From NCBI RefSeq assembly GCF_900411375.1, contig NZ_LS423004.1:1-58351 (forward strand): 58,351 nt of DNA, in the 5' to 3' direction. Of this stretch, positions 1-58,351 are shown one piece after another. Source of the stretch: Lentilactobacillus raoultii. GTDB lineage: Bacteria; Bacillota; Bacilli; Lactobacillales; Lactobacillaceae. The notes beneath the pieces are model-generated. The model ran no database searches. It had not been told where the DNA came from and was given only the letters and a program-made list of their open reading frames with translations. Position numbers and translations under genes: made by a program. Every line of letters begins with the position of its first letter. The stretch's first letter is position 1.

Positions 1-1
1 G

Positions 2-91
2 AAAAAAGCGATTCATTGGCAGTTCACAACCGCGGATGCCCGCATTAAATTGCGCTCCTTGTATCCCGATATTACGCTCGTAACTGATTAG
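2..91 (+). CDS. C-terminal fragment of a probable transposase (runs off the left edge)
   Basis: Frame 2 is open from the window edge to a TAG at 89-91 and reads 29 residues, containing the stretch WQFTTADARIKL followed by LYPDI. Endings of this style (W.FTT..AR.KL..LYP) are what I associate with C-termini of DDE transposases in lactobacilli, so an insertion sequence probably abuts the window on the left. The family cannot be fixed from 29 residues, and I see no terminal inverted repeat after the stop. This is recognition by eye only. Confidence 0.5.
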   Translation, partial: KKAIHWQFTTADARIKLRSLYPDITLVTD

Positions 92-312
92 TAAATTTTT
101 AAGTATATCAAAGATACGTTACACTAGTGGTCGGATTTATGGTGAGAAACCCGATCATCATTAAGGGGGTGATAATACTTAATAGTAAGGCCTTTTTTAG
201 TGTCATCATGATCACTCCAATGTCTGGTTGAATAAGATATGACAAATCATCAACGTGTTCAACTACACTTAAAAAATACAGCTTAGTCAGTTAAATGTCA
301 ATTGCCGGAGAC
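91..312. other. Intergenic region without a recognisable gene
   Basis: About 220 bp between the transposase fragment and the guaC terminator. It is AT-rich and holds only weak dyad symmetry (GGTCGG near 129 against CCGATC near 151). No supported ORF, RNA or promoter was seen. Confidence 0.5.
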
Positions 313-347
313 TAAAAAAGTTTCAGCCAAAAGTGTTTAGCTGAAAC
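313..347 (-). terminator. Intrinsic terminator of guaC
   Basis: Read on the minus strand, an 8-bp perfect stem (GTTTCAGC at 347-340 with GCTGAAAC at 327-320) is followed at once by CTTTTTT. It lies just past the restored stop codon of guaC at 364. Confidence 0.85.
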
Positions 348-422
348 CCTGATGCTAGGGGAATTAATCTCCATTCAAAATTGAGTTTTTAACAATCACA
401 TAATCAACGGTTCGAATGTCTT

Positions 423-1334
423 TTAGCTTTTTTCAACGGCATACGAGATGGATGACTGCAGATCCTGTTGCATTTCAAACAACGTATCTGAAAGTTTGCC
501 CCGATAAGGAACCAACATTTGACGGCCCTCAACGTTGCGATAGGCACCCTTTTGTTTTTCGGATGCCGATCCCCAATACTGTTTGTATTTCTTGCCGTCA
601 ATACTGATGACGCTGCCCGGTGATTCTTCATGGCCGGCTAGTAGAGAACCGATCATGACCATTGAGGCACCAAACCGGACCGATTTAGCAATATCACCGT
701 TAAACCGAATCCCACCATCGGCAATCAATGGTTTTCTGGCCGCTTTTGAGCATAGCCGTAATGCTGCCAGCTGCCAACCGCCGGTACCAAAGCCGGTTTT
801 GAGCTTAGTGATGCAGGCTTTTCCGGGGCCAATCCCGATTTTAGTTGCATCTGCACCGGCGTTTTCAATTTCACGAACCGCTTCCGGTGTGCCCAAGTTA
901 CCAGCGATTAAGAAACTGTCTGGCAATTTTTCTTTGATGTAGTGGATCATTTGAATGACAAAATCCGAGTGGCCATGTGCGACATCAATTGTGATGTATT
1001 CCGGCTTGTGATCATGGGCCACTAGGTCGTCGATAAATTTATATTCATCATCTTTAATGCCAACGCTGATGGAGGCGTAAAGCCCCTTGGCGTGCATCAT
1101 TTCAATAAACCCTTCACGTTTTTCCGGCTGGAATCGGTGCATAATATAGAAATAATCATTTTCTGCCAGCCAAATTGCCAAGTCATCGTTAATGACGGTT
1201 TCCATGTTAGCCGGTACAACCGGAATCTTAAAGGTTCTTGGGCCGAACTTAATGGATGTGTCAGCATCGCGACGGCTCTTGATGATGCATTTATTAGGGA
1301 TCAATTGAATATCTTCGTAATCAAAAACTTCCAT
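423..1334 (-). CDS. guaC: GMP reductase, apparent frameshift near the 3' end
   Basis: Converts GMP to IMP with NADPH, returning guanine nucleotides to the purine pool. The start [16 protein letters not shown], the catalytic-Cys loop [11 protein letters not shown] and the glycine-rich phosphate site [15 protein letters not shown] are all typical of the firmicute GuaC2 type. The frame stops after 303 residues (SISYAVEKS), whereas relatives run to about 325 with a tail like DYVIVKNSILNG. That tail is encoded in the next frame down to a TAA at 364-366. Adding one A to the A6 run (minus strand, 433-428) restores a ~323-residue protein. So this is either a true late frameshift or a homopolymer sequencing error. 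The start has the RBS GGAGGTAACAA just upstream. It lies downstream of purA on the same strand. Confidence 0.93.
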
Positions 1335-1371
1335 TTATTTGTTACCTCCGAATTATGAGCGGGGTGTGATA

Positions 1372-1402
1372 CCAATGACAAGAAGTTCCCAGATGTCATT
1401 GG
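1372..1402. repeat. Inverted repeat between guaC and purA
   Basis: CCAATGACA at 1372-1380 is perfectly complementary to TGTCATTGG at 1394-1402, with a 13-nt loop. No strong T-run follows on either strand, so it may be a weak terminator, an RNA-processing hairpin or an operator between the two purine genes. Confidence 0.5.
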
Positions 1403-1429
1403 CATTTTGAATTTTTAGATAAGCTGAAC

Positions 1430-2716
1430 TTAATCTGCCCAAACTTTTTCAACCACGTTGGTTTGTTCCCGATCTGGACCAACGGAAAAGGTGGCCAGCG
1501 GAACGTGAACCAATTCTGAGATTCTTTCTAAATAGTGACGGGCGTTATCAGGAAGGTCGGCCAGGGTTTTAGCTTTGGTAATATCCTCGTTCCAGCCGGG
1601 TAATTCTTCATAAACGGCTTCACATTTGTTTAGTTCTTTTAAGGTTGCGGGATAGTCGTCAATTTCTTGACCATTTAGTTTGTACGCTACGCAGATTTTC
1701 AACGTTTTAATGCCGGTTAAAATGTCCAGGCAGTTTAATGATAAGTGAGTGAAGCCTGAAACTCGAGCTGAATGCCGCAAAACGACACTGTCAAACCAAC
1801 CGATTCGACGTGGGCGTTTTGTGACCACACCGTACTCGTGACCGACTTCTCGGATATGGTCACCGGTTGCGTCTTTTAACTCGGTTGGGAAGGGACCTTC
1901 GCCAACTCGAGAGGTGTAGGCTTTGCAGACACCAATGACATTATCGATGCGATTAGGTCCAATCCCGGTCCCAACCGCTGCACCACTGGCAGTGGGGTTG
2001 GAAGATGTGACAAACGGATAAGTGCCGTGGTCAACATCCAACATGACGCCCTGGGCACCTTCAAACAAAACATTTTTGTGGTCATCTAATGCGTTGTTGA
2101 TTAAATAGGAAGCGTCAATGACGTATGGCCGGATTCGATCCGCATAGGTATTGTATTCATTAAAGATGGTATCAAAATCCAACGGTTCAACATTGTAAAT
2201 TTTGGTCAGTAACTCGTTTTTAATCTTTAAAGCACTGTGAAGTTTTTCTTCAAAGCTGTCTCTATCGATTAAGTCTGCAATCCTAATGCCGATTCGTTCG
2301 TATTTATCCATATAAGCGGGGCCGATTCCTTTGTTGGTTGTCCCGATTTTGGCATCCTTTTTCTGTTCCTGCAATCCATCCAGCAGGATATGGTATGGCA
2401 TAATCACGTGAGCCCGATTGGAAATCCGCAAATTATCAGTACTGATTCCGTCCTTTTTCAACTGATCAATTTCACTGATTAGGGATTTTGGATTCACAAC
2501 CACACCGTTTCCGATCACACTGTACTTTTCCTGGTCGAAGATTCCGGATGGAATTAGTTGTAAATGGTAACTTTTGCCATTTAATACAATGGTGTGGCCG
2601 GCATTGTCGCCGCCTTGGTAGCGGGCGGTAATATCGGCATTTTGACCAAAGAAATCGGTAATTTTACCCTTTCCTTCGTCGCCCCATTGGCTTCCAACAA
2701 CCACAATAGATGACAT
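1430..2716 (-). CDS. purA: Adenylosuccinate synthetase
   Basis: Joins IMP and aspartate using GTP to give adenylosuccinate, the first committed step to AMP. All family landmarks are present in 428 residues: N-terminal [20 protein letters not shown] (catalytic Asp and the P-loop-like GDEGKGK), the DNAGHTIV motif with catalytic His, the IMP-binding [12 protein letters not shown] segment, and the C-terminal SVGPDREQT. The length is normal for the family. RBS GAGGTG precedes the ATG. It diverges from purB, with PurBox-like sequences in the shared 228-bp gap, and the paired AMP-forming enzymes face away from each other. Confidence 0.97.
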
Positions 2717-2825
2717 ATGAACACCTCTAAATTTTATTGCCGGGAATCAACCCAGCATTTTTAATTTTACCAACTTGCACGGGAATGTCAACAAAAACAT
2801 TAATGATTTTAAACGTTAAAACGTT

Positions 2826-2900
2826 CAACGTTCGACTTTAGATTTAAATGCGAACAAAATCTTTCCATATTATATAGAATGTAGCTAAAACGTGAACAAT
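2826..2900. promoter_or_regulatory. Divergent purA/purB control region with PurBox-like motifs
   Basis: GTTCG at 2830-2834 and CGAAC at 2851-2855 form an inverted pair separated by 16 bp. A third related sequence (CGTGAACAAT) sits at 2891-2900. Firmicute PurR binds paired CGAA-core PurBoxes about 16-17 bp apart, so these are good candidates for purine control of both genes. The orientation and exact match to PurBoxes are judged by eye. Confidence 0.5.
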
Positions 2901-2944
2901 ATGATATTATGAGGGTGTTAATATTTATATGGAAAGGATCCATT

Positions 2945-4240
2945 ATGATAGATAGATATTCGTTACCAGAAATGAAGCAGATTTGGTCACTTGATAATCA
3001 ATATGCTGCTTGGCTAAAAGTTGAAATTGCAATTGACGAGGCTTGGTCAAAGTTGGGAAAGATTCCGGCAGAAGATGTTGAGAAGATTAAAAAGAATGCC
3101 AAATTTGATGCCAAACGGATTGCCGAAATTGAAGCCGTGACTCACCATGATATTGTGGCCTTCACCAGGGACGTTTCGGAGTCGCTGGGGCCCGAAAAGA
3201 AATGGGTCCACTATGGCGTGACCAGTACGGATGTAGTCGATACCGCTTATGGTGTTCGAATTAAGCAGGCTAATCAGATTATTAAAAAAGACATTGATCA
3301 CTTTATTGATGTGATTGCCAAACAAGCCAAAAAGTACAAAGACACGGTGATGATCGGCCGGACTCACGGTGTTCAAGCCGAGCCCACAACTTTTGGGTTA
3401 AAACTGGCTCGCTGGTATTCAGAAATGAATCGGAATAAACGCCGGTTTGAAACAGCTTCTAAAGAACTGGAAGCGGGACAAATTTCCGGTGCAGTTGGAA
3501 CGTTTGCCAATGTGCCGCCGTTTGTTGAACAGTATGTTTGTGATTCATTAGGCTTGCACGCTCAGGAAATTACCAGTCAAATTTTACCGCGTGATTTGCA
3601 TGCCGACTATATTTCAACGTTGGCACTAATTGCGACCAGCTTAGAGGAATTTGCGACTGAAATCCGTGGCCTTCAACGTTCTGAAATCCATGAAGTTGAA
3701 GAGCACTTTGATGCCGGTCAAAAGGGATCATCGGCCATGCCCCATAAGAAGAACCCGATTGGCTCTGAAAATATTTGTGGACTGGCCAGAGTGGTTCGCG
3801 GTCATATGATTACGGCCTATGAAGATGTCCCATTATGGCACGAACGAGATATCTCTCACTCATCAGCTGAGCGGATTATCATTCCAGACACACTAATCTT
3901 GCTGGACTATATGTTGCATCGTTTCTCAAGAATTTTGGAACGGTTAACCGTGTTCCCTGAGCGGATGAAACAAAATATGGGGTTAACCTATGGCTTGATT
4001 TACAGTCAGCGGGTGATGTTAAAATTAATTGATTCCGGTATGACGCGTGAACAAGCTTATGATTTGGTCCAGCCATTAACGAAACAATCCTGGGACAAGG
4101 GAATTCAATTCCGTGATTTGGTAGAAGGCGATAAGAAGATTACAAATGCTTTAACTGAAGATCAAATTGCAGATGCATTTGATTATCATTATCATATTCG
4201 TCACGTGGATGAAATTTTTGCCCGAGTTGGGTTGGAGTAA
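2945..4240 (+). CDS. purB: Adenylosuccinate lyase
   Basis: Cleaves adenylosuccinate to AMP plus fumarate, and SAICAR to AICAR in the de novo pathway. The 431-residue product matches the Bacillus-type length exactly. The fumarase/aspartase superfamily signature is present as [11 protein letters not shown] (about residues 260-270), with catalytic-His regions [10 protein letters not shown] and [15 protein letters not shown] chose the ATG at 2945 because GGAAAGG (2931-2937) is correctly spaced before it; an upstream ATG at 2909 in the same frame would place that RBS inside the coding region. It is followed by a terminator and is apparently monocistronic. Confidence 0.97.
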
Positions 4241-4293
4241 AATTTTCCTGATTATTACTAAAAAGTAAGACAACTAATTGAATTAAAAACGGG

Positions 4294-4350
4294 AAGCTTT
4301 GATGACTATCGGTTAAAACTGGTGGGAATCAAGGCTTTTCTTATTATTTT
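4294..4350 (+). terminator. Intrinsic terminator of purB
   Basis: AAGCTTTGAT (4294-4303) pairs with ATCAAGGCTT (4327-4336) with one G-T wobble, followed by a T-rich tail. Confidence 0.75.
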
Positions 4351-4453
4351 TAACTTATTTTAATTAGGGTTGATCCAAGAACCAATTATCATTTATACAG
4401 GTTGGCGTTATCAAGAATAAAGATGTTTTATTGTGATTTAAAATTCATTTAAA

Positions 4454-4533
4454 AATATTTTACAATGCTGTAATATCAACATTTTTAATTTTAGTAAACG
4501 AATATTGATTAAAGATTGTGAATATTTTACAAT
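4454..4533. promoter_or_regulatory. Candidate operators upstream of the SDR-rhaA pair
   Basis: A 13-bp sequence AATATTTTACAAT occurs exactly twice (4454-4466 and 4521-4533). The first copy is part of the dyad TTACA-N4-TGTAA (4460-4473). The second is part of the dyad ATTGT-N9-ACAAT (4515-4533). They lie 60-140 bp before the SDR start in an otherwise gene-free 350-bp gap, as expected of regulator sites. No regulator is encoded next door. Confidence 0.45.
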
Positions 4534-4591
4534 TCAACATGTACCAACGATGATGTTTGTTAATGATTAGAAATCGAAAGGGGTTTGGAAA

Positions 4592-5368
4592 GTGGGAATT
4601 TTAGATCGGCTATCATTGAAAGGTAAAAAAATCTACGTAACCGGTGGTGCCCAAGGATTGGGCAAATCCATGGCTACTGCTTTGGCAGAAGCGGGAGCAG
4701 ATTTAGCAATTGTTGACATTAATGGTGAAAAGGCTACTGCAGCCGCAAAGGAAATTGCAGATGCTACAGGCCAACAAGTGATCGCAATTAAGACCGATGT
4801 GACAGATCCACAGGCCGTCACTGAAATGGTTGATGAGGTAGTCGCAAAACTGGGTGGCTTGGATGTAGCCTTTAACAATGCTGGGATGTCATTACGGATT
4901 CCGGCTGAAAAGATGGCTTACAAAGATTGGCTACGGGTCGTTGACTTAAATCTAAATTCGGTTTTTCTTTGCTCACAGGCGGCTGGCCGTCATATGTTAA
5001 AGCAGGGAAAAGGATCAATTGTGAATACGGCTTCAATGTCTGCTCATATCGCTAATCGACCACAACCACAAAGTTCATATAATGCAACCAAGGGTGGCGT
5101 CCTTCAGCTTTCCCAATCTTTAGCAATTGAGTGGGCGAAACGCGGCGTTCGAGTAAATACTATTAGTCCCGGTTATATGGGAACCGACATGACACTCAAG
5201 TCACCAGATTTGCAACCGCTGATTAAGCAATGGGAAGCTTGGTCGCCCCTTGGACGGATGGGAAGACCTGATGAGTTGCAAGGAATCGCCGTTTACTTAG
5301 CCAGTGATGCCAGTAGCTTCTCAACGGGTGACGATTACCTAATCGATGGCGGATTTACGCAAGTTTAG
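4592..5368 (+). CDS. SDR-family sugar or polyol oxidoreductase
   Basis: A classical short-chain dehydrogenase of 258 residues. The Rossmann motif is TGGAQGLGK (about 18-26), the NNAG strand is at about 94-97, and the active site has Ser in NTASMSAH with YNATK as the YxxxK pair. The terminal IDGGFTQV is typical. The family includes reductases of ketoses and polyol dehydrogenases. It starts with GTG behind AAAGGGG and is 26 bp before rhaA, so the two are probably one operon. The natural inference is a ketose such as L-rhamnulose as substrate, or a related sugar alcohol, but specificity cannot be read from the sequence. Confidence 0.8.
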   Translation: MGILDRLSLKGKKIYVTGGAQGLGKSMATALAEAGADLAIVDINGEKATAAAKEIADATGQQVIAIKTDVTDPQAVTEMVDEVVAKLGGLDVAFNNAGMSLRIPAEKMAYKDWLRVVDLNLNSVFLCSQAAGRHMLKQGKGSIVNTASMSAHIANRPQPQSSYNATKGGVLQLSQSLAIEWAKRGVRVNTISPGYMGTDMTLKSPDLQPLIKQWEAWSPLGRMGRPDELQGIAVYLASDASSFSTGDDYLIDGGFTQV

Positions 5369-5394
5369 TAACGTAGGGCAAGGAGGAGTTCAGT

Positions 5395-6660
5395 TTGGTT
5401 AAGGAAAAAGAAGTTCAACAGGCATATGAAGTTGCCAAGTCGCGTTATGCCGAACTCGGTGTTGATACTGAACAAGCAATTCACCGATTGCAGACAGTTA
5501 GTTTATCCATTAACTGTTGGCAAGGGGATGACGTTTCGGGATTCTTGAATCCAAATGGCGAGTTGACGGGTGGAATTGGTGTGAGTGGTCATTATCCAGG
5601 TAAAGCCCGAACGCCTGACGAATTAACGGCTGATTTACATGAAGGGCTGTCACTGATTCCAGGGACCCATAAGGTTCAGCTGCACACCATCTATGCGGTA
5701 GCCGATCACAAAAAAGAGTTAAATGAAGTCGGGCCTGATGATTTTAAATACTGGGTTGATTGGGCAAAGCAAGAGGGCGTGGGATTGGATATGAATCCAA
5801 CGTTCTTCTCGCATCCGATGGTTAAACATAATTTTACTTTGGCGAGTCCTGATGAAGCGGTTCGGCGCTATTGGATTGAGGTGGGCAAGCGTTCTCGAGA
5901 GATTGCCAATTATTTCGGTGAGTCTTTGGGACAACAAGCAATTAATAACTTTTGGATCCCAGACGGCTTTAAAGATAATCCAATCGATAAGGTTGATCCT
6001 CGACGCCGATTGTTAAATTCATTGGATGAAATTTTTACTAAAAAGTTTGACGAGAAGAATACGATTGAATCAGTTGAAGGAAAACTGTTTGGCACTGGCA
6101 TTGAATCGTATACAGTTGGCTCGCATCTTTTCTATAACAATTACGCAATTAGTCGGCATAAGCTGTGGACGATTGATGTTGGTCACTGGCATCCGACGGA
6201 AGATGTTTCAGATAAATTTTCATCATTTTTGTTATTCGGCAAAGGCTTGATGCTCCATGTTTCCCGCCCGGTTCGCTGGGATAGTGACCACGTTGTGATT
6301 ATGGATGATGCATTGATGCGGATTACCAGAACCCTGGTCCGGGACAACGAGTTGGCTCGAACCAACATTGGGCTGGATTTCTTTGATGCAACGATTAATC
6401 GAATTTCAGGTTGGGTTGTCAGCGCCCGAGCAACTCAAAAGGCACTCTTACAAGCAATGTTGGCGCCAATTGATGATCTTAAAAAAGCGGAGTTGAATTT
6501 TGACTTTACGCAGCGGCTAGCTGAGACAGAGGAACTTAAATCTTACCCGTTTGGCGCGGTCTGGGATGAATTTTGTCTTCGAAATAATGTCCCGGTAGGG
6601 TTGGATTGGCTTAAACCTATTCGAAAATATGAACAGGAAGTCCTGTTTAAGCGATCTTAA
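5395..6660 (+). CDS. rhaA: L-rhamnose isomerase
   Basis: Interconverts L-rhamnose and L-rhamnulose in the cytoplasm, using divalent metal. At 421 residues it is almost the length of the E. coli enzyme (419), and I recognise the same landmarks: SINCWQGDDVSGF near the N-terminus, GGIGVSGHYPGKAR, the metal-site region FWIPDGFKD, VEGKLFGTGIESYTVGS, DVGHWHPTEDVSDK and HVSRPVRWDSDHVV. The start codon is TTG, selected by a strong AAGGAGG at 5380-5386. Kinase (rhaB) and aldolase (rhaD) genes are not adjacent or elsewhere in the window. A secreted alpha-L-rhamnosidase lies at 50.2 kb. Confidence 0.95.
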   Translation: MVKEKEVQQAYEVAKSRYAELGVDTEQAIHRLQTVSLSINCWQGDDVSGFLNPNGELTGGIGVSGHYPGKARTPDELTADLHEGLSLIPGTHKVQLHTIYAVADHKKELNEVGPDDFKYWVDWAKQEGVGLDMNPTFFSHPMVKHNFTLASPDEAVRRYWIEVGKRSREIANYFGESLGQQAINNFWIPDGFKDNPIDKVDPRRRLLNSLDEIFTKKFDEKNTIESVEGKLFGTGIESYTVGSHLFYNNYAISRHKLWTIDVGHWHPTEDVSDKFSSFLLFGKGLMLHVSRPVRWDSDHVVIMDDALMRITRTLVRDNELARTNIGLDFFDATINRISGWVVSARATQKALLQAMLAPIDDLKKAELNFDFTQRLAETEELKSYPFGAVWDEFCLRNNVPVGLDWLKPIRKYEQEVLFKRS

Positions 6661-6685
6661 AGATATTAAATGGTCAGTATTGACA

Positions 6686-6752
6686 CTAAAAACCGTCATG
6701 TGAACTTTCCAAAGAGAGGTGACTTGGAAAATCTAACATGGCGGTTTTTAGT
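6686..6752. terminator. Bidirectional terminator hairpin after rhaA
   Basis: CTAAAAACCGTCATGT (6686-6701) pairs with ACATGGCGGTTTTTAG (6736-6751), a nearly perfect 16-bp stem ending in TTTTT on + and on -. It can stop rhaA transcription and anything coming from the lacI side. Confidence 0.8.
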
Positions 6753-6772
6753 TGCAGAGGAAATAAGACAGG

Positions 6773-6824
6773 TTGACAATTTGAAAAAGTGTCATACAAT
6801 AAAGTTACGTAAGCGCTTACGTAA
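6773..6824 (+). promoter_or_regulatory. Strong promoter with a perfect LacI-type palindrome, pointing into the 3' end of lacI
   Basis: TTGACA (6773-6778), 16 bp, TACAAT (6795-6800) is a near-consensus sigma-A promoter on the plus strand. Directly after the -10, 6805-6824 is a perfect 20-bp palindrome made of TTACGTAAGC and its complement, the classic place and form for a LacI-family operator. No plus-strand gene follows: transcription would run antisense into lacI. The similar but imperfect TGTAACCGCTTAAC at 7998 precedes the transporter gene. Confidence 0.75.
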
Positions 6825-6870
6825 TTAAAAATTAGCTTTTTAGTTATTACTCTAATAATCGAATTCGCAA

Positions 6871-7881
6871 CTAAGTGGTTTGACGAGCATCAATTTTAAA
6901 TGGGACCGTCAAAGTGGTGACCTGATGGGGTGTGGCGCGATTATCGATGAGTTGTCTGACAGCGGTTTTACCCATTGAGGCAAAATCCTGGGTCACACTT
7001 GACAATTGTGGACGGGTTTGCTCACATAATTGGGTGCCGTCAACGCTGATGAGTGCGACTTGATCGGGAACTTTGCAGCCGGCGTCGTAAAAGCCGTTGA
7101 GTAACCCCCATGAAACTTCATCACTGACACCGATGACCGCGTCAATATCGGTTTGCTGATAATGGTTGGCGGCTTTAAGGCCAGCTTGATAACTGTAGTT
7201 TTCTTCAACCAGCCAGTCGGCCTTAAAGTGAAGATGATGGTCGTCTAAAGCACGTTGATACCCCGAAAACCGCAACCTGGTGACGTAATCCCGGGTCACA
7301 CTTGGACTCACAAAGCCGATTCGTTGGTGACCATGATTGATTAGATAGCTGGTTGCCTGATAACCAATTTCGTAATCGTCAGATGACACGGATGACACGG
7401 TGTGATTAGTTGCGTCACCGATTACCTGGGGGAAGACGTTGGCCCGATTCAGCATCTCAATCATCTGTGGACTAGGGTGGGTTGAAATAAATTGCAGGGC
7501 AAAGACTCGCCGTTCGATCATATCCCGAATGATTTTGGTGAGGCCAGCTGGGTCATTTTGCTGAGCAATCATCAAAATGACGTCCAAATGATGTTGCTTG
7601 GCTTCAAGCATCGTATTTCGAATGATCAGATCGTTAAAATTAGTTTCGAAATCGGTATAAATAATGCCAATGGTGTTATTGCTTCGGCTGGCTAAATCTG
7701 AAGCTGAACGATTTTTGAAATATCCCATTTCATCGGCGATTTTAGTAATTCGTTCGGCGGTTGCTTGACTATAGCCGCCTTGGTGATTAAGCACTCTGGA
7801 AACCGAAGCGGTAGAAATGTCGGCAGCTTTTGCAATATCTGAAATTTTAACTTTCAATGGCTCGTCATCCCCGTTTATCAT
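6871..7881 (-). CDS. LacI-family sugar-responsive repressor
   Basis: A DNA-binding helix-turn-helix (KISDIAKAADISTASVSRVLN) is followed by a periplasmic-binding-protein-like effector domain up to about residue 336, the standard LacI/GalR size. It is divergent from the MFS transporter and GH13 glucosidase genes, which it most likely controls in response to their sugar. The ATG at 7881 lacks an RBS and sits about 10 nt from a TATAAT-like box (7897-7892); the TTG at 7857, giving MKVKISDIAK, is a plausible alternative start. A palindromic operator candidate lies past its 3' end at 6805. Confidence 0.9.
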   Translation of the reverse strand: MINGDDEPLKVKISDIAKAADISTASVSRVLNHQGGYSQATAERITKIADEMGYFKNRSASDLASRSNNTIGIIYTDFETNFNDLIIRNTMLEAKQHHLDVILMIAQQNDPAGLTKIIRDMIERRVFALQFISTHPSPQMIEMLNRANVFPQVIGDATNHTVSSVSSDDYEIGYQATSYLINHGHQRIGFVSPSVTRDYVTRLRFSGYQRALDDHHLHFKADWLVEENYSYQAGLKAANHYQQTDIDAVIGVSDEVSWGLLNGFYDAGCKVPDQVALISVDGTQLCEQTRPQLSSVTQDFASMGKTAVRQLIDNRATPHQVTTLTVPFKIDARQTT

Positions 7882-7997
7882 TAATAACTTAATTATACAT
7901 GATCAACATGGATCGATAAGCTAAATTTTAGTTTTAATGATTGGCTGGCTAACAGGGGATAGCCAATTCAATTGATTTAAGTCAAATTAGTCAAAAA

Positions 7998-8011
7998 TGT
8001 AACCGCTTAAC
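7998..8011 (+). promoter_or_regulatory. cre/LacI operator-like site before the MFS gene
   Basis: TGTAACCGCTTAAC fits the CcpA cre pattern closely and also matches 10 of 12 core bases of the palindrome at 6805-6824. It lies about 10 bp before the RBS AAGGGGG (8021-8027), so binding would block transcription of the transporter operon. Confidence 0.55.
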
Positions 8012-8036
8012 TTAATTTATAAGGGGGAATTTAATA

Positions 8037-9413
8037 ATGAAAGTTGCATCTAACGAAGGAGAAATTGTCTCTCACCCATCAACACAGACAAAAAGCCAGC
8101 ATTTACCGCGATTAAGCCGCCTGACCATCTTTGCGATGACCTTTGGCTTCTTTGGGGTCAACATGGCCTTTTCACTTCAGCAATCCCAACTGGGGCGAAT
8201 CTTTCAAACCATTGGCACTGATCCGAATAAGTTAGGCTTCTTCTTTATTCTGCCACCACTTGCAGGCATGGTGATTCAGCCATTAATCGGTAAATATTCT
8301 GATCAGACGTGGAATCGCTTCGGACGACGGATGCCTTACCTGTTAATCGGTGCGCCGGCCGCTGCCATCGTGTTGATTTTGTTGCCCAATGCCGGTTCAT
8401 TTGGCTTTGGGTACGGCTCGGCCGCTGCCTTGTGGTTTGCAGCCGTTGCGACACTTTTTATGGATCTAACGTCCAATGTTTGCATGCAGCCGTTCAAGAT
8501 GGTGATTGGTGACATGGTGAATGAGGATCAAAAAGATCTGGCCTGGTCGTGGCAGCAGTCTTTCTCAAACCTGGGTGGTGTCGTTGCCACACTCATTCCG
8601 TTTATCTTGGCATTTATTGGGATTCCCAACGTGGCATCCAAAGGGGAAGTTCCACTGACCGTTCGCATTGCATTTTATTTAGCTGCCGCAATCTTATTGC
8701 TGACATCGATTTTGACGATTATCAAGGTTCACGAATACAATCCTAAGCAGTATGCTGCTTATCATGGATTAGATGTCAATCAACAGGCGGATCAGCCGGG
8801 ATTATTGCAATTATTAAAAGAGGCCCCAAAAGTTTTCTGGGAAATTTCAATTGTCCAATTTTTCACTTGGTTTGCGATTCTATATTCTTGGACCTATGCG
8901 ACTGGTGCGATTTCACTTAATGTTTGGCACACCAGTAATCCAGCTTCGGCAGGCTATCAAGCGGCTGGAAATTGGTTTGGCGTCTTGACCTGCATTCAGT
9001 CAATTGCGGCCGTCCTGTGGGGATTACTGGTGCAATCTCATACCCAACCAAGTCACCGAAAATTCTGGTATCAAGTTGGATTGGCAGCTGGGGCGGTTGG
9101 CTTCATTTCGATCTTTTTCATCCACAGTAAATATTTGTTGATTATCCCGTTTGTTTTGATTGGGATTACCTATCTGGTGATGAACACCCAGCCGTTTTCA
9201 TTGTTGACTGAAGCTTTGAATGGTCGCCATGAAGGCTCCTATTTAGGCTTATTCAACTGCAGTATCTGCCTGCCACAAATTGTGGCTTCGGTGGCCAGCT
9301 TTTGGATTTTTCCGCTGGTTGGCCACTCGATGCCGGGAATGTTTCTGGTTGGTGGTATCTCGTTGATTTTGGCGACACTGTCGGTTCGTTTGATTCATTC
9401 AAAATTTGATTGA
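8037..9413 (+). CDS. MFS disaccharide transporter, SLC45/sucrose-maltose type
   Basis: Twelve hydrophobic segments in 458 residues. The loop after the second helix, GKYSDQTWNRFGRRMPY, is the RxGRR signature of the major facilitator superfamily and is worded as in the SLC45/SUC-like subgroup that moves sucrose, maltose or related alpha-glucosides with protons. It follows a LacI gene and precedes a GH13 glucosidase by 57 bp, so uptake and hydrolysis of one alpha-glucoside are coupled. The start is well defined by AAGGGGG with 9-10 nt spacing. Substrate is inferred from context only. Confidence 0.85.
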   Translation: MKVASNEGEIVSHPSTQTKSQHLPRLSRLTIFAMTFGFFGVNMAFSLQQSQLGRIFQTIGTDPNKLGFFFILPPLAGMVIQPLIGKYSDQTWNRFGRRMPYLLIGAPAAAIVLILLPNAGSFGFGYGSAAALWFAAVATLFMDLTSNVCMQPFKMVIGDMVNEDQKDLAWSWQQSFSNLGGVVATLIPFILAFIGIPNVASKGEVPLTVRIAFYLAAAILLLTSILTIIKVHEYNPKQYAAYHGLDVNQQADQPGLLQLLKEAPKVFWEISIVQFFTWFAILYSWTYATGAISLNVWHTSNPASAGYQAAGNWFGVLTCIQSIAAVLWGLLVQSHTQPSHRKFWYQVGLAAGAVGFISIFFIHSKYLLIIPFVLIGITYLVMNTQPFSLLTEALNGRHEGSYLGLFNCSICLPQIVASVASFWIFPLVGHSMPGMFLVGGISLILATLSVRLIHSKFD

Positions 9414-9470
9414 AATTAAGCAGGTTCCGCATGATAATCAAACTAGAAAACGAAGATAAGGAGAATTGAC

Positions 9471-11138
9471 ATGACACATAAATGGTGGCAAAGCGCAGTG
9501 GTTTATCAGATTTATCCAATGAGTTTTCAAGACAGCAATCAGGATGGTATCGGGGATCTACCAGGAATTACCAGCCGCTTGGACTATCTTCAAAAGTTGG
9601 GGGTTGACGTGATTTGGCTTAACCCGATTTACCGGTCACCCGATCAAGATAACGGTTACGATATTGCCGATTATCGAGCAATTAACCCAAAGTATGGCAC
9701 GATGACCGATTTTGACGCGCTATTGGCGGCTACGCATGCGCATGGGATGAAACTGTTGATGGATTTAGTGGTCAATCATACGTCAGCTCAGCACAAGTGG
9801 TTTCAAGAAAGTCAAAAATCAAAGGACAATCCGTATGCTGACTACTATATTTGGCGTGACCCGGTTGATGGTCACGAACCAAATAACTGGCGATCAGCTT
9901 TCAGTGGCCCGGCTTGGACCTATGTGCCGGCGCGTGGTCAGTATTATTTGCACCTGTTCGCACCGGGGCAGCCCGATTTGAATTGGGAAAATCCTAAAGT
10001 TCGAGAAGAAGTCTTCAACATTGAACGGTTTTGGCTGGATAAGGGCGTTGATGGTTTTCGAATGGACGTGATTAATTTAATTGCCAAACCGGCAGGACTA
10101 CCGGATGTTCCGGGAACCCCAACGGCTGGGACCACGTTAAATTTTGTCGCTGATGGGAAGCGTCTAAACGAATTTTTACGACAAATGAATGCTGAAGTTT
10201 TGTCGCACTACGATGTGATGACGGTTGGTGAGATGCCAGGATCAACGCCGGAAGACGCGATTAAATACACTGGGTTGAATAGTCATGAACTAAATATGGT
10301 CTTTCAATTTCAGCACGTTAATTTAAGTCCCAACCCGGATGTACGAATCGGGAAATGGTACGATCAGCCAGTTAAGCTAACTGACTTGAAAGTCGCTTTA
10401 AATCGTTGGCAGAAGGCCCTTGATGGTAAAGGCTGGAACAGCTTGTACTGGAATAATCATGATCAACCGCGAGCCGTTTCCCGCTTTAGTAACGACGATC
10501 CCGAGTACCGTGTCCGGGCAGCGAAAATGTTAGCAACTACACTTCATATGATGCAAGGCACACCATATATTTATGAAGGTGAAGAAATTGGGATGACCAA
10601 TGCCCATTTCACCCGGCTTGATCAATATGAGGATTTAGAGTCCATTAATATTTATCACGAGATGGTTGATCACCGAAAACTGGTTGACGGACCAACCATG
10701 CTAAAGTACATGGCTAATATCTCTCGAGATAACGCTCGAACCCCGATGCAGTGGACGGATGGGGAAAACGCCGGCTTTACCAAAGGGAATCCATGGTATG
10801 CCTTAAATGCTAATTATCCGGCAATTAATGTTAAACAAGCCTTGGCAGATCGCACATCGGTTTTTTATCACTATCAAAAGTTGATTCAGTTGCGGCATGA
10901 AACAGATCTGATTAAATATGGCACGTTTGAGGAACTTGATCCAGCCGATAACCAAGTTTACGCTTATCGACGCCATTATCAGGGGCAGACATTGTTAGTG
11001 ATCAGTAACTTCACCGATCAAACCGTTACCCGCGATTATCAGCAGCGCGAAGCTGGTCAACTGTTGATTAGTAATTATCGGGATGATCGGGGAACCCAAT
11101 TGCGACCGTACGAAAGTAAATGTTACTTGTTTAACTAA
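9471..11138 (+). CDS. GH13 subfamily 31-like alpha-glucosidase (oligo-1,6-glucosidase type)
   Basis: Hydrolyses alpha-glucosidic bonds in the cytoplasm. The 555-residue protein has all GH13 regions: DLVVNH (region I), DGFRMDVIN with the nucleophile Asp (region II), GEMPG with the acid/base Glu (region III) and NNHDQPR with the transition-state Asp (region IV). The Val right after the nucleophile (MDVIN) is the residue linked in this family to alpha-1,6 preference, while alpha-1,4 enzymes usually carry Thr or Ala. Isomaltose and isomalto-oligosaccharides are therefore the likely substrates, with sucrose possible. RBS AAGGAG precedes the ATG. A strong terminator follows. Confidence 0.92.
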   Translation: MTHKWWQSAVVYQIYPMSFQDSNQDGIGDLPGITSRLDYLQKLGVDVIWLNPIYRSPDQDNGYDIADYRAINPKYGTMTDFDALLAATHAHGMKLLMDLVVNHTSAQHKWFQESQKSKDNPYADYYIWRDPVDGHEPNNWRSAFSGPAWTYVPARGQYYLHLFAPGQPDLNWENPKVREEVFNIERFWLDKGVDGFRMDVINLIAKPAGLPDVPGTPTAGTTLNFVADGKRLNEFLRQMNAEVLSHYDVMTVGEMPGSTPEDAIKYTGLNSHELNMVFQFQHVNLSPNPDVRIGKWYDQPVKLTDLKVALNRWQKALDGKGWNSLYWNNHDQPRAVSRFSNDDPEYRVRAAKMLATTLHMMQGTPYIYEGEEIGMTNAHFTRLDQYEDLESINIYHEMVDHRKLVDGPTMLKYMANISRDNARTPMQWTDGENAGFTKGNPWYALNANYPAINVKQALADRTSVFYHYQKLIQLRHETDLIKYGTFEELDPADNQVYAYRRHYQGQTLLVISNFTDQTVTRDYQQREAGQLLISNYRDDRGTQLRPYESKCYLFN

Positions 11139-11152
11139 TACTACAAAGTAAA

Positions 11153-11218
11153 AGTATCACTAGTCGTCATCACTTCCGAAAAATAAGGAAGTTGGTGTTG
11201 GCTAGTGATACTTTTTTC
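11153..11218 (+). terminator. Intrinsic terminator of the MFS-GH13 operon
   Basis: AGTATCACTAG (11153-11163) pairs perfectly with CTAGTGATACT (11202-11212), followed by a run of T. Confidence 0.9.
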
Positions 11219-11356
11219 TTTAAATTTAATAGAAATGGATGGTCAAAAGTTGATCAGTTAATGATTAATTTTTCTGAGTTTTGAGAAATGTCACTTTTAT
11301 ACACTAAACCTACAGATTCGTGTGACATTTTAGCACTAAATCTACTTTTGATGACG

Positions 11357-11391
11357 TTGAAACCGGTTTCTTTGCTGTATTAACATATAAT
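11357..11391 (+). promoter_or_regulatory. cre-like site and -10 box before the GH27-GPH operon
   Basis: TTGAAACCGGTTTCTT (11357-11372) is a palindromic cre-type sequence. TATAAT at 11386-11391 is a perfect -10, but no good -35 is present at 17 bp, consistent with dependence on the neighbouring AraC-type activator and repression by CcpA. Confidence 0.6.
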
Positions 11392-11509
11392 TGTGAATCA
11401 CATAAGGACAATGAGGTACGGGTAATCATAAATAAAAAGGGGTGCATCAACGGTTTAATAAATTGACTAATGATGGGTAATCAGAAATTTTGGAGGGGTT
11501 GAATTATAA

Positions 11510-12781
11510 ATGGAAAAGTTTAGACAATTCGCCGAAGTGCCGCCCAAGGGTTGGAATAGTTGGGATGGCTATGGGGCCTCAGTTCGTGAAGATGAAGTCA
11601 AGCGAAACGCTGATTATATGAGTCAGCACTTAAAACAATTTGGCTGGCAATATATTACAGTTGATATTCAATGGTATGAGCCCACAGCCGATTCGTCAAA
11701 ATATCATAATTTTGCGCCGTTGGTCATGGACGAGTACTCACGATTAGTACCGGATGCAAAGCGGTTTCCTTCAGCTGGAAATGGTAACGGTTTCAAGCCG
11801 CTGGCTGACTATATTCACAAATTGGGACTTAAATTTGGGATTCATATCATGCGTGGCATTCCGCGTCAGGCAGTGCATAATGCCACACCAATTAAAGGGA
11901 CGAGTAAAACTGCGCGCGACATTGCGTTAAATAACGTTTGCCCATGGAACTCAGATATGTATGGTGTCAATACAGACATGCCGGAAGGCCAGGGATATTA
12001 TGATTCGTTATTGGCACTGTATGCTTCCTGGGGCGTTGATTTTATCAAATGTGATGATATTGCTAATTCCGTCATTTATAATGGGACGCTTAAGAAAGAA
12101 GTTGAAGCGTTAAGAAAAGCCATCGATAAAACCGGCCGTAACATTGTATTGTCGTTGTCGCCAGGTCCGGCGCCAGTTGAAAATGGGGCTTTTTTCCAGC
12201 GTAATGCCAATATGTGGCGAATTACGGATGATTTTTGGGATGAGTGGTCACTGCTTTTAAACATGTTTGATCGAGCCGAAAAATGGTCAGCCATGTCACG
12301 CCCAGGAAATTGGCCGGATTGTGATATGTTACCACTGGGACATATTGGGATTCGTTCAGTTGACGGGCCTGGCGGAAATCGACAAACCCGTTTTACCAAG
12401 TCTGAACAAAAAACTATGATGACCCTTTGGACAATGATGCAGTCACCATTAATCATGGGCGGAGAGTTGCCAGATCTTGATGAGTGGACGACCAGCTTAC
12501 TGACTAATCAGGAATTGTTAAAAATGGATGATCAAATTACTGAAAAATATCAAACTTATCGGGATGCCAAACTTATCACGTGGCATGCGGAAAGCTTACA
12601 GAGCAAGTACGATGCAATTTTTAATATTTCAGATACTGAATTGCAACTGACTGGTGCCCAATTTGTTGCTTTGGGATTACCACTAACTGGCCATGATATT
12701 TGGCAGAACAAAGATGTTGAACTTTCGAAAGATCAGTCAATTAAAATTGAGTCGCATGATGTTTATTTACTAAGGAGTTGA
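11510..12781 (+). CDS. GH27-family glycosidase, probable alpha-galactosidase
   Basis: The 423-residue product begins with the GH27 hallmark PKGWNSWDGYG. The catalytic nucleophile region appears as VDFIKCDDIAN (YxKxD position) and the acid/base Asp as MWRITDDFWDEW, so the active site looks intact. GH27 retains alpha-galactosidases, with a few beta-L-arabinopyranosidases and related enzymes; this sequence belongs to a less classical branch (KCDD instead of KYDN), so the exact sugar is uncertain. No signal peptide, hence intracellular. Its stop codon overlaps the RBS region of the GPH transporter gene, and an AraC regulator plus a GH36 alpha-galactosidase lie downstream, which supports alpha-galactoside use. 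Confidence 0.82.
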   Translation: MEKFRQFAEVPPKGWNSWDGYGASVREDEVKRNADYMSQHLKQFGWQYITVDIQWYEPTADSSKYHNFAPLVMDEYSRLVPDAKRFPSAGNGNGFKPLADYIHKLGLKFGIHIMRGIPRQAVHNATPIKGTSKTARDIALNNVCPWNSDMYGVNTDMPEGQGYYDSLLALYASWGVDFIKCDDIANSVIYNGTLKKEVEALRKAIDKTGRNIVLSLSPGPAPVENGAFFQRNANMWRITDDFWDEWSLLLNMFDRAEKWSAMSRPGNWPDCDMLPLGHIGIRSVDGPGGNRQTRFTKSEQKTMMTLWTMMQSPLIMGGELPDLDEWTTSLLTNQELLKMDDQITEKYQTYRDAKLITWHAESLQSKYDAIFNISDTELQLTGAQFVALGLPLTGHDIWQNKDVELSKDQSIKIESHDVYLLRS

Positions 12782-12786
12782 TAAAA

Positions 12787-14175
12787 ATGGCTGAAAATAC
12801 AGCAATGAAAGTGAAAAATGAGAAGTTTCCAGCGGGTTCATCCCGCAAAAAAGTTGGTGTTCTTGAAAAGTTAAGTTATGCTAACTTGGACTTTTCAGGA
12901 CAACTGGTTGCAACGGTAGTCAATAGTTATTTAATGTATTTCTTTACTGATGTCGCCTTAATTTCGGCTGCTTCGACCGGACTCATTTTGTTAATCGCTC
13001 GAGTAGTAGATGCCGTTGGTGCGCCAGTGTGGGGAACATTTATCGATATGACCCATTCAAAATACGGCAAAGCACGACCCTATTTCCTGTGGTTGGCGTT
13101 ACCTTATGCGGCCAGTGGTATTCTGCTATTTTGGGCACCCAGTTTAAGTACGTCTGCTAAAGCTTTATATTGTGCAATTGTTTACATGATTTATGGTGTT
13201 TTGTATTTAGGGATCAACGCACCAATTACTACGATTTTACCGTTGATTAGTTCCAAGCCTGACGAACGGGTTGTATTGAACTCTTGGCGGATGGTTGGTT
13301 CAAATTTAGGTGTGTTTGTCGTTAATTCATTAACGTTACCATTAGTTGCTTTCTTTGGTGGTGGAAATGATGTTGTTGGTTTTCGAATTTTTATTGTCAT
13401 TTTTGCCTGCTTGAATTTAGCTGGAACGTTGTTCTCATTTGGCCACGTTCGTGAACGGGTTATTGTGCCAAGTAGCCAGCGAGTTACTTTAAGAAGAAGT
13501 ATCCATGCCATGAACAAAAATTGGCCATGGTTCATTATTGTTGGGGGTAATTTCCTATTTTGGGTGGCACAACAAGGCCGTCAGCAATCAATGGTTTATT
13601 ACTTCACGTATTACTTCCACAATAAAGGATTTGTGACATTATTTAACTCAATTGCGATCATTCAAGTACTTGGCGTCCTTTCCATTCCATTCCTGAACAA
13701 GTTGATGTCTAAAAGCCATATCTGGGCCTCAGGATTAGCAATTGCTGTAATTGGCCAATTTATCATTATGTTTTCTGGTTTAAATCCAGTTGGCGCAATT
13801 GTCGGCTGGCTGGTAGCTAATGTTGGGTCCGGAATTGCTGTATCGATGCCGTTTGCGATGTTAGGCTCTGCTGTTGATTACGGTGAATGGAAAAATGGCG
13901 TTAACGCAGCTGGCATTTTGACTACGATCGGTTCAGCATTCTGTATGTCAATGGGCCAAGGACTGGCTGGCGCTTTGAACGGTAAAATTATGTCAGCCTT
14001 TGGCTACGTGGCTAATCAGGCGCAAACTGCCCATGCGTTAATTGGGATCAAGCTTTCCTTTAACTGGGTCACAATTTTAATGTATGGAGTTGCAATTGTA
14101 CCGGCACTTCTTTATTTCCACTATGAAAAGATGGAAAAGGATATTACTAAAGAACTTTCTAAGACTCGAGCTTAA
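12787..14175 (+). CDS. GPH-family sugar:cation symporter (MelB-like)
   Basis: Glycoside-pentoside-hexuronide permease with about twelve membrane helices in 462 residues. The typical entry LSYANLDFSGQLVATVVNSYLMYFFTDV contains the FxxYF-TD region of the family, and DMTHSKYGKARPYFLW is the loop 2-3 signature. Placement between GH27 and GH36 genes points to uptake of melibiose or another alpha-galactoside. I moved the start from the TTG at 12778 to the ATG at 12787, because AAGGAG at 12772-12777 is then 9 nt away. Terminator at 14197. Confidence 0.88.
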   Translation: MAENTAMKVKNEKFPAGSSRKKVGVLEKLSYANLDFSGQLVATVVNSYLMYFFTDVALISAASTGLILLIARVVDAVGAPVWGTFIDMTHSKYGKARPYFLWLALPYAASGILLFWAPSLSTSAKALYCAIVYMIYGVLYLGINAPITTILPLISSKPDERVVLNSWRMVGSNLGVFVVNSLTLPLVAFFGGGNDVVGFRIFIVIFACLNLAGTLFSFGHVRERVIVPSSQRVTLRRSIHAMNKNWPWFIIVGGNFLFWVAQQGRQQSMVYYFTYYFHNKGFVTLFNSIAIIQVLGVLSIPFLNKLMSKSHIWASGLAIAVIGQFIIMFSGLNPVGAIVGWLVANVGSGIAVSMPFAMLGSAVDYGEWKNGVNAAGILTTIGSAFCMSMGQGLAGALNGKIMSAFGYVANQAQTAHALIGIKLSFNWVTILMYGVAIVPALLYFHYEKMEKDITKELSKTRA

Positions 14176-14194
14176 AATTAGCTTGTGTGGTCAA

Positions 14195-14395
14195 TTAAAA
14201 AGAGTGGGTAATCAGCGATTGTGCTGGTTGTCCACTCTTTTTTAAGAAGTCGTAATTTAATGATAGCGAAGTTTGAATTGGTTGGCCTTCTTGGTGATGT
14301 TTTTGAAGCATTGAGTAACCAATGAAAAGTGCATCTACAATAATAATGATTAGTAATAGAAACAAAAAATTGCCATGTTTTTTTGGATGATTCAT
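14195..14395 (-). CDS. Small single-span membrane protein next to an AraC regulator
   Basis: A 66-residue ORF with a short basic N-terminus, one strong membrane helix (FLFLLLIIIIVDALFIGYSM) and a polar tail. GGAGG lies 7-8 nt before the ATG, and the gene begins 18 bp after the araC-type gene ends, so translation coupling is likely. Its last codons overlap the bidirectional terminator stem. I do not recognise the family. It could be a small modulator of the transporter or regulator, but there is no direct evidence. Confidence 0.6.
   Translation of the reverse strand: MNHPKKHGNFLFLLLIIIIVDALFIGYSMLQKHHQEGQPIQTSLSLNYDFLKKSGQPAQSLITHSF
14197..14243. terminator. Bidirectional terminator between the GPH gene and the small membrane protein
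   Basis: AAAAAGAGTGG (14197-14207) pairs with CCACTCTTTTT (14232-14242), with T-runs at both ends for the convergent genes. Confidence 0.85.
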
Positions 14396-14413
14396 TTTTA
14401 AGCCTCCAAAGAA

Positions 14414-15352
14414 TTATTTAAAGCGACGACGATAATTTTCCGTGTTTTTTGTGATGGGAACTTCTGGATCGAAGCTGCTACTATCAAGAAATTGTTGGGG
14501 ATAGGCCCGACGAAATTGAGAAGGCGTCAAACTGGTATGCTTTTTATACATTTTCATAAATTGCTTTTCATCTGAATAATAGGCCATCCCGGCAATTTGT
14601 TTAATTGGCAGATTGGTGCGCACCAATAACTCGTTAGCCTTGTCAACCTTTAAGCTGTTAATATACTGAATAACAGTTTGTTTGGATTGTTGTTTAAAAA
14701 TCCTAACCAAATAGTGAGGATTTAGGTCAAACGCTTCGGCAACGTCACTTACTCTGAGAGATTTTGATAAGTTTGCACGAATCCAACTTTTGATTGAATT
14801 AACTCGAGCTGCACGCTCAGTTAATGGCGGACCAATCACTTTTTGATAATAGTCTTCAGATAACTGAATAAGCAACTCAGTTAGTAAGTAATCAACTGAT
14901 AAACTTGTAAAATAATGATTTGAGGCAACATCAAGAATTTGTTTTGCCAAAACAAATTCCTTTTCAACTGACTTAAGATTAAAGATGAGTGGTAAAACAG
15001 CAGTTTGGCCATCGAATAGATCAATTGGTTTAATGTTTTGCTTTTCCAAATCCACCACCTTTAAGCCATTGGGTTTGGTGAAAAAATGAAACCAGAAATA
15101 TTGAGTACCTTCAGGAGAAACTTTATAACCATGTAGGTGATGGTAAGGTGGCAAAGCAAAAACGTCATTGACATTAAGCTCATAATGGTTATCGTCAACC
15201 TGCATGTACAAGGTTCCCTTAATGACAATAATAATCTCGAAGTTGCCATTGTGATACATAGGCTTGTGCATCCAATTTTTACCTGCCGTAAATTTACCTG
15301 AAGAAATGTGGAGGACGGGTGCACTGAGATTAAAACAGGTAACTGAAAGCAT
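14414..15352 (-). CDS. AraC-family activator of alpha-galactoside genes
   Basis: An N-terminal cupin-like sugar-sensing domain (residues ~1-170, with repeated HxH-type strands such as MYHNGNFEIIIVIKG) is followed by two C-terminal helix-turn-helix motifs, including VSDVAEAFDLNPHYLVRIFKQQ and the signature IKQIAGMAYYSDEKQFMKMYKKHTSLTPSQFRR. The 312-residue size is normal for the MsmR/RafR style. It is divergent from the GH36 gene, and the GH27-GPH operon lies on its other side, so it probably controls both. RBS AGGAGG is ideal. Confidence 0.9.
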   Translation of the reverse strand: MLSVTCFNLSAPVLHISSGKFTAGKNWMHKPMYHNGNFEIIIVIKGTLYMQVDDNHYELNVNDVFALPPYHHLHGYKVSPEGTQYFWFHFFTKPNGLKVVDLEKQNIKPIDLFDGQTAVLPLIFNLKSVEKEFVLAKQILDVASNHYFTSLSVDYLLTELLIQLSEDYYQKVIGPPLTERAARVNSIKSWIRANLSKSLRVSDVAEAFDLNPHYLVRIFKQQSKQTVIQYINSLKVDKANELLVRTNLPIKQIAGMAYYSDEKQFMKMYKKHTSLTPSQFRRAYPQQFLDSSSFDPEVPITKNTENYRRRFK

Positions 15353-15478
15353 TGGTTTGGCCTCCTATCCGTGCCGAAAATGTCGAAACTGACTTAAGTG
15401 ATAAAAGAACACCTAATGTGAGAAAAAATAGTTACAAAACAACACCTTTTCTATCACATCTTCCATTTTAAACGAAAG

Positions 15479-15500
15479 TGAAACCGATTACAATGATACT
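15479..15500 (+). promoter_or_regulatory. cre site and promoter region of the GH36 gene
   Basis: TGAAACCGATTACA (15479-15492) is an excellent match to the cre consensus TGWAARCGNTWNCW (all but one position). TGATACT just after it may serve as the -10. CcpA repression of the galactosidase in the presence of preferred sugar is expected. Confidence 0.65.
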
Positions 15501-15547
15501 TGTAAGGTTAATTTAAAAGCTAGTTTAAAAATATAGGAGTGAAAAAT

Positions 15548-17653
15548 GTGACGTTATTTAACATTGAAACTGATGCAACCAAAATGGGCTTTAAGATTTT
15601 AAAAAATCATAAAGTCGTTTTAACCACTGTTGGCACAAACGATTTATCTCAGGCTGATCCGGAGTTAAAACAACACATGACATTGGTGGAAGTTCAAGTT
15701 ACCGGAAGGGATTTTCATCACAAGGGCTTGAGCTTTGTGGATACTAATCCTGGTCGTGATTTAAAATATGTCAGTCATCATGTTGAAGATCGGCCGGATG
15801 GCAAGTTATTAACTATCGTGCAAGAAGATGATGCTAAGCAACTGCAAGCAACCAGTTATTATCAGCTTTATCAAAACACGCCAGTGATTCGAAGTTGGGT
15901 CGAGATTAAGAATGTGGGAACAGAAGCACTGGGAATCGAATACGTTTCTTCCTTTGCACTAAGTGGGGTCAACCAGGCTAATGATCTGGCCGGCAACTAT
16001 TCAGAAGACAATGTGATTTATATTCCTAACAACGATTGGACAGCTGAAGCCCAGTGGAAAGCCAATTCTTTAAAAGATGCCGGCTTGGATTATTGGGTAG
16101 ATGGTGAAAAGAATCAAGCTTCTACCAAACGAATTAGTATTACCAATAATTCTTCCTGGTCGTGTTCCGAATATTCACCTAATGGCATCTTAGTTAACAC
16201 TAAAACTAATCAGGCGGCAGTTTGGCAAATCGAAAACAATGGTGCCTGGCATTATGAATTGACGGATATTGGTCGTGGTAATTTATTGGCGATTCGTCTT
16301 TCCGGACCGGAAGAGCTGGATAATCACTGGTGGAAAAACTTAAAGGCTGGTGAAAGCTTCACAACAGCTCAGGTGGCATTTGGTCAACTATCCGGTGATT
16401 ATGAAGCGGCTTTAGACGCAATGACTCAGTATCGTCGAAATATTCGGCGGTTAAATGAAGACAACAAAAGCTTGGCCGTTATTTTCAATGATTATATGAA
16501 TGGCTTGTCCGGTGACCCGACGACGTCCAAAGAGATGCCCCTAATTGATGCAGCCAAAAAGGTTGGTTGCGAGTATTTTGTGATCGATTGTGGGTGGTAC
16601 GCCCCTGGTTATTGGTGGGACAGTGTTGGTGAGTGGCAGCCTTCAGAAGAACGCTTCCCAGGTGGCATTGAAAAATTGATTCAATATATTCGTGATCAGG
16701 GATTAACCCCTGGCTTGTGGTTGGAATTAGAAGTAATTGGCATCAAGTCGCCATTGGCAGATAAGCTGCCAGATGACTGGTTCTTTATGCGTCATGGTAA
16801 GCGAGTCATCGATGCCGATCGTTATCACCTCGATTTTACCAATCCGGCAGTCCGAAAATTCGCTGATGAAGTCATTGATCGATTGGTTAAGCAATATGGT
16901 GTTGGATACATTAAAATGGATTACAACATTACGACTGGCATTGGCACGGAATTAAATTCAGACAGTGTCGGAGATGGATTGCTAAAACACAATCGGGCTT
17001 ATCTGAAATGGCTGGATGCCGTTTTCAAACGTTATCCTGACTTGGTGATTGAAAACTGTGGTAGCGGTGGCATGCGTCACGATTACGCCATGTTACAACG
17101 TCACAGCATCCAATCAATGACTGATCAAACCGATTATGTTCGTAACGGCAACATCGCAGCGGTGGGTGCTTCAGTAGTCACACCAGAGCAATGTGCCATT
17201 TGGTCTTATCCACTGCAAAAGGGGGATGAAGAGGAAGTCATCTTTAACATGGTCAACGCGATGTTAGTACGAATTCACCAAAGTGGGTTGTTAAATAAAG
17301 TGACGGGTCATCGGTTGGATTTGGTTGCAGAAGGAATTAAGACATATAAAATTTATTGGGATAAAATCCCATCAATGCTGCCAATTTGGCCGGAAGGTTT
17401 GAGTCAACTGGATGATCCGTGGTTCAGCTACGGCTTAAAGGGTGATCATGAGCTTTATCTGGCCGTTTGGCGGGGTAAAGGTGACCAGGAAAATCATCAA
17501 ATTGATTTAAGCCGTTATGGTCAAGTCACTCAGGTTGAGCAGCTTTATCCTCACGAGGATCGGAGTACGACCCACAAATTAGTTAATCAAACACTTGAAT
17601 TAACTTTTCCAAAGCCTAAGATGGCTCGCCTGTATCGCCTACACTTAAAATAG
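15548..17653 (+). CDS. GH36-family alpha-galactosidase
   Basis: Removes terminal alpha-galactose from melibiose, raffinose-type sugars or related glycosides. About 701 residues: an N-terminal beta-sandwich (to ~300), a TIM barrel with CGWYAPGYWWDSVGEWQPS, the nucleophile Asp in VGYIKMDYN and the conserved ENCGSGGMRHD acid/base region, then a C-terminal beta domain. It is shorter and different at the N-terminus from the usual lactobacillar MelA. The GTG at 15539 is inside the RBS AGGAG, so the GTG at 15548 is the likely start. Divergent AraC regulator; cre site upstream; intracellular (no signal peptide). Confidence 0.9.
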   Translation: MTLFNIETDATKMGFKILKNHKVVLTTVGTNDLSQADPELKQHMTLVEVQVTGRDFHHKGLSFVDTNPGRDLKYVSHHVEDRPDGKLLTIVQEDDAKQLQATSYYQLYQNTPVIRSWVEIKNVGTEALGIEYVSSFALSGVNQANDLAGNYSEDNVIYIPNNDWTAEAQWKANSLKDAGLDYWVDGEKNQASTKRISITNNSSWSCSEYSPNGILVNTKTNQAAVWQIENNGAWHYELTDIGRGNLLAIRLSGPEELDNHWWKNLKAGESFTTAQVAFGQLSGDYEAALDAMTQYRRNIRRLNEDNKSLAVIFNDYMNGLSGDPTTSKEMPLIDAAKKVGCEYFVIDCGWYAPGYWWDSVGEWQPSEERFPGGIEKLIQYIRDQGLTPGLWLELEVIGIKSPLADKLPDDWFFMRHGKRVIDADRYHLDFTNPAVRKFADEVIDRLVKQYGVGYIKMDYNITTGIGTELNSDSVGDGLLKHNRAYLKWLDAVFKRYPDLVIENCGSGGMRHDYAMLQRHSIQSMTDQTDYVRNGNIAAVGASVVTPEQCAIWSYPLQKGDEEEVIFNMVNAMLVRIHQSGLLNKVTGHRLDLVAEGIKTYKIYWDKIPSMLPIWPEGLSQLDDPWFSYGLKGDHELYLAVWRGKGDQENHQIDLSRYGQVTQVEQLYPHEDRSTTHKLVNQTLELTFPKPKMARLYRLHLK

Positions 17654-17674
17654 ACTTATTTCTTCGATTACTTT

Positions 17675-17752
17675 TAAATCGTGGTTGAGTGGCACACTTC
17701 TTGTCATTTAAATTAAGCGGCAGGAAGGCAGCTCTTGATTCCACGATTTTTT
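17675..17752 (+). terminator. Terminator of the GH36 gene
   Basis: AAATCGTGG (17675-17683) pairs with CCACGATTT (17741-17749), followed by TTTTT. The loop is unusually long, about 57 nt. Confidence 0.6.
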
Positions 17753-17880
17753 GTTTGAAAAGTTGTTGATAGAGCTAATTTTTTGACCGCTTAAGCGAAT
17801 TAAGGCACCACTTGCGCAAAATAGATTTACCGGCTTAGCTTATAATGGTCTAATAAGGTTATAGGGAGTGGATGCAAGTC

Positions 17881-18330
17881 ATGAAAGTTCGAGTGGAAAT
17901 AGATAATGAATTAACTGATAAAGAAATCGTGATCAAAACGCCACACTATGATGCTCAAGTGGCGGCGCTGTATCAATCGGTTCAAAAATCATTTGGCCAA
18001 CACCAGCCGCTTGTCTTTTATAAGGGAGCATCAGAGTATTACCTTGATTTGAGCGAAATTCTCTTTTTTGAAACGGACGGGCGGCAGGTCCTTGCACATA
18101 CAAGTCATGATCAGTACGTGATTCATCATCGTTTGTATGAGCTGGAAGAGTTATTGACGGGGCGCTTTGCACGAATTTCCAAATCAGCCATTATTAATCT
18201 TGATCAAATCTATGCTTTGACCCACTCCCTCTCTAGTACAGTAGTTCGTTTTCAAAACTCCCCAAAGCGGGTTTATGTTTCTCGGCGCTATTACAAAGCG
18301 CTGAAAGATCGGTTAGAAAGAAGACGGTAG
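17881..18330 (+). CDS. LytTR-domain transcriptional regulator
   Basis: A 149-residue stand-alone LytTR regulator without a receiver domain. The C-terminal half has the family landmarks YYLDLSEILFFETDGRQV, a YELEELL helix, FARISKSAIINLDQI and YVSRRYYKALKDRL. Such proteins bind direct repeats and are usually encoded with a membrane partner, as here with the next gene 4 bp downstream. Two in-frame ATGs compete: 17872 is 3 nt from AGGGAG and 17881 is 12 nt from it; family N-termini (MKVRVEID) favour 17881. A TATAAT lies at 17841-17846. Confidence 0.88.
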   Translation: MKVRVEIDNELTDKEIVIKTPHYDAQVAALYQSVQKSFGQHQPLVFYKGASEYYLDLSEILFFETDGRQVLAHTSHDQYVIHHRLYELEELLTGRFARISKSAIINLDQIYALTHSLSSTVVRFQNSPKRVYVSRRYYKALKDRLERRR

Positions 18331-18334
18331 AATT

Positions 18335-19084
18335 ATGAGAAAAGCAGTTAGACAACGTTGGTTAGCCGGTTTGGTGTTTTTGTTGGCTGCTCTGGCCTGG
18401 TTGTCGGTTGAAGTTGGGTGGTTAAACTTCCACGTTAGTTTAATGACTTTTTTGGTGACAATTGTTTTAGTGATTATTTTAGGGTCCTGTTTAATCAATT
18501 TAAATGTTTTTGGCAGTGTCTTTTCAGCAGCCTTTTTAGTGATGTTGTACGCAGGACCACTCGGAATTACACGACTCGTCCCATGGACAATTTTAGGCAT
18601 TGCTCTGTTGATCGGAATTGGCTTGTCACTAATTTTGAGACCCCTTATCCATAAGCAACGCTGGAAAAAGTGGCAGCGATGGTTTGACTGGGATGATCAA
18701 AGAAATGACTGGCATCGACCAAATTTTATTGAAAATACCGGTGCTGACGATGGCTCCTATATTCACGTTAATGCTCAGATGGGCAGTGCGGACCGGTATA
18801 TTGAAAGCCAAAATTTCAAACAGGCCGATATTCGAGCCTCAATGGCTGATGTGAATATTTATTTTAATAAGGCCAAGATCAAAGGAGATTCGGCAATCAT
18901 TAATATTGAAGGTTATATGTGCGATATCAACATCACAGTCCCCAGTTATTGGCATGTGGTCAATCATATTGATCCGTATCTGGGTGGCGTTTCTGCCAAC
19001 ACCAAAACGGTAGATCCAAGTCAACCGACAGTCTATCTAAACGGCCGGGTTAGTTTGGGTGATTTGAAAGTATTGTATGCCTAA
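18335..19084 (+). CDS. LiaF-like membrane protein
   Basis: About 249 residues. Four membrane helices occupy the first ~105 residues, then a soluble C-terminal domain with the repeating beta pattern typical of LiaF/DUF2154 (MGSADRYIESQNFKQADIRASMADVNIYF, then DINITVPSYWHV). LiaF proteins restrain cell-envelope stress signalling; in LAB they are often paired with LytTR regulators. It is separated from the upstream regulator by only 4 bp, so the two form a regulator/membrane-sensor pair, probably for envelope stress. A strong terminator follows. Confidence 0.82.
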   Translation: MRKAVRQRWLAGLVFLLAALAWLSVEVGWLNFHVSLMTFLVTIVLVIILGSCLINLNVFGSVFSAAFLVMLYAGPLGITRLVPWTILGIALLIGIGLSLILRPLIHKQRWKKWQRWFDWDDQRNDWHRPNFIENTGADDGSYIHVNAQMGSADRYIESQNFKQADIRASMADVNIYFNKAKIKGDSAIINIEGYMCDINITVPSYWHVVNHIDPYLGGVSANTKTVDPSQPTVYLNGRVSLGDLKVLYA

Positions 19085-19095
19085 GGGAGATTGTT

Positions 19096-19145
19096 AAAAG
19101 CCGCCACAAAAGTAGATTTTTTAACTTACTTTTACGGCGGCTTTT
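19096..19145 (+). terminator. Terminator of the LytTR-LiaF operon
   Basis: AAAAGCCGCC (19096-19105) pairs with GGCGGCTTTT (19136-19145). Confidence 0.8.
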
Positions 19146-19152
19146 CGTTGAT

Positions 19153-19452
19153 CTAGATATCTCCATGGCGGCCAGTATCCAAAAATCGAATTTGGTCACC
19201 TTGATAATCGTAAATTAGCAACCATTCTCCCTTAATGAATAAAGCACGTTGCGGTTTTCGATTCTTAATAACGTGGTCATCATATCGCTCATCAGGGCGT
19301 CGGCCACTGGTAAGAATGGTTTCAATGGCTTTAAATTCGGCTTCGGAATAGCGGTTGGCTCGAATCATATTTCGATAATGTTTTTTGAAACGTGATTGGT
19401 ATTTTACCCGATATTTCGTAATATTCACTTCTTTGTCATGGACTTTAAGCAC
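19153..19452 (-). CDS. YafQ-like type II toxin, without an adjacent antitoxin
   Basis: The product (99 residues from the GTG, or 91 from an internal GTG at 19428) has the RelE/YafQ layout: YQSRFKKHYRNMIRANRY, then LTSGRRPDERYDDHVIK, PQRALFIKGEWLLIYDY and the C-terminal IRFLDTGRHGDI. YafQ-family toxins are ribosome-dependent mRNA endonucleases, and the catalytic region normally has His residues near the end, one of which (GRHGD) is visible. DinJ/RelB-type antitoxin genes normally precede them; the upstream DNA holds only the small-RNA terminator. A TATAAT sits right before the GTG. Confidence 0.78.
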   Translation of the reverse strand: MLKVHDKEVNITKYRVKYQSRFKKHYRNMIRANRYSEAEFKAIETILTSGRRPDERYDDHVIKNRKPQRALFIKGEWLLIYDYQGDQIRFLDTGRHGDI

Positions 19453-19464
19453 ATTATACCAAAT

Positions 19465-19577
19465 AAAAAGCCAAGGCTGGGGGGCCTTGGCTTCGTAGTA
19501 TCAATATTCTGAGGGGAATATGAATATGAAAAGTAACAAATTAATGGGGGTTAATTTATCACCTATCTCTTCTTCAT
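19465..19577 (-). ncRNA. Candidate small RNA A with C-rich loops
   Basis: A minus-strand unit of about 113 nt, starting ~7 nt after a -10 box (19589-19584) and ending in an intrinsic terminator (GCCAAGGC / GCCTTGGC with loop CCCCCA, then TTTTT). Two further hairpins present C-rich loops: AAATTAA/TTAATTT around CCCCCA and ATATTC/GAATAT around CCCTCA. Sequence and structure match units B and C nearby. Only a 21-codon ORF on the opposite strand is present, and it lacks support. C-rich loops of this kind pair with Shine-Dalgarno sequences in known Gram-positive sRNAs. Confidence 0.7.
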
Positions 19578-19583
19578 GTTTTT

Positions 19584-19637
19584 AATATACAGGATAAATT
19601 TAAACAAAAAAGGACGAAACTGTGAATATTTTGTGAT
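19584..19637 (-). promoter_or_regulatory. PhoP/OmpR-type promoter of sRNA A
   Basis: On the minus strand: ATCACA (19637-19632), 5 nt, TTCACA (19626-19621), two degenerate boxes in the same 11-bp phase, 9 nt, then -10 TATATT (19589-19584). The distance from first box to -10 is identical in the three sRNA units and in the 53.1 kb gene. No usable -35 is present, which suggests activator dependence. Confidence 0.6.
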
Positions 19638-19727
19638 TTCTTTGGCGACACCTTTAAGAAAGTGGAAAAACAGTCGGAAATTTCTTAAATTCTATTGACA
19701 AATGGTGAAATTGTTTGAACTAAAACC

Positions 19728-19865
19728 AAAAAAGAAAAGGTGTGGGGGCACCTTTTCTTTGCTAATATCTTTATTAATTTGAGGGGGAAATGAAAGTGAA
19801 GCCAAAATAACCTGAATTTCGTTTTTAGTGGAAATTAATTAACGGTTCTTTGACATCTCTTCACT
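19728..19865 (-). ncRNA. Candidate small RNA B with C-rich loops
   Basis: A minus-strand unit of about 138 nt. The terminator stem AAAGAAAAGGTG with its partner CACCTTTTCTTT encloses CCCCC and is followed by TTTTTT. An internal ATTT/AAAT hairpin exposes CCCCCTC, and AATTTC/GAAATT forms a third stem. No convincing ORF. It is the central copy of three tandem homologous units. Confidence 0.7.
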
Positions 19866-19871
19866 GTCTAT

Positions 19872-19925
19872 AATGTACTCTAAAATTGTAACGAAATTAT
19901 GCTCAAAATGTGAAGAAAGTGTGAA
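19872..19925 (-). promoter_or_regulatory. PhoP/OmpR-type promoter of sRNA B
   Basis: Minus strand: TTCACA (19925-19920), CTTTC, TTCACA (19914-19909), TTTTG, AGCATA (19903-19898), ATTTC, GTTACA (19892-19887), 9 nt, -10 TACATT (19877-19872). Four hexamers with exact 11-bp period. Confidence 0.65.
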
Positions 19926-20083
19926 GATCGTCAAAACCGTTGAAGGGCAAGCCATTAGACGCCCTCAAAAAGGGTGGATTTTGCTTAAATGATCTTGCTG
20001 GACACTTTTTAGTCGAAAAAGGGGGCAAAGGTGATACGCTTACATTGATACAAAAGTAATATGTTTCCTACTTTTTTCACCAC

Positions 20084-20222
20084 AAAAAAAGATAAGACAC
20101 GGGGATGTCTTATCTTGATACCTATATTCTAGGGGAAGAATATGAATACAAAAGTAATAAATTAAATTAAAGGGGGATTTAATTTATTGCGGCATGAGTG
20201 AACTTACTTACCTCATGCAACA
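20084..20222 (-). ncRNA. Candidate small RNA C with C-rich loops
   Basis: A minus-strand unit of about 139 nt with four hairpins: GCATGAG/CTCATGC at the 5' end; AAATTAAA/TTTAATTT around TCCCCC; ATATTCT/AGAATAT around TCCCCT; and the terminator AGATAAGACA/TGTCTTATCT around TCCCC(G) followed by TTTTTTT. Three loops carry UCCCC. It is homologous to units A and B and diverges from the esterase gene. Confidence 0.75.
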
Positions 20223-20228
20223 GCTATA

Positions 20229-20282
20229 ACTATATAGGTGAGTTGTTTCCAAATAGTGAAATTTTTGTGAAGATTTTGTGAA
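20229..20282 (-). promoter_or_regulatory. PhoP/OmpR-type promoter of sRNA C
   Basis: Minus strand: TTCACA (20282-20277), AAATC, TTCACA (20271-20266), AAAAT, TTCACT (20260-20255), ATTTG, GAAACA (20249-20244), 9 nt, -10 TATAGT (20234-20229). This is the best copy of the shared promoter. Confidence 0.7.
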
Positions 20283-20369
20283 TTTATCGATTATTTTAGG
20301 AAATATATATGGATCTTTGCGTCAATTATGACATTTATGACATAAATTTAATTGTTGGGAGTGTTTGAA

Positions 20370-21218
20370 ATGAGTTTCATGGCAAAAAGATTGCTCAAAA
20401 AATTTAAAAAAAAGGATTACAAAACAACGGTTAACCATATTTTTTTACATCCTAATCAAAAAGTCAGCTTGTTTACGGACAAAAAGTTTAATCAGCAGAT
20501 TCATCTGATGAATTATGGCCAGGTCGTGACACTGCAGCCGACCGATCATCCTGATAATCAAATTTTATATTTTCATGGTGGTGCTTTTACCGTGCCGATG
20601 AATGCAGATCAGCTGGAGATGATTACTAAAATTGCAACTAAGGCGAACAGTTTGGTGCAGGTAGTTGATTTCCCGTTATTGCCAACGAATTCCTCTGCTG
20701 ATCTCTTGGCATCGGCTCAAGCTGCCTTTGAGTTTGCCAAGACCAAGTCGTTGCCAATTTTTATTGTCGCTGATTCCGCTGGAGCTGCTTTGGCCATGCA
20801 GGTGTTGATTCGGCACGCAGATCAGATCGGTGGGACGTCGCTAATTTCTCCTTGGTTGGATATGGGATTAGAAGCGCCGGAGCTGGCAGCACGGGAAGCG
20901 ACAGACGTCATGTTATCGCTGTCAGTGCTGCGACAAATTGGCAGGCAGTTCGCTGCTGATTTAACTGATGAAAATTGGTCAGATGTATTTAATCCGCAAA
21001 ATTTAGAAGTTGGTAAAATTCAAATTTTTTACGGAGAAAATGAATTATTGGCACCGGTTAACCGAAAATTTATTGCTGCCCTTAATCAGGCAGCCAATGC
21101 TGAAGTAGAAGTGACGGCTTTTAAGGATGGGTTTCATGATTATAGTTTATGGTTTAAATTGCCGGAAACCAAAAAAACCTTTAAGAAAATTGTGGAATTT
21201 ATTCGATCGTTAGTTTAA
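20370..21218 (+). CDS. Alpha/beta-hydrolase esterase (HSL-like)
   Basis: A 282-residue hydrolase with the oxyanion-hole motif YFHGGAF (about 70-76), the nucleophile elbow VADSAGAALAM (catalytic Ser), an acidic residue around GENELLAPV and the catalytic His in DGFHDYS. This is the arrangement of the hormone-sensitive-lipase esterase group, which acts on short acyl esters. The ATG at 20370 follows TGGGAGTG by 6-7 nt; the TTG at 20352 has no RBS. It is divergent from sRNA C, and its end overlaps the convergent YczE-like gene by 4 bp. Natural substrate unknown. Confidence 0.83.
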   Translation: MSFMAKRLLKKFKKKDYKTTVNHIFLHPNQKVSLFTDKKFNQQIHLMNYGQVVTLQPTDHPDNQILYFHGGAFTVPMNADQLEMITKIATKANSLVQVVDFPLLPTNSSADLLASAQAAFEFAKTKSLPIFIVADSAGAALAMQVLIRHADQIGGTSLISPWLDMGLEAPELAAREATDVMLSLSVLRQIGRQFAADLTDENWSDVFNPQNLEVGKIQIFYGENELLAPVNRKFIAALNQAANAEVEVTAFKDGFHDYSLWFKLPETKKTFKKIVEFIRSLV

Positions 21219-21871
21219 AGGTCCACATGATGTTTAAGCTTTGGAAAGGCGTGGGTATCCGACCACTTCATCATAGAGCCTTGGAAAATAAGCGCAAAGG
21301 CAGTTCCAAAGCCGATCGCAAAAACTTTGCCGGTAAACAGGTAGGCCAACGTTGAAATGATCACGGGTGGAATATAACTTAACCACTGCGATAGGACCGC
21401 GCTGCCCGAGATATATTTAAACCGAATAATGTAGGCCAGGTCATCGTTTGGGTGCATGATTAAATTTTCACGGGAATACATGGAAACGGCCATGGCCACG
21501 CAGAAGAGACCAATCATATCTAAAATTAGCCGTAGCCAAAAGCTATATGTAGGCACTCCTAAGGAATCAAAAATCCATTGAAAAAATTGAACCAGGTAGC
21601 TGAATGGAATGGTGTAAAGCAGGTTGGACACAAATCTGCGACGATCAAACGAACCGATCATCAGCTGGTTGGTAATGGTGACGATAATCCCATATAGGAA
21701 GAGGGTGGTCCCCAGCGAAATGTTGATCCACTTGGAAAGATTAACTGCCGAAGCTGTCCATACAGCGCTTCCCAGATTGGAAGAAATTGCCAGAGCATTT
21801 CCAGCAGAATTAATAATGATGGAAAGGCACAAGTAATTAAACCGCTGATTAAAATCTTGAATTTTAGCCAT
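21215..21871 (-). CDS. YczE/YyaS-type integral membrane protein
   Basis: About 218 residues with five or six membrane helices. The opening INSAGNALAISSNLGSAVW followed by LFLYGIIVTITNQ is the pattern of the YczE/YyaS/YitT group of unknown transport or sensing function. The start is taken as the ATG at 21871 behind GAGGAG (spacing somewhat long, 13 nt); a TTG at 21892 overlaps that RBS. Repeat array 1 lies directly upstream, so any 5' leader would contain it. Confidence 0.75.
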   Translation of the reverse strand: MAKIQDFNQRFNYLCLSIIINSAGNALAISSNLGSAVWTASAVNLSKWINISLGTTLFLYGIIVTITNQLMIGSFDRRRFVSNLLYTIPFSYLVQFFQWIFDSLGVPTYSFWLRLILDMIGLFCVAMAVSMYSRENLIMHPNDDLAYIIRFKYISGSAVLSQWLSYIPPVIISTLAYLFTGKVFAIGFGTAFALIFQGSMMKWSDTHAFPKLKHHVDL

Positions 21872-21942
21872 TTTATTTTTAAATCTCCTCAAAAATTTCA
21901 GTACGACTTATTGTATAATAATCTTTTGGGTTTGAAAATGAT

Positions 21943-22224
21943 AGTGAGCGGACAAAAAGCGGTTAACACCCGGAGGATAAGGCGTCGATTGGGGAAATCC
22001 TGGTTCTGGATTTTTCCAATCGATCCCTTATCTGAAGTGGTCTTGCTTTTTGGTAGCTGTCCTAAAATAGTGAGCGGATCCAAGCGGTTAGACTCCGGAA
22101 TGTAAGGCGTTAGATGGGGAAATCCCGGGCCTGGATTTTTTCATCTAATCCCTTACATGCAGGGGTCTACTTGGAGGAGCTGTCCTAGGAAAAGTGAGTG
22201 GAGCAAAGCGGTTAACACTTTGGA
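21943..22224 (+). repeat. Covarying hairpin repeat, array 1 (two units plus a left-end remnant)
   Basis: Unit 1 (21943-22064): outer helix AAAAAGC/GCTTTTT, then GATAAGG/CCTTATC, TCGATTGG/CCAATCGA and AAATCC/GGATTT. Unit 2 (22069-22187): CCAAG/CTTGG, TAGAC/GTCTA, ATGTAAGG/CCTTACAT, TTAGATG/CATCTAA, AAATCC/GGATTT. A lone left end (22191-22224, AGTGAGTGGAGCAAAGCGG...) closes the array. Unit 1 has changed both arms of the outer and third helices relative to other copies. Confidence 0.9.
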
Positions 22225-22315
22225 AACAAACCTAACACCAATCCTTAAATCACAGGTCTAATTGATTCAATTACTGAATTAATCATGTTAACATTTATGA
22301 TAAGAAGGTGATCTT

Positions 22316-22936
22316 GTGGAAAAAGCATATTCAGAAGTTGAAGCAGAAAAAAACTTCGAAAAAAATCGCCTTTGGTTTGGTCGCTTTAAAACGACTCGTT
22401 CATTTCAAAAGCTGACAAAACCGGAAAAGGTAGCTGCAAAGTATGTCACACAGGCATTTGTTGGTTTAGCCTATCGGTATGAGTTACGGGAACCGCGACG
22501 TTACACTGCTAAGTTGGTTAGGGAAGTATTACTGGAGTTATTCCCTAAAAGAATTGCGGCCACTAACGTCTTTTTTACTTCAGTTATTCCTGTCATGCGG
22601 AGGTACTTCATCTTTTTAGGGGTTCAGCACAAGATCAGCAATGCCAAAACGTTAGTCCGTGCAATTGATGAAGTTAATACTCAACAATTGCTGGATGCAC
22701 ATCAAAATCACCAAAATTGGGATGCCCATAAGACAGAAGCAATGTCGATTTTAATGGGGGCTGAAGAACACGTGGCTCCCAAAAAGATAACCATCTTGGA
22801 GGATGATTATAATATGGGCGTTCCAATCAGATTCTGCTTTGATTTGGGTGTTTACCACAAACCCAAGAATATTATTTTACTGACAGAAGGGTTACGAAAG
22901 AAATTTGAACAAATTCTTTATGAAAAACACAACTAA
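22316..22936 (+). CDS. Hypothetical protein, 206 residues
   Basis: Starts with GTG behind AAGGTG. A soluble, basic, mainly helical protein; N-terminal KNRLWFGRFKTTRSFQKLTKPEKVAAKYV, no membrane segment, no motif I recognise. It ends at a strong terminator and has repeat arrays on both sides (21.9 and 23.3 kb). Codon use looks ordinary for the window. Function unknown. Confidence 0.7.
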   Translation: MEKAYSEVEAEKNFEKNRLWFGRFKTTRSFQKLTKPEKVAAKYVTQAFVGLAYRYELREPRRYTAKLVREVLLELFPKRIAATNVFFTSVIPVMRRYFIFLGVQHKISNAKTLVRAIDEVNTQQLLDAHQNHQNWDAHKTEAMSILMGAEEHVAPKKITILEDDYNMGVPIRFCFDLGVYHKPKNIILLTEGLRKKFEQILYEKHN

Positions 22937-22965
22937 TCTTAATTTAATCAACAGAAGGCAACAAT

Positions 22966-23014
22966 AATCCCCTTTCAAAACCAGTTGAAAAACTGGTTCT
23001 TGAAAGGGGATTTT
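22966..23014. terminator. Bidirectional terminator after the 206-residue gene
   Basis: AATCCCCTTTCAA (22966-22978) pairs with TTGAAAGGGGATT (23000-23012); an inner CCAGTT/AACTGG stem extends the hairpin. T-runs are present on both strands. Confidence 0.85.
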
Positions 23015-23022
23015 GATTATGG

Positions 23023-23229
23023 TTAATTGAATTCTTTGATTTTAATAATCTCACTCAGCTTGATGGCAGTTACTCCTTTGGCTGGGCGGTTAATATAGGC
23101 CCGATCATCGTTCACTGCTGCAACGGTACCGGTAATATGACCATTGCTGGTGATCAGCATCACTAATTTCTGAGTTTTGTAAGCATTAATTAATTCGTTT
23201 GAAAAGTCTTTTGACGTAATTGTCATCAT
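23023..23229 (-). CDS. Small Sm-like (LSm-fold) protein, function unknown
   Basis: A 68-residue protein starting at ATG 23229, with GAGG 5-6 nt upstream (the GTG at 23235 lies within that RBS). After a helical N-terminus, the segment LVMLITSNGHITGTVAAVNDDRAYINR...IKLSEIIKIKEF alternates short strands with Gly and Asn/Asp turns, much like an Sm-fold barrel with an N-terminal helix. This is structural intuition only; Hfq key residues are not obviously present. Monocistronic, next to repeat array 2. Confidence 0.6.
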   Translation of the reverse strand: MMTITSKDFSNELINAYKTQKLVMLITSNGHITGTVAAVNDDRAYINRPAKGVTAIKLSEIIKIKEFN

Positions 23230-23282
23230 TTTCACCTCGATAATAACCTTAAGTATAGTGCAGGAAGAAGCAAAAAGTAAAG

Positions 23283-23600
23283 AGTGAGCGAAACTAAGCG
23301 ATTAGATTCCGAAGTGTAAGGCGTCAGGTGGGGAAATCCCGGGTTTGGATTTTTCCACCTGATCCCTTACATGCAGGGATCTGCTTGGTGTAGCTGTCCT
23401 AAGAAGAGTGAGTGAAACCAAGCGGTTAGCATCTGGAGTATAAGGCGTTGATTTGGGAAAGCCTGGGCTTGGCTTTTTCAAATCAATCCCTTATACGGAA
23501 CGATGCTGCTTGGCATAACTGTCCTAAGAAGAGTGAGCGAAACCAAGCGGTTAGATTCTGAAATGTAAGGTGTCAATCCGGGGAATTTCGGATCTGGTTT
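23283..23600 (+). repeat. Covarying hairpin repeat, array 2 (two units plus a partial third)
   Basis: Unit 3 (23283-23402): P4 CAGGTGG/CCACCTG, P5 AAATCC/GGATTT. Unit 4 (23407-23526): CCAAGC/GCTTGG, GCATC/GATGC, GTATAAGG/CCTTATAC, TTGATTTG/CAAATCAA, AAAGCC/GGCTTT. Unit 5 (23531-~23600) keeps the left half and then degenerates. Unit 4 has changed both arms of at least three helices relative to unit 3. Confidence 0.9.
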
Positions 23601-23639
23601 CTTAAAATTCATCTCCAATACAACTTTTACTGTCACTTT

Positions 23640-23668
23640 TTTCAATTTAGCGCTAAAGTGGATATATA
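23640..23668 (+). promoter_or_regulatory. Possible promoter with palindromic operator
   Basis: TTTAGCGCTAAA (23646-23657) is a perfect 12-bp palindrome placed between a weak -35 (TTTCAA, 23640-23645) and a -10 (TATATA, 23663-23668) in front of the 84-residue gene. Confidence 0.4.
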
Positions 23669-23687
23669 GTGAGACAAGTGAGGTGAA

Positions 23688-23942
23688 ATGAACATGGAGA
23701 TGACGGAACGCCAATTAATCCAGGAAATTTTAAACACCGTCGATGTGATTTATAAGTTTGTCAACACCGATGATGATAAAAAGGAATACGAGATTGTGAT
23801 TAATCGTCAGGATGGTGACAAACGACCACTCGAAGAGATTAATAAAGAAATCAAGCATTACTTTACCGACGCTAACTTTAGTTATGACGAGCAACTGAAT
23901 ACAAGCGACGGTGACGATATTCATGTTGACGTAAAACGTTAA
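23688..23942 (+). CDS. Small acidic hypothetical protein
   Basis: 84 residues (78 if the second ATG at 23694 is used; GAGG at 23680-23683 fits either). Acidic and soluble, with NTDDDKKEYEIVINRQDGDKRPLEEINKEIKHYF in the middle. No recognised domain. It has its own terminator and a palindromic site upstream, so it is likely expressed as a single gene. Confidence 0.65.
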   Translation: MNMEMTERQLIQEILNTVDVIYKFVNTDDDKKEYEIVINRQDGDKRPLEEINKEIKHYFTDANFSYDEQLNTSDGDDIHVDVKR

Positions 23943-24001
23943 TTGGTCTAGTTGTCTGATTCTTCTAAATCATTAATTACTAGGCAATTTGAACTAAGTA
24001 G

Positions 24002-24035
24002 TGCATTATGGTATAGTTCATAATGTGCTTTTTTG
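24002..24035 (+). terminator. Terminator of the 84-residue gene
   Basis: GCATTATG (24003-24010) pairs with CATAATGTGC (24019-24028), followed by TTTTTT. Confidence 0.85.
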
Positions 24036-24100
24036 TTAAGAAAATGGGATTGTCAAACAATTAATTCGGCGCGATTCATGGTACTATTTTTTCATAATAA

Positions 24101-24114
24101 TGAAATCGTTTCCG
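24101..24114 (+). promoter_or_regulatory. cre-like site before glpK
   Basis: TGAAATCGTTTCCG matches 12 of 14 cre positions and lies just before the glpK RBS (CGGAGGG). Confidence 0.4.
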
Positions 24115-24132
24115 ACGATCGGAGGGAATTAG

Positions 24133-25647
24133 ATGCTTACTGATAGACCAAAATATGTACTTTCTATTGATCAAGGTACGACGAGTACCCGAGCGATGAT
24201 TTTTGACCATAATGGACGCAAGGTAATTGAAGCCTTTAAACCGATTAAACAGATTATCCCCCACAATGGTTGGGTAGAAACTGATCCAAATGAAATTTGG
24301 ACATCGGTTCTGAACGTGATTTCGTCAGCTTTTATCGATGCCGGCATTCACCCGGAAGATATTTCCGGAATCGGCATTGTCAATCAGCGTGAAACAACGT
24401 TGGTCTGGGACAAAGAAACCGGTGACCCAATCTATAATGCAATTGGTTGGCAATCCAAACAAACCGCTGCTTTGGCTCGAAAGTTGAAGGATGATGGTTA
24501 TTCGAATCTCATTCATAAGAAGACCGGATTAATCATTGACTCCTATTTCTCGGCAACCAAGGTTCGGTGGATTTTAGATCACGTAGACGGCGCTCAGAAG
24601 CGGGCTGAGAAGGGTGAATTACTTTTTGGAACCGTTGATACCTGGCTGGTCTGGAAGCTGTCAGGTGGCGAATATCACGTGACTGACTATAGCAATGCCA
24701 GTCGAACAATGCTGTTTAACATTCACGCGCTCCGTTGGGATGACGATATCTTGAGATTATTGAATATTCCACGGGCAATTCTACCAACCGTTAAAACTTC
24801 CAGTGAATTTTATGGGACAACTAAAAATTACCAATTTTACGGGATTGAGGTACCGATTGCGGGGATTGCCGGTGACCAGTCGGCTGCTTTGATTGGCCAG
24901 CTAGCGTTTGACCCTGGCATGATTAAAAATACTTATGGTGATGGTGCTTTTATCATGATGAATACCGGCACTAAACCGGAACTTTCTGATGATAATCTGT
25001 TAACCACAATTGCTTATAATATCGGTGGTAAAGTCACGTATGCGCTTGAAGGATCGATTTTTTCAGCCGGCACGGCGATGAGCTGGTTAGCGGATAGTCT
25101 GAAACTAATTGATAACGTTCCGGAATCCCGACAGGCTGCAATGAATTCGACAGACGATGATGAAGTCTATGTTGTACCGGCCTTTAATGGGTTGGGTGCG
25201 CCGTATTGGGAACAGGATGTTCGGGGCGCTGTTTTTGGCCTAACTCGTGGGACAACCAGGGAAGACTTCGTCAAGGCCACCCTGCAGTCGATTGCTTACG
25301 GCACAAAGGATATTATTCAAACAATGGAAGAGGATACTCACATGCATATTCCGGCTTTGAAAGCGGATGGTGGGGCATCGCGAAACAGTTATTTGATGCA
25401 ATTCCAGGCAGATATCCTAAATATTCCGATTCAGCGGGCCGCTGACGAAAACACCACGGCTTTTGGCGCCGCTATTTTGGCTGGTTTAGCAGTGGGCTAC
25501 TGGAAGAATTTGGATGAAGTCAAGGCATTGGCCGAACCAGGTCGACAATTCGAACCTAACATGGAAGCCGGTCGACGAAATCGGCTGTATCGGGGTTGGC
25601 AGGCCGCCATTGAAGCAACGCGTTCCTATCGCTTGACTAAACTTTAA
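24133..25647 (+). CDS. glpK: Glycerol kinase lacking the HPr-phosphorylated histidine
   Basis: Phosphorylates glycerol to glycerol 3-phosphate with ATP. The 504-residue protein has the FGGY landmarks: [43 protein letters not shown] and [19 protein letters not shown]. In Enterococcus and Bacillus enzymes a His in the segment YHFYG/YHFFG is phosphorylated by HPr of the PTS, which activates the enzyme. Here the segment is [13 protein letters not shown], with Gln234 at that place, so this control appears to be lost. No glpD or glpF adjoins it. A small gene with an unusual start follows 61 bp later. Confidence 0.96.
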
Positions 25648-25708
25648 AAATAATTGAACTTAATGGTAAAATAAGCAAAGATCAAATTATTGTGAGAAGG
25701 CGATTAAG

Positions 25709-25963
25709 ATTCAAAATAATGGAAAAGCTAAGCGAAAGATCGAAGAAAGCTATGTTGTTTATGATGGTGAAAATCATGATGAAGTGATGAATTTTGTCAA
25801 GCCACTTGATAGTCATGTCACCAAAAAGAAAAATAAAATCCAAATTGTAACCCCCAGGGGCGCGACTTCGGTTGAACCAAACGAGGTCGTTGTAAAGAGC
25901 CTCGGTGATCGAATTGAGATTTTTACACAAGAAGAGTTTGAACAGGTTTATACAGCGCTATAA
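25709..25963 (+). CDS. Small protein probably initiated at ATT
   Basis: An open frame of about 84 codons ends at TAA 25961-25963: IQNNGKAKRKIEESYVVYDG, then NHDEVMNFVKP, IQIVTPRG and EIFTQEEFEQVY. The pattern (YDG.N..EV..FV, then FE..Y near the end) resembles small phage-type proteins. No ATG, GTG or TTG occurs in frame before residue ~24, while AGAAGG (25695-25700) is well placed for an ATT at 25709 (or 25703). Protein-like composition and a following terminator support it as a gene. Alternatives: an internal GTG/ATG start without RBS, or a damaged start codon. Confidence 0.55.
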   Translation: MQNNGKAKRKIEESYVVYDGENHDEVMNFVKPLDSHVTKKKNKIQIVTPRGATSVEPNEVVVKSLGDRIEIFTQEEFEQVYTAL

Positions 25964-25972
25964 CAAAGTCAT

Positions 25973-26030
25973 CTAAAAAGACTGAGCCGTCATCACGTCA
26001 TATCAACGCGATGCGACCCAGTCTTTTTAG
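25973..26030. terminator. Bidirectional terminator
   Basis: CTAAAAAGACTG (25973-25984) pairs with CAGTCTTTTTAG (26019-26030), serving the convergent genes on both sides. Confidence 0.85.
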
Positions 26031-26035
26031 ATGGT

Positions 26036-26473
26036 TTATTGTTGGTCATTTTTTAAATAATGGGCGCTAATTAGCAGCTCTTTTGACCGCTGATCGGCAG
26101 GCGTATAGCCTAATTTGAATAAATGTTTGAAGTACATCATGTTATAAATCAGCATCCAAACAATGCCTAAAAAAGATTCACCTGTATAAAAGGTCATGTT
26201 TAAAGGTTGAACTAAATACATTGACAAGCCCATGCCGACAATGACTTCAACGCCGAGCATACAGAAAAAATTATACCAATCAGAGCGAAAAACCGGTACT
26301 AGGATTTGAAAGAAGAGCGCTGTAAATGAAAGTCCGACTTTGGCAATTCTAATTTGGCCCGTCTTTTTATTAACAACGGTCGCAAAGTTGGGTGGGATCG
26401 GAATCAGATTCCGTGGATCATTGTCGTTGTTATTATCGTTATTGTCATTACCATTTCCGAATGGATTTTGCAT
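26036..26473 (-). CDS. Hypothetical membrane protein with Asn/Asp-rich N-terminus
   Basis: 145 residues. The first 20 are a low-complexity Asn/Asp stretch; about three membrane helices follow (roughly residues 45-70, 72-88 and 98-115), and the tail is charged. The layout, with a short soluble N-terminus and YFKHLFKLGYTPAD after the last helix, is seen in uncharacterised DUF2628-like proteins, but I cannot confirm the family. It is 32 bp downstream of the methyltransferase gene and may be cotranscribed. Confidence 0.65.
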   Translation of the reverse strand: MQNPFGNGNDNNDNNNDNDPRNLIPIPPNFATVVNKKTGQIRIAKVGLSFTALFFQILVPVFRSDWYNFFCMLGVEVIVGMGLSMYLVQPLNMTFYTGESFLGIVWMLIYNMMYFKHLFKLGYTPADQRSKELLISAHYLKNDQQ

Positions 26474-26505
26474 GATTGTCTCCCTTCTTGATGGTGTTTC
26501 AATGG

Positions 26506-27888
26506 TTATTTCTTTTTAAATTTTACAACACATTCGCATCGTGATGTTTGGGGCATCAGATCAACTGATTGGATATAAATGACCCGATACTTCTTCGTTA
26601 ATTTTACTAAATCCTGTGCTAAAGTCGAAGGATTACATGAAATATAAACGAATTTTTTAGGCGCCACATCTAAAATGGTTTTGATTAATGAATCGGCTAG
26701 ACCAGTTCTGGGCGGATCAACAATCATTGCGTTGGGCCGCCAGCCATCCTCAAGCCAAAGTGGTAAGAGCTTTTCAGCTTCGCCAACTTCGTAGATCGCG
26801 TTCATTATGCCATTTTTAATTGCATTGGCATTGGCGTCATCGACAGCTTCTTTGATGGTATCCATACCGCGAACTTCTCGGACCTGATTTGCGACCGAGA
26901 GTCCGATAGTGCCAACTCCGGAATAAGCATCAACCAATTTTTCTTTTCCGGTTAATTCCAGCGCTTTAAAAGCTTCTCGGTAAAGCACTTCGGTCATTTG
27001 AGGATTGACCTGTAGAAAGGCTCTGGCAGAAAGATCAAAGGATAGCCCGTTTAAGACCTCTGTAATGCGCTCACGGCCGGCTAAGTGAATCATCTTGTCA
27101 CCCCAAACCAGGGATGTTTTACCTGGATTAACGTTTTGCATGACGGACACGACCTCCGGCAATTCGCTGGCAATTCGTTCCAAAAGGGGTCGTTTCTTCA
27201 GAAGTTTTTGGCTTTGTGTAATAAAGGTGACCTGTACCTGATTGGTAGCAGTTGCTGCTCTAACAACGACTGTTTTAATAATACCGGCATTCTTTTCTTC
27301 ATCGTAAACCGGAATGCCCAATTCATCAATCATCCCTACAATGGCTCGCATCACTTTCATGGTTAAAGGATACTGCAGTGCTGAAGTTTTTAAATCAACA
27401 ACGGTATGGCTGCGGTGTTTGTACAGACCGGCGATGACTTTTTCACCATCACTGCGGATCTGAAAGGTGGCTTTATTGCGGTAATGAATGGGTTCTGCCA
27501 TGCCGATAGTTGGCAATAATTGATATTTCCGATAGCCGGCAGGTTTATATTTTTCCAGCGAATCTTTGATGACGTCTCGTTTGAATTCGAGTTGTTTGGA
27601 ATAGGCTAAATTTTCTAATTCAAATCCGCCAACCTCATTTGCATAATCATCAACCGGTTTGATGCGATCATCACTTTTCACAAGAATTTCAACCAAGGAA
27701 GCTCGAATAAAATTGTGAAGATCTTCGGTCACTTCGGCAATCACTTTTTCAGTGGGCAGGGCACCGGGCACAAATACTAATTTATGTTCATAGTAGCCGA
27801 TGCCCTCACCATTAATGCCGAGTCGTTTAATCGTTAGTTTTAAGCGTTCACCTTGTTGAACGTGAACGCGTGATTTGTTAGTATACAT
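26506..27888 (-). CDS. rlmD: 23S rRNA (uracil-5-)-methyltransferase, RlmCD/RumA type
   Basis: SAM-dependent methylation of uridines in 23S rRNA. The 460-residue protein has an N-terminal TRAM domain (about 8-65, RLGINGEGIGYYEHKLVFVPGALP), a central domain and a C-terminal methyltransferase fold with VDAYSGVGTIGLSVA, the DPPRTGL motif and the catalytic Cys in VYISCNPSTLAQDL. The iron-sulfur cysteines of RumA are not evident, as usual in firmicutes. I use the ATG at 27888 (RBS AAGGAC 6 nt upstream) rather than the longer frame. Repeat array 3 is immediately upstream. Confidence 0.92.
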   Translation of the reverse strand: MYTNKSRVHVQQGERLKLTIKRLGINGEGIGYYEHKLVFVPGALPTEKVIAEVTEDLHNFIRASLVEILVKSDDRIKPVDDYANEVGGFELENLAYSKQLEFKRDVIKDSLEKYKPAGYRKYQLLPTIGMAEPIHYRNKATFQIRSDGEKVIAGLYKHRSHTVVDLKTSALQYPLTMKVMRAIVGMIDELGIPVYDEEKNAGIIKTVVVRAATATNQVQVTFITQSQKLLKKRPLLERIASELPEVVSVMQNVNPGKTSLVWGDKMIHLAGRERITEVLNGLSFDLSARAFLQVNPQMTEVLYREAFKALELTGKEKLVDAYSGVGTIGLSVANQVREVRGMDTIKEAVDDANANAIKNGIMNAIYEVGEAEKLLPLWLEDGWRPNAMIVDPPRTGLADSLIKTILDVAPKKFVYISCNPSTLAQDLVKLTKKYRVIYIQSVDLMPQTSRCECVVKFKKK

Positions 27889-27955
27889 GAAACCGTCCTT
27901 ATCTCTATAGTTATTAAGTATCATAGCACAGAGTGGAATCGGGTGCATCTTATGA

Positions 27956-28245
27956 GAGTGAGCGGAGCCAAGCGGTTAGACCCCGAAATGTAAGGCGTTA
28001 GATGGAGAAATCCCGTCCTTGAATTTTTTCATCTAATCCCTTACATGCAGGGGTCTGCTTGGAGGAGCTGTCCTAAGAGAGTGAGCGGAGCCAAGCGGTT
28101 AGAATCCGGAGTGTAAGGCGTCAATCTGGGAAAGCCTGGGTTGGGCTTTTTCAGATTGATCCCTTACACGCAGGAGTCTGCTTGGCGAAGCTGTCCTAAG
28201 CGTGTGGAAGATTAATACCTGGAGACTAAGACGTTAATTTAGAAA
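27956..28245 (+). repeat. Covarying hairpin repeat, array 3 (two units plus a degenerate remnant)
   Basis: Unit 6 (27956-28076): AGACCCC/GGGGTCT, ATGTAAGG/CCTTACAT, TTAGATG/CATCTAA. Unit 7 (28080-28200): GTGTAAGG/CCTTACAC, TCAATCTG/CAGATTGA, AAAGCC/GGCTTT. A decayed left half follows (28201-28245). Between units 6 and 7 the third helix changes A-T to G-C on both arms. Confidence 0.88.
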
Positions 28246-28248
28246 ATC

Positions 28249-28284
28249 AAAAAAGGCACGACCCCCTAATTTGAGAATCGTACC
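28249..28284 (-). terminator. Terminator of the aldo/keto reductase gene
   Basis: On the minus strand GGTACGA pairs with TCGTGCC (positions 28284-28278 and 28261-28255) with one mismatch, followed by TTTTTT. Confidence 0.7.
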
Positions 28285-28324
28285 CATAGCATAATCCACA
28301 TAATGTTAGCATTCAGATCCTAAA

Positions 28325-29173
28325 TTACCAAGTAGCGGTATCCGGATCGGTTGCCAAGCCGGCTTTTCCGTGGAAACCATCAATTGTTTTCATGTCAGCA
28401 TTTGCTAAATTGAAGTCAAAAATGTCGGCATTTTCTTTGATGTATTTTTCATGAACTGATTTTGGCAGTGGCAAAAAGCCGTGCTGAAGAGACCACCGCA
28501 GGACCACCTGAGCCGGTGTCTTACCGTATTTGCGGGCAATTGGAGCCAGTTCCGGAATTTTAAAGATGCCGCCAGTGCCAAGTGGGCTGTAAGCTTCGGT
28601 CAAAATGTCATGATTGTTATTGTATTCAACGACTCCCGGCTGCATATCCGAAGGGTTGATGAACATTTGGTTGACCATTGGGGCTACCTTTGCCGTTTCA
28701 AGTAATGCATCCAAATGTTTTTCGCGGAAGTTGGAAACGCCAATCGCCTTAGCAGTCCCACTTGCATAAAATTCTTCCATTGCCCGCCAAGATTCGGCAT
28801 TTGCCTGCTGCCAATTATTCCGGAAGTCAATCGGATTGGGCCAGTGAATTAAGTAAAGATTGACGTAATCAAGCCCTAATTTCTCAAGTGATCGCCCAAA
28901 AGCTTCCTTGGTTTTTTCATAACCGTGATCGGCATTCCAGAGTTTAGTCGTGACAAATAGGTCTTCACGGCTGACACCACTGTCGCGAATCGCTTGGCCA
29001 ACGCTTTCTTCATTGCCATAAGCGGCCGCTGTGTCAATGTGCCGGTAACCGGCATTTAAAGCGGCTAAAACAGCGTGGTAAGCTTCATCCCCATTGGCTG
29101 ATTGCCAAGTTCCAAAGCCAACCTGGGGGATTTTAACGCCGTTTGAAAGGGTATACGTATCCGTTAATGACAT
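28325..29173 (-). CDS. Aldo/keto reductase
   Basis: NADPH-dependent reduction of aldehydes or ketones by a TIM-barrel protein of 282 residues. Catalytic tetrad residues are visible: Asp and Tyr in HIDTAAAYGNEESVG, Lys in TTKLWN and His in YLIHWPNP; cofactor contacts include LPKSVHEKYIKEN. This matches the 2,5-diketo-D-gluconate reductase-like AKR5 group common in LAB. The start ATG at 29173 follows a perfect AGGAGG; the frame extends 8 codons further without an RBS. Substrate unknown. Confidence 0.92.
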   Translation of the reverse strand: MSLTDTYTLSNGVKIPQVGFGTWQSANGDEAYHAVLAALNAGYRHIDTAAAYGNEESVGQAIRDSGVSREDLFVTTKLWNADHGYEKTKEAFGRSLEKLGLDYVNLYLIHWPNPIDFRNNWQQANAESWRAMEEFYASGTAKAIGVSNFREKHLDALLETAKVAPMVNQMFINPSDMQPGVVEYNNNHDILTEAYSPLGTGGIFKIPELAPIARKYGKTPAQVVLRWSLQHGFLPLPKSVHEKYIKENADIFDFNLANADMKTIDGFHGKAGLATDPDTATW

Positions 29174-29277
29174 TTTGATTCCTCCTTGTGATTGCAAATC
29201 TTTTAATTCAATACGCTTATCGTACTTGAAAATGATAAATTAGACAAGTAGTGACCATTTCCTGTAACTGGCAGATA

Positions 29278-29760
29278 CTAAAGGGCTAGGGAATAGAATA
29301 GGTCCATTGAAGAGTGTTCACCATGATTAAGTGGGTGGCCAAGATTTTTAAAGCCATATTTTTCATAGAGGTGGATAGCGGTTTTTAAGTTATGATGAGT
29401 TTCCAAATAGAGTCGTTGATAACCGGCACTTTTGGCAAATGAGACGGCCATGTCCAATAGTTGGTAACTTAAATGGTGACCGCGGGCACTCGGCGTTAGA
29501 TAGAGCTTTTGTAACTCCGCAACGCCGTGAGCTGGATCATATTCACCGATTCCGACGCCTCCTAAGACCCGGTCATAGTGGTCAGTAGCCACAAAGTATT
29601 GGCGGGTAGAAGTTTGTTGATAAAACTCACTTAAATGGTCCAATTCTTTATCAAAGTAAGCTGTTCCTGGAATATCCAAACCATAAGCTTTTAATGAGGC
29701 ACGAATGATGGTTGCTAATTGCGGATCATCAGTTTGTTGAATCGGTCGAATAAGACACAT
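29278..29760 (-). CDS. GNAT-family N-acetyltransferase
   Basis: 160 residues with the acetyl-CoA motif LYLTPSARGHHLSYQLL (R/QxxGxG/A-like, here ARGHHL) and the C-terminal LYEKYGFKNLGH typical of GNAT enzymes. The substrate, probably a small amine or a protein N-terminus, is not predictable. The start is ATG 29760 with AAGGTG upstream; the longer frame has no RBS. About 100 bp upstream of the AKR gene on the same strand, possibly cotranscribed. Confidence 0.85.
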   Translation of the reverse strand: MCLIRPIQQTDDPQLATIIRASLKAYGLDIPGTAYFDKELDHLSEFYQQTSTRQYFVATDHYDRVLGGVGIGEYDPAHGVAELQKLYLTPSARGHHLSYQLLDMAVSFAKSAGYQRLYLETHHNLKTAIHLYEKYGFKNLGHPLNHGEHSSMDLFYSLAL

Positions 29761-29987
29761 GAAAATCACCTTCTGTTGGTTTTGACAAAAATAGTAGCAC
29801 ATTTTTACCTCTAATAACAGGGATGCTAAGAATTATCGGCTGCTGATAGTTAATTGTTAAGCAGACCGGTTAATGACAAATTCGTTGATGGGTCGGCAGG
29901 AAACTGGTCGTGATATAATGGCACTATTAGAATCTTTATTAAACTGGGTTGCTTAGTGGTCGAAATTATGAAAGGACGGGATCGCTT

Positions 29988-30845
29988 ATGAGTCGAAAAG
30001 TTGCCGTTGTGACTGGTGCGTCATCCGGGATTGGCAAGCAAATTGCTAAGAATCTTCATCGAAATGGGATGACCGTTTACGCATTATCGAGGAAAGTCTA
30101 TCAAATGAATGAGCTGGATGATTTGGGAATTCACACGCGTCATTTAGATGTGACAGATTACGATGAAGTTCAGCAGGTAATTGACCAAATTGTTCAGGAA
30201 ACCGGGCGAATTGATGTCCTGGTTAATAATGCCGGCTTAGGTGTTTTTGGACCAGTTGAAGAAGTAGATTTGGCAGCCGGTGAATACGAATTTAAAGTCA
30301 ATGTCTTCGCTGTGATGAAGATGATTCAGGCGGTTTTGCCTGTCATGCGTCAGCAGAAGAGTGGTCGAATTGTCAATATTTCATCAATTGACGGCAAGAT
30401 TTATAACCTCCTCGGCAGTTGGTATGTGGGATCAAAGTTTGCTCTTGAGGGAATTAGCGATGCCTTGAGATTGGAATTAAAACCGTTCGGTATTGATGTG
30501 ATTGTCATTGAACCGGGCGCCATTCGCTCGGCTTGGAAAGACACGGCAACCGGCCAAATGGTAGCGGCAGCTGCAGATGGCCCCTATGCAAAGCTCGCCC
30601 GTCAATCGGCTGACTTCTTTTCATTAGCTTACAAGTTTGCGTCGGAACCCAGGGTCGTGGCCAGAATGGTGGATCGAGCGGCTTTTTCCCGGCGGCCCAA
30701 GACCAGATATGCAGGTGGTGCAGGCGCCAAGCCAATTTTATGCCTAAGGCGACTACTACCAGATCGGTGCTTTGATGCCTTCTTGACGGCAACCAATAAG
30801 TATGCTCAAAAGATCTTGAATAAACAGACGGCTTTTAATCGATAA
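29988..30845 (+). CDS. SDR-family oxidoreductase
   Basis: A 285-residue short-chain dehydrogenase: NAD(P) motif TGASSGIGKQIA, NNAGLG, catalytic Ser in NISSIDG and YVGSKFALEG giving the YxxxK pair. The long C-terminal part with RYAGGAGAKPILCLRRLLPDRCFD is the style of the DltE/YusZ-like or retinol-dehydrogenase-like SDRs common in LAB. Substrate unknown. The ATG at 29988 is preceded by AAAGGAC. A short hairpin and a possible small-RNA unit follow. Confidence 0.88.
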   Translation: MSRKVAVVTGASSGIGKQIAKNLHRNGMTVYALSRKVYQMNELDDLGIHTRHLDVTDYDEVQQVIDQIVQETGRIDVLVNNAGLGVFGPVEEVDLAAGEYEFKVNVFAVMKMIQAVLPVMRQQKSGRIVNISSIDGKIYNLLGSWYVGSKFALEGISDALRLELKPFGIDVIVIEPGAIRSAWKDTATGQMVAAAADGPYAKLARQSADFFSLAYKFASEPRVVARMVDRAAFSRRPKTRYAGGAGAKPILCLRRLLPDRCFDAFLTATNKYAQKILNKQTAFNR

Positions 30846-30887
30846 AAACAGCAGCTGATTTGGCATCAGTTTTGTTGCAAAAGCTTC

Positions 30888-30998
30888 TATAATGTGTGAA
30901 AATGATTTTGTTAGATATGTAAAGGAAAAAGTTAAATTCTTTCTGAGGGGAAGAATTGAGGATGCGGTAAATTCAAGCCTTACTGGATCCCCTTTTTT
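30888..30998 (+). ncRNA. Possible small transcript: TATAAT followed by a terminator
   Basis: TATAAT at 30888-30893 is followed ~55 nt later by a long imperfect hairpin (GGGG at 30947-30950 to CCCC at 30989-30992, inner GGTAA/TTAC stem) and TTTTTT. No ORF with an RBS lies between. No good -35 is seen, so this may only be the SDR terminator region. Confidence 0.35.
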
Positions 30999-31028
30999 CT
31001 GCTCTTTTTTTAAGAAGTTTCGTCTCCG

Positions 31029-31420
31029 TTAATTAACCGCTTGGCTCCACTCACTGTGAGGACAGCTTCGCCAAGCAACATCGCTCCGCATAAGGGTTCA
31101 ATCCGAAAAATCCAAGTTCAGGATTTCCCGGATTGACGCCTTATGCTCCGGATGTTAACCGCTTGGCTCCACTCACTTAAGGACAGCTTCTTCAAACAGG
31201 TCTCTGCATGTAAGGGATTGATTTTAAAAATCCAGAACAGGATTTCCAAAATCAACGCCTTACATTACGAGACCTAACCGTTTGAATCCGCTCACTGAAT
31301 TAGGACAACTCCCAAAAGCAACACCGCTCCTGCTAAGAGATCAATCTGAAAAATCCAAAAGCGGGATTTCCCAGATTGACGTCTTAGCATCCGGGTGCTA
31401 ACCGCCTTTGCTCGTTCACT
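31029..31420 (-). repeat. Covarying hairpin repeat, array 4 (three units, reverse orientation, plus left-end remnant)
   Basis: Unit 9 (31058-31176): CCAAGC/GCTTGG, AACATC/GATGTT, GCATAAGG/CCTTATGC, CAATCCG/CGGATTG. Unit 10 (31180-31296): TTCAAAC/GTTTGAA, AGGTCTC/GAGACCT, ATGTAAGG/CCTTACAT, TTGATTTT/AAAATCAA. Unit 11 (31300-31420): CAAAAGC/GCCTTTG, TGCTAAGA/TCTTAGCA, TCAATCTG/CAGATTGA. All keep AAATCC/GGATTT. A lone left end sits at 31029-31055. Adjacent units differ in nearly every helix yet stay paired. Confidence 0.92.
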
Positions 31421-31467
31421 GTTTTTGTTGACTCTCCCGCCAACATCCATTATTCTTAAATTAAGAC

Positions 31468-31562
31468 AACACTAGGGGTGTCGCCACAAGCGGCTGAGAT
31501 GGATCTGTTCGATCTGGTCCCTTGGAACCTGTAAGACAATGCTTGCGTAGGGAAAGTGACAG
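31468..31562 (+). ncRNA. TPP riboswitch (THI element)
   Basis: Contains the conserved blocks of the thiamine-pyrophosphate aptamer in order: ACTAGGGGTGTC, GGCTGAGATGG, CCCTTGGAACCTG and GCTTGCGTAGGGAAAGTG. It lies about 220 nt before thiM and no other gene intervenes, so it controls the thiMDE operon according to thiamine supply. Confidence 0.95.
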
Positions 31563-31775
31563 TGAGACATATTGATAGCAGTGTTCGAGGATGATGAGCT
31601 ATCTGTGTGTCGAAGTTATGGTTGTGCTCGTCACAATCTCGGTTGAGTTGAAGTGATCAAAAGCACTGATAAGGATTTTTCATTTACATAAAGAATCCCT
31701 CAATTATCCAGACGTTGGCATTTGGGCTGCAGGCAATTTTTAAGTTGTCGCAGCTCAATTTTAGTTTAAGGAGAA
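31563..31775 (+). promoter_or_regulatory. Expression platform of the TPP riboswitch
   Basis: About 210 nt with several possible stems, including GGCTGC (31723) with GCAGCT (31751) near the thiM start and a possible GGATT/AATCC stem around 31672-31708. No textbook hairpin plus T-run is clear, so control may be by a long-range terminator or RBS masking. thiM RBS AAGGAG at 31769-31774. Confidence 0.4.
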
Positions 31776-31781
31776 AAAATC

Positions 31782-32570
31782 ATGAAAATTGACTTATTAA
31801 CTACTTTACGGGAAAAGAACCCGATTGCCTTTAACATTTCCAACTTTGTGACGGTTCAAGACGTTGCTAACGGGATTAATGCGCTTGGTGCCTCGCCAAT
31901 TATGTCTGAGGAAAAAAATGAAGCCGAAGCGATGGTTCAGATGGCCGATTCTGTCACTATTAACCTCGGGGCGTTTACCGAACAGCAATTAACCCAAATT
32001 GAAACGGTGATGACTTTCGCCAATCAATACCATAAACCGATTGTGGTCGATCCAGTGGCGGTTGGTGCAGTTCATTACCGATTGGAACGTTGCAATGAAT
32101 TGCTGGATCAAAAGAAAGTGGCAGTCATTAGGGGAAATGCTGGCGAAATTGCAGCTTTGGCCGGCGTAGACTGGCAATCAAAGGGGATCGATGCCGGTGA
32201 AGGAACCGGTGACTTGGTTGAAACGGCAAAGAAACTGGCTAATCAATATCACTGTACCGTGGTTGAAAGCGGCAAGACTGATATTATTACAAATGGTGAC
32301 GCAGTTATTCGAGTCTTTAACGAATCGGATTTATTTAAGCTGCACGTTGGGTCCGGCGATATGCTTTCCAGTACGATTGGTTGTTTTGTTGGCGTTGAGG
32401 ATGACTACTTCGAGGCCGCTCAAACGGCAGTTGTTGTCTTCGACGTTGCGGGTGAAGTTGTGGCAAAATCGATGTCCCAACCACTAGCCGGCTCATTTGG
32501 ACCTCGACTGATTGATGAATTGCATCTGATCGATCCAAAGACGGTTGAAAAATATGCCAATTTTGAATAA
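31782..32570 (+). CDS. thiM: Hydroxyethylthiazole kinase
   Basis: Phosphorylates the thiazole moiety of thiamine, a salvage step. 262 residues with the ribokinase-like fold landmarks of ThiM: NISNFVTVQDVANGINALGASPIMS at the N-terminus, DPVAVGA, VIRGNAGEIAAL, and the anion hole near the end as GSGDMLSSTIGCF (most homologues have GTGCMLS, so Cys is Asp here). First gene of a thiM-thiD-thiE operon below a TPP riboswitch. Without thiC or thiG nearby, the cell probably scavenges thiamine precursors. Confidence 0.95.
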   Translation: MKIDLLTTLREKNPIAFNISNFVTVQDVANGINALGASPIMSEEKNEAEAMVQMADSVTINLGAFTEQQLTQIETVMTFANQYHKPIVVDPVAVGAVHYRLERCNELLDQKKVAVIRGNAGEIAALAGVDWQSKGIDAGEGTGDLVETAKKLANQYHCTVVESGKTDIITNGDAVIRVFNESDLFKLHVGSGDMLSSTIGCFVGVEDDYFEAAQTAVVVFDVAGEVVAKSMSQPLAGSFGPRLIDELHLIDPKTVEKYANFE

Positions 32571-32604
32571 TCAATGATCATTAAACTTGAAAGAGGTTTT
32601 TGAA

Positions 32605-33426
32605 ATGGTAAATGAAACGGTACAGGCATTAACGATTGCCGGAACTGATAGTGGTGGCGGTGCCGGTGTGATGGCGGACATTAAAACCATGCAGGAACGT
32701 CACGTTTTCTCAGCAGCGGTTGTGGTGGCCGTGACAGCTCAAAATACCATTGGGGTGCAGGATTTTATGGCCATGCCTAAAAAAATGATCGATGAACAAT
32801 TCGCATCAGTGGCGGATGATTTAAAGATTCGCGCTTGTAAAACGGGAATGCTGGCTGATGTGCCAACGGTTGAATCAGTCGTTGAAAACTTAAAGAAATA
32901 TGATTTGGGGCCGCTAACGGTTGACCCGGTGATGATCGCCAAGGGTGGTGCCCGGCTATTATCGGAAGATGCCATTGCGACGGTTCGCGAAAAGTTATTG
33001 CCGTTAGCAGATATTTTGACCCCTAATCTCCCTGAAGCAGAAGAATTGGCGGGTATGAAGATTGAAACCCGGGATCAAATGATGCAAGCGGCTAAAAAGC
33101 TTCAGCAGTTGGGTGTTAAAAACGTTTTGATTAAGGGTGGCCATCAGGAAACCACGAAAGAATCAGCTGATTTTGTTTTATTGGAAAATGGTCATTCCTT
33201 CTGGGTTAGTTCGCCAAGAATTAAAACCAACCGAACTCATGGCACTGGTGATACGCTGTCATCTTGCATTACAGCTGAGCTGGCTAAAGGCCATGACGTT
33301 GAAACGGCTATTCGAACTGGTAAAAAGTACGTTCAAGCAACAATTGCCAATGGCATTCAGGTTGGTCACGGCCATGGGCCACTAAATCACTGGGCCACTT
33401 TCGACGAAGCGGGTGATCACCAATGA
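32605..33426 (+). CDS. thiD: Hydroxymethylpyrimidine/phosphomethylpyrimidine kinase
   Basis: Phosphorylates HMP and HMP-phosphate to HMP-PP. 273 residues with ALTIAGTDSGGGAGVMADIKT (substrate site), the central TPNLPEAEEL and the C-terminal RTHGTGDTLSSCITAELAKGHD with catalytic Asp. The ATG at 32605 with AGAGG 8 nt upstream is preferred over the TTG at 32587. The stop overlaps the thiE start (ATGA), indicating translational coupling. Confidence 0.95.
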   Translation: MVNETVQALTIAGTDSGGGAGVMADIKTMQERHVFSAAVVVAVTAQNTIGVQDFMAMPKKMIDEQFASVADDLKIRACKTGMLADVPTVESVVENLKKYDLGPLTVDPVMIAKGGARLLSEDAIATVREKLLPLADILTPNLPEAEELAGMKIETRDQMMQAAKKLQQLGVKNVLIKGGHQETTKESADFVLLENGHSFWVSSPRIKTNRTHGTGDTLSSCITAELAKGHDVETAIRTGKKYVQATIANGIQVGHGHGPLNHWATFDEAGDHQ

Positions 33427-34076
33427 CAATGCCTTTTAAAACGCCAATCTTGCGAGCCTATTTTATTGCCGGCACGCAGGATATTAAAGACCCAAATTTG
33501 ACATTACCAGAAGTCCTTACTCAAGCACTAAAAGCGGGCATCACAGCGTTTCAATACCGGGAAAAGGGCCCCGGCTCACTTGATGCCACCGCAAAAGTGA
33601 AAATGGCGGAAACCTTAAGAGACTTATGTACCACTTATCGGGTACCCTTTATTGTGGATGATGATGTTGCATTAGCTCGTGAAGTTGGTGCTGACGGGAT
33701 CCACGTGGGCCAAAAGGATGAACGGGTCACTTCTGTCATCCAAGAGGTAGGTCAGACCATGTTTGTTGGCCTATCCTGTGACACTGAAGAGCAAGTCAAA
33801 GTGGCTAATCAAACGTCAGGGATTAGTTATCTTGGAAGCGGCCCGGTTTATCCAACTGGTTCAAAAGCGGATGCTGATCCCGTTATTGGGGTGACTGGTT
33901 TGAAAAAACTGGTCAAGCTCAGTCAGCGGCCGGTAGTCGCCATTGGTGGCATTACAGAGGAAAATATTGCCGAATTGCCGGATACCGGTGCGGCTGGAGC
34001 AGCAGTAATTTCGATGATTGCGCAAAGCTCGGACATCACTCAAACCGTCAAGCGAATGCGGACAGTGTTTGGTTAA
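33423..34076 (+). CDS. thiE: Thiamine-phosphate synthase
   Basis: Couples HMP-PP and thiazole phosphate to thiamine phosphate. The 217-residue TIM barrel has FQYREKGPGS (pyrophosphate binding), FIVDDDVALAREVGADGIHVGQKD with the Mg-binding Asp residues, YLGSGPVYPTGSKADAD and VVAIGGITEEN. It overlaps thiD by 4 bp and ends the thiamine operon; repeat array 5 begins 2 bp after its stop codon. Confidence 0.95.
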   Translation: MTMPFKTPILRAYFIAGTQDIKDPNLTLPEVLTQALKAGITAFQYREKGPGSLDATAKVKMAETLRDLCTTYRVPFIVDDDVALAREVGADGIHVGQKDERVTSVIQEVGQTMFVGLSCDTEEQVKVANQTSGISYLGSGPVYPTGSKADADPVIGVTGLKKLVKLSQRPVVAIGGITEENIAELPDTGAAGAAVISMIAQSSDITQTVKRMRTVFG

Positions 34077-34077
34077 A

Positions 34078-34228
34078 ATGCTAAGCGTTTGGCTTCGCTC
34101 ACTGAATATAGGACAGCTACACCAAACAGCATCATTCCATATAAGGGATCGATTGGAAAAATCCAAGCCCGGGATTTCCCCAATCGACGCCTTATATTCC
34201 AGATGCTAAGCGTTTGGCTTCGCTCACT
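34078..34228 (-). repeat. Covarying hairpin repeat, array 5 (one unit between two identical 26-bp direct repeats)
   Basis: The minimal array. A 26-bp sequence at 34078-34103 recurs exactly at 34203-34228, 125 bp apart, enclosing one hairpin: CCAAAC/GTTTGG, AGCATC/GATGCT, ATATAAGG/CCTTATAT, TCGATTGG/CCAATCGA, AAATCC/GGATTT. Both arms of the outer helix carry the A/T variant instead of G/C seen in most copies. It starts 2 bp after the thiE stop. Confidence 0.92.
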
Positions 34229-34257
34229 TTGCTAATTTTCCCCCATTACCGTATGAT
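34229..34257 (+). promoter_or_regulatory. Promoter of the HEPN-like gene
   Basis: TTGCTA (34229-34234), 17 bp, TATGAT (34252-34257), about 38 bp before the ATG at 34295. It directly abuts the right-hand direct repeat of array 5. Confidence 0.6.
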
Positions 34258-34294
34258 TAAGGTAGTAATTCTTAACGAATGGCAGTGAGAATAA

Positions 34295-35127
34295 ATGGCG
34301 ACTCAATCATCGCGGAGCCTCTCCGCACAATTTCGTAAAATACAGGAACAAATTGATAAAGGTAAACCCGGGAAGATCATCGCCAATACTAAGCTAAATG
34401 GCAATCAGCACCGGTTTCGGGTTCAATCCCATGGTAAAGCGATTGATTTCAATGGGCCTGAATGGCTGGTTGACAGCTTTCGTCAGGCGAGTGAAAGTGG
34501 TCGTCAACTGGAAGATCGGTATCCGGCTCATAAGACCTTTTTTGAACGGATTGCCAAGCTGCACTGGTCGTGGATTGATCAAATGCCACTGGATGTCAAT
34601 CGAATCGATCAGTTGTTGGAATTAGATAATCAGGCACTGAATCAAGTGTTTGTGGACACTGACTGCTAAATCAGAATTTGGATGATTTGGCAGCGGCTTT
34701 AGATAGTGGTCATGCCAAACAAATTAGAATTATCAAACGGTTGCTGGGGGAGTCCCGTGACAATTACATCGTGTTGTTTAACGTGTTGTTTTCAATCTTG
34801 GAAATGGTGACGGTCCAAAAATACGGCAAGTCACGAACGGCAACGTGGAATTATAACCCATCATTAAATGAAATTAAGCGAATTAACGAGCAGATCAAAA
34901 CCGACCGCCATAAACAATTTGGCCGACTGCTTGAACTTAACGAATTGGATGTGTTATCCGGATTATATAAATTTTTTGATTTTAATTCCTATAATCTGGA
35001 GACAATGCCTTATTCCAGGCATACGGTTGAACACGGAAAGTTTGATCCAAACAATTACACGTTTACTGAATTTATGCAGTTAGTGATTCTAACCCGTAAC
35101 ATTGCGGTTTCACTTCAGGACAATTAA
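34295..35127 (+). pseudogene. HEPN-like protein gene split by a frameshift
   Basis: Frame 1 (34295-34669) gives 124 residues ending QVFVDTDC. A second frame continues to 35127 (from TTG 34678, 149 residues) but is open back to 34663 and reads LLNQNLDDLAAALDS. One extra C at ~34663 would fuse both into ~277 residues, so a 1-base deletion or sequencing error is likely. The C-terminal part ends with SRHTVEHGKFDPNNYTF, an R-x4-H motif followed by HG as in HEPN domains, many of which are RNases in toxin or phage-defence proteins. The N-terminal half is unrecognised. If the split is real, the HEPN half may be inactive or separately made. Confidence 0.65.
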
Positions 35128-35161
35128 GCTTGGTTTGCCCTTATTCATTTTTGAACAATTA

Positions 35162-35206
35162 ACAGATGGTCTTGACTAGTCGAATAGTTGAGGCCATCTG
35201 TTTTTG
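35162..35206 (+). terminator. Terminator of the HEPN-like gene
   Basis: ACAGATGG (35162-35169) pairs with CCATCTGT (35193-35200), followed by TTTTT. Confidence 0.85.
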
Positions 35207-35255
35207 AGTGAAGCTATTAGCTAACGGTTTTCAATCACATTCATTTTTTAAAAAA

Positions 35256-35272
35256 TGTTACACTGTAGTTAC
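35256..35272 (+). promoter_or_regulatory. WalR-like box before the secreted protein gene
   Basis: TGTTAC, 5 nt, AGTTAC deviates in one base from the WalR consensus of two TGTWAH hexamers 5 nt apart. Suggestive only. Confidence 0.3.
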
Positions 35273-35397
35273 TTGCTGATTACATTTATTGGGTTTCAAT
35301 GAAAACGGAGGCGTAAGCCTTGTACTTTTTCGTTAAACTCGTTATAAATGAATATGAGTCATTTATTTTTTATTTCAAATTAAGGTGGGGATATGTA

Positions 35398-36969
35398 ATG
35401 AAGGGACATTTTAAGTTTGCTGTGCTGACAGCACTCTTATTTGCGTCCGCCGGAATATTCGGAATCGCTGCTAACGCCAACGCTGACGTTATCGATGAAC
35501 CCGGCTCGGCTGGCTCAATCAAACAAGTTAATGCCGGTAACGTGTTAAAGGACTATGACGAAGAATCTCTTAATACGGTCAATAATGATACACCACAGGG
35601 GAATACATCCAGAAAGTACGCTAAGTATGATCTTGACCCAACTGGCTATAACTATACGAACTCCTACTCAACAATTGCTGGCAGTTCACAATCCAATACA
35701 TTTAAGACCAAGTGGTTTTTGCCGGATGGTTTTAACGTTTCCGACTTGCAACATGGGAACTTCCAAAGTGTCACCATGGATGATAGTGGGAACGTTTACT
35801 TCGTTGAATCAAACGGTACCAATACCAATCAAGGGGCGATTGTTAAATTTAACATGGCCAAACTCCAGCAGCTTGGTGTTAACAATCAGCCTTTAGCCCT
35901 CTGGCAAGCGTTTGATTACTTCAATCCGTATACGACTGATGGTCAAGCACATAACCAGGAATATGAGGATGCGTACAATCAAATGAAGGGGTCATTTGAT
36001 CAAATCAAGACATTAAATAATACGCTGAACCAAAACAAATCTTGGCAAAACAACCAGGTCAACTATCAGAAGAATGCGCAAAAGTGGTATTATTACTGGA
36101 AGAATAAGAGGGCCAAGAACCAGAAGATTGTCAAATCAGCCAAGTACTCCTATACTTCCAAGCAAAAAGCCAAAAAAGTTGTTAAACAGGCAACTGCCAA
36201 GATGGCGCAATGGATGAAGTCTTATCAGATGCATAAGAAGAAAGTTGCTAATTACGACAAGAAGATTGCTTCCATCCAAAATCAAATTAATACGTATCAG
36301 AGTCAGGTTGATGCGGTTAAGTCGCAGAATCCTGAAATGTTTAAATACGTTGATATTGCCCAAACGGCGCAGTTGTCTCCAGAAGTTGATATTGGTCACG
36401 GGCAAACGTTAGCCTTTAATCCGCAAAATAAACACATTTATTTAGCTGAAGATAATACGTTAAGCGATTTGAAGAGTCGTGATGAAAACAACACTGTTCT
36501 TGAAATGGATCCGAATACGCTAAAACCAATTCGCGAGTACAACTTCAAGATGTATCATGGTGACAGTGCCAACCTACAGCTTCATACATTGGCTTTTGAT
36601 AAGAATGGCAATGCTTATTGGGGCCGTAAATATGGCAAAGGGTATATTCTCTTCTATGGTCGCTTAGATGAAAACGGCGTGTCCTTCCAAGCTTCTCAAA
36701 ACATGGTCGGTAACCGTGGCGGCAGTACCAATCAAGGGATGAGTTATAATCCACAAAATGACCGGGTTTACTTCGTCTCTGATGATATTTTGACGTCAAT
36801 TCCGGCTGATAAGGTTCGCAACAGTGACTTTAATGCCGATGACATTCATTATCAGGCTTTTGATTCCAAACGTGAATTTGAAAGCTTAACGTTTGATCAA
36901 GATGGTTATGGCTACCTCTTGGCATTGTGGCCACCTGAGTTAATGCAGTCGACGTCACCGTTAAATTAA
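35398..36969 (+). CDS. Secreted protein with coiled coil and beta-propeller-like region
   Basis: 523 residues from ATG 35398 (RBS AAGGTGGGG). A Sec signal peptide (MKGHFKFAVLTALLFASAGI, cleavage near ANANA/D) is followed by an Asn-rich segment with strands such as DDSGNVYFVESNGTN, a lysine-rich helical/coiled-coil insert (~225-320), and further strands with AFDKNGNAYWGRKYGKG and LTFDQDGYGYLLAL. The D.xGN.Y motifs recall NHL/YVTN-type propeller blades. No sortase signal, so it is probably released or loosely held at the wall. Function unknown. TTG at 35320 has no support. Confidence 0.75.
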   Translation: MKGHFKFAVLTALLFASAGIFGIAANANADVIDEPGSAGSIKQVNAGNVLKDYDEESLNTVNNDTPQGNTSRKYAKYDLDPTGYNYTNSYSTIAGSSQSNTFKTKWFLPDGFNVSDLQHGNFQSVTMDDSGNVYFVESNGTNTNQGAIVKFNMAKLQQLGVNNQPLALWQAFDYFNPYTTDGQAHNQEYEDAYNQMKGSFDQIKTLNNTLNQNKSWQNNQVNYQKNAQKWYYYWKNKRAKNQKIVKSAKYSYTSKQKAKKVVKQATAKMAQWMKSYQMHKKKVANYDKKIASIQNQINTYQSQVDAVKSQNPEMFKYVDIAQTAQLSPEVDIGHGQTLAFNPQNKHIYLAEDNTLSDLKSRDENNTVLEMDPNTLKPIREYNFKMYHGDSANLQLHTLAFDKNGNAYWGRKYGKGYILFYGRLDENGVSFQASQNMVGNRGGSTNQGMSYNPQNDRVYFVSDDILTSIPADKVRNSDFNADDIHYQAFDSKREFESLTFDQDGYGYLLALWPPELMQSTSPLN

Positions 36970-37012
36970 TGGATCGGTGATCCGATAGATTTATAATAAT
37001 GGAATAATTTTA

Positions 37013-37057
37013 AAACACCCGTCTGATGTGTAATTAGCATGACACGGGTGTTTTTTT
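37013..37057 (+). terminator. Terminator of the secreted protein gene
   Basis: AAACACCCGT (37013-37022) pairs with ACGGGTGTTT (about 37044-37053), followed by TTTT. Confidence 0.85.
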
Positions 37058-37114
37058 ATGTAAAAAATGATCAAAAGTATGATGAATTTTATTCTAATCA
37101 TATTAAAAAATATA

Positions 37115-37144
37115 TTGACAATCGTAATAATCACCCCGTATACT
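37115..37144 (+). promoter_or_regulatory. Promoter of the siderophore uptake operon
   Basis: TTGACA (37115-37120), 18 bp, TATACT (37139-37144). The spacer is AT-rich (ATCGTAATAATCA), a possible iron-regulator site, though no clear Fur box was found. Confidence 0.7.
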
Positions 37145-37165
37145 TAGCATATCAATTTTAGTGGG

Positions 37166-37206
37166 GGAGGCGATAGCACACGTTTTAATGGGCCAGCCTC
37201 TTTTTT
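37166..37206 (+). terminator. Leader terminator (attenuator candidate) upstream of fhuC
   Basis: GAGGC (37167-37171) pairs with GCCTC (37196-37200) and is followed by TTTTTT, only about 20 nt after the expected start of transcription and 72 nt before fhuC. It would end most transcripts unless prevented, or else terminate a ~55-nt RNA. Confidence 0.55.
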
Positions 37207-37278
37207 ATTATTTAATTGTGTAAAATTAAAATGGTGAGAATGGCCTATCTGGAAAATAAGTTAAAGGAGTTGATTGGG

Positions 37279-37995
37279 ATGAATCAAATTTTAAAAGCGA
37301 CTGACTTAACAGCCGGCTATGGTCGTAAAGTGATTATCGATCATCAAGATATTTCGATCCCTGATGGTCAAATTACCGGCTTGATTGGGCCAAACGGCAG
37401 CGGCAAGTCAACTTTATTCAACACGTTAAATGGTTTTGAAGCGCCGATTGACGGAACAGTGGCATTAGCCGGCAAGCCGATCACAACGTTCAATGCCCGT
37501 CAACGAGCTCAACAAATTGCCTGCCTGCCGCAGCGCACGATGATTCCGGAAGGCGTCACGGTTTTTGAATTGGTATCGTATGGCCGTTATTGTCGACAAC
37601 GTGGGCTGCATCGGCTATCTAAGGCCGACCGATCTATCATTCATGATGCCATCCAGGCAGTGCACATGACTGAAATGACTAACGAGTTATTAACCAATCT
37701 CTCCGGTGGCCAGCAGCAGCGGGCGCTGATTGCCATGACACTGGCGCAGGACAGCCGAATTCTAATGCTGGATGAGCCGACTACATATTTGGATTTAACT
37801 AACCAGTTAGAAATTTTGAATCTTTTAAGAGAATTAAATCAGCAATTTCAAAAAACGATTATCGTGGTACTGCACGATTTAAACGAGGCTGCCAGATACT
37901 GTGACCATTTGATTTGTCTGGTTAATGGTCGGGTGAAGGCTACGGGGACCCCCAACGGATGTGATTACCGAGTCAATTTTGGCCGAAGTTTTTAA
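37279..37995 (+). CDS. fhuC: Iron-siderophore ABC transporter ATPase, frameshifted near the C-terminus
   Basis: FepC/FhuC-type ATPase. Walker A GPNGSGKST, signature LSGGQQQRALIAM, Walker B ILMLDEPTTYLDL and the switch His in VVLHDLN are intact. The frame ends after KATGTPNGCDYRVNFGRSF. With one C removed from the C5 run at 37949-37953, it continues as TPTDVITESILAEVFKVNGE... to a TGA at 38069-38071, which then overlaps the fhuB ATG (38068) exactly as the other genes of this operon overlap. So the frameshift is either very recent or a sequencing error. ATG 37279 follows AAAGGAG. Confidence 0.92.
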   Translation: MNQILKATDLTAGYGRKVIIDHQDISIPDGQITGLIGPNGSGKSTLFNTLNGFEAPIDGTVALAGKPITTFNARQRAQQIACLPQRTMIPEGVTVFELVSYGRYCRQRGLHRLSKADRSIIHDAIQAVHMTEMTNELLTNLSGGQQQRALIAMTLAQDSRILMLDEPTTYLDLTNQLEILNLLRELNQQFQKTIIVVLHDLNEAARYCDHLICLVNGRVKATGTPNGCDYRVNFGRSF

Positions 37996-38067
37996 AGTTA
38001 ATGGCGAAATTCGTCATGATCATGGATGCCCCCAGATCATGAACTGTCAGACACTGGCGACGTCATC

Positions 38068-39051
38068 ATGAGAATGCGTCGACCGATTTTTTGGATGGGG
38101 GTTCTGTTGGTTGGATTGGTCCTGGCGGGATTTCTGGACACACTGGGCGGCCCCAAATGGTATGGATTTTCCGAATTATGGCAACCAACCTCACGATTGG
38201 CCGCCCAGGTCTTATGGGAAATTCGGGTGCCCCGGATGTTAGCGGCACTGCTGGTAGGATTATTACTATCAGTTGGCGGCCTGTTATTGCAGACCATCTC
38301 CCATAACCCGTTGGCAGATCCATCGATTATTGGGGTGAATGCCGGGGCTAACCTGGCATTGATTATCGGTGGTCTAACAGGCATAACGCTGACGGTTTTA
38401 AATGCCTTTTGGTTGGCAATTCTGGGCGCCATGACAGCCTTTTTAATGATCATTGCGCTGTCACTAAGTAAACGGGGATTTGATCCACTAAGGCTGTTAT
38501 TGGGTGGCACAGTTTTTTCAGGATTTATTAGTAGCCTTTCAATGGCACTGAGCTTAATGACCAATACCAGTCAACAATTTCGTGTGATTTTAGTTGGCGG
38601 TTTCAGTGGTACCAACTATCAGCAAGTATTACTTTTGGGACTTGTCGCGATCGTTGTTCTGGTCGGCGTTAGGCTGTTTGCGACTGCCTTCACGCTTTTA
38701 GGACTGGATCAACAAACAACCGTTGGACTGGGAATTTCAGTGAAGCATCTCATGACCATTGCCATTATTTTAATTGTTTTAGCGGCTGGTAGTTCAGTCG
38801 CGGTTGGCGGCAACATTGGTTTTGTCGGTTTGGGAGTGCCTCAGATGGTGAACTTCCTTCATCCAGGTTCCTTTAAGGCCAACGTTTTTCCGGTGGCGGT
38901 TTGTGGAGGTATTTTTATGTTACTGGCCGATTGGGTTGCCAAGACGGCTATTAGTTCAGTTGAATTGCCGTTGTCAGCTTTAAGTGCCATCGTTGGTGGC
39001 ATTTGCCTCTTCATTTTGGTCATGGTCAAACAAAAGGTGGTGACATCATGA
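38068..39051 (+). CDS. fhuB: FecCD-family siderophore permease
   Basis: 327 residues with about ten membrane helices. Family motifs: RVPRMLAALLVGLLLSVGGLLLQ, NPLADPSIIGVNAGANLA and GNIGFVGLGVPQMVNF (ATPase-contact loop). It forms one half of the permease dimer for ferric siderophore or haem-type uptake. The start at 38068 gives the ATGA overlap with the repaired fhuC frame, and its own stop overlaps the next gene by 4 bp. Confidence 0.92.
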   Translation: MRMRRPIFWMGVLLVGLVLAGFLDTLGGPKWYGFSELWQPTSRLAAQVLWEIRVPRMLAALLVGLLLSVGGLLLQTISHNPLADPSIIGVNAGANLALIIGGLTGITLTVLNAFWLAILGAMTAFLMIIALSLSKRGFDPLRLLLGGTVFSGFISSLSMALSLMTNTSQQFRVILVGGFSGTNYQQVLLLGLVAIVVLVGVRLFATAFTLLGLDQQTTVGLGISVKHLMTIAIILIVLAAGSSVAVGGNIGFVGLGVPQMVNFLHPGSFKANVFPVAVCGGIFMLLADWVAKTAISSVELPLSALSAIVGGICLFILVMVKQKVVTS

Positions 39052-40058
39052 CGCGACGGCGACGCGCAATCGGCATTCTAATTGGGTTAGCAGGACTTTG
39101 GCTATTTCTTGGCTTAGCTTTGTTAGTTGTTGGTGATATTAAACTGAATAGTTTAGAAGTTGTGAAATCGCTGATCGGCGTCAGCACTGATTTCACCACT
39201 AATTTTGTAGTTTGGCAGCTCAGACTTCCTGGGCTTTTGGCAGCTATAATTACTGGTGGTGAGTTAGCCGTTAGCGGCTTGATCCTTCAGGTAATCACCA
39301 AGAATTCGTTAGCGGACTCCAGTATTCTTGGGATTAACGCCGGTGCCAGTCTTGGTGTTGTGGCTGCAACGTTTATTGCAGGCATCGTCGGTAGCCGGTT
39401 GGGATCATCATGGCTATTGATTGCAGCGCTCTTGGGTGGCCTGGCCAGTTCAGGGTTGTTGATGCTGGTGAATCGACAACAGTCAGCTATTCGGACACTA
39501 CTGGCCGGTGTTGCGTTGACTGCTGTTTTAAACGGAATCATTTTGATGCTGGAGTTGGAAATGAACCAGTTTGATTTTGATAAAGTGCTGGTTTGGCTAA
39601 ATGGCAGTTTTTGGAATCTTGGCTTATCGTTTTTGTCGGTTCAGCTGATCATCTGTGCAGGTTTATTGGTCTTGGCTGAATTTCTGGTGCCGACATTAAA
39701 TGCACTGACTCTGGGCAATCGAGGTGCTTACGGGATTGGTGTCAACGTAAAGCTGATTAACAACGTTTTAATGGGAATTGCCATTCTATGCGCGACGGGG
39801 GCGGTCTTGGTTGGCGGCGCTATCAGCTTTGTAGGCCTGATGGCACCAAACATTGGCCGAAAGCTGGTGGGGCAACGAATGAAGTACCTATTGCCGGTTA
39901 GCTGGTTAATCGGCTGTAGTTTGATGATGCTGGCCCAGCTGGTTGCCACCAATGCGTTTGGTAAAACGGCACTGCCGGTGGGACTGGTGGCCTCAGCGGT
40001 TACGATGCCATATTTCATTTATCTATTATTTTCAGAAAGGTTTGATGACAACAAATGA
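39048..40058 (+). CDS. fhuG: FecCD-family siderophore permease, second subunit
   Basis: 336 residues, ten predicted helices, with RLPGLLAAIITGGELAVSGLILQ, NSLADSSILGINAGASLG and GAISFVGLMAPNIGRKLVG. It pairs with the previous permease. ATGA overlaps at both ends (with fhuB and with the lipoprotein gene) show a tightly coupled operon. Confidence 0.92.
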   Translation: MTRRRRAIGILIGLAGLWLFLGLALLVVGDIKLNSLEVVKSLIGVSTDFTTNFVVWQLRLPGLLAAIITGGELAVSGLILQVITKNSLADSSILGINAGASLGVVAATFIAGIVGSRLGSSWLLIAALLGGLASSGLLMLVNRQQSAIRTLLAGVALTAVLNGIILMLELEMNQFDFDKVLVWLNGSFWNLGLSFLSVQLIICAGLLVLAEFLVPTLNALTLGNRGAYGIGVNVKLINNVLMGIAILCATGAVLVGGAISFVGLMAPNIGRKLVGQRMKYLLPVSWLIGCSLMMLAQLVATNAFGKTALPVGLVASAVTMPYFIYLLFSERFDDNK

Positions 40059-41020
40059 AAAAACAAATTACATATTTAAAATTACTGGGAGTTATGATAC
40101 TGGCAGTCTTATTTTTAACGGGATGTGGTAACGGCAATGCCAACCAGTCGACAACTAAAACGTCGACCAGCACCCGGGTGATTGACACCTCAACGGGCAA
40201 GGTGAAGATTCCGACACATCCAAAGCGGATTGTGACAAATGTTTATACTGGAGATGTCTTATCATTGGGTGGTCATGTTGTGGGGGCAACGTCAATTGAT
40301 TTTGCCAGTCCATACATCACAAAAAGCCAAAAGAAATCGATCACCAATCTGGGCCTGACCTTGAAGCCAGAGGCAGTTTTGAAGTTAAAGCCGGACTTAG
40401 TGGTGACTTCAAATGAAGCAGATGTCAAAGCATTGAAGAAGATTGCTCCGGTCGTTTACATTCCGTATGGGACTACTGGAAATATTAGGCAAACAGCGAC
40501 TAAATTTGGGCAGGTGCTAAATCGGCAAAAACAGGCCAAGAGTTGGATCACCAAATTTAATCGTCAGTCAACCGATCAGGCAGCGCGGCTAACTAAGGCG
40601 GGAATTAAGCCAAGCAAAACAACTGTTGGGATCTACGACATGCAGAACGGAAAATTATTTGTTGATGGAGCCAAATGGGGTCGCGGCGGTCAAGCGCTTG
40701 TGACCGGTTTGGGGTTCAAACTACCAACATCGATTCAAAAAATCGATCAAGGCGCCGGCTTTAAACAGGTTTCGCTGGAATCCTTGAAAAAGTATTCAGC
40801 AGATTGGTTGTTTTTTACTAATACAACCAGTGGGAAATCCAATAACAAACAGGCCATCGCCGATTTGAAATCAAATCCAGTGTGGCAAAGCTTGCCGGCA
40901 GTTAGAGCGGGCCACGTGGTTGAGCTTCCGGAAAATAAACTGTATTATTTTGACCCAACGGCAGTATACCAGCAGTTAAAGTTGGTGACGGATGCAATGT
41001 TGAAGAATGAGTCGCATTAA
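40055..41020 (+). CDS. fhuD: Siderophore-binding lipoprotein
   Basis: The extracellular receptor of the ABC system, tethered by lipid. 321 residues: signal peptide with lipobox LFLTGC (Cys ~24), a Ser/Thr-rich linker, then a class III binding-protein fold with KIPTHPKRIVTNVYTGDVLSLGGHVVGA, KPDLVVTSNE and WLFFTNTTSGK. Hydroxamate-type siderophores (ferrichrome) are the usual ligands, taken from outside since no biosynthesis genes are seen. It overlaps the permease gene by 4 bp. Confidence 0.92.
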   Translation: MKKQITYLKLLGVMILAVLFLTGCGNGNANQSTTKTSTSTRVIDTSTGKVKIPTHPKRIVTNVYTGDVLSLGGHVVGATSIDFASPYITKSQKKSITNLGLTLKPEAVLKLKPDLVVTSNEADVKALKKIAPVVYIPYGTTGNIRQTATKFGQVLNRQKQAKSWITKFNRQSTDQAARLTKAGIKPSKTTVGIYDMQNGKLFVDGAKWGRGGQALVTGLGFKLPTSIQKIDQGAGFKQVSLESLKKYSADWLFFTNTTSGKSNNKQAIADLKSNPVWQSLPAVRAGHVVELPENKLYYFDPTAVYQQLKLVTDAMLKNESH

Positions 41021-41044
41021 TTTAAAATCAGATTATTATCATTC

Positions 41045-41082
41045 ATGACCGGTAAACAGCCACTTTGGCAGCTGCCGGTCAT
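41045..41082 (+). terminator. Hairpin after the siderophore operon
   Basis: ATGACCGG (41045-41052) pairs with CCGGTCAT (41075-41082). The T-run after it is weak. Confidence 0.5.
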
Positions 41083-41220
41083 GATTGTGCTCAAAGTAAT
41101 TGTTGACTGAGAGAACATAATGGTTGGAAATTGAGATGAGCCACTATTCCCAAATCTGGTGTTTTGCGCTACAATACACCGAGTACAGGTATTTCCCGAT
41201 TTAGAAGAACGGAGGAGAAA

Positions 41221-43161
41221 ATGGCTTACTTAGAGTTGCACGACATAAAAAAATCCTATTACCTTGGCAATGAGGCTTTTCCAGTATTGAAGGGGTTAAA
41301 TCTCTCATTTGAACAAGGGGAATTTGTTTCCATTCTGGGTGAATCCGGTGGTGGTAAAACAACTTTAATGAATATTATTGGCGGATTGGATAGCAATTAC
41401 ACCGGTGATGTGGTTTTGAACGGCCAGTCGTTACGACACGATACAAATAAGCAGCTGGATGCGTACCGACGACAAACGATCGGTTTTATTTTTCAAAACT
41501 TTAATTTAATTAGTCATTTGACGGTTCTTCAAAATGTCATGGTCTCACTTGAAATGACGACCCTCACTCGTAAACAGCAGGAAGACCGGGCACGTGAATT
41601 ATTAAATCAGGTTGGTTTAGCTGAACATATCAAGAAGTTTCCTAATCAACTTTCCGGTGGGCAAAAGCAGCGGGTGGCGATTGCCAGAGCGTTGGCTTCT
41701 GATCCGGAGATCATTATTGCGGATGAACCGACGGGCGCGCTTGACAGTCAGAATACGCAAGAAATCCTTGAGTTGTTGGATCAGATTGCGACAGATGGTA
41801 AATTGGTGATTACGGTTACTCACTCGCAAACAGTGGCTAATTACGGGACCCGAATTGTTCGGCTGACTGATGGCCAAATTAGTGAGGATCAACAGATCAA
41901 ACAGCCTTATCAAGTTGGTAATGAAAATGAGTTATCGACCCATACCTTGAAATTTACGGCTACCTTAAAGATGGCACTTGAGAACATGCGGTATAATTTA
42001 AAACGAAATATTTTAATTATTATTGGTGCTGCCATCGGAATTTTTAGTGTGATTGTCATGTTGGGACTTGGAAACGGTGTGCAGGGTTATATTAACCACG
42101 AAATTTACTCACAGGTTAATCCCAACGCTCTTCAGATTGCTAAGAATGTTAGCGATAGTGAGAGTGCCAATCCTAACAAAATCAGCATGCAATCAAAGGA
42201 TAAAAACCGGCTAAGGAAAATTAAACACGTCAAAAACGTGGCCGACGGCTATTATGTGCAGGGCGGCAGTCAGTTGCGGTTGGGTCGGAAAACAGCTGCG
42301 GTTTCTTTTATGCAGACGTTTAACCCAACGATTTTAAAAAAGAGTATTACGAAGGGCTCAGCACCTAAAAATGGTCAGATCCTTTTAACCAAGGAGATTG
42401 CAGCTAAGTTAAATAAAAAGCATCCTTATTCATTGATCGGCAAAAAAATTACATTTTATCAAAATACGTTAAACCGGCAAAAGCGACCGGTGACGTTGAG
42501 TAAAACTTTAACAGTCAGTGGGGTAGCTAAGGCTAATACCGGGTCAACCTCAATGACGTATCAGACGATGAAAGCAATCTACCAGGCGAAGAAGATCAAG
42601 ATTCAGCCAAACTTTGTGACACTTGAAGTGACCGGCAGCGTTAAAAATGTCAAACCGGTTCAAAACAAGATTAAAACGTATCGAAATAGTCGCCATAAGC
42701 AGCAATATACGATTACCGGCGTGGGTGGCTTTGTTGATACCTTGAATACTTACATTAATCTGGCGGTTAACGTCTTGGCAACCATCGCCGGTATTTCACT
42801 CTTGGTATCGGCCATTATGATTATTGTGGTTCTGTACATCAGCGTTTCCGAACGAACCAAGGAAATCGGTATCTTGCGGGCGTTGGGGGCTTCCAAAGGG
42901 AGTATTCGAAATCTGTTTTTCTCAGAAGCCTTTTTCATTGGACTGTTTTCGTCAATCCTGGCGATTGGGCTGGCAGAGGGCTTAGCAGCGGTAGCAAACC
43001 ACATTGCTCAATCCGGCATTCATTATCAGATCATGCAGATTGTTCCTGGTAATATTTTGTTTGGCGTTATTGTGTCGATCGTAATTTCTCTTCTGGCGGC
43101 TCTGGCACCGGCAGGAAAAGCCGCAAGGTTGGATCCAATTGAGAGTCTAAGTTATGAGTGA
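41221..43161 (+). CDS. MacB-type ABC transporter, ATPase fused to permease
   Basis: 646 residues. The N-terminal ATPase (1-230) has Walker A GESGGGKTT, Q-loop FIFQNFNLI, signature LSGGQKQRVAIARAL and Walker B IIIADEPTGALDS. One helix near 265-285, a long extracellular MacB_PCD-like domain, and three C-terminal FtsX helices (about 520-640, with ISVSERTKEIGILRALGASKGSI) follow. Such tripartite-like exporters in Gram-positives handle antimicrobial peptides or lipoprotein-related substrates. ATG 41221 follows CGGAGGAG. The TGA stop lies inside the left end of repeat array 6. Confidence 0.92.
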   Translation: MAYLELHDIKKSYYLGNEAFPVLKGLNLSFEQGEFVSILGESGGGKTTLMNIIGGLDSNYTGDVVLNGQSLRHDTNKQLDAYRRQTIGFIFQNFNLISHLTVLQNVMVSLEMTTLTRKQQEDRARELLNQVGLAEHIKKFPNQLSGGQKQRVAIARALASDPEIIIADEPTGALDSQNTQEILELLDQIATDGKLVITVTHSQTVANYGTRIVRLTDGQISEDQQIKQPYQVGNENELSTHTLKFTATLKMALENMRYNLKRNILIIIGAAIGIFSVIVMLGLGNGVQGYINHEIYSQVNPNALQIAKNVSDSESANPNKISMQSKDKNRLRKIKHVKNVADGYYVQGGSQLRLGRKTAAVSFMQTFNPTILKKSITKGSAPKNGQILLTKEIAAKLNKKHPYSLIGKKITFYQNTLNRQKRPVTLSKTLTVSGVAKANTGSTSMTYQTMKAIYQAKKIKIQPNFVTLEVTGSVKNVKPVQNKIKTYRNSRHKQQYTITGVGGFVDTLNTYINLAVNVLATIAGISLLVSAIMIIVVLYISVSERTKEIGILRALGASKGSIRNLFFSEAFFIGLFSSILAIGLAEGLAAVANHIAQSGIHYQIMQIVPGNILFGVIVSIVISLLAALAPAGKAARLDPIESLSYE

Positions 43162-43425
43162 GCGGATCCAAGCGGTTAGATTCCGGAGTGTAAGGCGTTA
43201 GATGGGAAAATCCTGGGCCTGGATTTTTTCATCTAATCCCTTACATGCAGGAGTCTGCTTGGAGGAGCTGTCCTAGTATCAGTGAGCGCAGCCAGGCGGT
43301 TAATTTACGAAGACTAAGGCGTCGAATGGTGAAAAGCCTGGTTTTGGCTTTTTGGCTTACGATCCCTTAGACGCAGTAAATTGCCTGTGGTAGCTGTCCT
43401 AAGAACAGTGAGCGCAGCCAACAAT
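43156..43425 (+). repeat. Covarying hairpin repeat, array 6 (two units plus left-end remnant)
   Basis: Unit 13 (43156-43275): AGATTCC/GGAGTCT, GTGTAAGG/CCTTACAT, TTAGATG/CATCTAA. Unit 14 (43279-43402): outer helix CCAGGC/GCCTG instead of CCAAGC/GCTTGG, second helix AATTTAC/GTAAATT, CTAAGG/CCTTAG, AAAAGCC/GGCTTTT; its fourth helix is weak. A lone left end follows (43406-43425). The ABC transporter stop codon is part of the first left end. Confidence 0.9.
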
Positions 43426-43572
43426 ATTACGAAATTTGTAATCAAAGGTTATTGGAAATTGTGAATTGATGATAGTATTATGAAAGTGTAACATGTCGGG
43501 CAAATTGAACTTTAATTCAGATAATTGGTCGACAATTCTAAGAAAAAGAATGAGGATAAGGAATTAAAGATT

Positions 43573-44139
43573 ATGGATAAAAAGAAATCAGATGGTAAGA
43601 CGATCAAGAAAGCAGAAGCAACTGCTAAAAAAGCAACTGCCAAAGCTAATCATAAGAAGCCGATGCACCATAAAAAAGGGCAAAAGCCAAAGGTCGAAAC
43701 CCGTTATGTGATTGGCGGCATTCACCTTCGACTTGAAGAAAACGGCAAGCGATCATTGCAAACCGATCGTGAATTCTTCTGGAAGATCGGCAGACGGACC
43801 CGCAACGAAGGTGGCGATTTAGTTAGTCGCTTTCCTGAATTGGGACGAGTAGCGATTGTTGAGACTCAGTACGGCTGGCGACCAGTGGTGGTTGTGCGTG
43901 AACAAAAGGTGACTGGTGAAGCGGCTGTTAAAGCTGCTGATGAGTTACGTCACGTCAACCGATTCACTAAGAATGACGTTCATACGTACCACGTTGTCAG
44001 GCCCTTTAAGAAGTTTCTGAAGGATAACAACATTAAGGATCCTTTTGCGGAAGCTAGGGAAGCCAAAGCGGCTAGAAAAGCTGAAGCGGCAGCCAAGGCC
44101 AAGGAAGCTAAGGCAGCTGACAAGAAGACAGAAGAATAG
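43573..44139 (+). CDS. Lys/Ala-rich hypothetical protein
   Basis: 188 residues from ATG 43573 (AAGGA 10 nt upstream; a TTG at 43525 has no RBS). A strongly basic Lys/Ala tail of about 40 residues (e.g. KKAEATAKKATAKANHKK) precedes a compact core (about 45-150: VIGGIHLRLEENGKRS, FFWKIGRRTRNEGGD, YGWRPVVVVREQK), and a charged Ala/Lys/Glu helix ends the protein. The ends resemble nucleic-acid-binding tails of histone-like proteins. I do not recognise the core domain. Confidence 0.65.
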   Translation: MDKKKSDGKTIKKAEATAKKATAKANHKKPMHHKKGQKPKVETRYVIGGIHLRLEENGKRSLQTDREFFWKIGRRTRNEGGDLVSRFPELGRVAIVETQYGWRPVVVVREQKVTGEAAVKAADELRHVNRFTKNDVHTYHVVRPFKKFLKDNNIKDPFAEAREAKAARKAEAAAKAKEAKAADKKTEE

Positions 44140-44156
44140 GGCCACAGGGTAGTCAA

Positions 44157-44197
44157 AATACCAGCGATGATTTGTTTTGAGTCATTGCTGGTATTTT
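44157..44197 (+). terminator. Terminator of the Lys/Ala-rich gene
   Basis: AATACCAGCGATGA (from 44158) pairs with TCATTGCTGGTATT (44182-44195) with one wobble, followed by TT. Confidence 0.75.
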
Positions 44198-44277
44198 GGT
44201 ATGCTTATTAAAAGTACGGACAACAATTTGAATTAGGCTGTCGTTGATTATTTGAAGAAATTAAGAGGAGAACGATC

Positions 44278-44694
44278 ATGGGAAAGTATATTATCAATTC
44301 GAAGTTACGAAAAGTCGGTGCTCAGGTTGAAACTCAAACCGGGATCCATCATTTTTTGGTTGATGAGCCGGTCGCCGGCGGTGGCACCGATGCCGGCCCA
44401 AATCCAGTTCAATTTCTATTATCAGCGGTTGGCTCTTGCTTAGCCATTACAGCGAACGATATTGTTCGTCGACAACCTGAAATTAAGATTAAACGTTTTG
44501 AAGTTAAAACAGCCGGTGAAACGACCCAGTATCAGGATGGCCGATCGGCAGTGACTAAAATTCAGGTAACTATTCACGCAGAAACAAATTTGGATGAGTC
44601 GGCGCACCGGACATTTATCAATCAAGTGATTAAAGAATGTACCGTTCACGAAACGTTAAAACATGCGGTGCCAATTGAAATCACGAGTGACTGA
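44278..44694 (+). CDS. OsmC/Ohr-family peroxide-reducing protein
   Basis: 138 residues with the two redox cysteines expected: AVGSCLAITANDI and IKECTVHETL. OsmC-type proteins reduce organic hydroperoxides with thiols. The N-terminal motif GGGTDAGPNPVQFLLSAVG is characteristic. A good RBS (AAGAGGAG) precedes ATG 44278. It is followed 35 bp later by an oligopeptide-binding protein gene and may be cotranscribed, although the functions look unrelated. Confidence 0.88.
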   Translation: MGKYIINSKLRKVGAQVETQTGIHHFLVDEPVAGGGTDAGPNPVQFLLSAVGSCLAITANDIVRRQPEIKIKRFEVKTAGETTQYQDGRSAVTKIQVTIHAETNLDESAHRTFINQVIKECTVHETLKHAVPIEITSD

Positions 44695-44728
44695 TCGTTG
44701 TAAAAAGTGATTCTTTGGGGGAAAAATA

Positions 44729-46351
44729 GTGAAAACAATTAATCTTTTGATGGTCGGGTTACTAACAGTAATCGTGGCAGTCATTTTGGCCGGCTGTGGG
44801 CAACAAAGTCAATCAAATCAGCGAACCCTTAATCTCATGCAAACCTCGGATTTAACAAGTTTGGATAATACTAATCAGGCGACCCTACCGGAATTTAATA
44901 CGCTAACCAACATTTCCGAAGGCCTCTATCGATTGAATGAAAATGATCAACCGGTCCCGGCGATGGCAACCAGCGTCGTGAAGCCGACCGATCACGGGAA
45001 AAAGTATATTTTTAGAATTCGAAAGGATGCAAAATGGAGTAATGGAGATTCGGTTAAAGCTGTTGATTTTGAATTTGCTTGGAAACGGGCAATGAATCCG
45101 GCTAATCGGCCAGTTTACACCTATGTCTTTAGTGGTATTAAAAATGCTGATGCAATTATGAAACATCAAAAATCCTATCGGACACTTGGAATTAAAGCGA
45201 TGGGAACCCGAACGCTCGAAGTCACCTTGGATCATCCGATGGCCTATTTCAATAAACTGCTCTGTATGCCGGTTTTTATGCCTCAGGACAAGCAGTTTGT
45301 CACTAAAGTCGGTACAGATAAATATGGAACCAGCGCCAAAAAGACAGTTTCAAATGGGGCTTTTAAAATTGCTGGTTGGACTGGAACCAATGATCAATAC
45401 CGACTGGTTCGAAATCCTTACTACTGGGATAAAAAAGCGGTTAAGCTGACGCAAATCAATTATAAGACGGTTAAAGATGCCAATACGGCACATAATTTAT
45501 TCGAGTCCAATAAGCTGGATGACGCCATTATTTCGGGCGTGACTGCCAAGAGCTTGCAAAAGAATAAAAATTTAAAGCGGGTTCCAAAGGCTTGGACCTA
45601 TTATTTACAGGTTAATCAGAAAAAAGGCCAGCCTCTAGCAAATGCAAAGTTGCGAAAGGCAATTTCACTAGTGATCAACCGCAATGAGTTGACCCAAAAA
45701 GTGCTCGCCGATGGGTCTGAACTGGCTGGTGGTTTTGTCAGCCCAAAGACGTCGATAGACCCAACAACGGGACGTGATTTTAGTGAAGAAACCAGTGGTA
45801 GTATTGAACCGAATTTGAAAAAAGCCCGCCAACTTTGGGATCAGGGACGCAAAGAAGCTAAAGTCTCCGGCACTCTTAAAATATCGGTAATCGGGGATGA
45901 TCAAGACGTGACGCGAAACGTCGCTCAATTTGTTCAAGGTCAACTCAATCAGAACTTGCCACGTATTAAGGTTTCGATCAGTAACCTGCCTGATAAAGCC
46001 TATCAAAATCGCCGAAGCGGTCATAACTGGCAACTAAGTCAATGGTACTGGTTAGCAGACTTTGCGGATCCCATCAATTATTTAGGCATTTTAACGACCG
46101 GTAACTCAATGAATCCTGGTCACTTTAGCGATCGGACGTATGATCAGTTGATTGCGACGGCCAAGCGGGCAAATAACCAGAAAGATTACTGGCAATCACT
46201 ACGCCAGGCAGAAGCCCGACTTCAGCGGCTAACGGGCGTCATTCCACTCTACTACGTTAAGGAAGATCATTTGGTAAATCCTAAATTAACCGGCGTTGAG
46301 TACCATGTTGCCGGCTTTACGGATTACACTCGGGCGTCTTTGACAAAGTAG
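44729..46351 (+). CDS. OppA-type oligopeptide-binding lipoprotein
   Basis: Extracellular solute-binding protein (SBP family 5) for oligopeptide ABC transport. 540 residues starting at GTG; lipobox ILAGC near residue 23. Landmarks: TLNLMQTSDLTSLDNTNQAT, KWSNGDSVKAVDFEFAWKRAMNP and VSNGAFKIAGW. No permease or ATPase genes adjoin, as often for orphan OppA copies. The RBS TTGGGGGAAA is G-rich and complementary to the CCCCC loops of the sRNAs at 19.5-20.2 kb. Confidence 0.92.
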   Translation: MKTINLLMVGLLTVIVAVILAGCGQQSQSNQRTLNLMQTSDLTSLDNTNQATLPEFNTLTNISEGLYRLNENDQPVPAMATSVVKPTDHGKKYIFRIRKDAKWSNGDSVKAVDFEFAWKRAMNPANRPVYTYVFSGIKNADAIMKHQKSYRTLGIKAMGTRTLEVTLDHPMAYFNKLLCMPVFMPQDKQFVTKVGTDKYGTSAKKTVSNGAFKIAGWTGTNDQYRLVRNPYYWDKKAVKLTQINYKTVKDANTAHNLFESNKLDDAIISGVTAKSLQKNKNLKRVPKAWTYYLQVNQKKGQPLANAKLRKAISLVINRNELTQKVLADGSELAGGFVSPKTSIDPTTGRDFSEETSGSIEPNLKKARQLWDQGRKEAKVSGTLKISVIGDDQDVTRNVAQFVQGQLNQNLPRIKVSISNLPDKAYQNRRSGHNWQLSQWYWLADFADPINYLGILTTGNSMNPGHFSDRTYDQLIATAKRANNQKDYWQSLRQAEARLQRLTGVIPLYYVKEDHLVNPKLTGVEYHVAGFTDYTRASLTK

Positions 46352-46396
46352 TGTCAAAAATCATGTCCTTTTCTATTAGCCAGTGGTTGGTCTTAA

Positions 46397-46424
46397 TTGC
46401 AGAATGGGTGAAGCATGATATAAT
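46397..46424 (+). promoter_or_regulatory. Orphan extended -10 promoter
   Basis: TTGCAG (46397-46402), 16 bp, TGATATAAT (TATAAT at 46419-46424, preceded by TGA). No plus-strand gene follows before the convergent 46498 gene. Confidence 0.65.
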
Positions 46425-46430
46425 ACTGAG

Positions 46431-46490
46431 GTAAAACATCGCAAGGAGCCTCCCGCGGCGGAAAACGCGAGAGGCTCCAATTGTTTCTTA
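46431..46490 (+). ncRNA. Candidate short hairpin RNA
   Basis: Predicted transcript from the orphan promoter. It contains GGAGCCTC (46445-46452) paired with GAGGCTCC (46471-46478), plus inner GC pairs, then AATTGTTTCTT. It could instead be the bidirectional terminator of oppA and the DUF1508 gene. Confidence 0.45.
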
Positions 46491-46497
46491 ATTAAAA

Positions 46498-46677
46498 TTA
46501 AACTAAGTCTTCGATCCGAGATTCGGAACCCAGGTGAGCGTTCATAATTGCTTTAACAGCATGCTGAGCTGCTTCTTTGGTATCAAAGCTTTTGCTCATC
46601 GCAACGGTTTCATGGTCAGAAGATTTGATAAAAAATTGAAAGTGGCCATCTGGGGCTTGATCAATCACAAAGTACAT
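46498..46677 (-). CDS. YegP/DUF1508-family small protein
   Basis: 59 residues: MYFVIDQAPDGHFQFFIKSS, then SKSFDTKEAAQHAVKAIMNA. This is one copy of the YegP (DUF1508) repeat, a small alpha/beta unit of unknown function often duplicated in other bacteria. ATG 46677 follows AGGAGG; the longer upstream frame has no RBS. Confidence 0.8.
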   Translation of the reverse strand: MYFVIDQAPDGHFQFFIKSSDHETVAMSKSFDTKEAAQHAVKAIMNAHLGSESRIEDLV

Positions 46678-46739
46678 GGAAATCGACCTCCTTGGGTAAT
46701 TGACAATCGCAATGTTCAGTGAAAATGATAATCCCCTCA

Positions 46740-47100
46740 TTACTTTATTATATTTTCAAGGACCGGCTACTTGTCAACTTCGACGATAACTTGAATTTTT
46801 CAAAAATAACGTTGATGTTATGCTAACAAGATTAATGGGTAACCGGTTTATTGATGAACAAATCACTTTAAATGAGACGTTATAAGCGGTTAGCTTACTT
46901 GCTGATAATCGTGAAAACAATAACTAATTTTTCATAATAAATTTCTGAAAAAGGGTTGAATTTTGATAATATTTTTTTAAAATAATGAGGTGAAAGGTGA
47001 TTGAAAGATCATCTTTCAAGGCCAATTAATTGAAACCCGTAACTGATTTCGTCCGTAGTTAGTCGTAGTCTGACTTAAGTATTCAAGGGAAGGTGGTTGG
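46740..47100. other. Gene-free stretch with a promoter for the 45-residue ORF
   Basis: TTGAAT (46956-46961), 16 bp, TAAAAT (46978-46983) is a plausible promoter. A short stem TTGAAAGA/TCTTTCAA lies at about 47002-47020 in the leader. The rest (46740-46950) shows nothing recognisable. Confidence 0.45.
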
Positions 47101-47238
47101 ATGACATTAATGAAACAATTAGAAATGACTGTTTTTGGACAATTAGTTACCGGTCTCAAGTCTCGTCAAAGGTTAAAGAAGTTACAGAAGAAACTGCAAC
47201 GTCAGAAGGGCCAAGCAACGGCAGTCGCTGCTTCGTAG
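47101..47238 (+). CDS. Small basic peptide, 45 residues
   Basis: MTLMKQLEMTVFGQLVTGLK followed by SRQRLKKLQKKLQRQKGQ: a hydrophobic start and a strongly basic amphipathic helix. GGAAGGTGG lies directly before ATG 47101, and a promoter plus terminator bracket it. I do not recognise a family. It could be a membrane-active or nucleic-acid-binding peptide. Confidence 0.5.
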   Translation: MTLMKQLEMTVFGQLVTGLKSRQRLKKLQKKLQRQKGQATAVAAS

Positions 47239-47350
47239 TTACAAATTCCCCCAAATTTGTCAAAAATGAAGCATCATGTCAATGAGAATTGACCGACCTT
47301 TCTGAAGAAGGGGGTTGGTAGTTGATTTATGAAAGTTCATATTAAGCAGG

Positions 47351-47397
47351 TAAGCACTTGGTAATCGTCAATTTGACGTTATCAGGTGCTTATTTTA
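47351..47397 (+). terminator. Strong terminator after the 45-residue ORF
   Basis: TAAGCAC (47351-47357) pairs with GTGCTTA (47386-47392), with further inner pairs (GTCAA/TTGAC), followed by TTTT. Confidence 0.85.
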
Positions 47398-47467
47398 GTT
47401 TCTAAACATTTCATGAAAAAAGGCGTAGTATGAAACTATTAACTATTGAGAGGGGAAACGTTAAACG

Positions 47468-47824
47468 ATGTTTTGGTTGTGGATCCATCTGATTACGTGG
47501 GTTGTTTTGACGATTGTGGTCATTGCGGGGTTGGCCGTCAGATCGGCAAACGTTATGCCTTGGGCAATGACGGCTCGAATACTTTACTTAATCGCCATTA
47601 TCAGCGGTGTCATTTTACTTTGGAATACTTGGCAGTACAATCCGGTTTTGAGCGCCATCAAAGTCATCTTAGCACTTGGCTTAATTGCCTTTATTGAAAT
47701 TGCGTTTGCTCGTAAGCAGGAAAATAAGTTCCATCGCAGCCTGATCTGGTGGGCATGTGGCTTTTGCATCCTGGTAGGGGCCGTTGGACTTATTCTGTCA
47801 CAGGGACGACCATTTTTGCATTAA
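47468..47824 (+). CDS. YisL-like (DUF1516) membrane protein
   Basis: 118 residues with four membrane helices: FWLWIHLITWVVLTIVVIAG, a second around ARILYLIAIISGVILLW, a third around VILALGLIAFIEIAF and a last WWACGFCILVGAVGLIL. This is the DUF1516/YisL pattern of firmicutes, function unknown. RBS GAGGGG lies rather far (11-12 nt) upstream. Confidence 0.8.
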   Translation: MFWLWIHLITWVVLTIVVIAGLAVRSANVMPWAMTARILYLIAIISGVILLWNTWQYNPVLSAIKVILALGLIAFIEIAFARKQENKFHRSLIWWACGFCILVGAVGLILSQGRPFLH

Positions 47825-47827
47825 CTT

Positions 47828-47882
47828 AAAAAGCCGCACTAATTGATTGTTATCGAAAACAACCAAAAAGTGCGGCATTTTA
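47828..47882. terminator. Bidirectional terminator
   Basis: AAAAGCCGCACT (from 47828) pairs with AGTGCGGCATTTT (from 47869) and separates the convergent yisL and hydrolase genes. Confidence 0.8.
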
Positions 47883-47951
47883 TATGAATAATCAATTTTA
47901 GGCAGAAAAAAACAGGACAACCAAAGGCCCTGCTTAATGACGACTGAAATA

Positions 47952-48803
47952 TTACGCGTTAACCGAACCAGCAAAACTTGGGGCAAAGTACGGTGAAATT
48001 GTTTGTACTTGAACGGTTTGACCAGGTTCTGGTGCATTAACGTATTGATTATTGCCCAAATAAATGGCGTCGTGATAAACGCTTCCTTTGCTCCCCCAGA
48101 ACAAAAGATCACCAGCTTGCGCGTTGGCAACTGACTTATTAGTAGTTGATTCCGCTTGAGCTTCAGCTGTTCGCGGCAAGGAGACGCCGTTTTGTTTAAA
48201 GACGTACTGAACAAATCCAGAACAGTCAAACCCTTTAGTGGTTGTTCCGCCCCATTGATATGGGATATTTTGAGTTGCTAACTTTTGTGCTAGAGTAGTG
48301 ACACCACTGGCTGCAGAACTGCTGCTTGTACCCGTTGTTGTGCTCTTAGCTGTATTAGCCTTCAGTGTCGTTTTTTGCTTAGTCTTTTTGGTTGATTTGG
48401 TAACCGTTGAACTGGCAGCTGCTTTATTTAAAGACTTGGTGGTGCTGGTTTGTTTGTTGGTACTTGGACTGACATATGTACTGGTGGTTTGCTTCTTCTT
48501 CCCAGTATAGGCTTTCCCCGTCGTGTACTTTTTAGCACCTGAATTTGATGATGTGGCAGTTGAATTGCCAGTTGTTTTACTTGGAATAATTAGCTTGGTT
48601 CCAGTAACGATGGTGTTCGCATCTTTTAGATGATTTGCCTTAGCTAAGGTGTTAACAGTTGTGTGATACTTTGTTGCAATTTTATATAGTGTATCACCGG
48701 ACTTAACAGTCACTTTGGTATCGGCATTTGCGGCAACTTGGCTCAAGGTAAAGACGCTGGCCATTGAAAATAAACCTAAAGCGACTTCCTTCTTTATACT
48801 CAT
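47952..48803 (-). CDS. LysM-NlpC/P60 peptidoglycan endopeptidase
   Basis: Secreted cell-wall hydrolase of 283 residues. Signal peptide to about residue 28 (VAANA/D), one LysM domain (VTVKSGDTLYKIATKYHTTV...KLIIP, ~31-76), a long Ser/Thr/Lys linker (~77-170), and a C-terminal NlpC/P60 domain with catalytic Cys in FDCSGFVQYV, His in HDAIYLG and a third polar residue in YVNAPEPG. It cleaves D-Glu/DAP- or Lys-type stem peptides during growth. ATG 48803 follows GGGGAG. A WalR-like box lies ~75 bp upstream, fitting control by the cell-wall two-component system. Confidence 0.93.
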   Translation of the reverse strand: MSIKKEVALGLFSMASVFTLSQVAANADTKVTVKSGDTLYKIATKYHTTVNTLAKANHLKDANTIVTGTKLIIPSKTTGNSTATSSNSGAKKYTTGKAYTGKKKQTTSTYVSPSTNKQTSTTKSLNKAAASSTVTKSTKKTKQKTTLKANTAKSTTTGTSSSSAASGVTTLAQKLATQNIPYQWGGTTTKGFDCSGFVQYVFKQNGVSLPRTAEAQAESTTNKSVANAQAGDLLFWGSKGSVYHDAIYLGNNQYVNAPEPGQTVQVQTISPYFAPSFAGSVNA

Positions 48804-48873
48804 CAAAAATCATCTCCCCGAATTCTTAAGACTTTATTAAGACACCTATACCATACCATGTTTCTACGCTCGG

Positions 48874-48895
48874 TTTGTAACAAGACTGTTACAAA
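48874..48895 (+). promoter_or_regulatory. WalR-type box and palindrome upstream of the hydrolase gene
   Basis: TGTAAC, AAGAC, TGTTAC (48876-48892) exactly matches the WalR/YycF consensus (TGTWAH-N5-TGTWAH). It also forms a palindrome, TTTGTAAC/GTTACAAA. It lies 71 bp before the ATG of the LysM-NlpC gene. Confidence 0.55.
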
Positions 48896-49244
48896 TTTGC
48901 TGATCAAATCGAATGAAGTGAAATGGTTTCAATTGCTTTTACCCCAACCCTTAAATGTTCTTAAGGATTATGCCAAGCATTGATTAAGTATCAATTGAAA
49001 CATTTTTGTAATATTGCAAGCAATAAAAATTTAGGCTTGTGAGGGAGCTTATAATTGAGTGGGTTTTAAAAGGATATTTTTAATGATTTTTAGAGTATAA
49101 GGAGGATGACTTGAAATCTGGTGAAGCCAATTGAAAAATTGGTGATTTTAGTAGACAAGTCTATCAGGTTCGCCTATGATTTAATTTGCTGGTCCGTTTA
49201 GAAATGATGAGCGGACTGGGATGCTTAAGTGAGGAGAAGCAAAA
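48896..49244. other. Intergenic region with possible Fic leader
   Basis: TATAAT at 49050-49055 and a perfect AAGGAGG (about 49099-49105) before a 7-codon frame (TTG start) suggest a leader peptide. Short hairpins CCAAT/ATTGG and GTCCG/CGGAC lie between it and the Fic gene. No larger gene is present. Confidence 0.35.
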
Positions 49245-49910
49245 ATGGATTTTCCAGACAAGTTTCAGTTGACACAATATCAGAATCAAAAACTTGCGAT
49301 CAAAGAAATGGTTCGGTTAGTCTATACGGCTTCCCGATTCGAAGATGATCGGGCAACGTTCCGCCAAACCGAGACGATTATTTTGGGGTCGGATGTTTAT
49401 GGTCTCTCGGCTGACGATATGAAAATTATTCGCCAGCTTCAAAGTGCGGTTGAACTAATTATTAGAAACCAAGCGCCCTTTTCGTTGAAGGTCAGTCACG
49501 CAATCAATGGATTGGTGGCCAAAGACGAATCACTTGCCTGGGGTAAATTGCGAACCGGCAAAGTTAAAATTGGTGGCACCAATTATTTACCACCAATTCC
49601 AGAGTATGATCAGGTTGTGGCCGATCTGACCAGCATCATGTCTACCGATCAGAGTGCGACTTGGAAAGCGTTAAAGGTTATGCTCTATATTATGCGGAAG
49701 CAACTCTACTGGGATGGTAACAAGCGAACAGCACTTTTGTCAGCCAACGATATTTTGATTAGAGCAGGTGCCGGATTATTAATTATTGATGATCAGCAGT
49801 TGTCGGAGTTTTATAAACTGCTTCAAAATTATTATAATAATGGTCATGATAGTGATTTAATGGTTTGGCTGTATGAGGGGTGTCTTTTAACTGACTTCAT
49901 GATTAAATAA
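49245..49910 (+). CDS. Fic-family protein with degenerate active site
   Basis: 221 residues. The Fic core motif H-x-F-x-(D/E)-G-N-(G/K)-R appears as QLYWDGNKRTALL, so the catalytic His is replaced by Gln, while the phosphate-binding DGNKR stays. The N-terminal place of the inhibitory motif (S/T)xxxE(G/N) reads ASRFEDD, lacking both the Ser/Thr and the Gly/Asn. AMP transfer in the usual way seems unlikely. The protein may be inactive, may have another reaction, or may act as a binding partner. RBS GAGGAG. Monocistronic with a terminator. Confidence 0.75.
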   Translation: MDFPDKFQLTQYQNQKLAIKEMVRLVYTASRFEDDRATFRQTETIILGSDVYGLSADDMKIIRQLQSAVELIIRNQAPFSLKVSHAINGLVAKDESLAWGKLRTGKVKIGGTNYLPPIPEYDQVVADLTSIMSTDQSATWKALKVMLYIMRKQLYWDGNKRTALLSANDILIRAGAGLLIIDDQQLSEFYKLLQNYYNNGHDSDLMVWLYEGCLLTDFMIK

Positions 49911-49937
49911 GTTGTTTAATGATAGTCGCTAATATTT

Positions 49938-49990
49938 AAAGCCTTTTTCTTTATGTGCCCTTAACGGTACGAGAGAAAAGGGCTTTTTTA
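49938..49990 (+). terminator. Terminator of the Fic gene
   Basis: AAAGCCTTTTTC (from 49938) pairs with GAAAAGGGCTTT (49976-49987), followed by TTT. Confidence 0.75.
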
Positions 49991-50136
49991 TGGAGTCATT
50001 ATATATAGATAAAGGTCTAAAAGCATTTGAATAAACCGATCATAGTTGAAGGGGAGAATACATAAGATAACCTTTTTTATATGTTGGCAAATTCAGTAAA
50101 AGCATCATAGCATTTTTTATATTTTACTAAAAATAT

Positions 50137-50194
50137 ATTTACTTTAGTAAATGAAAGCGTTAATATTATTTATATTGAAAAGTAAGCGTTATCA
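50137..50194 (+). promoter_or_regulatory. Palindrome and two cre-like sites upstream of the rhamnosidase gene
   Basis: ATTTACT/AGTAAAT form a perfect dyad at 50137-50152. TGAAAGCGTTAATA (50152-50165) and AGTAAGCGTTATCA (50181-50194) each match 13 of 14 cre positions. This suggests CcpA repression plus a specific regulator. Confidence 0.6.
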
Positions 50195-50248
50195 TTATCG
50201 CTATTAATAATTCTTTGGTTAAAAGATTTGGGAGGGGTATTAGTAATT

Positions 50249-52885
50249 ATGCAAAAAAGATTTTTGGCGATCTTCCTTGGGGTATTTTTTTCAGTTGTTG
50301 GGTTAATATCAATAAATGTTCAGGCATCTGCAGAGTCAAGTGTCTCAACATTTCAGCAAACGTTAAATTTAATGACGCACCCCTATGGGATTGATCAGCA
50401 AAGTAATCCGTCATTTTCTTGGGCAATGTCTGATTCAATTAATGGTAGTCAACAAACTGCTTATGAGATCCAGATAATGAAAGGAAATCCAAAGACAAAT
50501 CCAGTGATTGATACTGGCTGGGTAAATGCCAGTCTCTCTAATGGTGTGCATATTAAGAAGATTAATCGGCTTAGCAATAATCAACTATATTATTGGCAGG
50601 TCAGGGTTAAAGATAATCACGGACAAGCTAGCCAGTTTTCAACGCCTCAGGCATTTACAACTAAGACCAGTTGGCAATCAACTAACATGATTTGGGCACT
50701 CAAAAAGGGGACAAAGGTACCGGCTGATTTCATCTTTGCAAGAAAAGCGATTGATATTAAGGATCCTCAAAAAATTCAAAAAGCGATTGTCAGCGTCACT
50801 GGTAGGAGCAATACAACCAGCCGTCAATTTATTGATTCATACTTCGTTAATAATCACTTTGTAGGCGAGGGACCAGCCAGAAATAATCAAAAAACTTATT
50901 ATTATAATAATTACGATATCACTAAGTATTTACGAGCTGGCCGAAATATGCTTGGAGCAATCAATTATGCTAATGAGGATCAAGGATTCCTGAGCCAGTT
51001 AACTATTTATTATAAGGATGGTACCAAAAAGATATTAGCTAATAGTGGACAACCCCATTCAGGATGGCAAGTAATGGACGGCACCAAAGCGTTTGGCGAG
51101 AATGATTTGATGAATTTGGGCACTTTCTATTACAAAGCGGCAGCTGAAAACTTGAATCAAAAATACTTTCCTGTGAACTGGAATAAACCAACCGTTAAGA
51201 CTAATCAACGAGGCTGGACAACACCGTTTAATGATGGGCAATTTTTGGGGCCTGATCAGTCACTTGTTTCATATCCATCTGAAAACGTTAAACGTCATGT
51301 ACTCAAACCAACTTCAGTGATTAAAAAAGGTAACGGTCATTACTTAATTGATTTTGGGAGAGAGATTATTGGTAGTTTTGGCCTGAAAAATCTTAGAATG
51401 CCCCATGCTAGTGAAATGGAGATCCGGTATGGCGAGGAGTTAGCCAAGGGAGCCGTTAAGTATCCAATGAGAACAACTAACAACTATGATGAATACTGGA
51501 CGTTAAAAAGCGGTAATCAAACATTAGCTAATACGGACTTATTAACATATCGATATGTTGAGATTTCAAATTGTCCAGCTGATTTAACAAAAAATAATGT
51601 AGAAGGTTTAGCGCTTCGACAACCATTTGACGATCAAGCGGCGTCATTTGAATCAAGTGATAGTCGGCTTAATCAGCTCTATGGTCTTTCCAAATATACC
51701 ATTAAGGCTACAAATCAAGATCTAATGGTTGATTCTCAATCTCGCGAACGTGGGGTCTATGAAGGTGATACGTTAATTAATTCACTTGCATCATATGCAG
51801 TTGAGAGCCAATATTCGATGCCAAGATTTAGTACACTTTGGGGCATTAATAATCCGACTTGGCCAGCAGAATATGGATTCTTCTCCGTAATGAATGCTTG
51901 GAACGATTATCAATACACGGGTGACAAGTCTTTATTAATTCAAGTGTATGAACAATTGAAAAAAGGCCGAAACAATTTGTTCATGAATCAAATTGATGCT
52001 AATGGGTTGATTAAAAATGATAATACAACTTCCAGTACGATGAACGCTGTGCTGATGGATTGGCCACAATCGGAAAGAGACGATTATGTATTTGGTGATT
52101 ATGATACAGTATTTAATGCGATTGGCTATGGGGCCTATAGTGACATGGCCAAAATAGCTCACGTACTTGGTAAGACCAAGGATCAGGAACAATATAGTTC
52201 ACTCGCTGAAAATGTAAAGCAAGGGATGATGAAGGTACTTTATAACAGTAAGAGTGGTGAATTTAGAGACTCAGAGAATACCGATCATGCATCCGAACAT
52301 GCTCAGGCTTTCCCTTTGGCCTTTGGGATTGTTGATAATTCTGATATAACGCATAAATTGACGCAAGTAATTGACAATCGAGGGGATGAGTTTCACACAA
52401 GTATTTTTGATGCATACTTTGTTTTGAAAGGGCTTTATGAAGGGAATAATAGTGATCAAGCGGTTAAACTACTAAACTCAAATGGCTTGCGAAGTTGGGG
52501 ACATGTTTTGAACGACCTTCATGCGACAATCACACCGGAAGCTTGGGACCCCTCACTTAAACCTAACATGACATTTTCACATCCTTGGGGATCTGCACCA
52601 ATAACTCAAATTGTTAGTGGCATGTTTGGCATTAAACCACTAAAACCTGGATTCAAAGAATTTCAGATTAAACTGCAACCGGGAACAGTTAGCCGTGCAG
52701 CAATTAAAGTGCCAACTATTAAGGGCACAATTTTGGTTGCGTATCAGAAGACTGGTTCGAAATTGTCGGTTAAGGTCACAGTTCCTGCTAATACGCACGC
52801 TATCGTTTACTTGCCAACTATGGGCAGCAGTGTTTCTTACACTAAAATAGAGTTAACTTCAGGAAACCATGATTTATCAAATTAG
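50249..52885 (+). CDS. Secreted GH78 alpha-L-rhamnosidase
   Basis: Removes terminal L-rhamnose from plant glycosides or polysaccharides outside the cell. 878 residues: signal peptide (QKRFLAIFLGVFFSVVGLI, cleavage near QASA/E), an N-terminal fibronectin-like region with NPSFSWAMSDSINGSQQTAYEIQI, beta domains, an (alpha/alpha)6 barrel and a C-terminal beta domain. The general acid region is DSQSRERGVYEGD, and the second conserved Glu is TPEAWDPS followed by SHPWGSAP. No wall anchor is visible. Secretion is unusual, since many LAB rhamnosidases are cytoplasmic. Start ATG 50249 follows GGGAGGGG. The gene looks more AT-rich than its neighbours, perhaps acquired. Product rhamnose could feed rhaA at 5.4 kb. 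Confidence 0.92.
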   Translation: MQKRFLAIFLGVFFSVVGLISINVQASAESSVSTFQQTLNLMTHPYGIDQQSNPSFSWAMSDSINGSQQTAYEIQIMKGNPKTNPVIDTGWVNASLSNGVHIKKINRLSNNQLYYWQVRVKDNHGQASQFSTPQAFTTKTSWQSTNMIWALKKGTKVPADFIFARKAIDIKDPQKIQKAIVSVTGRSNTTSRQFIDSYFVNNHFVGEGPARNNQKTYYYNNYDITKYLRAGRNMLGAINYANEDQGFLSQLTIYYKDGTKKILANSGQPHSGWQVMDGTKAFGENDLMNLGTFYYKAAAENLNQKYFPVNWNKPTVKTNQRGWTTPFNDGQFLGPDQSLVSYPSENVKRHVLKPTSVIKKGNGHYLIDFGREIIGSFGLKNLRMPHASEMEIRYGEELAKGAVKYPMRTTNNYDEYWTLKSGNQTLANTDLLTYRYVEISNCPADLTKNNVEGLALRQPFDDQAASFESSDSRLNQLYGLSKYTIKATNQDLMVDSQSRERGVYEGDTLINSLASYAVESQYSMPRFSTLWGINNPTWPAEYGFFSVMNAWNDYQYTGDKSLLIQVYEQLKKGRNNLFMNQIDANGLIKNDNTTSSTMNAVLMDWPQSERDDYVFGDYDTVFNAIGYGAYSDMAKIAHVLGKTKDQEQYSSLAENVKQGMMKVLYNSKSGEFRDSENTDHASEHAQAFPLAFGIVDNSDITHKLTQVIDNRGDEFHTSIFDAYFVLKGLYEGNNSDQAVKLLNSNGLRSWGHVLNDLHATITPEAWDPSLKPNMTFSHPWGSAPITQIVSGMFGIKPLKPGFKEFQIKLQPGTVSRAAIKVPTIKGTILVAYQKTGSKLSVKVTVPANTHAIVYLPTMGSSVSYTKIELTSGNHDLSN

Positions 52886-52924
52886 GTTTTACAGTGTTTA
52901 GTGAAAGTTAAATATGATTAATAC

Positions 52925-52966
52925 GATATCCGGACAGTTGCTACCGTGCGTGCCTGGATATCTTTG
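52925..52966 (+). terminator. Hairpin after the rhamnosidase gene
   Basis: GATATCC (52925-52931) pairs with GGATATC (52955-52961), then TTTG. Weak T-run. Confidence 0.5.
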
Positions 52967-53030
52967 ACTATCATTGTGAATGACTCTAGGGATGCTTAAA
53001 CTTTAGAAAAAATTTCTTGGTCATCGATCT

Positions 53031-53084
53031 TTTACGTAACCTTTACATCAAATTTACAGGATTGTCGCATTCCAGGACTATGTT
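53031..53084 (+). promoter_or_regulatory. PhoP/OmpR-type promoter with the same geometry as the sRNA promoters
   Basis: TTTACG (53031-53036), TAACC, TTTACA (53042-53047), TCAAA, TTTACA (53053-53058), a degenerate fourth box (53064-53069), 9 nt, -10 TATGTT (53079-53084). First box to -10 is 48 bp, the same as in the three sRNA promoters at 19.6-20.3 kb. Confidence 0.65.
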
Positions 53085-53117
53085 AAAGGTGAGGATAGTG
53101 TGAAGGAGGAATCCGAC

Positions 53118-53453
53118 ATGGCCAGAAAGTTGTTGTTCTTTTTAACAGTTGGATTAATGTTAGCGGCAGGGCTGATCACAACCCCGTCACATGCCAGTGG
53201 GTTGCCCGGCTATTATTCCTCGTATTGGTATCGACCACGGACGGTTCACGTGAAGTATCCTGTGAAGGTTTATCAAATGAATCCCGAAAATTTACGAGTT
53301 AAACAAAAAATGGTTCTTTTGGAAAATTCTAAAATTCAAGTTGAAAATACCACAACGTGGGGATGGGTGGTGAAAGCCCCTTACCTGCAGCGATCCTCAA
53401 ATACGATCTGGGTTGTTAAAGGGATCTATCATCAAGGTTGGATGAAGTGGTAA
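53118..53453 (+). CDS. Small secreted protein, function unknown
   Basis: 111 residues. Signal peptide MARKLLFFLTVGLMLAAGLI with cleavage near SHA/S, then a Tyr/Trp- and Lys/Arg-rich mature part of about 80 residues (YYSSYWYRPRTVHVKYPVKVY). A strong AAGGAGG precedes ATG 53118. Similar small exported lactobacillar proteins are uncharacterised. Promoter architecture ties it to the same regulator as the tandem sRNAs. Confidence 0.72.
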   Translation: MARKLLFFLTVGLMLAAGLITTPSHASGLPGYYSSYWYRPRTVHVKYPVKVYQMNPENLRVKQKMVLLENSKIQVENTTTWGWVVKAPYLQRSSNTIWVVKGIYHQGWMKW

Positions 53454-53507
53454 GAAATTCTTTCTAAAAAACAATCAGTTAAAAATTTGTATTTAAGGCG
53501 GCAATAA

Positions 53508-53551
53508 AAAATGAAGCCGGAGAATTTAGTTTCTCGGCTTCATTTTTTTAG
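53508..53551. terminator. Bidirectional terminator
   Basis: AAAATGAAGCCG (from 53508) pairs with CGGCTTCATTTT (about 53536-53547), followed by TTT, between convergent genes. Confidence 0.85.
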
Positions 53552-53552
53552 C

Positions 53553-53888
53553 TTATTCAATAATATCAAGTGGGCCGTGGTCGTCAACGTGACCGTCATG
53601 AACGTGTTGAAGTCGGTCGTTTACCAGGTAGTCCATATGATCACCATGAGGAATTTGTTGGTGCCCACAGTATTCGTTATGGAGTTCACCCTTTACTGGT
53701 GCCTCAGTATCGGGATTTTGACTGGTAACTTCGATCTTACATTCGTCCCAATGATCTTCATGTTTGTGATGAAGATGGCCATTTGGTTCAACGTAATCGA
53801 TATGGCCTTCGTGTAAAATCTTAGTGTGGCCACATGCGAGACTATGAGTATGGTTTGAGTTTACTTCTGCTTTTGGATCGTTTGCCAT
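53553..53888 (-). CDS. His-rich, probably metal-binding protein (copy 1)
   Basis: 111 residues with about 24 His. Two internal repeats each have the form CGHxxIxHxGHxDYV...LxHxHxxHxDxH: HTHSLACGHTKILHEGHIDY and EYCGHQQIPHGDHMDYL. Paired His and Cys suggest binding of zinc, nickel, copper or a similar metal, probably as a cytoplasmic buffer (no signal peptide). It is about 70% identical by eye to the product at 54364 and lies downstream of an ArsR-type regulator. RBS AGGAGG is ideal, and an operator-like site lies at 53932. Confidence 0.8.
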   Translation of the reverse strand: MANDPKAEVNSNHTHSLACGHTKILHEGHIDYVEPNGHLHHKHEDHWDECKIEVTSQNPDTEAPVKGELHNEYCGHQQIPHGDHMDYLVNDRLQHVHDGHVDDHGPLDIIE

Positions 53889-53931
53889 TGAAAGGACCTC
53901 CTTGAATGCTTCTGTAACTGTTTACATTTAT

Positions 53932-53952
53932 ATATAAACATATTTTGATATG
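53932..53952 (-). promoter_or_regulatory. Shared ArsR-type operator, copy 1
   Basis: ATATAAACATATTTTGATAT begins the 21-bp site, which agrees with 18 of 21 bases of the site at 54769-54789. The TGTTTA/TAAACA dyad spans 53919-53940. It precedes the first His-rich gene. Confidence 0.6.
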
Positions 53953-53973
53953 AAGTGCAACTAATTCGCCTGC

Positions 53974-54258
53974 TTATTTTTCTTGGACATGATTCCGGAG
54001 GTTGTCTAGTAGTGCTTTGACGTGCTGGTCCTTAAGAGAATAAAAATGTTCTTTGCCAGCCTGATCCCTGGTAATTAATTGAGCGTCTTCCAAGATCCTA
54101 AGATGACGTGAAACGGCCGGCTGGGAAACCTCAACCTGATCCACTAGCTGTGTCACATTGCTTTTGCCATTTTCCATTAAGTAGTATAGGAGTTGCAATC
54201 GAACCGGGTGATTAAGTGCTCTGGTCATGACAAATAAACGACGATAGAGAGTAACCAT
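53974..54258 (-). CDS. ArsR-family metalloregulator
   Basis: 95-residue winged-helix repressor. The DNA-binding part is NVTQLVDQVEVSQPAVSRHLRILEDAQLITRDQAGKEHFYSL, exactly in the ArsR/SmtB style. Metal ligands are not obvious: there is no ELCVCDL motif, while C-terminal His residues (QHVKALLDNLRNHVQ) might form an alpha5-type site. It sits between the two His-rich genes, each with the same upstream site, so it probably represses both until metal binds. ATG 54258 follows GGAGGTCACTTAAT. Confidence 0.88.
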   Translation of the reverse strand: MVTLYRRLFVMTRALNHPVRLQLLYYLMENGKSNVTQLVDQVEVSQPAVSRHLRILEDAQLITRDQAGKEHFYSLKDQHVKALLDNLRNHVQEK

Positions 54259-54363
54259 ATTAAGTGACCTCCAATCTTTAAGTTGATCAAGGTAAAACAA
54301 TGGCTGATAACCGACATCAAAGAAGCAGTTATCAGCCAAAGCTATCACTTTATTATAATCGTT

Positions 54364-54717
54364 TTAGTTAACCACATCAACCGGCCCATGGTCGTCAACG
54401 TGATCACCATGAACGTGTTGCAAACGACCGTTAACTAAATAGTCGTAGTGGTCGCCGTGTGGAATGCGTTCGTGACCGCAATATTGGTTGTGTAATTCAC
54501 CCTCGACATGGTTTTCAGCGTCGGGATTCTTGTCAGATACTTCAATCTTGCATTCATCCCAATGATCGCCGTGCTTGTGATGTAGATGACCATTTGCCTC
54601 TACGTAATCAATGTGACCATTATGAAGAATCTTGGTGTGGCCACAAGCCAAGCTGTGTGTGTGATTTGGATTTAATTCTTTTGGATCCACTTTAGGATCA
54701 ACATTTGAATCTGCCAT
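54364..54717 (-). CDS. His-rich, probably metal-binding protein (copy 2)
   Basis: 117 residues from ATG 54717 (RBS AGGAGGATG upstream). The same double repeat as copy 1: LACGHTKILHNGHIDYVEAN and YCGHERIPHGDHYDYLVNGR, with HxH and DHWDE motifs. Probably a zinc- or other metal-storage protein made under ArsR control. The two copies flank the regulator, which points to tandem duplication. No membrane segment. Confidence 0.8.
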   Translation of the reverse strand: MADSNVDPKVDPKELNPNHTHSLACGHTKILHNGHIDYVEANGHLHHKHGDHWDECKIEVSDKNPDAENHVEGELHNQYCGHERIPHGDHYDYLVNGRLQHVHGDHVDDHGPVDVVN

Positions 54718-54766
54718 CGAAATCATCCTCCTATACTTTAAAAGATAACCATTTGAGGTTCCACCT

Positions 54767-54790
54767 ACATATAAACACATTTATATATGT
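54767..54790 (-). promoter_or_regulatory. Shared ArsR-type operator, copy 2
   Basis: ACATATA (54767-54773) and TATATGT (54784-54790) form a perfect dyad. Site 54769-54789 is nearly identical to 53932-53952. It lies ~50 bp before the second His-rich gene and about 180 bp before the divergent exporter gene. Confidence 0.6.
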
Positions 54791-54966
54791 GATGCAAAAA
54801 TATTAACGATTAATTTGGTTTAGCAGTAAATTAGGAAGTCACTATTTTCAAATTTTTGTCGAGTTGGTGTTATAAATGTATTGATACATCATGGAAATGA
54901 AATTAAAAATTAAAAAATCAACAGCTTTTGATCAATTTCAATTAATTTGCTAAGGGGGAGTTAACA

Positions 54967-56415
54967 ATGGCTGATAGTCGGGGGAAAAATCTATCGATCA
55001 TTGGCGTTTTGGGAATGTTCTCGTTTTTGACATCATTATCAGGCTCCAGTACCAACCTGGCTATTCCCAAAATTGCGATTTCAATGGACATTTCAAGTAG
55101 TGCCGCCACTTGGATTGTCCAAATCGGGTTGATTACGACGGCAATTTTGCTGGTCATGTTTGGCCACATTGGTGATATCTTATCTAAAAATGCTGTTTTT
55201 TTGGCCGGTGGTGTGGCCTTTTTAATCGGTTCAACCATCACCGGCTTTGCGCCCGATTTCATTGTTATCTTAATTGGCCGGGTGATTCAAGCGGTTGGCT
55301 CGGCCATGATCATGGCTAACTCAATGGGCATTGTCACACAATACTTTCCGGATAATCGACGGGCCGAAGCGCTGGCGATGATTTCAATGTTCATTTCGGT
55401 CGGGTCAATTTCCGGACCGGGGATTGGTGGTTTCATTATTTCGGCTGCCAGTTGGCGGTGGATTTATTGGATCAACATTCCGCTGGGGATCTTGGTACTT
55501 TGGCTGGGCTTTAAATTTTTGCCAATTCCAAAGGAAACCTGGCACCACGTCCGAGCCGTTACGAAAGGTGCTAATTGGACCGGGCAAAATTTATTTACAA
55601 TTGGGATTATCCTGTTCTTCTTGAGTGGCTCGTTCTTTCAAAGTGGTCGGGATCACCTGCTGATGGGGCTGGTCTTTTTCCTGATTGGTAGTGCTATTAC
55701 CGTCTATTCGTTTATTCAAGATGACAAAGCCAATCTACCATGGATTGCACCGGAAATCTTACGAAATCGTGGCTTTATGACGTCCATTTTAGCTTTGAGT
55801 TTAGTCATGCTGGTTAACGCCATTTCTAATATTTTATTGCCATTTTATCTTCAAAGCTACAATGGGATGAGCCCCTTTACCAGTGGCTTGGTCATTATGC
55901 TTCAATCAATTATGATGCTGGTAACGACACCATTTGCCGGCTTCTTAGCTGACCGGGTCAATCGGGAACTAATGACGGTTGTCGGCTTGGCTGTCCTGAT
56001 GTTCTCTCAGGTGGGTTATGCGTTTTTCCCGAATCATTTAGATATGTTGAAAATCGTACCGCCCATTATTTTAAACGGGATGGGGATGGCCACTTTCCTA
56101 TCACCGAATAATGCATTGACAATGGGCATGGTTGATAAAAAGTTTGCCGGTATTGCCGGTTCGTTTAACTCCTTTGCCAGGACCCTAGGGATGACAGTTG
56201 GGATCAGTTTTGCTTCCTCTACGTTATTCTTCCAGCTGCCGGGTGTTACTCGAATTACGCCAGCAGTTGGCGATAAATTTGTCCAAGCATTCTATAATGT
56301 ATTCTGGATTGCAACAGCCATTTCCGGTTTAGCTTTGGTAATTGTACTGGTTAGATATTTAAAATCAAGAAAAGTGGCTGTTCAAAAAGATTCAGGGACC
56401 AAAGAATCTGCCTAA
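54967..56415 (+). CDS. DHA2-type MFS drug exporter
   Basis: 482 residues with about fourteen membrane helices. Motifs: GHIGDILSKNAVFLAGG (loop 2-3), GRVIQAVGSAMIMANSMGIV and GPGIGGFIISAASWRWIYWINIPLG (motif C and the WRWIFWINxP signature of the 14-TMS QacA/EmrB group). Proton-driven export of toxic organic compounds. RBS AAGGGGGAG. It diverges from the His-rich operon and may share its control region, but its substrate is unknown. Confidence 0.92.
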   Translation: MADSRGKNLSIIGVLGMFSFLTSLSGSSTNLAIPKIAISMDISSSAATWIVQIGLITTAILLVMFGHIGDILSKNAVFLAGGVAFLIGSTITGFAPDFIVILIGRVIQAVGSAMIMANSMGIVTQYFPDNRRAEALAMISMFISVGSISGPGIGGFIISAASWRWIYWINIPLGILVLWLGFKFLPIPKETWHHVRAVTKGANWTGQNLFTIGIILFFLSGSFFQSGRDHLLMGLVFFLIGSAITVYSFIQDDKANLPWIAPEILRNRGFMTSILALSLVMLVNAISNILLPFYLQSYNGMSPFTSGLVIMLQSIMMLVTTPFAGFLADRVNRELMTVVGLAVLMFSQVGYAFFPNHLDMLKIVPPIILNGMGMATFLSPNNALTMGMVDKKFAGIAGSFNSFARTLGMTVGISFASSTLFFQLPGVTRITPAVGDKFVQAFYNVFWIATAISGLALVIVLVRYLKSRKVAVQKDSGTKESA

Positions 56416-56434
56416 GAGTGGTCATGGATAACAA

Positions 56435-56484
56435 GCGCCCCACCAATTCGATAGTTGAACCTATCGATTTGGTGGGGCGCTTTT
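56435..56484 (+). terminator. Terminator of the MFS exporter gene
   Basis: GCGCCCCACCA (56435-56445) pairs with TGGTGGGGCGC (56470-56480), followed by TTTT. Very stable. Confidence 0.92.
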
Positions 56485-56488
56485 ATGT

Positions 56489-56627
56489 AAAAAAAGCAAC
56501 CGGCCCATGTCAGCCAACTGCTTTGGCGTGCAGTATTTTCATTTACCGTCCCGCTGCACTCGAAGACTTACGAAATATAAAATGACTGATACCTATTGGA
56601 GTACCATTCATGATGGTTACTCAACTA
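56489..56627 (-). ncRNA. Candidate small RNA, minus strand, about 139 nt
   Basis: It starts about 7 nt after a near-consensus promoter (TTGAAT-N17-TATACT) and ends at an intrinsic terminator (AGCAGTTGGC with GCCGGTTGCT, 10 pairs including 3 G-U, then TTTTTTT at 56495-56489). Stem-loops inside: GAGTA(A)CCAT/ATGGTACTC and GTGCAG/CTGCAC. A 22-codon frame lacks an RBS. Confidence 0.6.
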
Positions 56628-56633
56628 TCTACG

Positions 56634-56662
56634 AGTATACGAGAAAAAAATAATAAATTCAA
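56634..56662 (-). promoter_or_regulatory. Promoter of the 56.5 kb small RNA
   Basis: TTGAAT (56662-56657) and TATACT (56639-56634) on the minus strand with exactly 17 bp between. Confidence 0.7.
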
Positions 56663-56723
56663 CCAATTTTTAGGATTTTTCCCTATAGGTCGGGGTAAAC
56701 CGCGTTATTTTAACGATGAAAAC

Positions 56724-56814
56724 TTAGAATCATTCTCAACAAATAATTAGAACTATTTTCATTTTTCTTATCATATTGACATTTTTTAAGTTTACATCTA
56801 TGATTTGATTATCA
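56724..56814 (+). promoter_or_regulatory. feoAB promoter with Fur-like boxes
   Basis: TTGACA (56776-56781), 17 bp, TATGAT (56799-56804). TTAGAAT-C-ATTCTCA (56724-56738) resembles the Fur 7-1-7 box, and TGATTTGATTATCA (56801-56814) overlaps the -10 region and has a TGAT/ATCA dyad. Iron repression of feoAB fits. Confidence 0.55.
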
Positions 56815-56909
56815 TATATGCCATGTTAATGTATTTTAGGCCAATAAAATTGAAGTTTATTACATATTTAAATATTCCAAAAGTATAAAATCGAAAGAAG
56901 TGACTGGCA

Positions 56910-57383
56910 ATGGAAGCTTTATCTGAAACCAAACATCGTGGTGAATACATTATTATGAACGTTTTGGGAGATCGGGCAATTGTCCGACGTTTATCTGAAA
57001 TGGGAATGATTTCCGGTAAAAAGGTAACGGTCATTTCACTTTCAACGGATTCAAGTGGCATGATGATTTACTTTCAAGGGCAGCGCTTGGCAATCAGTTT
57101 GGATATTGCGGAACGCATTGTCGTCCGGGACGTCAAGGAGCAGGCAGGGGATAAATTACGATCGTTATCTGATTTAAAGATTGGCAAAACCGGCATTGTT
57201 CGAAAGATGGTCGGTGATCGTGCTCTGCGTCGCCGATTATTGGACATGGGTTTAACTAATAATACGGTCATTAAGGTTAATCAGATCGCGCCATTGGGTG
57301 ATCCAATTGAATTAATGGTCCGCGGCTATAAATTGAGTTTGCGGAAACGGGATGCAAGTTGTGTGTTGATTGAGGAGGTCTAG
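56910..57383 (+). CDS. feoA: Duplicated FeoA-domain protein
   Basis: 157 residues made of two consecutive FeoA (SH3-like) domains: 1-80 with [26 protein letters not shown], and 85-157 with [27 protein letters not shown] and [13 protein letters not shown]. Single FeoA proteins are about 75-80 residues, so this is a tandem fusion. FeoA supports ferrous-iron uptake by FeoB, encoded 4 bp downstream. RBS AGAAGTG before ATG 56910. Confidence 0.9.
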
Positions 57384-57387
57384 GCTC

Positions 57388-58351
57388 ATGGAACTGTCAT
57401 CATTAGCACTGGTGGGCAATCCCAACAGTGGTAAAACAACGCTATTTAATGCTTTAACCGGGTCTAATCAGCATATTGGTAATTGGCCGGGTGTCACGGT
57501 GGAACGAAAGAGCGGCCAATTAAAGTCTGATAAGTCAATCCTGGTCCAGGATTTGCCGGGAATTTATTCGCTGTCGCCTTACAGTTCGGAAGAGTTAATC
57601 ACTCGAAAATATTTACTGGATGATTTACCCAGTGAAATTTTAGATGTGGTTGATGCAACCAACTTGGAACGAAATTTATATTTGACACTCCAGTTGATGG
57701 AAACTGGGATTCCACTATTGCTTATTTTGAATATGATGGATATTCTCAAAAAGCAGCATCATCGGCGAATCAATTTGAAAAAATTGGCTTACATATTGGA
57801 TGTGCCGGTGGTCAGTGTGAGTGCTTTAAAAAAGCAGAACCTGGGCCAGCTAACCGAAAAGATCAAGGATCGGGACGCTGAGGATCATCAATATGCCTAT
57901 CCAGGCTACGATCCGCGCTTAGAGTCGGCGCTATCAATGATCCAAAATCAATTGAAGGGCCATTTGCCGGCAAACGAATTACGCTGGTACGCCATTAAAG
58001 TGTTTGAGCGTGATGAAGCGGTTAGTGCTACTTTAAACTTGACTGATAAGCAGCAAAGCGAAATTGAAGCGACCATTAAGGCCACCGAAAAAATCTTTGA
58101 TGATAACAGTGACAGCATTGTCGTGAATGCGCGCTATGACTTGATTGCTAAAATAGTTGAAATGTGTGTGGTAGATACCAGTGATTTTAAAATGTCAATG
58201 AGTGATCGAGTTGACCGGATTGTGACCAATCGCTGGTTGGCTTTACCAATTTTTGTCTTGGTCATGTGGGCAGTTTATTATTTATCCATTCAAACCATCG
58301 GCACGATTGGCAGTGACTGGGTCAATGACACCCTCTTTGGGGCTTGGATTC
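57388..58351 (+). CDS. feoB: Ferrous iron transporter FeoB, truncated by the window end
   Basis: The first ~321 residues of FeoB: N-terminal G domain with G1 [21 protein letters not shown] (switch region), G3 [15 protein letters not shown] and G4 NMMD, then a helical GDI-like spacer, and the first membrane helix ([18 protein letters not shown]) after the conserved [10 protein letters not shown]. The open frame runs to the last base. ATG 57388 follows GAGGAGG. Confidence 0.95.

Follow-up and report, generated by a model that had tools for sequence, protein, structure and literature searches.

Three putative tandem small RNA genes with C-rich sites and a shared repeat promoter in Lentilactobacillus raoultii

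Results

Organization of the locus

The window analysed here is a 58,351-nt stretch of Lentilactobacillus raoultii contig NZ_LS423004.1. On its minus strand, positions 19465-20282 are ORF-free and hold three predicted stand-alone RNA units, A, B and C, which are listed below with their promoter elements, proposed pairing sites and flanking genes.

From 20352, plus: alpha/beta-hydrolase gene, upstream neighbour of the cluster
20257..20282, minus: predicted regulator box of unit A, TTCACA-N5-TTCACA-N5-TTCA, exact match (PWM score 30.3; leave-out 27.7)
20229..20234, minus: predicted -10 of unit A, TATAGT, 31 nt past the second repeat
20083..20222, minus: unit A, predicted sRNA of ~140 nt, 5' end deduced from the -10
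20156..20188, minus: unit A hairpin I with CCCCC in the loop (inverted repeat, fold, pairs with two-sided changes)
20132..20144, minus: unit A hairpin II, proposed anti-AUG and anti-SD site CAUAUUCUUCCCC, conserved in A-type units
20089..20116, minus: unit A terminator, loop CCCC (hairpin terminator scan)
19900..19925, minus: predicted regulator box of unit B, exact TTCACA-N5-TTCACA (PWM 27.7; leave-out 26.1)
19872..19877, minus: predicted -10 of unit B, TACATT (4/6), 31 nt past the second repeat
19726..19865, minus: unit B, predicted sRNA of ~140 nt, uncertain 5' end
19783..19792, minus: unit B proposed anti-AUG and anti-SD site CAUUUCCCCC (CAU/C-run pattern)
19731..19760, minus: unit B terminator, loop CCCCCA (terminator scan and inverted repeat)
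19612..19637, minus: predicted regulator box of unit C, ATCACA-N5-TTCACA (PWM 30.1; leave-out 27.4)
19584..19589, minus: predicted -10 of unit C, TATATT, 31 nt past the second repeat
19466..19578, minus: unit C, predicted sRNA of ~113 nt
19513..19522, minus: unit C hairpin II, proposed anti-AUG and anti-SD site CAUAUUCCCC (CAU/C-run pattern)
19467..19494, minus: unit C terminator, loop CCCCCA (hairpin terminator scan)
19153-19452, minus: YafQ-like toxin ORF (Pfam PF15738)

The first-pass annotation had placed three minus-strand units in a gene-free region, and this is borne out at approximately 140, 140 and 113 nt; the interval from the YafQ-like ORF to the alpha/beta-hydrolase gene contains no ORF that reaches 50 aa. 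It had also described the units as homologous, with CCCCC or TCCCC terminator loops and further C-loop hairpins in each, which is correct only in part. All three end in a terminator (20116-20089, 19760-19731 and 19494-19467), with loops that read CCCC in A and CCCCCA in B and C; among 11 hairpin terminators of at least 10 pairs found by script across the whole window, only these three have a CCC apex. Homology and additional C-loop hairpins hold for A and C, which are paralogues, and the AAATTAA..CCCCC..TTAATTT and ATATTC..CCC..GAATAT stems reported as common to them are real in both sequence and fold. Unit B has a different body but has the promoter, terminator design and a C-run in common with the others; this C-run, UUUCCCCCUCAA, lies outside the terminator and is unpaired in the predicted fold, in which the terminator is B's only C-loop hairpin. 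B-type units are also present in relatives. Compared with 200 dinucleotide shuffles each, the predicted folds of A and C have z-scores of -7.5 (no shuffle as good) and -6.4 (no shuffle equal), and that of B (19726-19860) is weaker (z -2.7; one shuffle as good).

Two irregularities are visible within the array. Between A and B, the minus strand at 19960-20077 may hold a remnant of another unit with C-rich scraps nearby, and a 14-nt sequence at 20048-20061, ATACAAAAGTAATA, repeats unit A positions 20146-20159. At 19560-19575 (minus), unit C is without the 5' hairpin and CCCCCC run that relatives (L002, L003) have, and the gap falls between two ATAG copies, as a slippage deletion would give. On the plus strand, the genes for a LytTR regulator and, after it, a LiaF-like membrane protein (17872-19084) adjoin the cluster.

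Conservation and structure within the genus

Searches by blastn with the region and by covariance model each matched all 24 genus genomes, our own included in the former. A hairpin search found 54 units, distributed over 22 of the 24 loci with between one and three apiece; the remaining two loci (L023, L024) come from genomes with weak covariance matches only. In the window the model recovers unit A (20083-20193, E 2.8e-17) and unit C (19462-19565, E 5.6e-18), both of which are within its own alignment. Outside the genus, covariance matches are found in 4 of 373 genomes and are weak (E 2e-5 to 6.5e-4).

Thirty-seven of the 54 units could be aligned as A and C types after dropping 2 duplicates and 15 units without the defining pattern (four of which look A/C-like) and trimming one unit. 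Across this alignment 97.9% of cells are paired, against 31-44% in slid controls. Two-sided changes occur in 12 of 27 pairs (shuffle mean 7.8; 1 of 500 shuffles as high) and in 69 cells (shuffle mean 17.5), compensatory evidence that backs the predicted A/C fold. Hairpin II has no two-sided change among the 37 units, so its pairing rests on conservation. All three loops contain C residues that are invariant in the alignment. When the whole window was compared with Rfam, which contains an LhrC model, only a distant TPP riboswitch (31464-31571, plus) reached threshold; the cluster region gave 16 matches at E <=10, all far below gathering scores and none of them to LhrC.

Promoter architecture

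What unites A, B and C is a repeat box and a -10 before every unit, a feature missed in the first-pass annotation. The box consensus, TTCACA-N5-TTCACA-N5-TTCA, has the 11-bp period usual for binding sites of OmpR-family response regulators, and we consider it very likely that the regulator belongs to this family. A PWM built on 40 unit promoters of the genus finds only three strong sites in 58 kb, one per unit and all on the minus strand, two further matches above 12 being register shifts of the same three; scores remain high with a leave-out PWM from which the window and its two nearest genomes were removed. With at most one mismatch, TTCACA-N5-TTCACA occurs 4 times in the window where 0.57 are expected (1 of 100 shuffles has as many).

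Of the 54 genus units, 51 bear a box, and in 39 of these a -10-like hexamer (at least 5/6) lies exactly 31 nt past the second repeat; the other 12 have no good -10 at that distance, and a second offset, 18, scores best in 8 units. Among 56 C-loop RNAs from other genera, 17 have their best-scoring hexamer at offset 31 and another 31 have it at offsets 7-12; offsets of 31 and 9 are separated by two helical turns.

Box-led RNAs in other genera

The same repeat precedes C-rich, terminator-ended RNAs of different sequence in eight or nine other genera (genus labels such as g4 are numbers, not names); it is the box, and not the RNA sequence, that extends to them. The exact repeat is found in 224 of 397 family genomes and, in a set of 121 genomes, 134 times compared with 45 for the reversed pattern. 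At the loci listed, 28 boxes are non-coding, and a C-apex terminator follows 40-240 nt downstream in 18 of them and lies on the upstream side in none; these 18 box-plus-RNA loci (15 in g4, 3 in g13) include related units and are not independent counts. Pooling gives 56 of 114 with a C-apex terminator after the box and 0 of 114 upstream (by source 18/28, 34/54 and 5/34), a comparison that is neither unbiased nor evenly controlled: 60 stretches were chosen by eye among the matches listed with some listed places skipped, and the short stretches hold only ~84-100 nt of upstream sequence. One set of 22 genomes was selected as informative.

The RNAs themselves take several forms. In g4, a 5' hairpin precedes CUCAYCCCCCCUAUAA and the terminator is often of the UCCCC type, an arrangement seen in several Lentilactobacillus class C units and not in unit C of the window. 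Those of g3, g12, g25, g30 and g38 have a CAUUU..ACUCC(U/C)CC hairpin, and those of g9 have C-rich sites with plain terminator loops; one g19 RNA (L229) is likewise C-rich. A second box-driven class in g4 (L141, L142, L145, L155, L159) has the box ~12 nt from the -10, a AAACAAACUAAU stretch, a CCUCCCU site and a terminator loop without a C-run.

Candidate regulators

Nine matches to the OmpR-family DNA-binding domain are present in the L. raoultii genome. We compared box abundance with regulator presence over the 121 shared genomes, using the reversed box pattern as control. Box and control counts are 122 and 34 in the 81 genomes positive for a PieR-like regulator, and 12 and 11 in the 40 that are negative. 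The association holds in genomes with PieR-like and without CiaR-like (47:9, 45 genomes) or without PhoP (8:1, 20 genomes), and no excess appears where CiaR-like (11:11, 32 genomes) or PhoP (4:8, 15 genomes) occurs without PieR-like. In this correlative comparison among related genomes, then, repeat abundance appears to track PieR-like better than CiaR-like or PhoP. Box counts and ortholog lists were compiled by hand; G041 (54% identity) was counted as PieR-like-negative and G030 and G086 as LisR-like-negative, PhoP was scored as present where a second match in addition to WalR was found, a single genome (G071) contributes 12 of the 45 control matches, and three OmpR-family regulators (L098, L101, L102) were left out.

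Outside the genus, a box leading a C-apex RNA was seen in 13 profiled genomes, every one of them PieR-like-positive, and in PieR-like-negative genomes a C-apex terminator follows none of the 11 boxes read (of 12). The best contrasts within a genus are G133 and G131, where such a terminator follows 1 of 13 and 0 of 2 boxes. The PieR-like gene is present in all 11 profiled genomes of g6, g10 and g37, yet these have few or no boxes. The candidate regulator and its kinase score best against the NCBIfam families for PieR and PieS, the Listeria monocytogenes PieRS system, both under the curated cut-offs (292.7 vs 450 and 450.7 vs 850). No convincing box accompanies the PieR-like gene itself (best score 7.3), and autoregulation is not indicated at any of the nine OmpR-family regulator loci, whose scores of 7.3-10.2 were not accepted as sites. 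Elsewhere in the genome, a box precedes two genes, one for a transglycosylase-associated protein and one for a second membrane protein (L039 574-1425, minus).

A PieR-like protein specifically is our modestly favoured candidate. An unlikely but substantial alternative keeps the same RNAs and mechanism and assigns them another OmpR-family driver: LisR-like (L097), PhoP or an unprofiled one. The Mann-Whitney p for PhoP (4.7e-06) is near that for PieR-like (3.8e-06), but besides the lack of excess where PhoP occurs alone, the PhoP-negative g3 genomes G095 and G121 have box-plus-RNA loci (L205, L226). Of the 121 genomes, 107 were scored as having LisR-like, box-rich ones and the 13 above included, so that the profile does not separate it; it is also present in 31 of the 40 PieR-like-negative genomes, however, with no excess there (10 boxes vs 11 control). 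A regulator with a poorly conserved receiver region (L099 1456-2190, minus) adjoins a gene that we take to be PstS-like, the promoter of which has TTTACA-type repeats with an 11-nt period by eye. Such repeats would suit a different regulator, but position 3 of the box is C in 38 of 39 sites with a base there, where pst has T.

The regulator L100, which we presume by resemblance to be CiaR-like, is rejected on the 121-genome profile, in which repeat abundance does not follow it, and box-plus-RNA loci are present in the CiaR-like-negative genomes G035, G095 and G121. The CiaR box TTTAAG-N5-TTTAAG, with up to 2 mismatches, occurs 17 times in the window compared with 12.7 expected, which is no more than chance, and in none of the three promoters.

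Proposed pairing with translation initiation regions

In all three units a CAU stands 2-6 nt ahead of a C-run (CAUAUUCUUCCCC in A, CAUUUCCCC in B, CAUAUUCCCC in C), and the complement of these sites is AGGGG, a short spacer and AUG. With the terminator removed and 200 dinucleotide shuffles as control, a strict form of this pattern is present in 46 of 51 genus units (shuffle mean 6.0, max 13). Among the 56 C-loop RNAs from other genera it is present in 21 (mean 4.7, max 12), of which 8 have a single g4 sequence in common, 12 belong to the CAUUU..ACUCCUCC kind and 1 is other. A looser pattern, which also counted spacer-less CAUCCCCCC and matches inside terminator stems, is found in 37 of the 56 (mean 10.0, max 19). 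The signal is weaker outside the genus than within it. For g12, CAUUUUUACUCCUCC has GGAGGAGUAAAAAUG as its complement, which would make an ideal initiation region.

The pattern AGGGGR-N3-9-ATG occurs 201 times in the L. raoultii genome compared with 69 for the reversed pattern. Thirty of these 201 loci were sampled, with duplex energies that ignore accessibility; the 28 read, 19 with an ORF of at least 60 aa, reveal no clear functional theme. From the site geometry we consider it likely that the units act by anti-initiation pairing, and their likeliest action would be repression of translation initiation.

Alternatively, the C-rich RNAs might sequester a protein, such as one that binds C through a KH domain, without mRNA pairing. 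Repeated C-rich loops in tandem copies, with loop Cs conserved while stems vary, would suit such a sponge, but it would not require a CAU at start-codon distance from the C-run, which appears in several unrelated sequence versions, nor the CUCCUCC loop of some other genera, which is anti-SD and not plain C. We regard sequestration as improbable.

Neighbouring genes

The hydrolase neighbour, which has relatives in Lentilactobacillus hilgardii, L. parafarraginis and L. diolivorans (3 loci), is kept in 22 of 23 relatives' loci, and the downstream gene is variable, which argues for stand-alone RNAs and against leaders. The YafQ-like ORF has no visible antitoxin, since no ORF as long as 50 aa lies upstream of it as far as the hydrolase gene, and a YafQ-like sequence accompanies the cluster both in the window and at 12 of the 23 loci from relatives, so one could imagine the units as type III-like RNA antitoxins. 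This is very improbable: 11 of the 23 loci (of which L004 and L015 end at contig ends) have no YafQ-like match, without the adjacency of RNA and toxin gene expected of such systems, L006-L009 and others have a different downstream gene, and each unit has its own promoter box. Hardly more credible is that the units are untranscribed chance terminators or decayed intergenic repeats, for which the possible degenerate half-unit between A and B might speak, given a box, a fixed spacing and compensatory changes conserved across the genus.

Discussion

We regard the three units as highly likely to be genuine sRNA genes, a real, conserved set that is probably regulator-driven. The initial proposal of multicopy tandem sRNAs with C-rich sites directed at Shine-Dalgarno sequences is favoured by conservation, compensatory changes, promoters and the anti-SD/anti-AUG geometry.

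Among known systems, the closer analogue is not the LhrC family named in the first-pass annotation but the streptococcal csRNAs, which it did not name. In the excerpts of the csRNA literature considered here, these are multicopy, short RNAs with their own terminator and response-regulator promoters of two hexamers separated by N5, carrying sites complementary to the SD and start codon, with CAU in 53 of 61 (PMC3091779, PMC8186281). The predicted RNAs of Lentilactobacillus resemble them in each of these respects, including the CAU/C-run pattern in most genus units and all three window units. They differ in the box (TTCACA vs TTTAAG), the C-apex terminators and the sequences themselves, and CiaH homologues are stated in the excerpted text not to be found in Lactobacillus (PMC3091779).

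The LhrC parallel holds as an analogy and, given the Rfam result, fails as membership. As excerpted, LhrC1-5 of Listeria monocytogenes are multicopy, with redundant CU-rich sites in a stem-loop, a single strand and the terminator, and they need LisR; important promoter residues lie from -55 to -59 and from -72 to -75, and the paper knew of no consensus (PMC4132741). Both share a tandem arrangement, several C-rich sites, the terminator loop among them, and probable two-component control. LhrC also binds Hfq; lactobacilli apparently lack hfq (PMC3091779, in part). Our best reading is that the units work like csRNAs and LhrC and, by the tests made, belong to neither, forming a putative separate family. 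The first annotation was not aware of such a family in lactobacilli; we found no description of such RNAs in these bacteria among the matches listed from the open-licence literature.

Our explanation is that one OmpR-family response regulator binds TTCACA-N5-TTCACA repeats ending 31 nt before the -10 and would thereby co-activate all three trans-acting small RNA genes. Each RNA would stop at its C-apex terminator and expose several C-rich sites, at least one of which (CAUAUUCUUCCCC, CAUUUCCCCC or CAUAUUCCCC) complements an AGGGG or GAGGGG Shine-Dalgarno sequence and start codon at short natural spacing. We infer that the RNAs are transcribed and would pair with translation initiation regions, such that translation is repressed when the regulator fires. 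The likeliest regulator would be the PieR-like protein from a PieRS-like pair that is encoded at another place in the genome; envelope or secretion stress would then be the suggested signal. In Listeria, the secretion chaperone PrsA2 is a member of the PieRS regulon according to the part of the source at hand (PMC12234432), making such stress a reasonable guess; a term search of the available main text of that paper returned no 'sRNA', 'direct repeat' or 'binding site'. We judge this explanation as a whole, with its PieR-like driver as the likeliest, to be probable.

A broader reading is more tentative, and we place it just short of even. It holds that Lactobacillaceae possess an undescribed sRNA regulon in which a PieR-like envelope-stress regulator, acting at a fixed-geometry TTCACA-N5-TTCACA promoter, drives fast-evolving multicopy anti-initiation sRNAs as an independent counterpart of the csRNAs; the sRNAs would share little sequence between genera while keeping the anti-SD site, often with an anti-AUG. 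On this reading, the family would plausibly have gone without a name because its body sequence shifts from genus to genus, the promoter geometry and the anti-initiation sites being retained. A usable search rule follows, consisting of the box, a 31- or ~9-nt spacer to the -10, a C-rich RNA and a terminator, together with a candidate regulator. If this reading is true, the csRNA strategy would be seen working with a different regulator and box, and many food and gut bacteria would control translation under stress by way of an unnamed, two-component-driven sRNA family.
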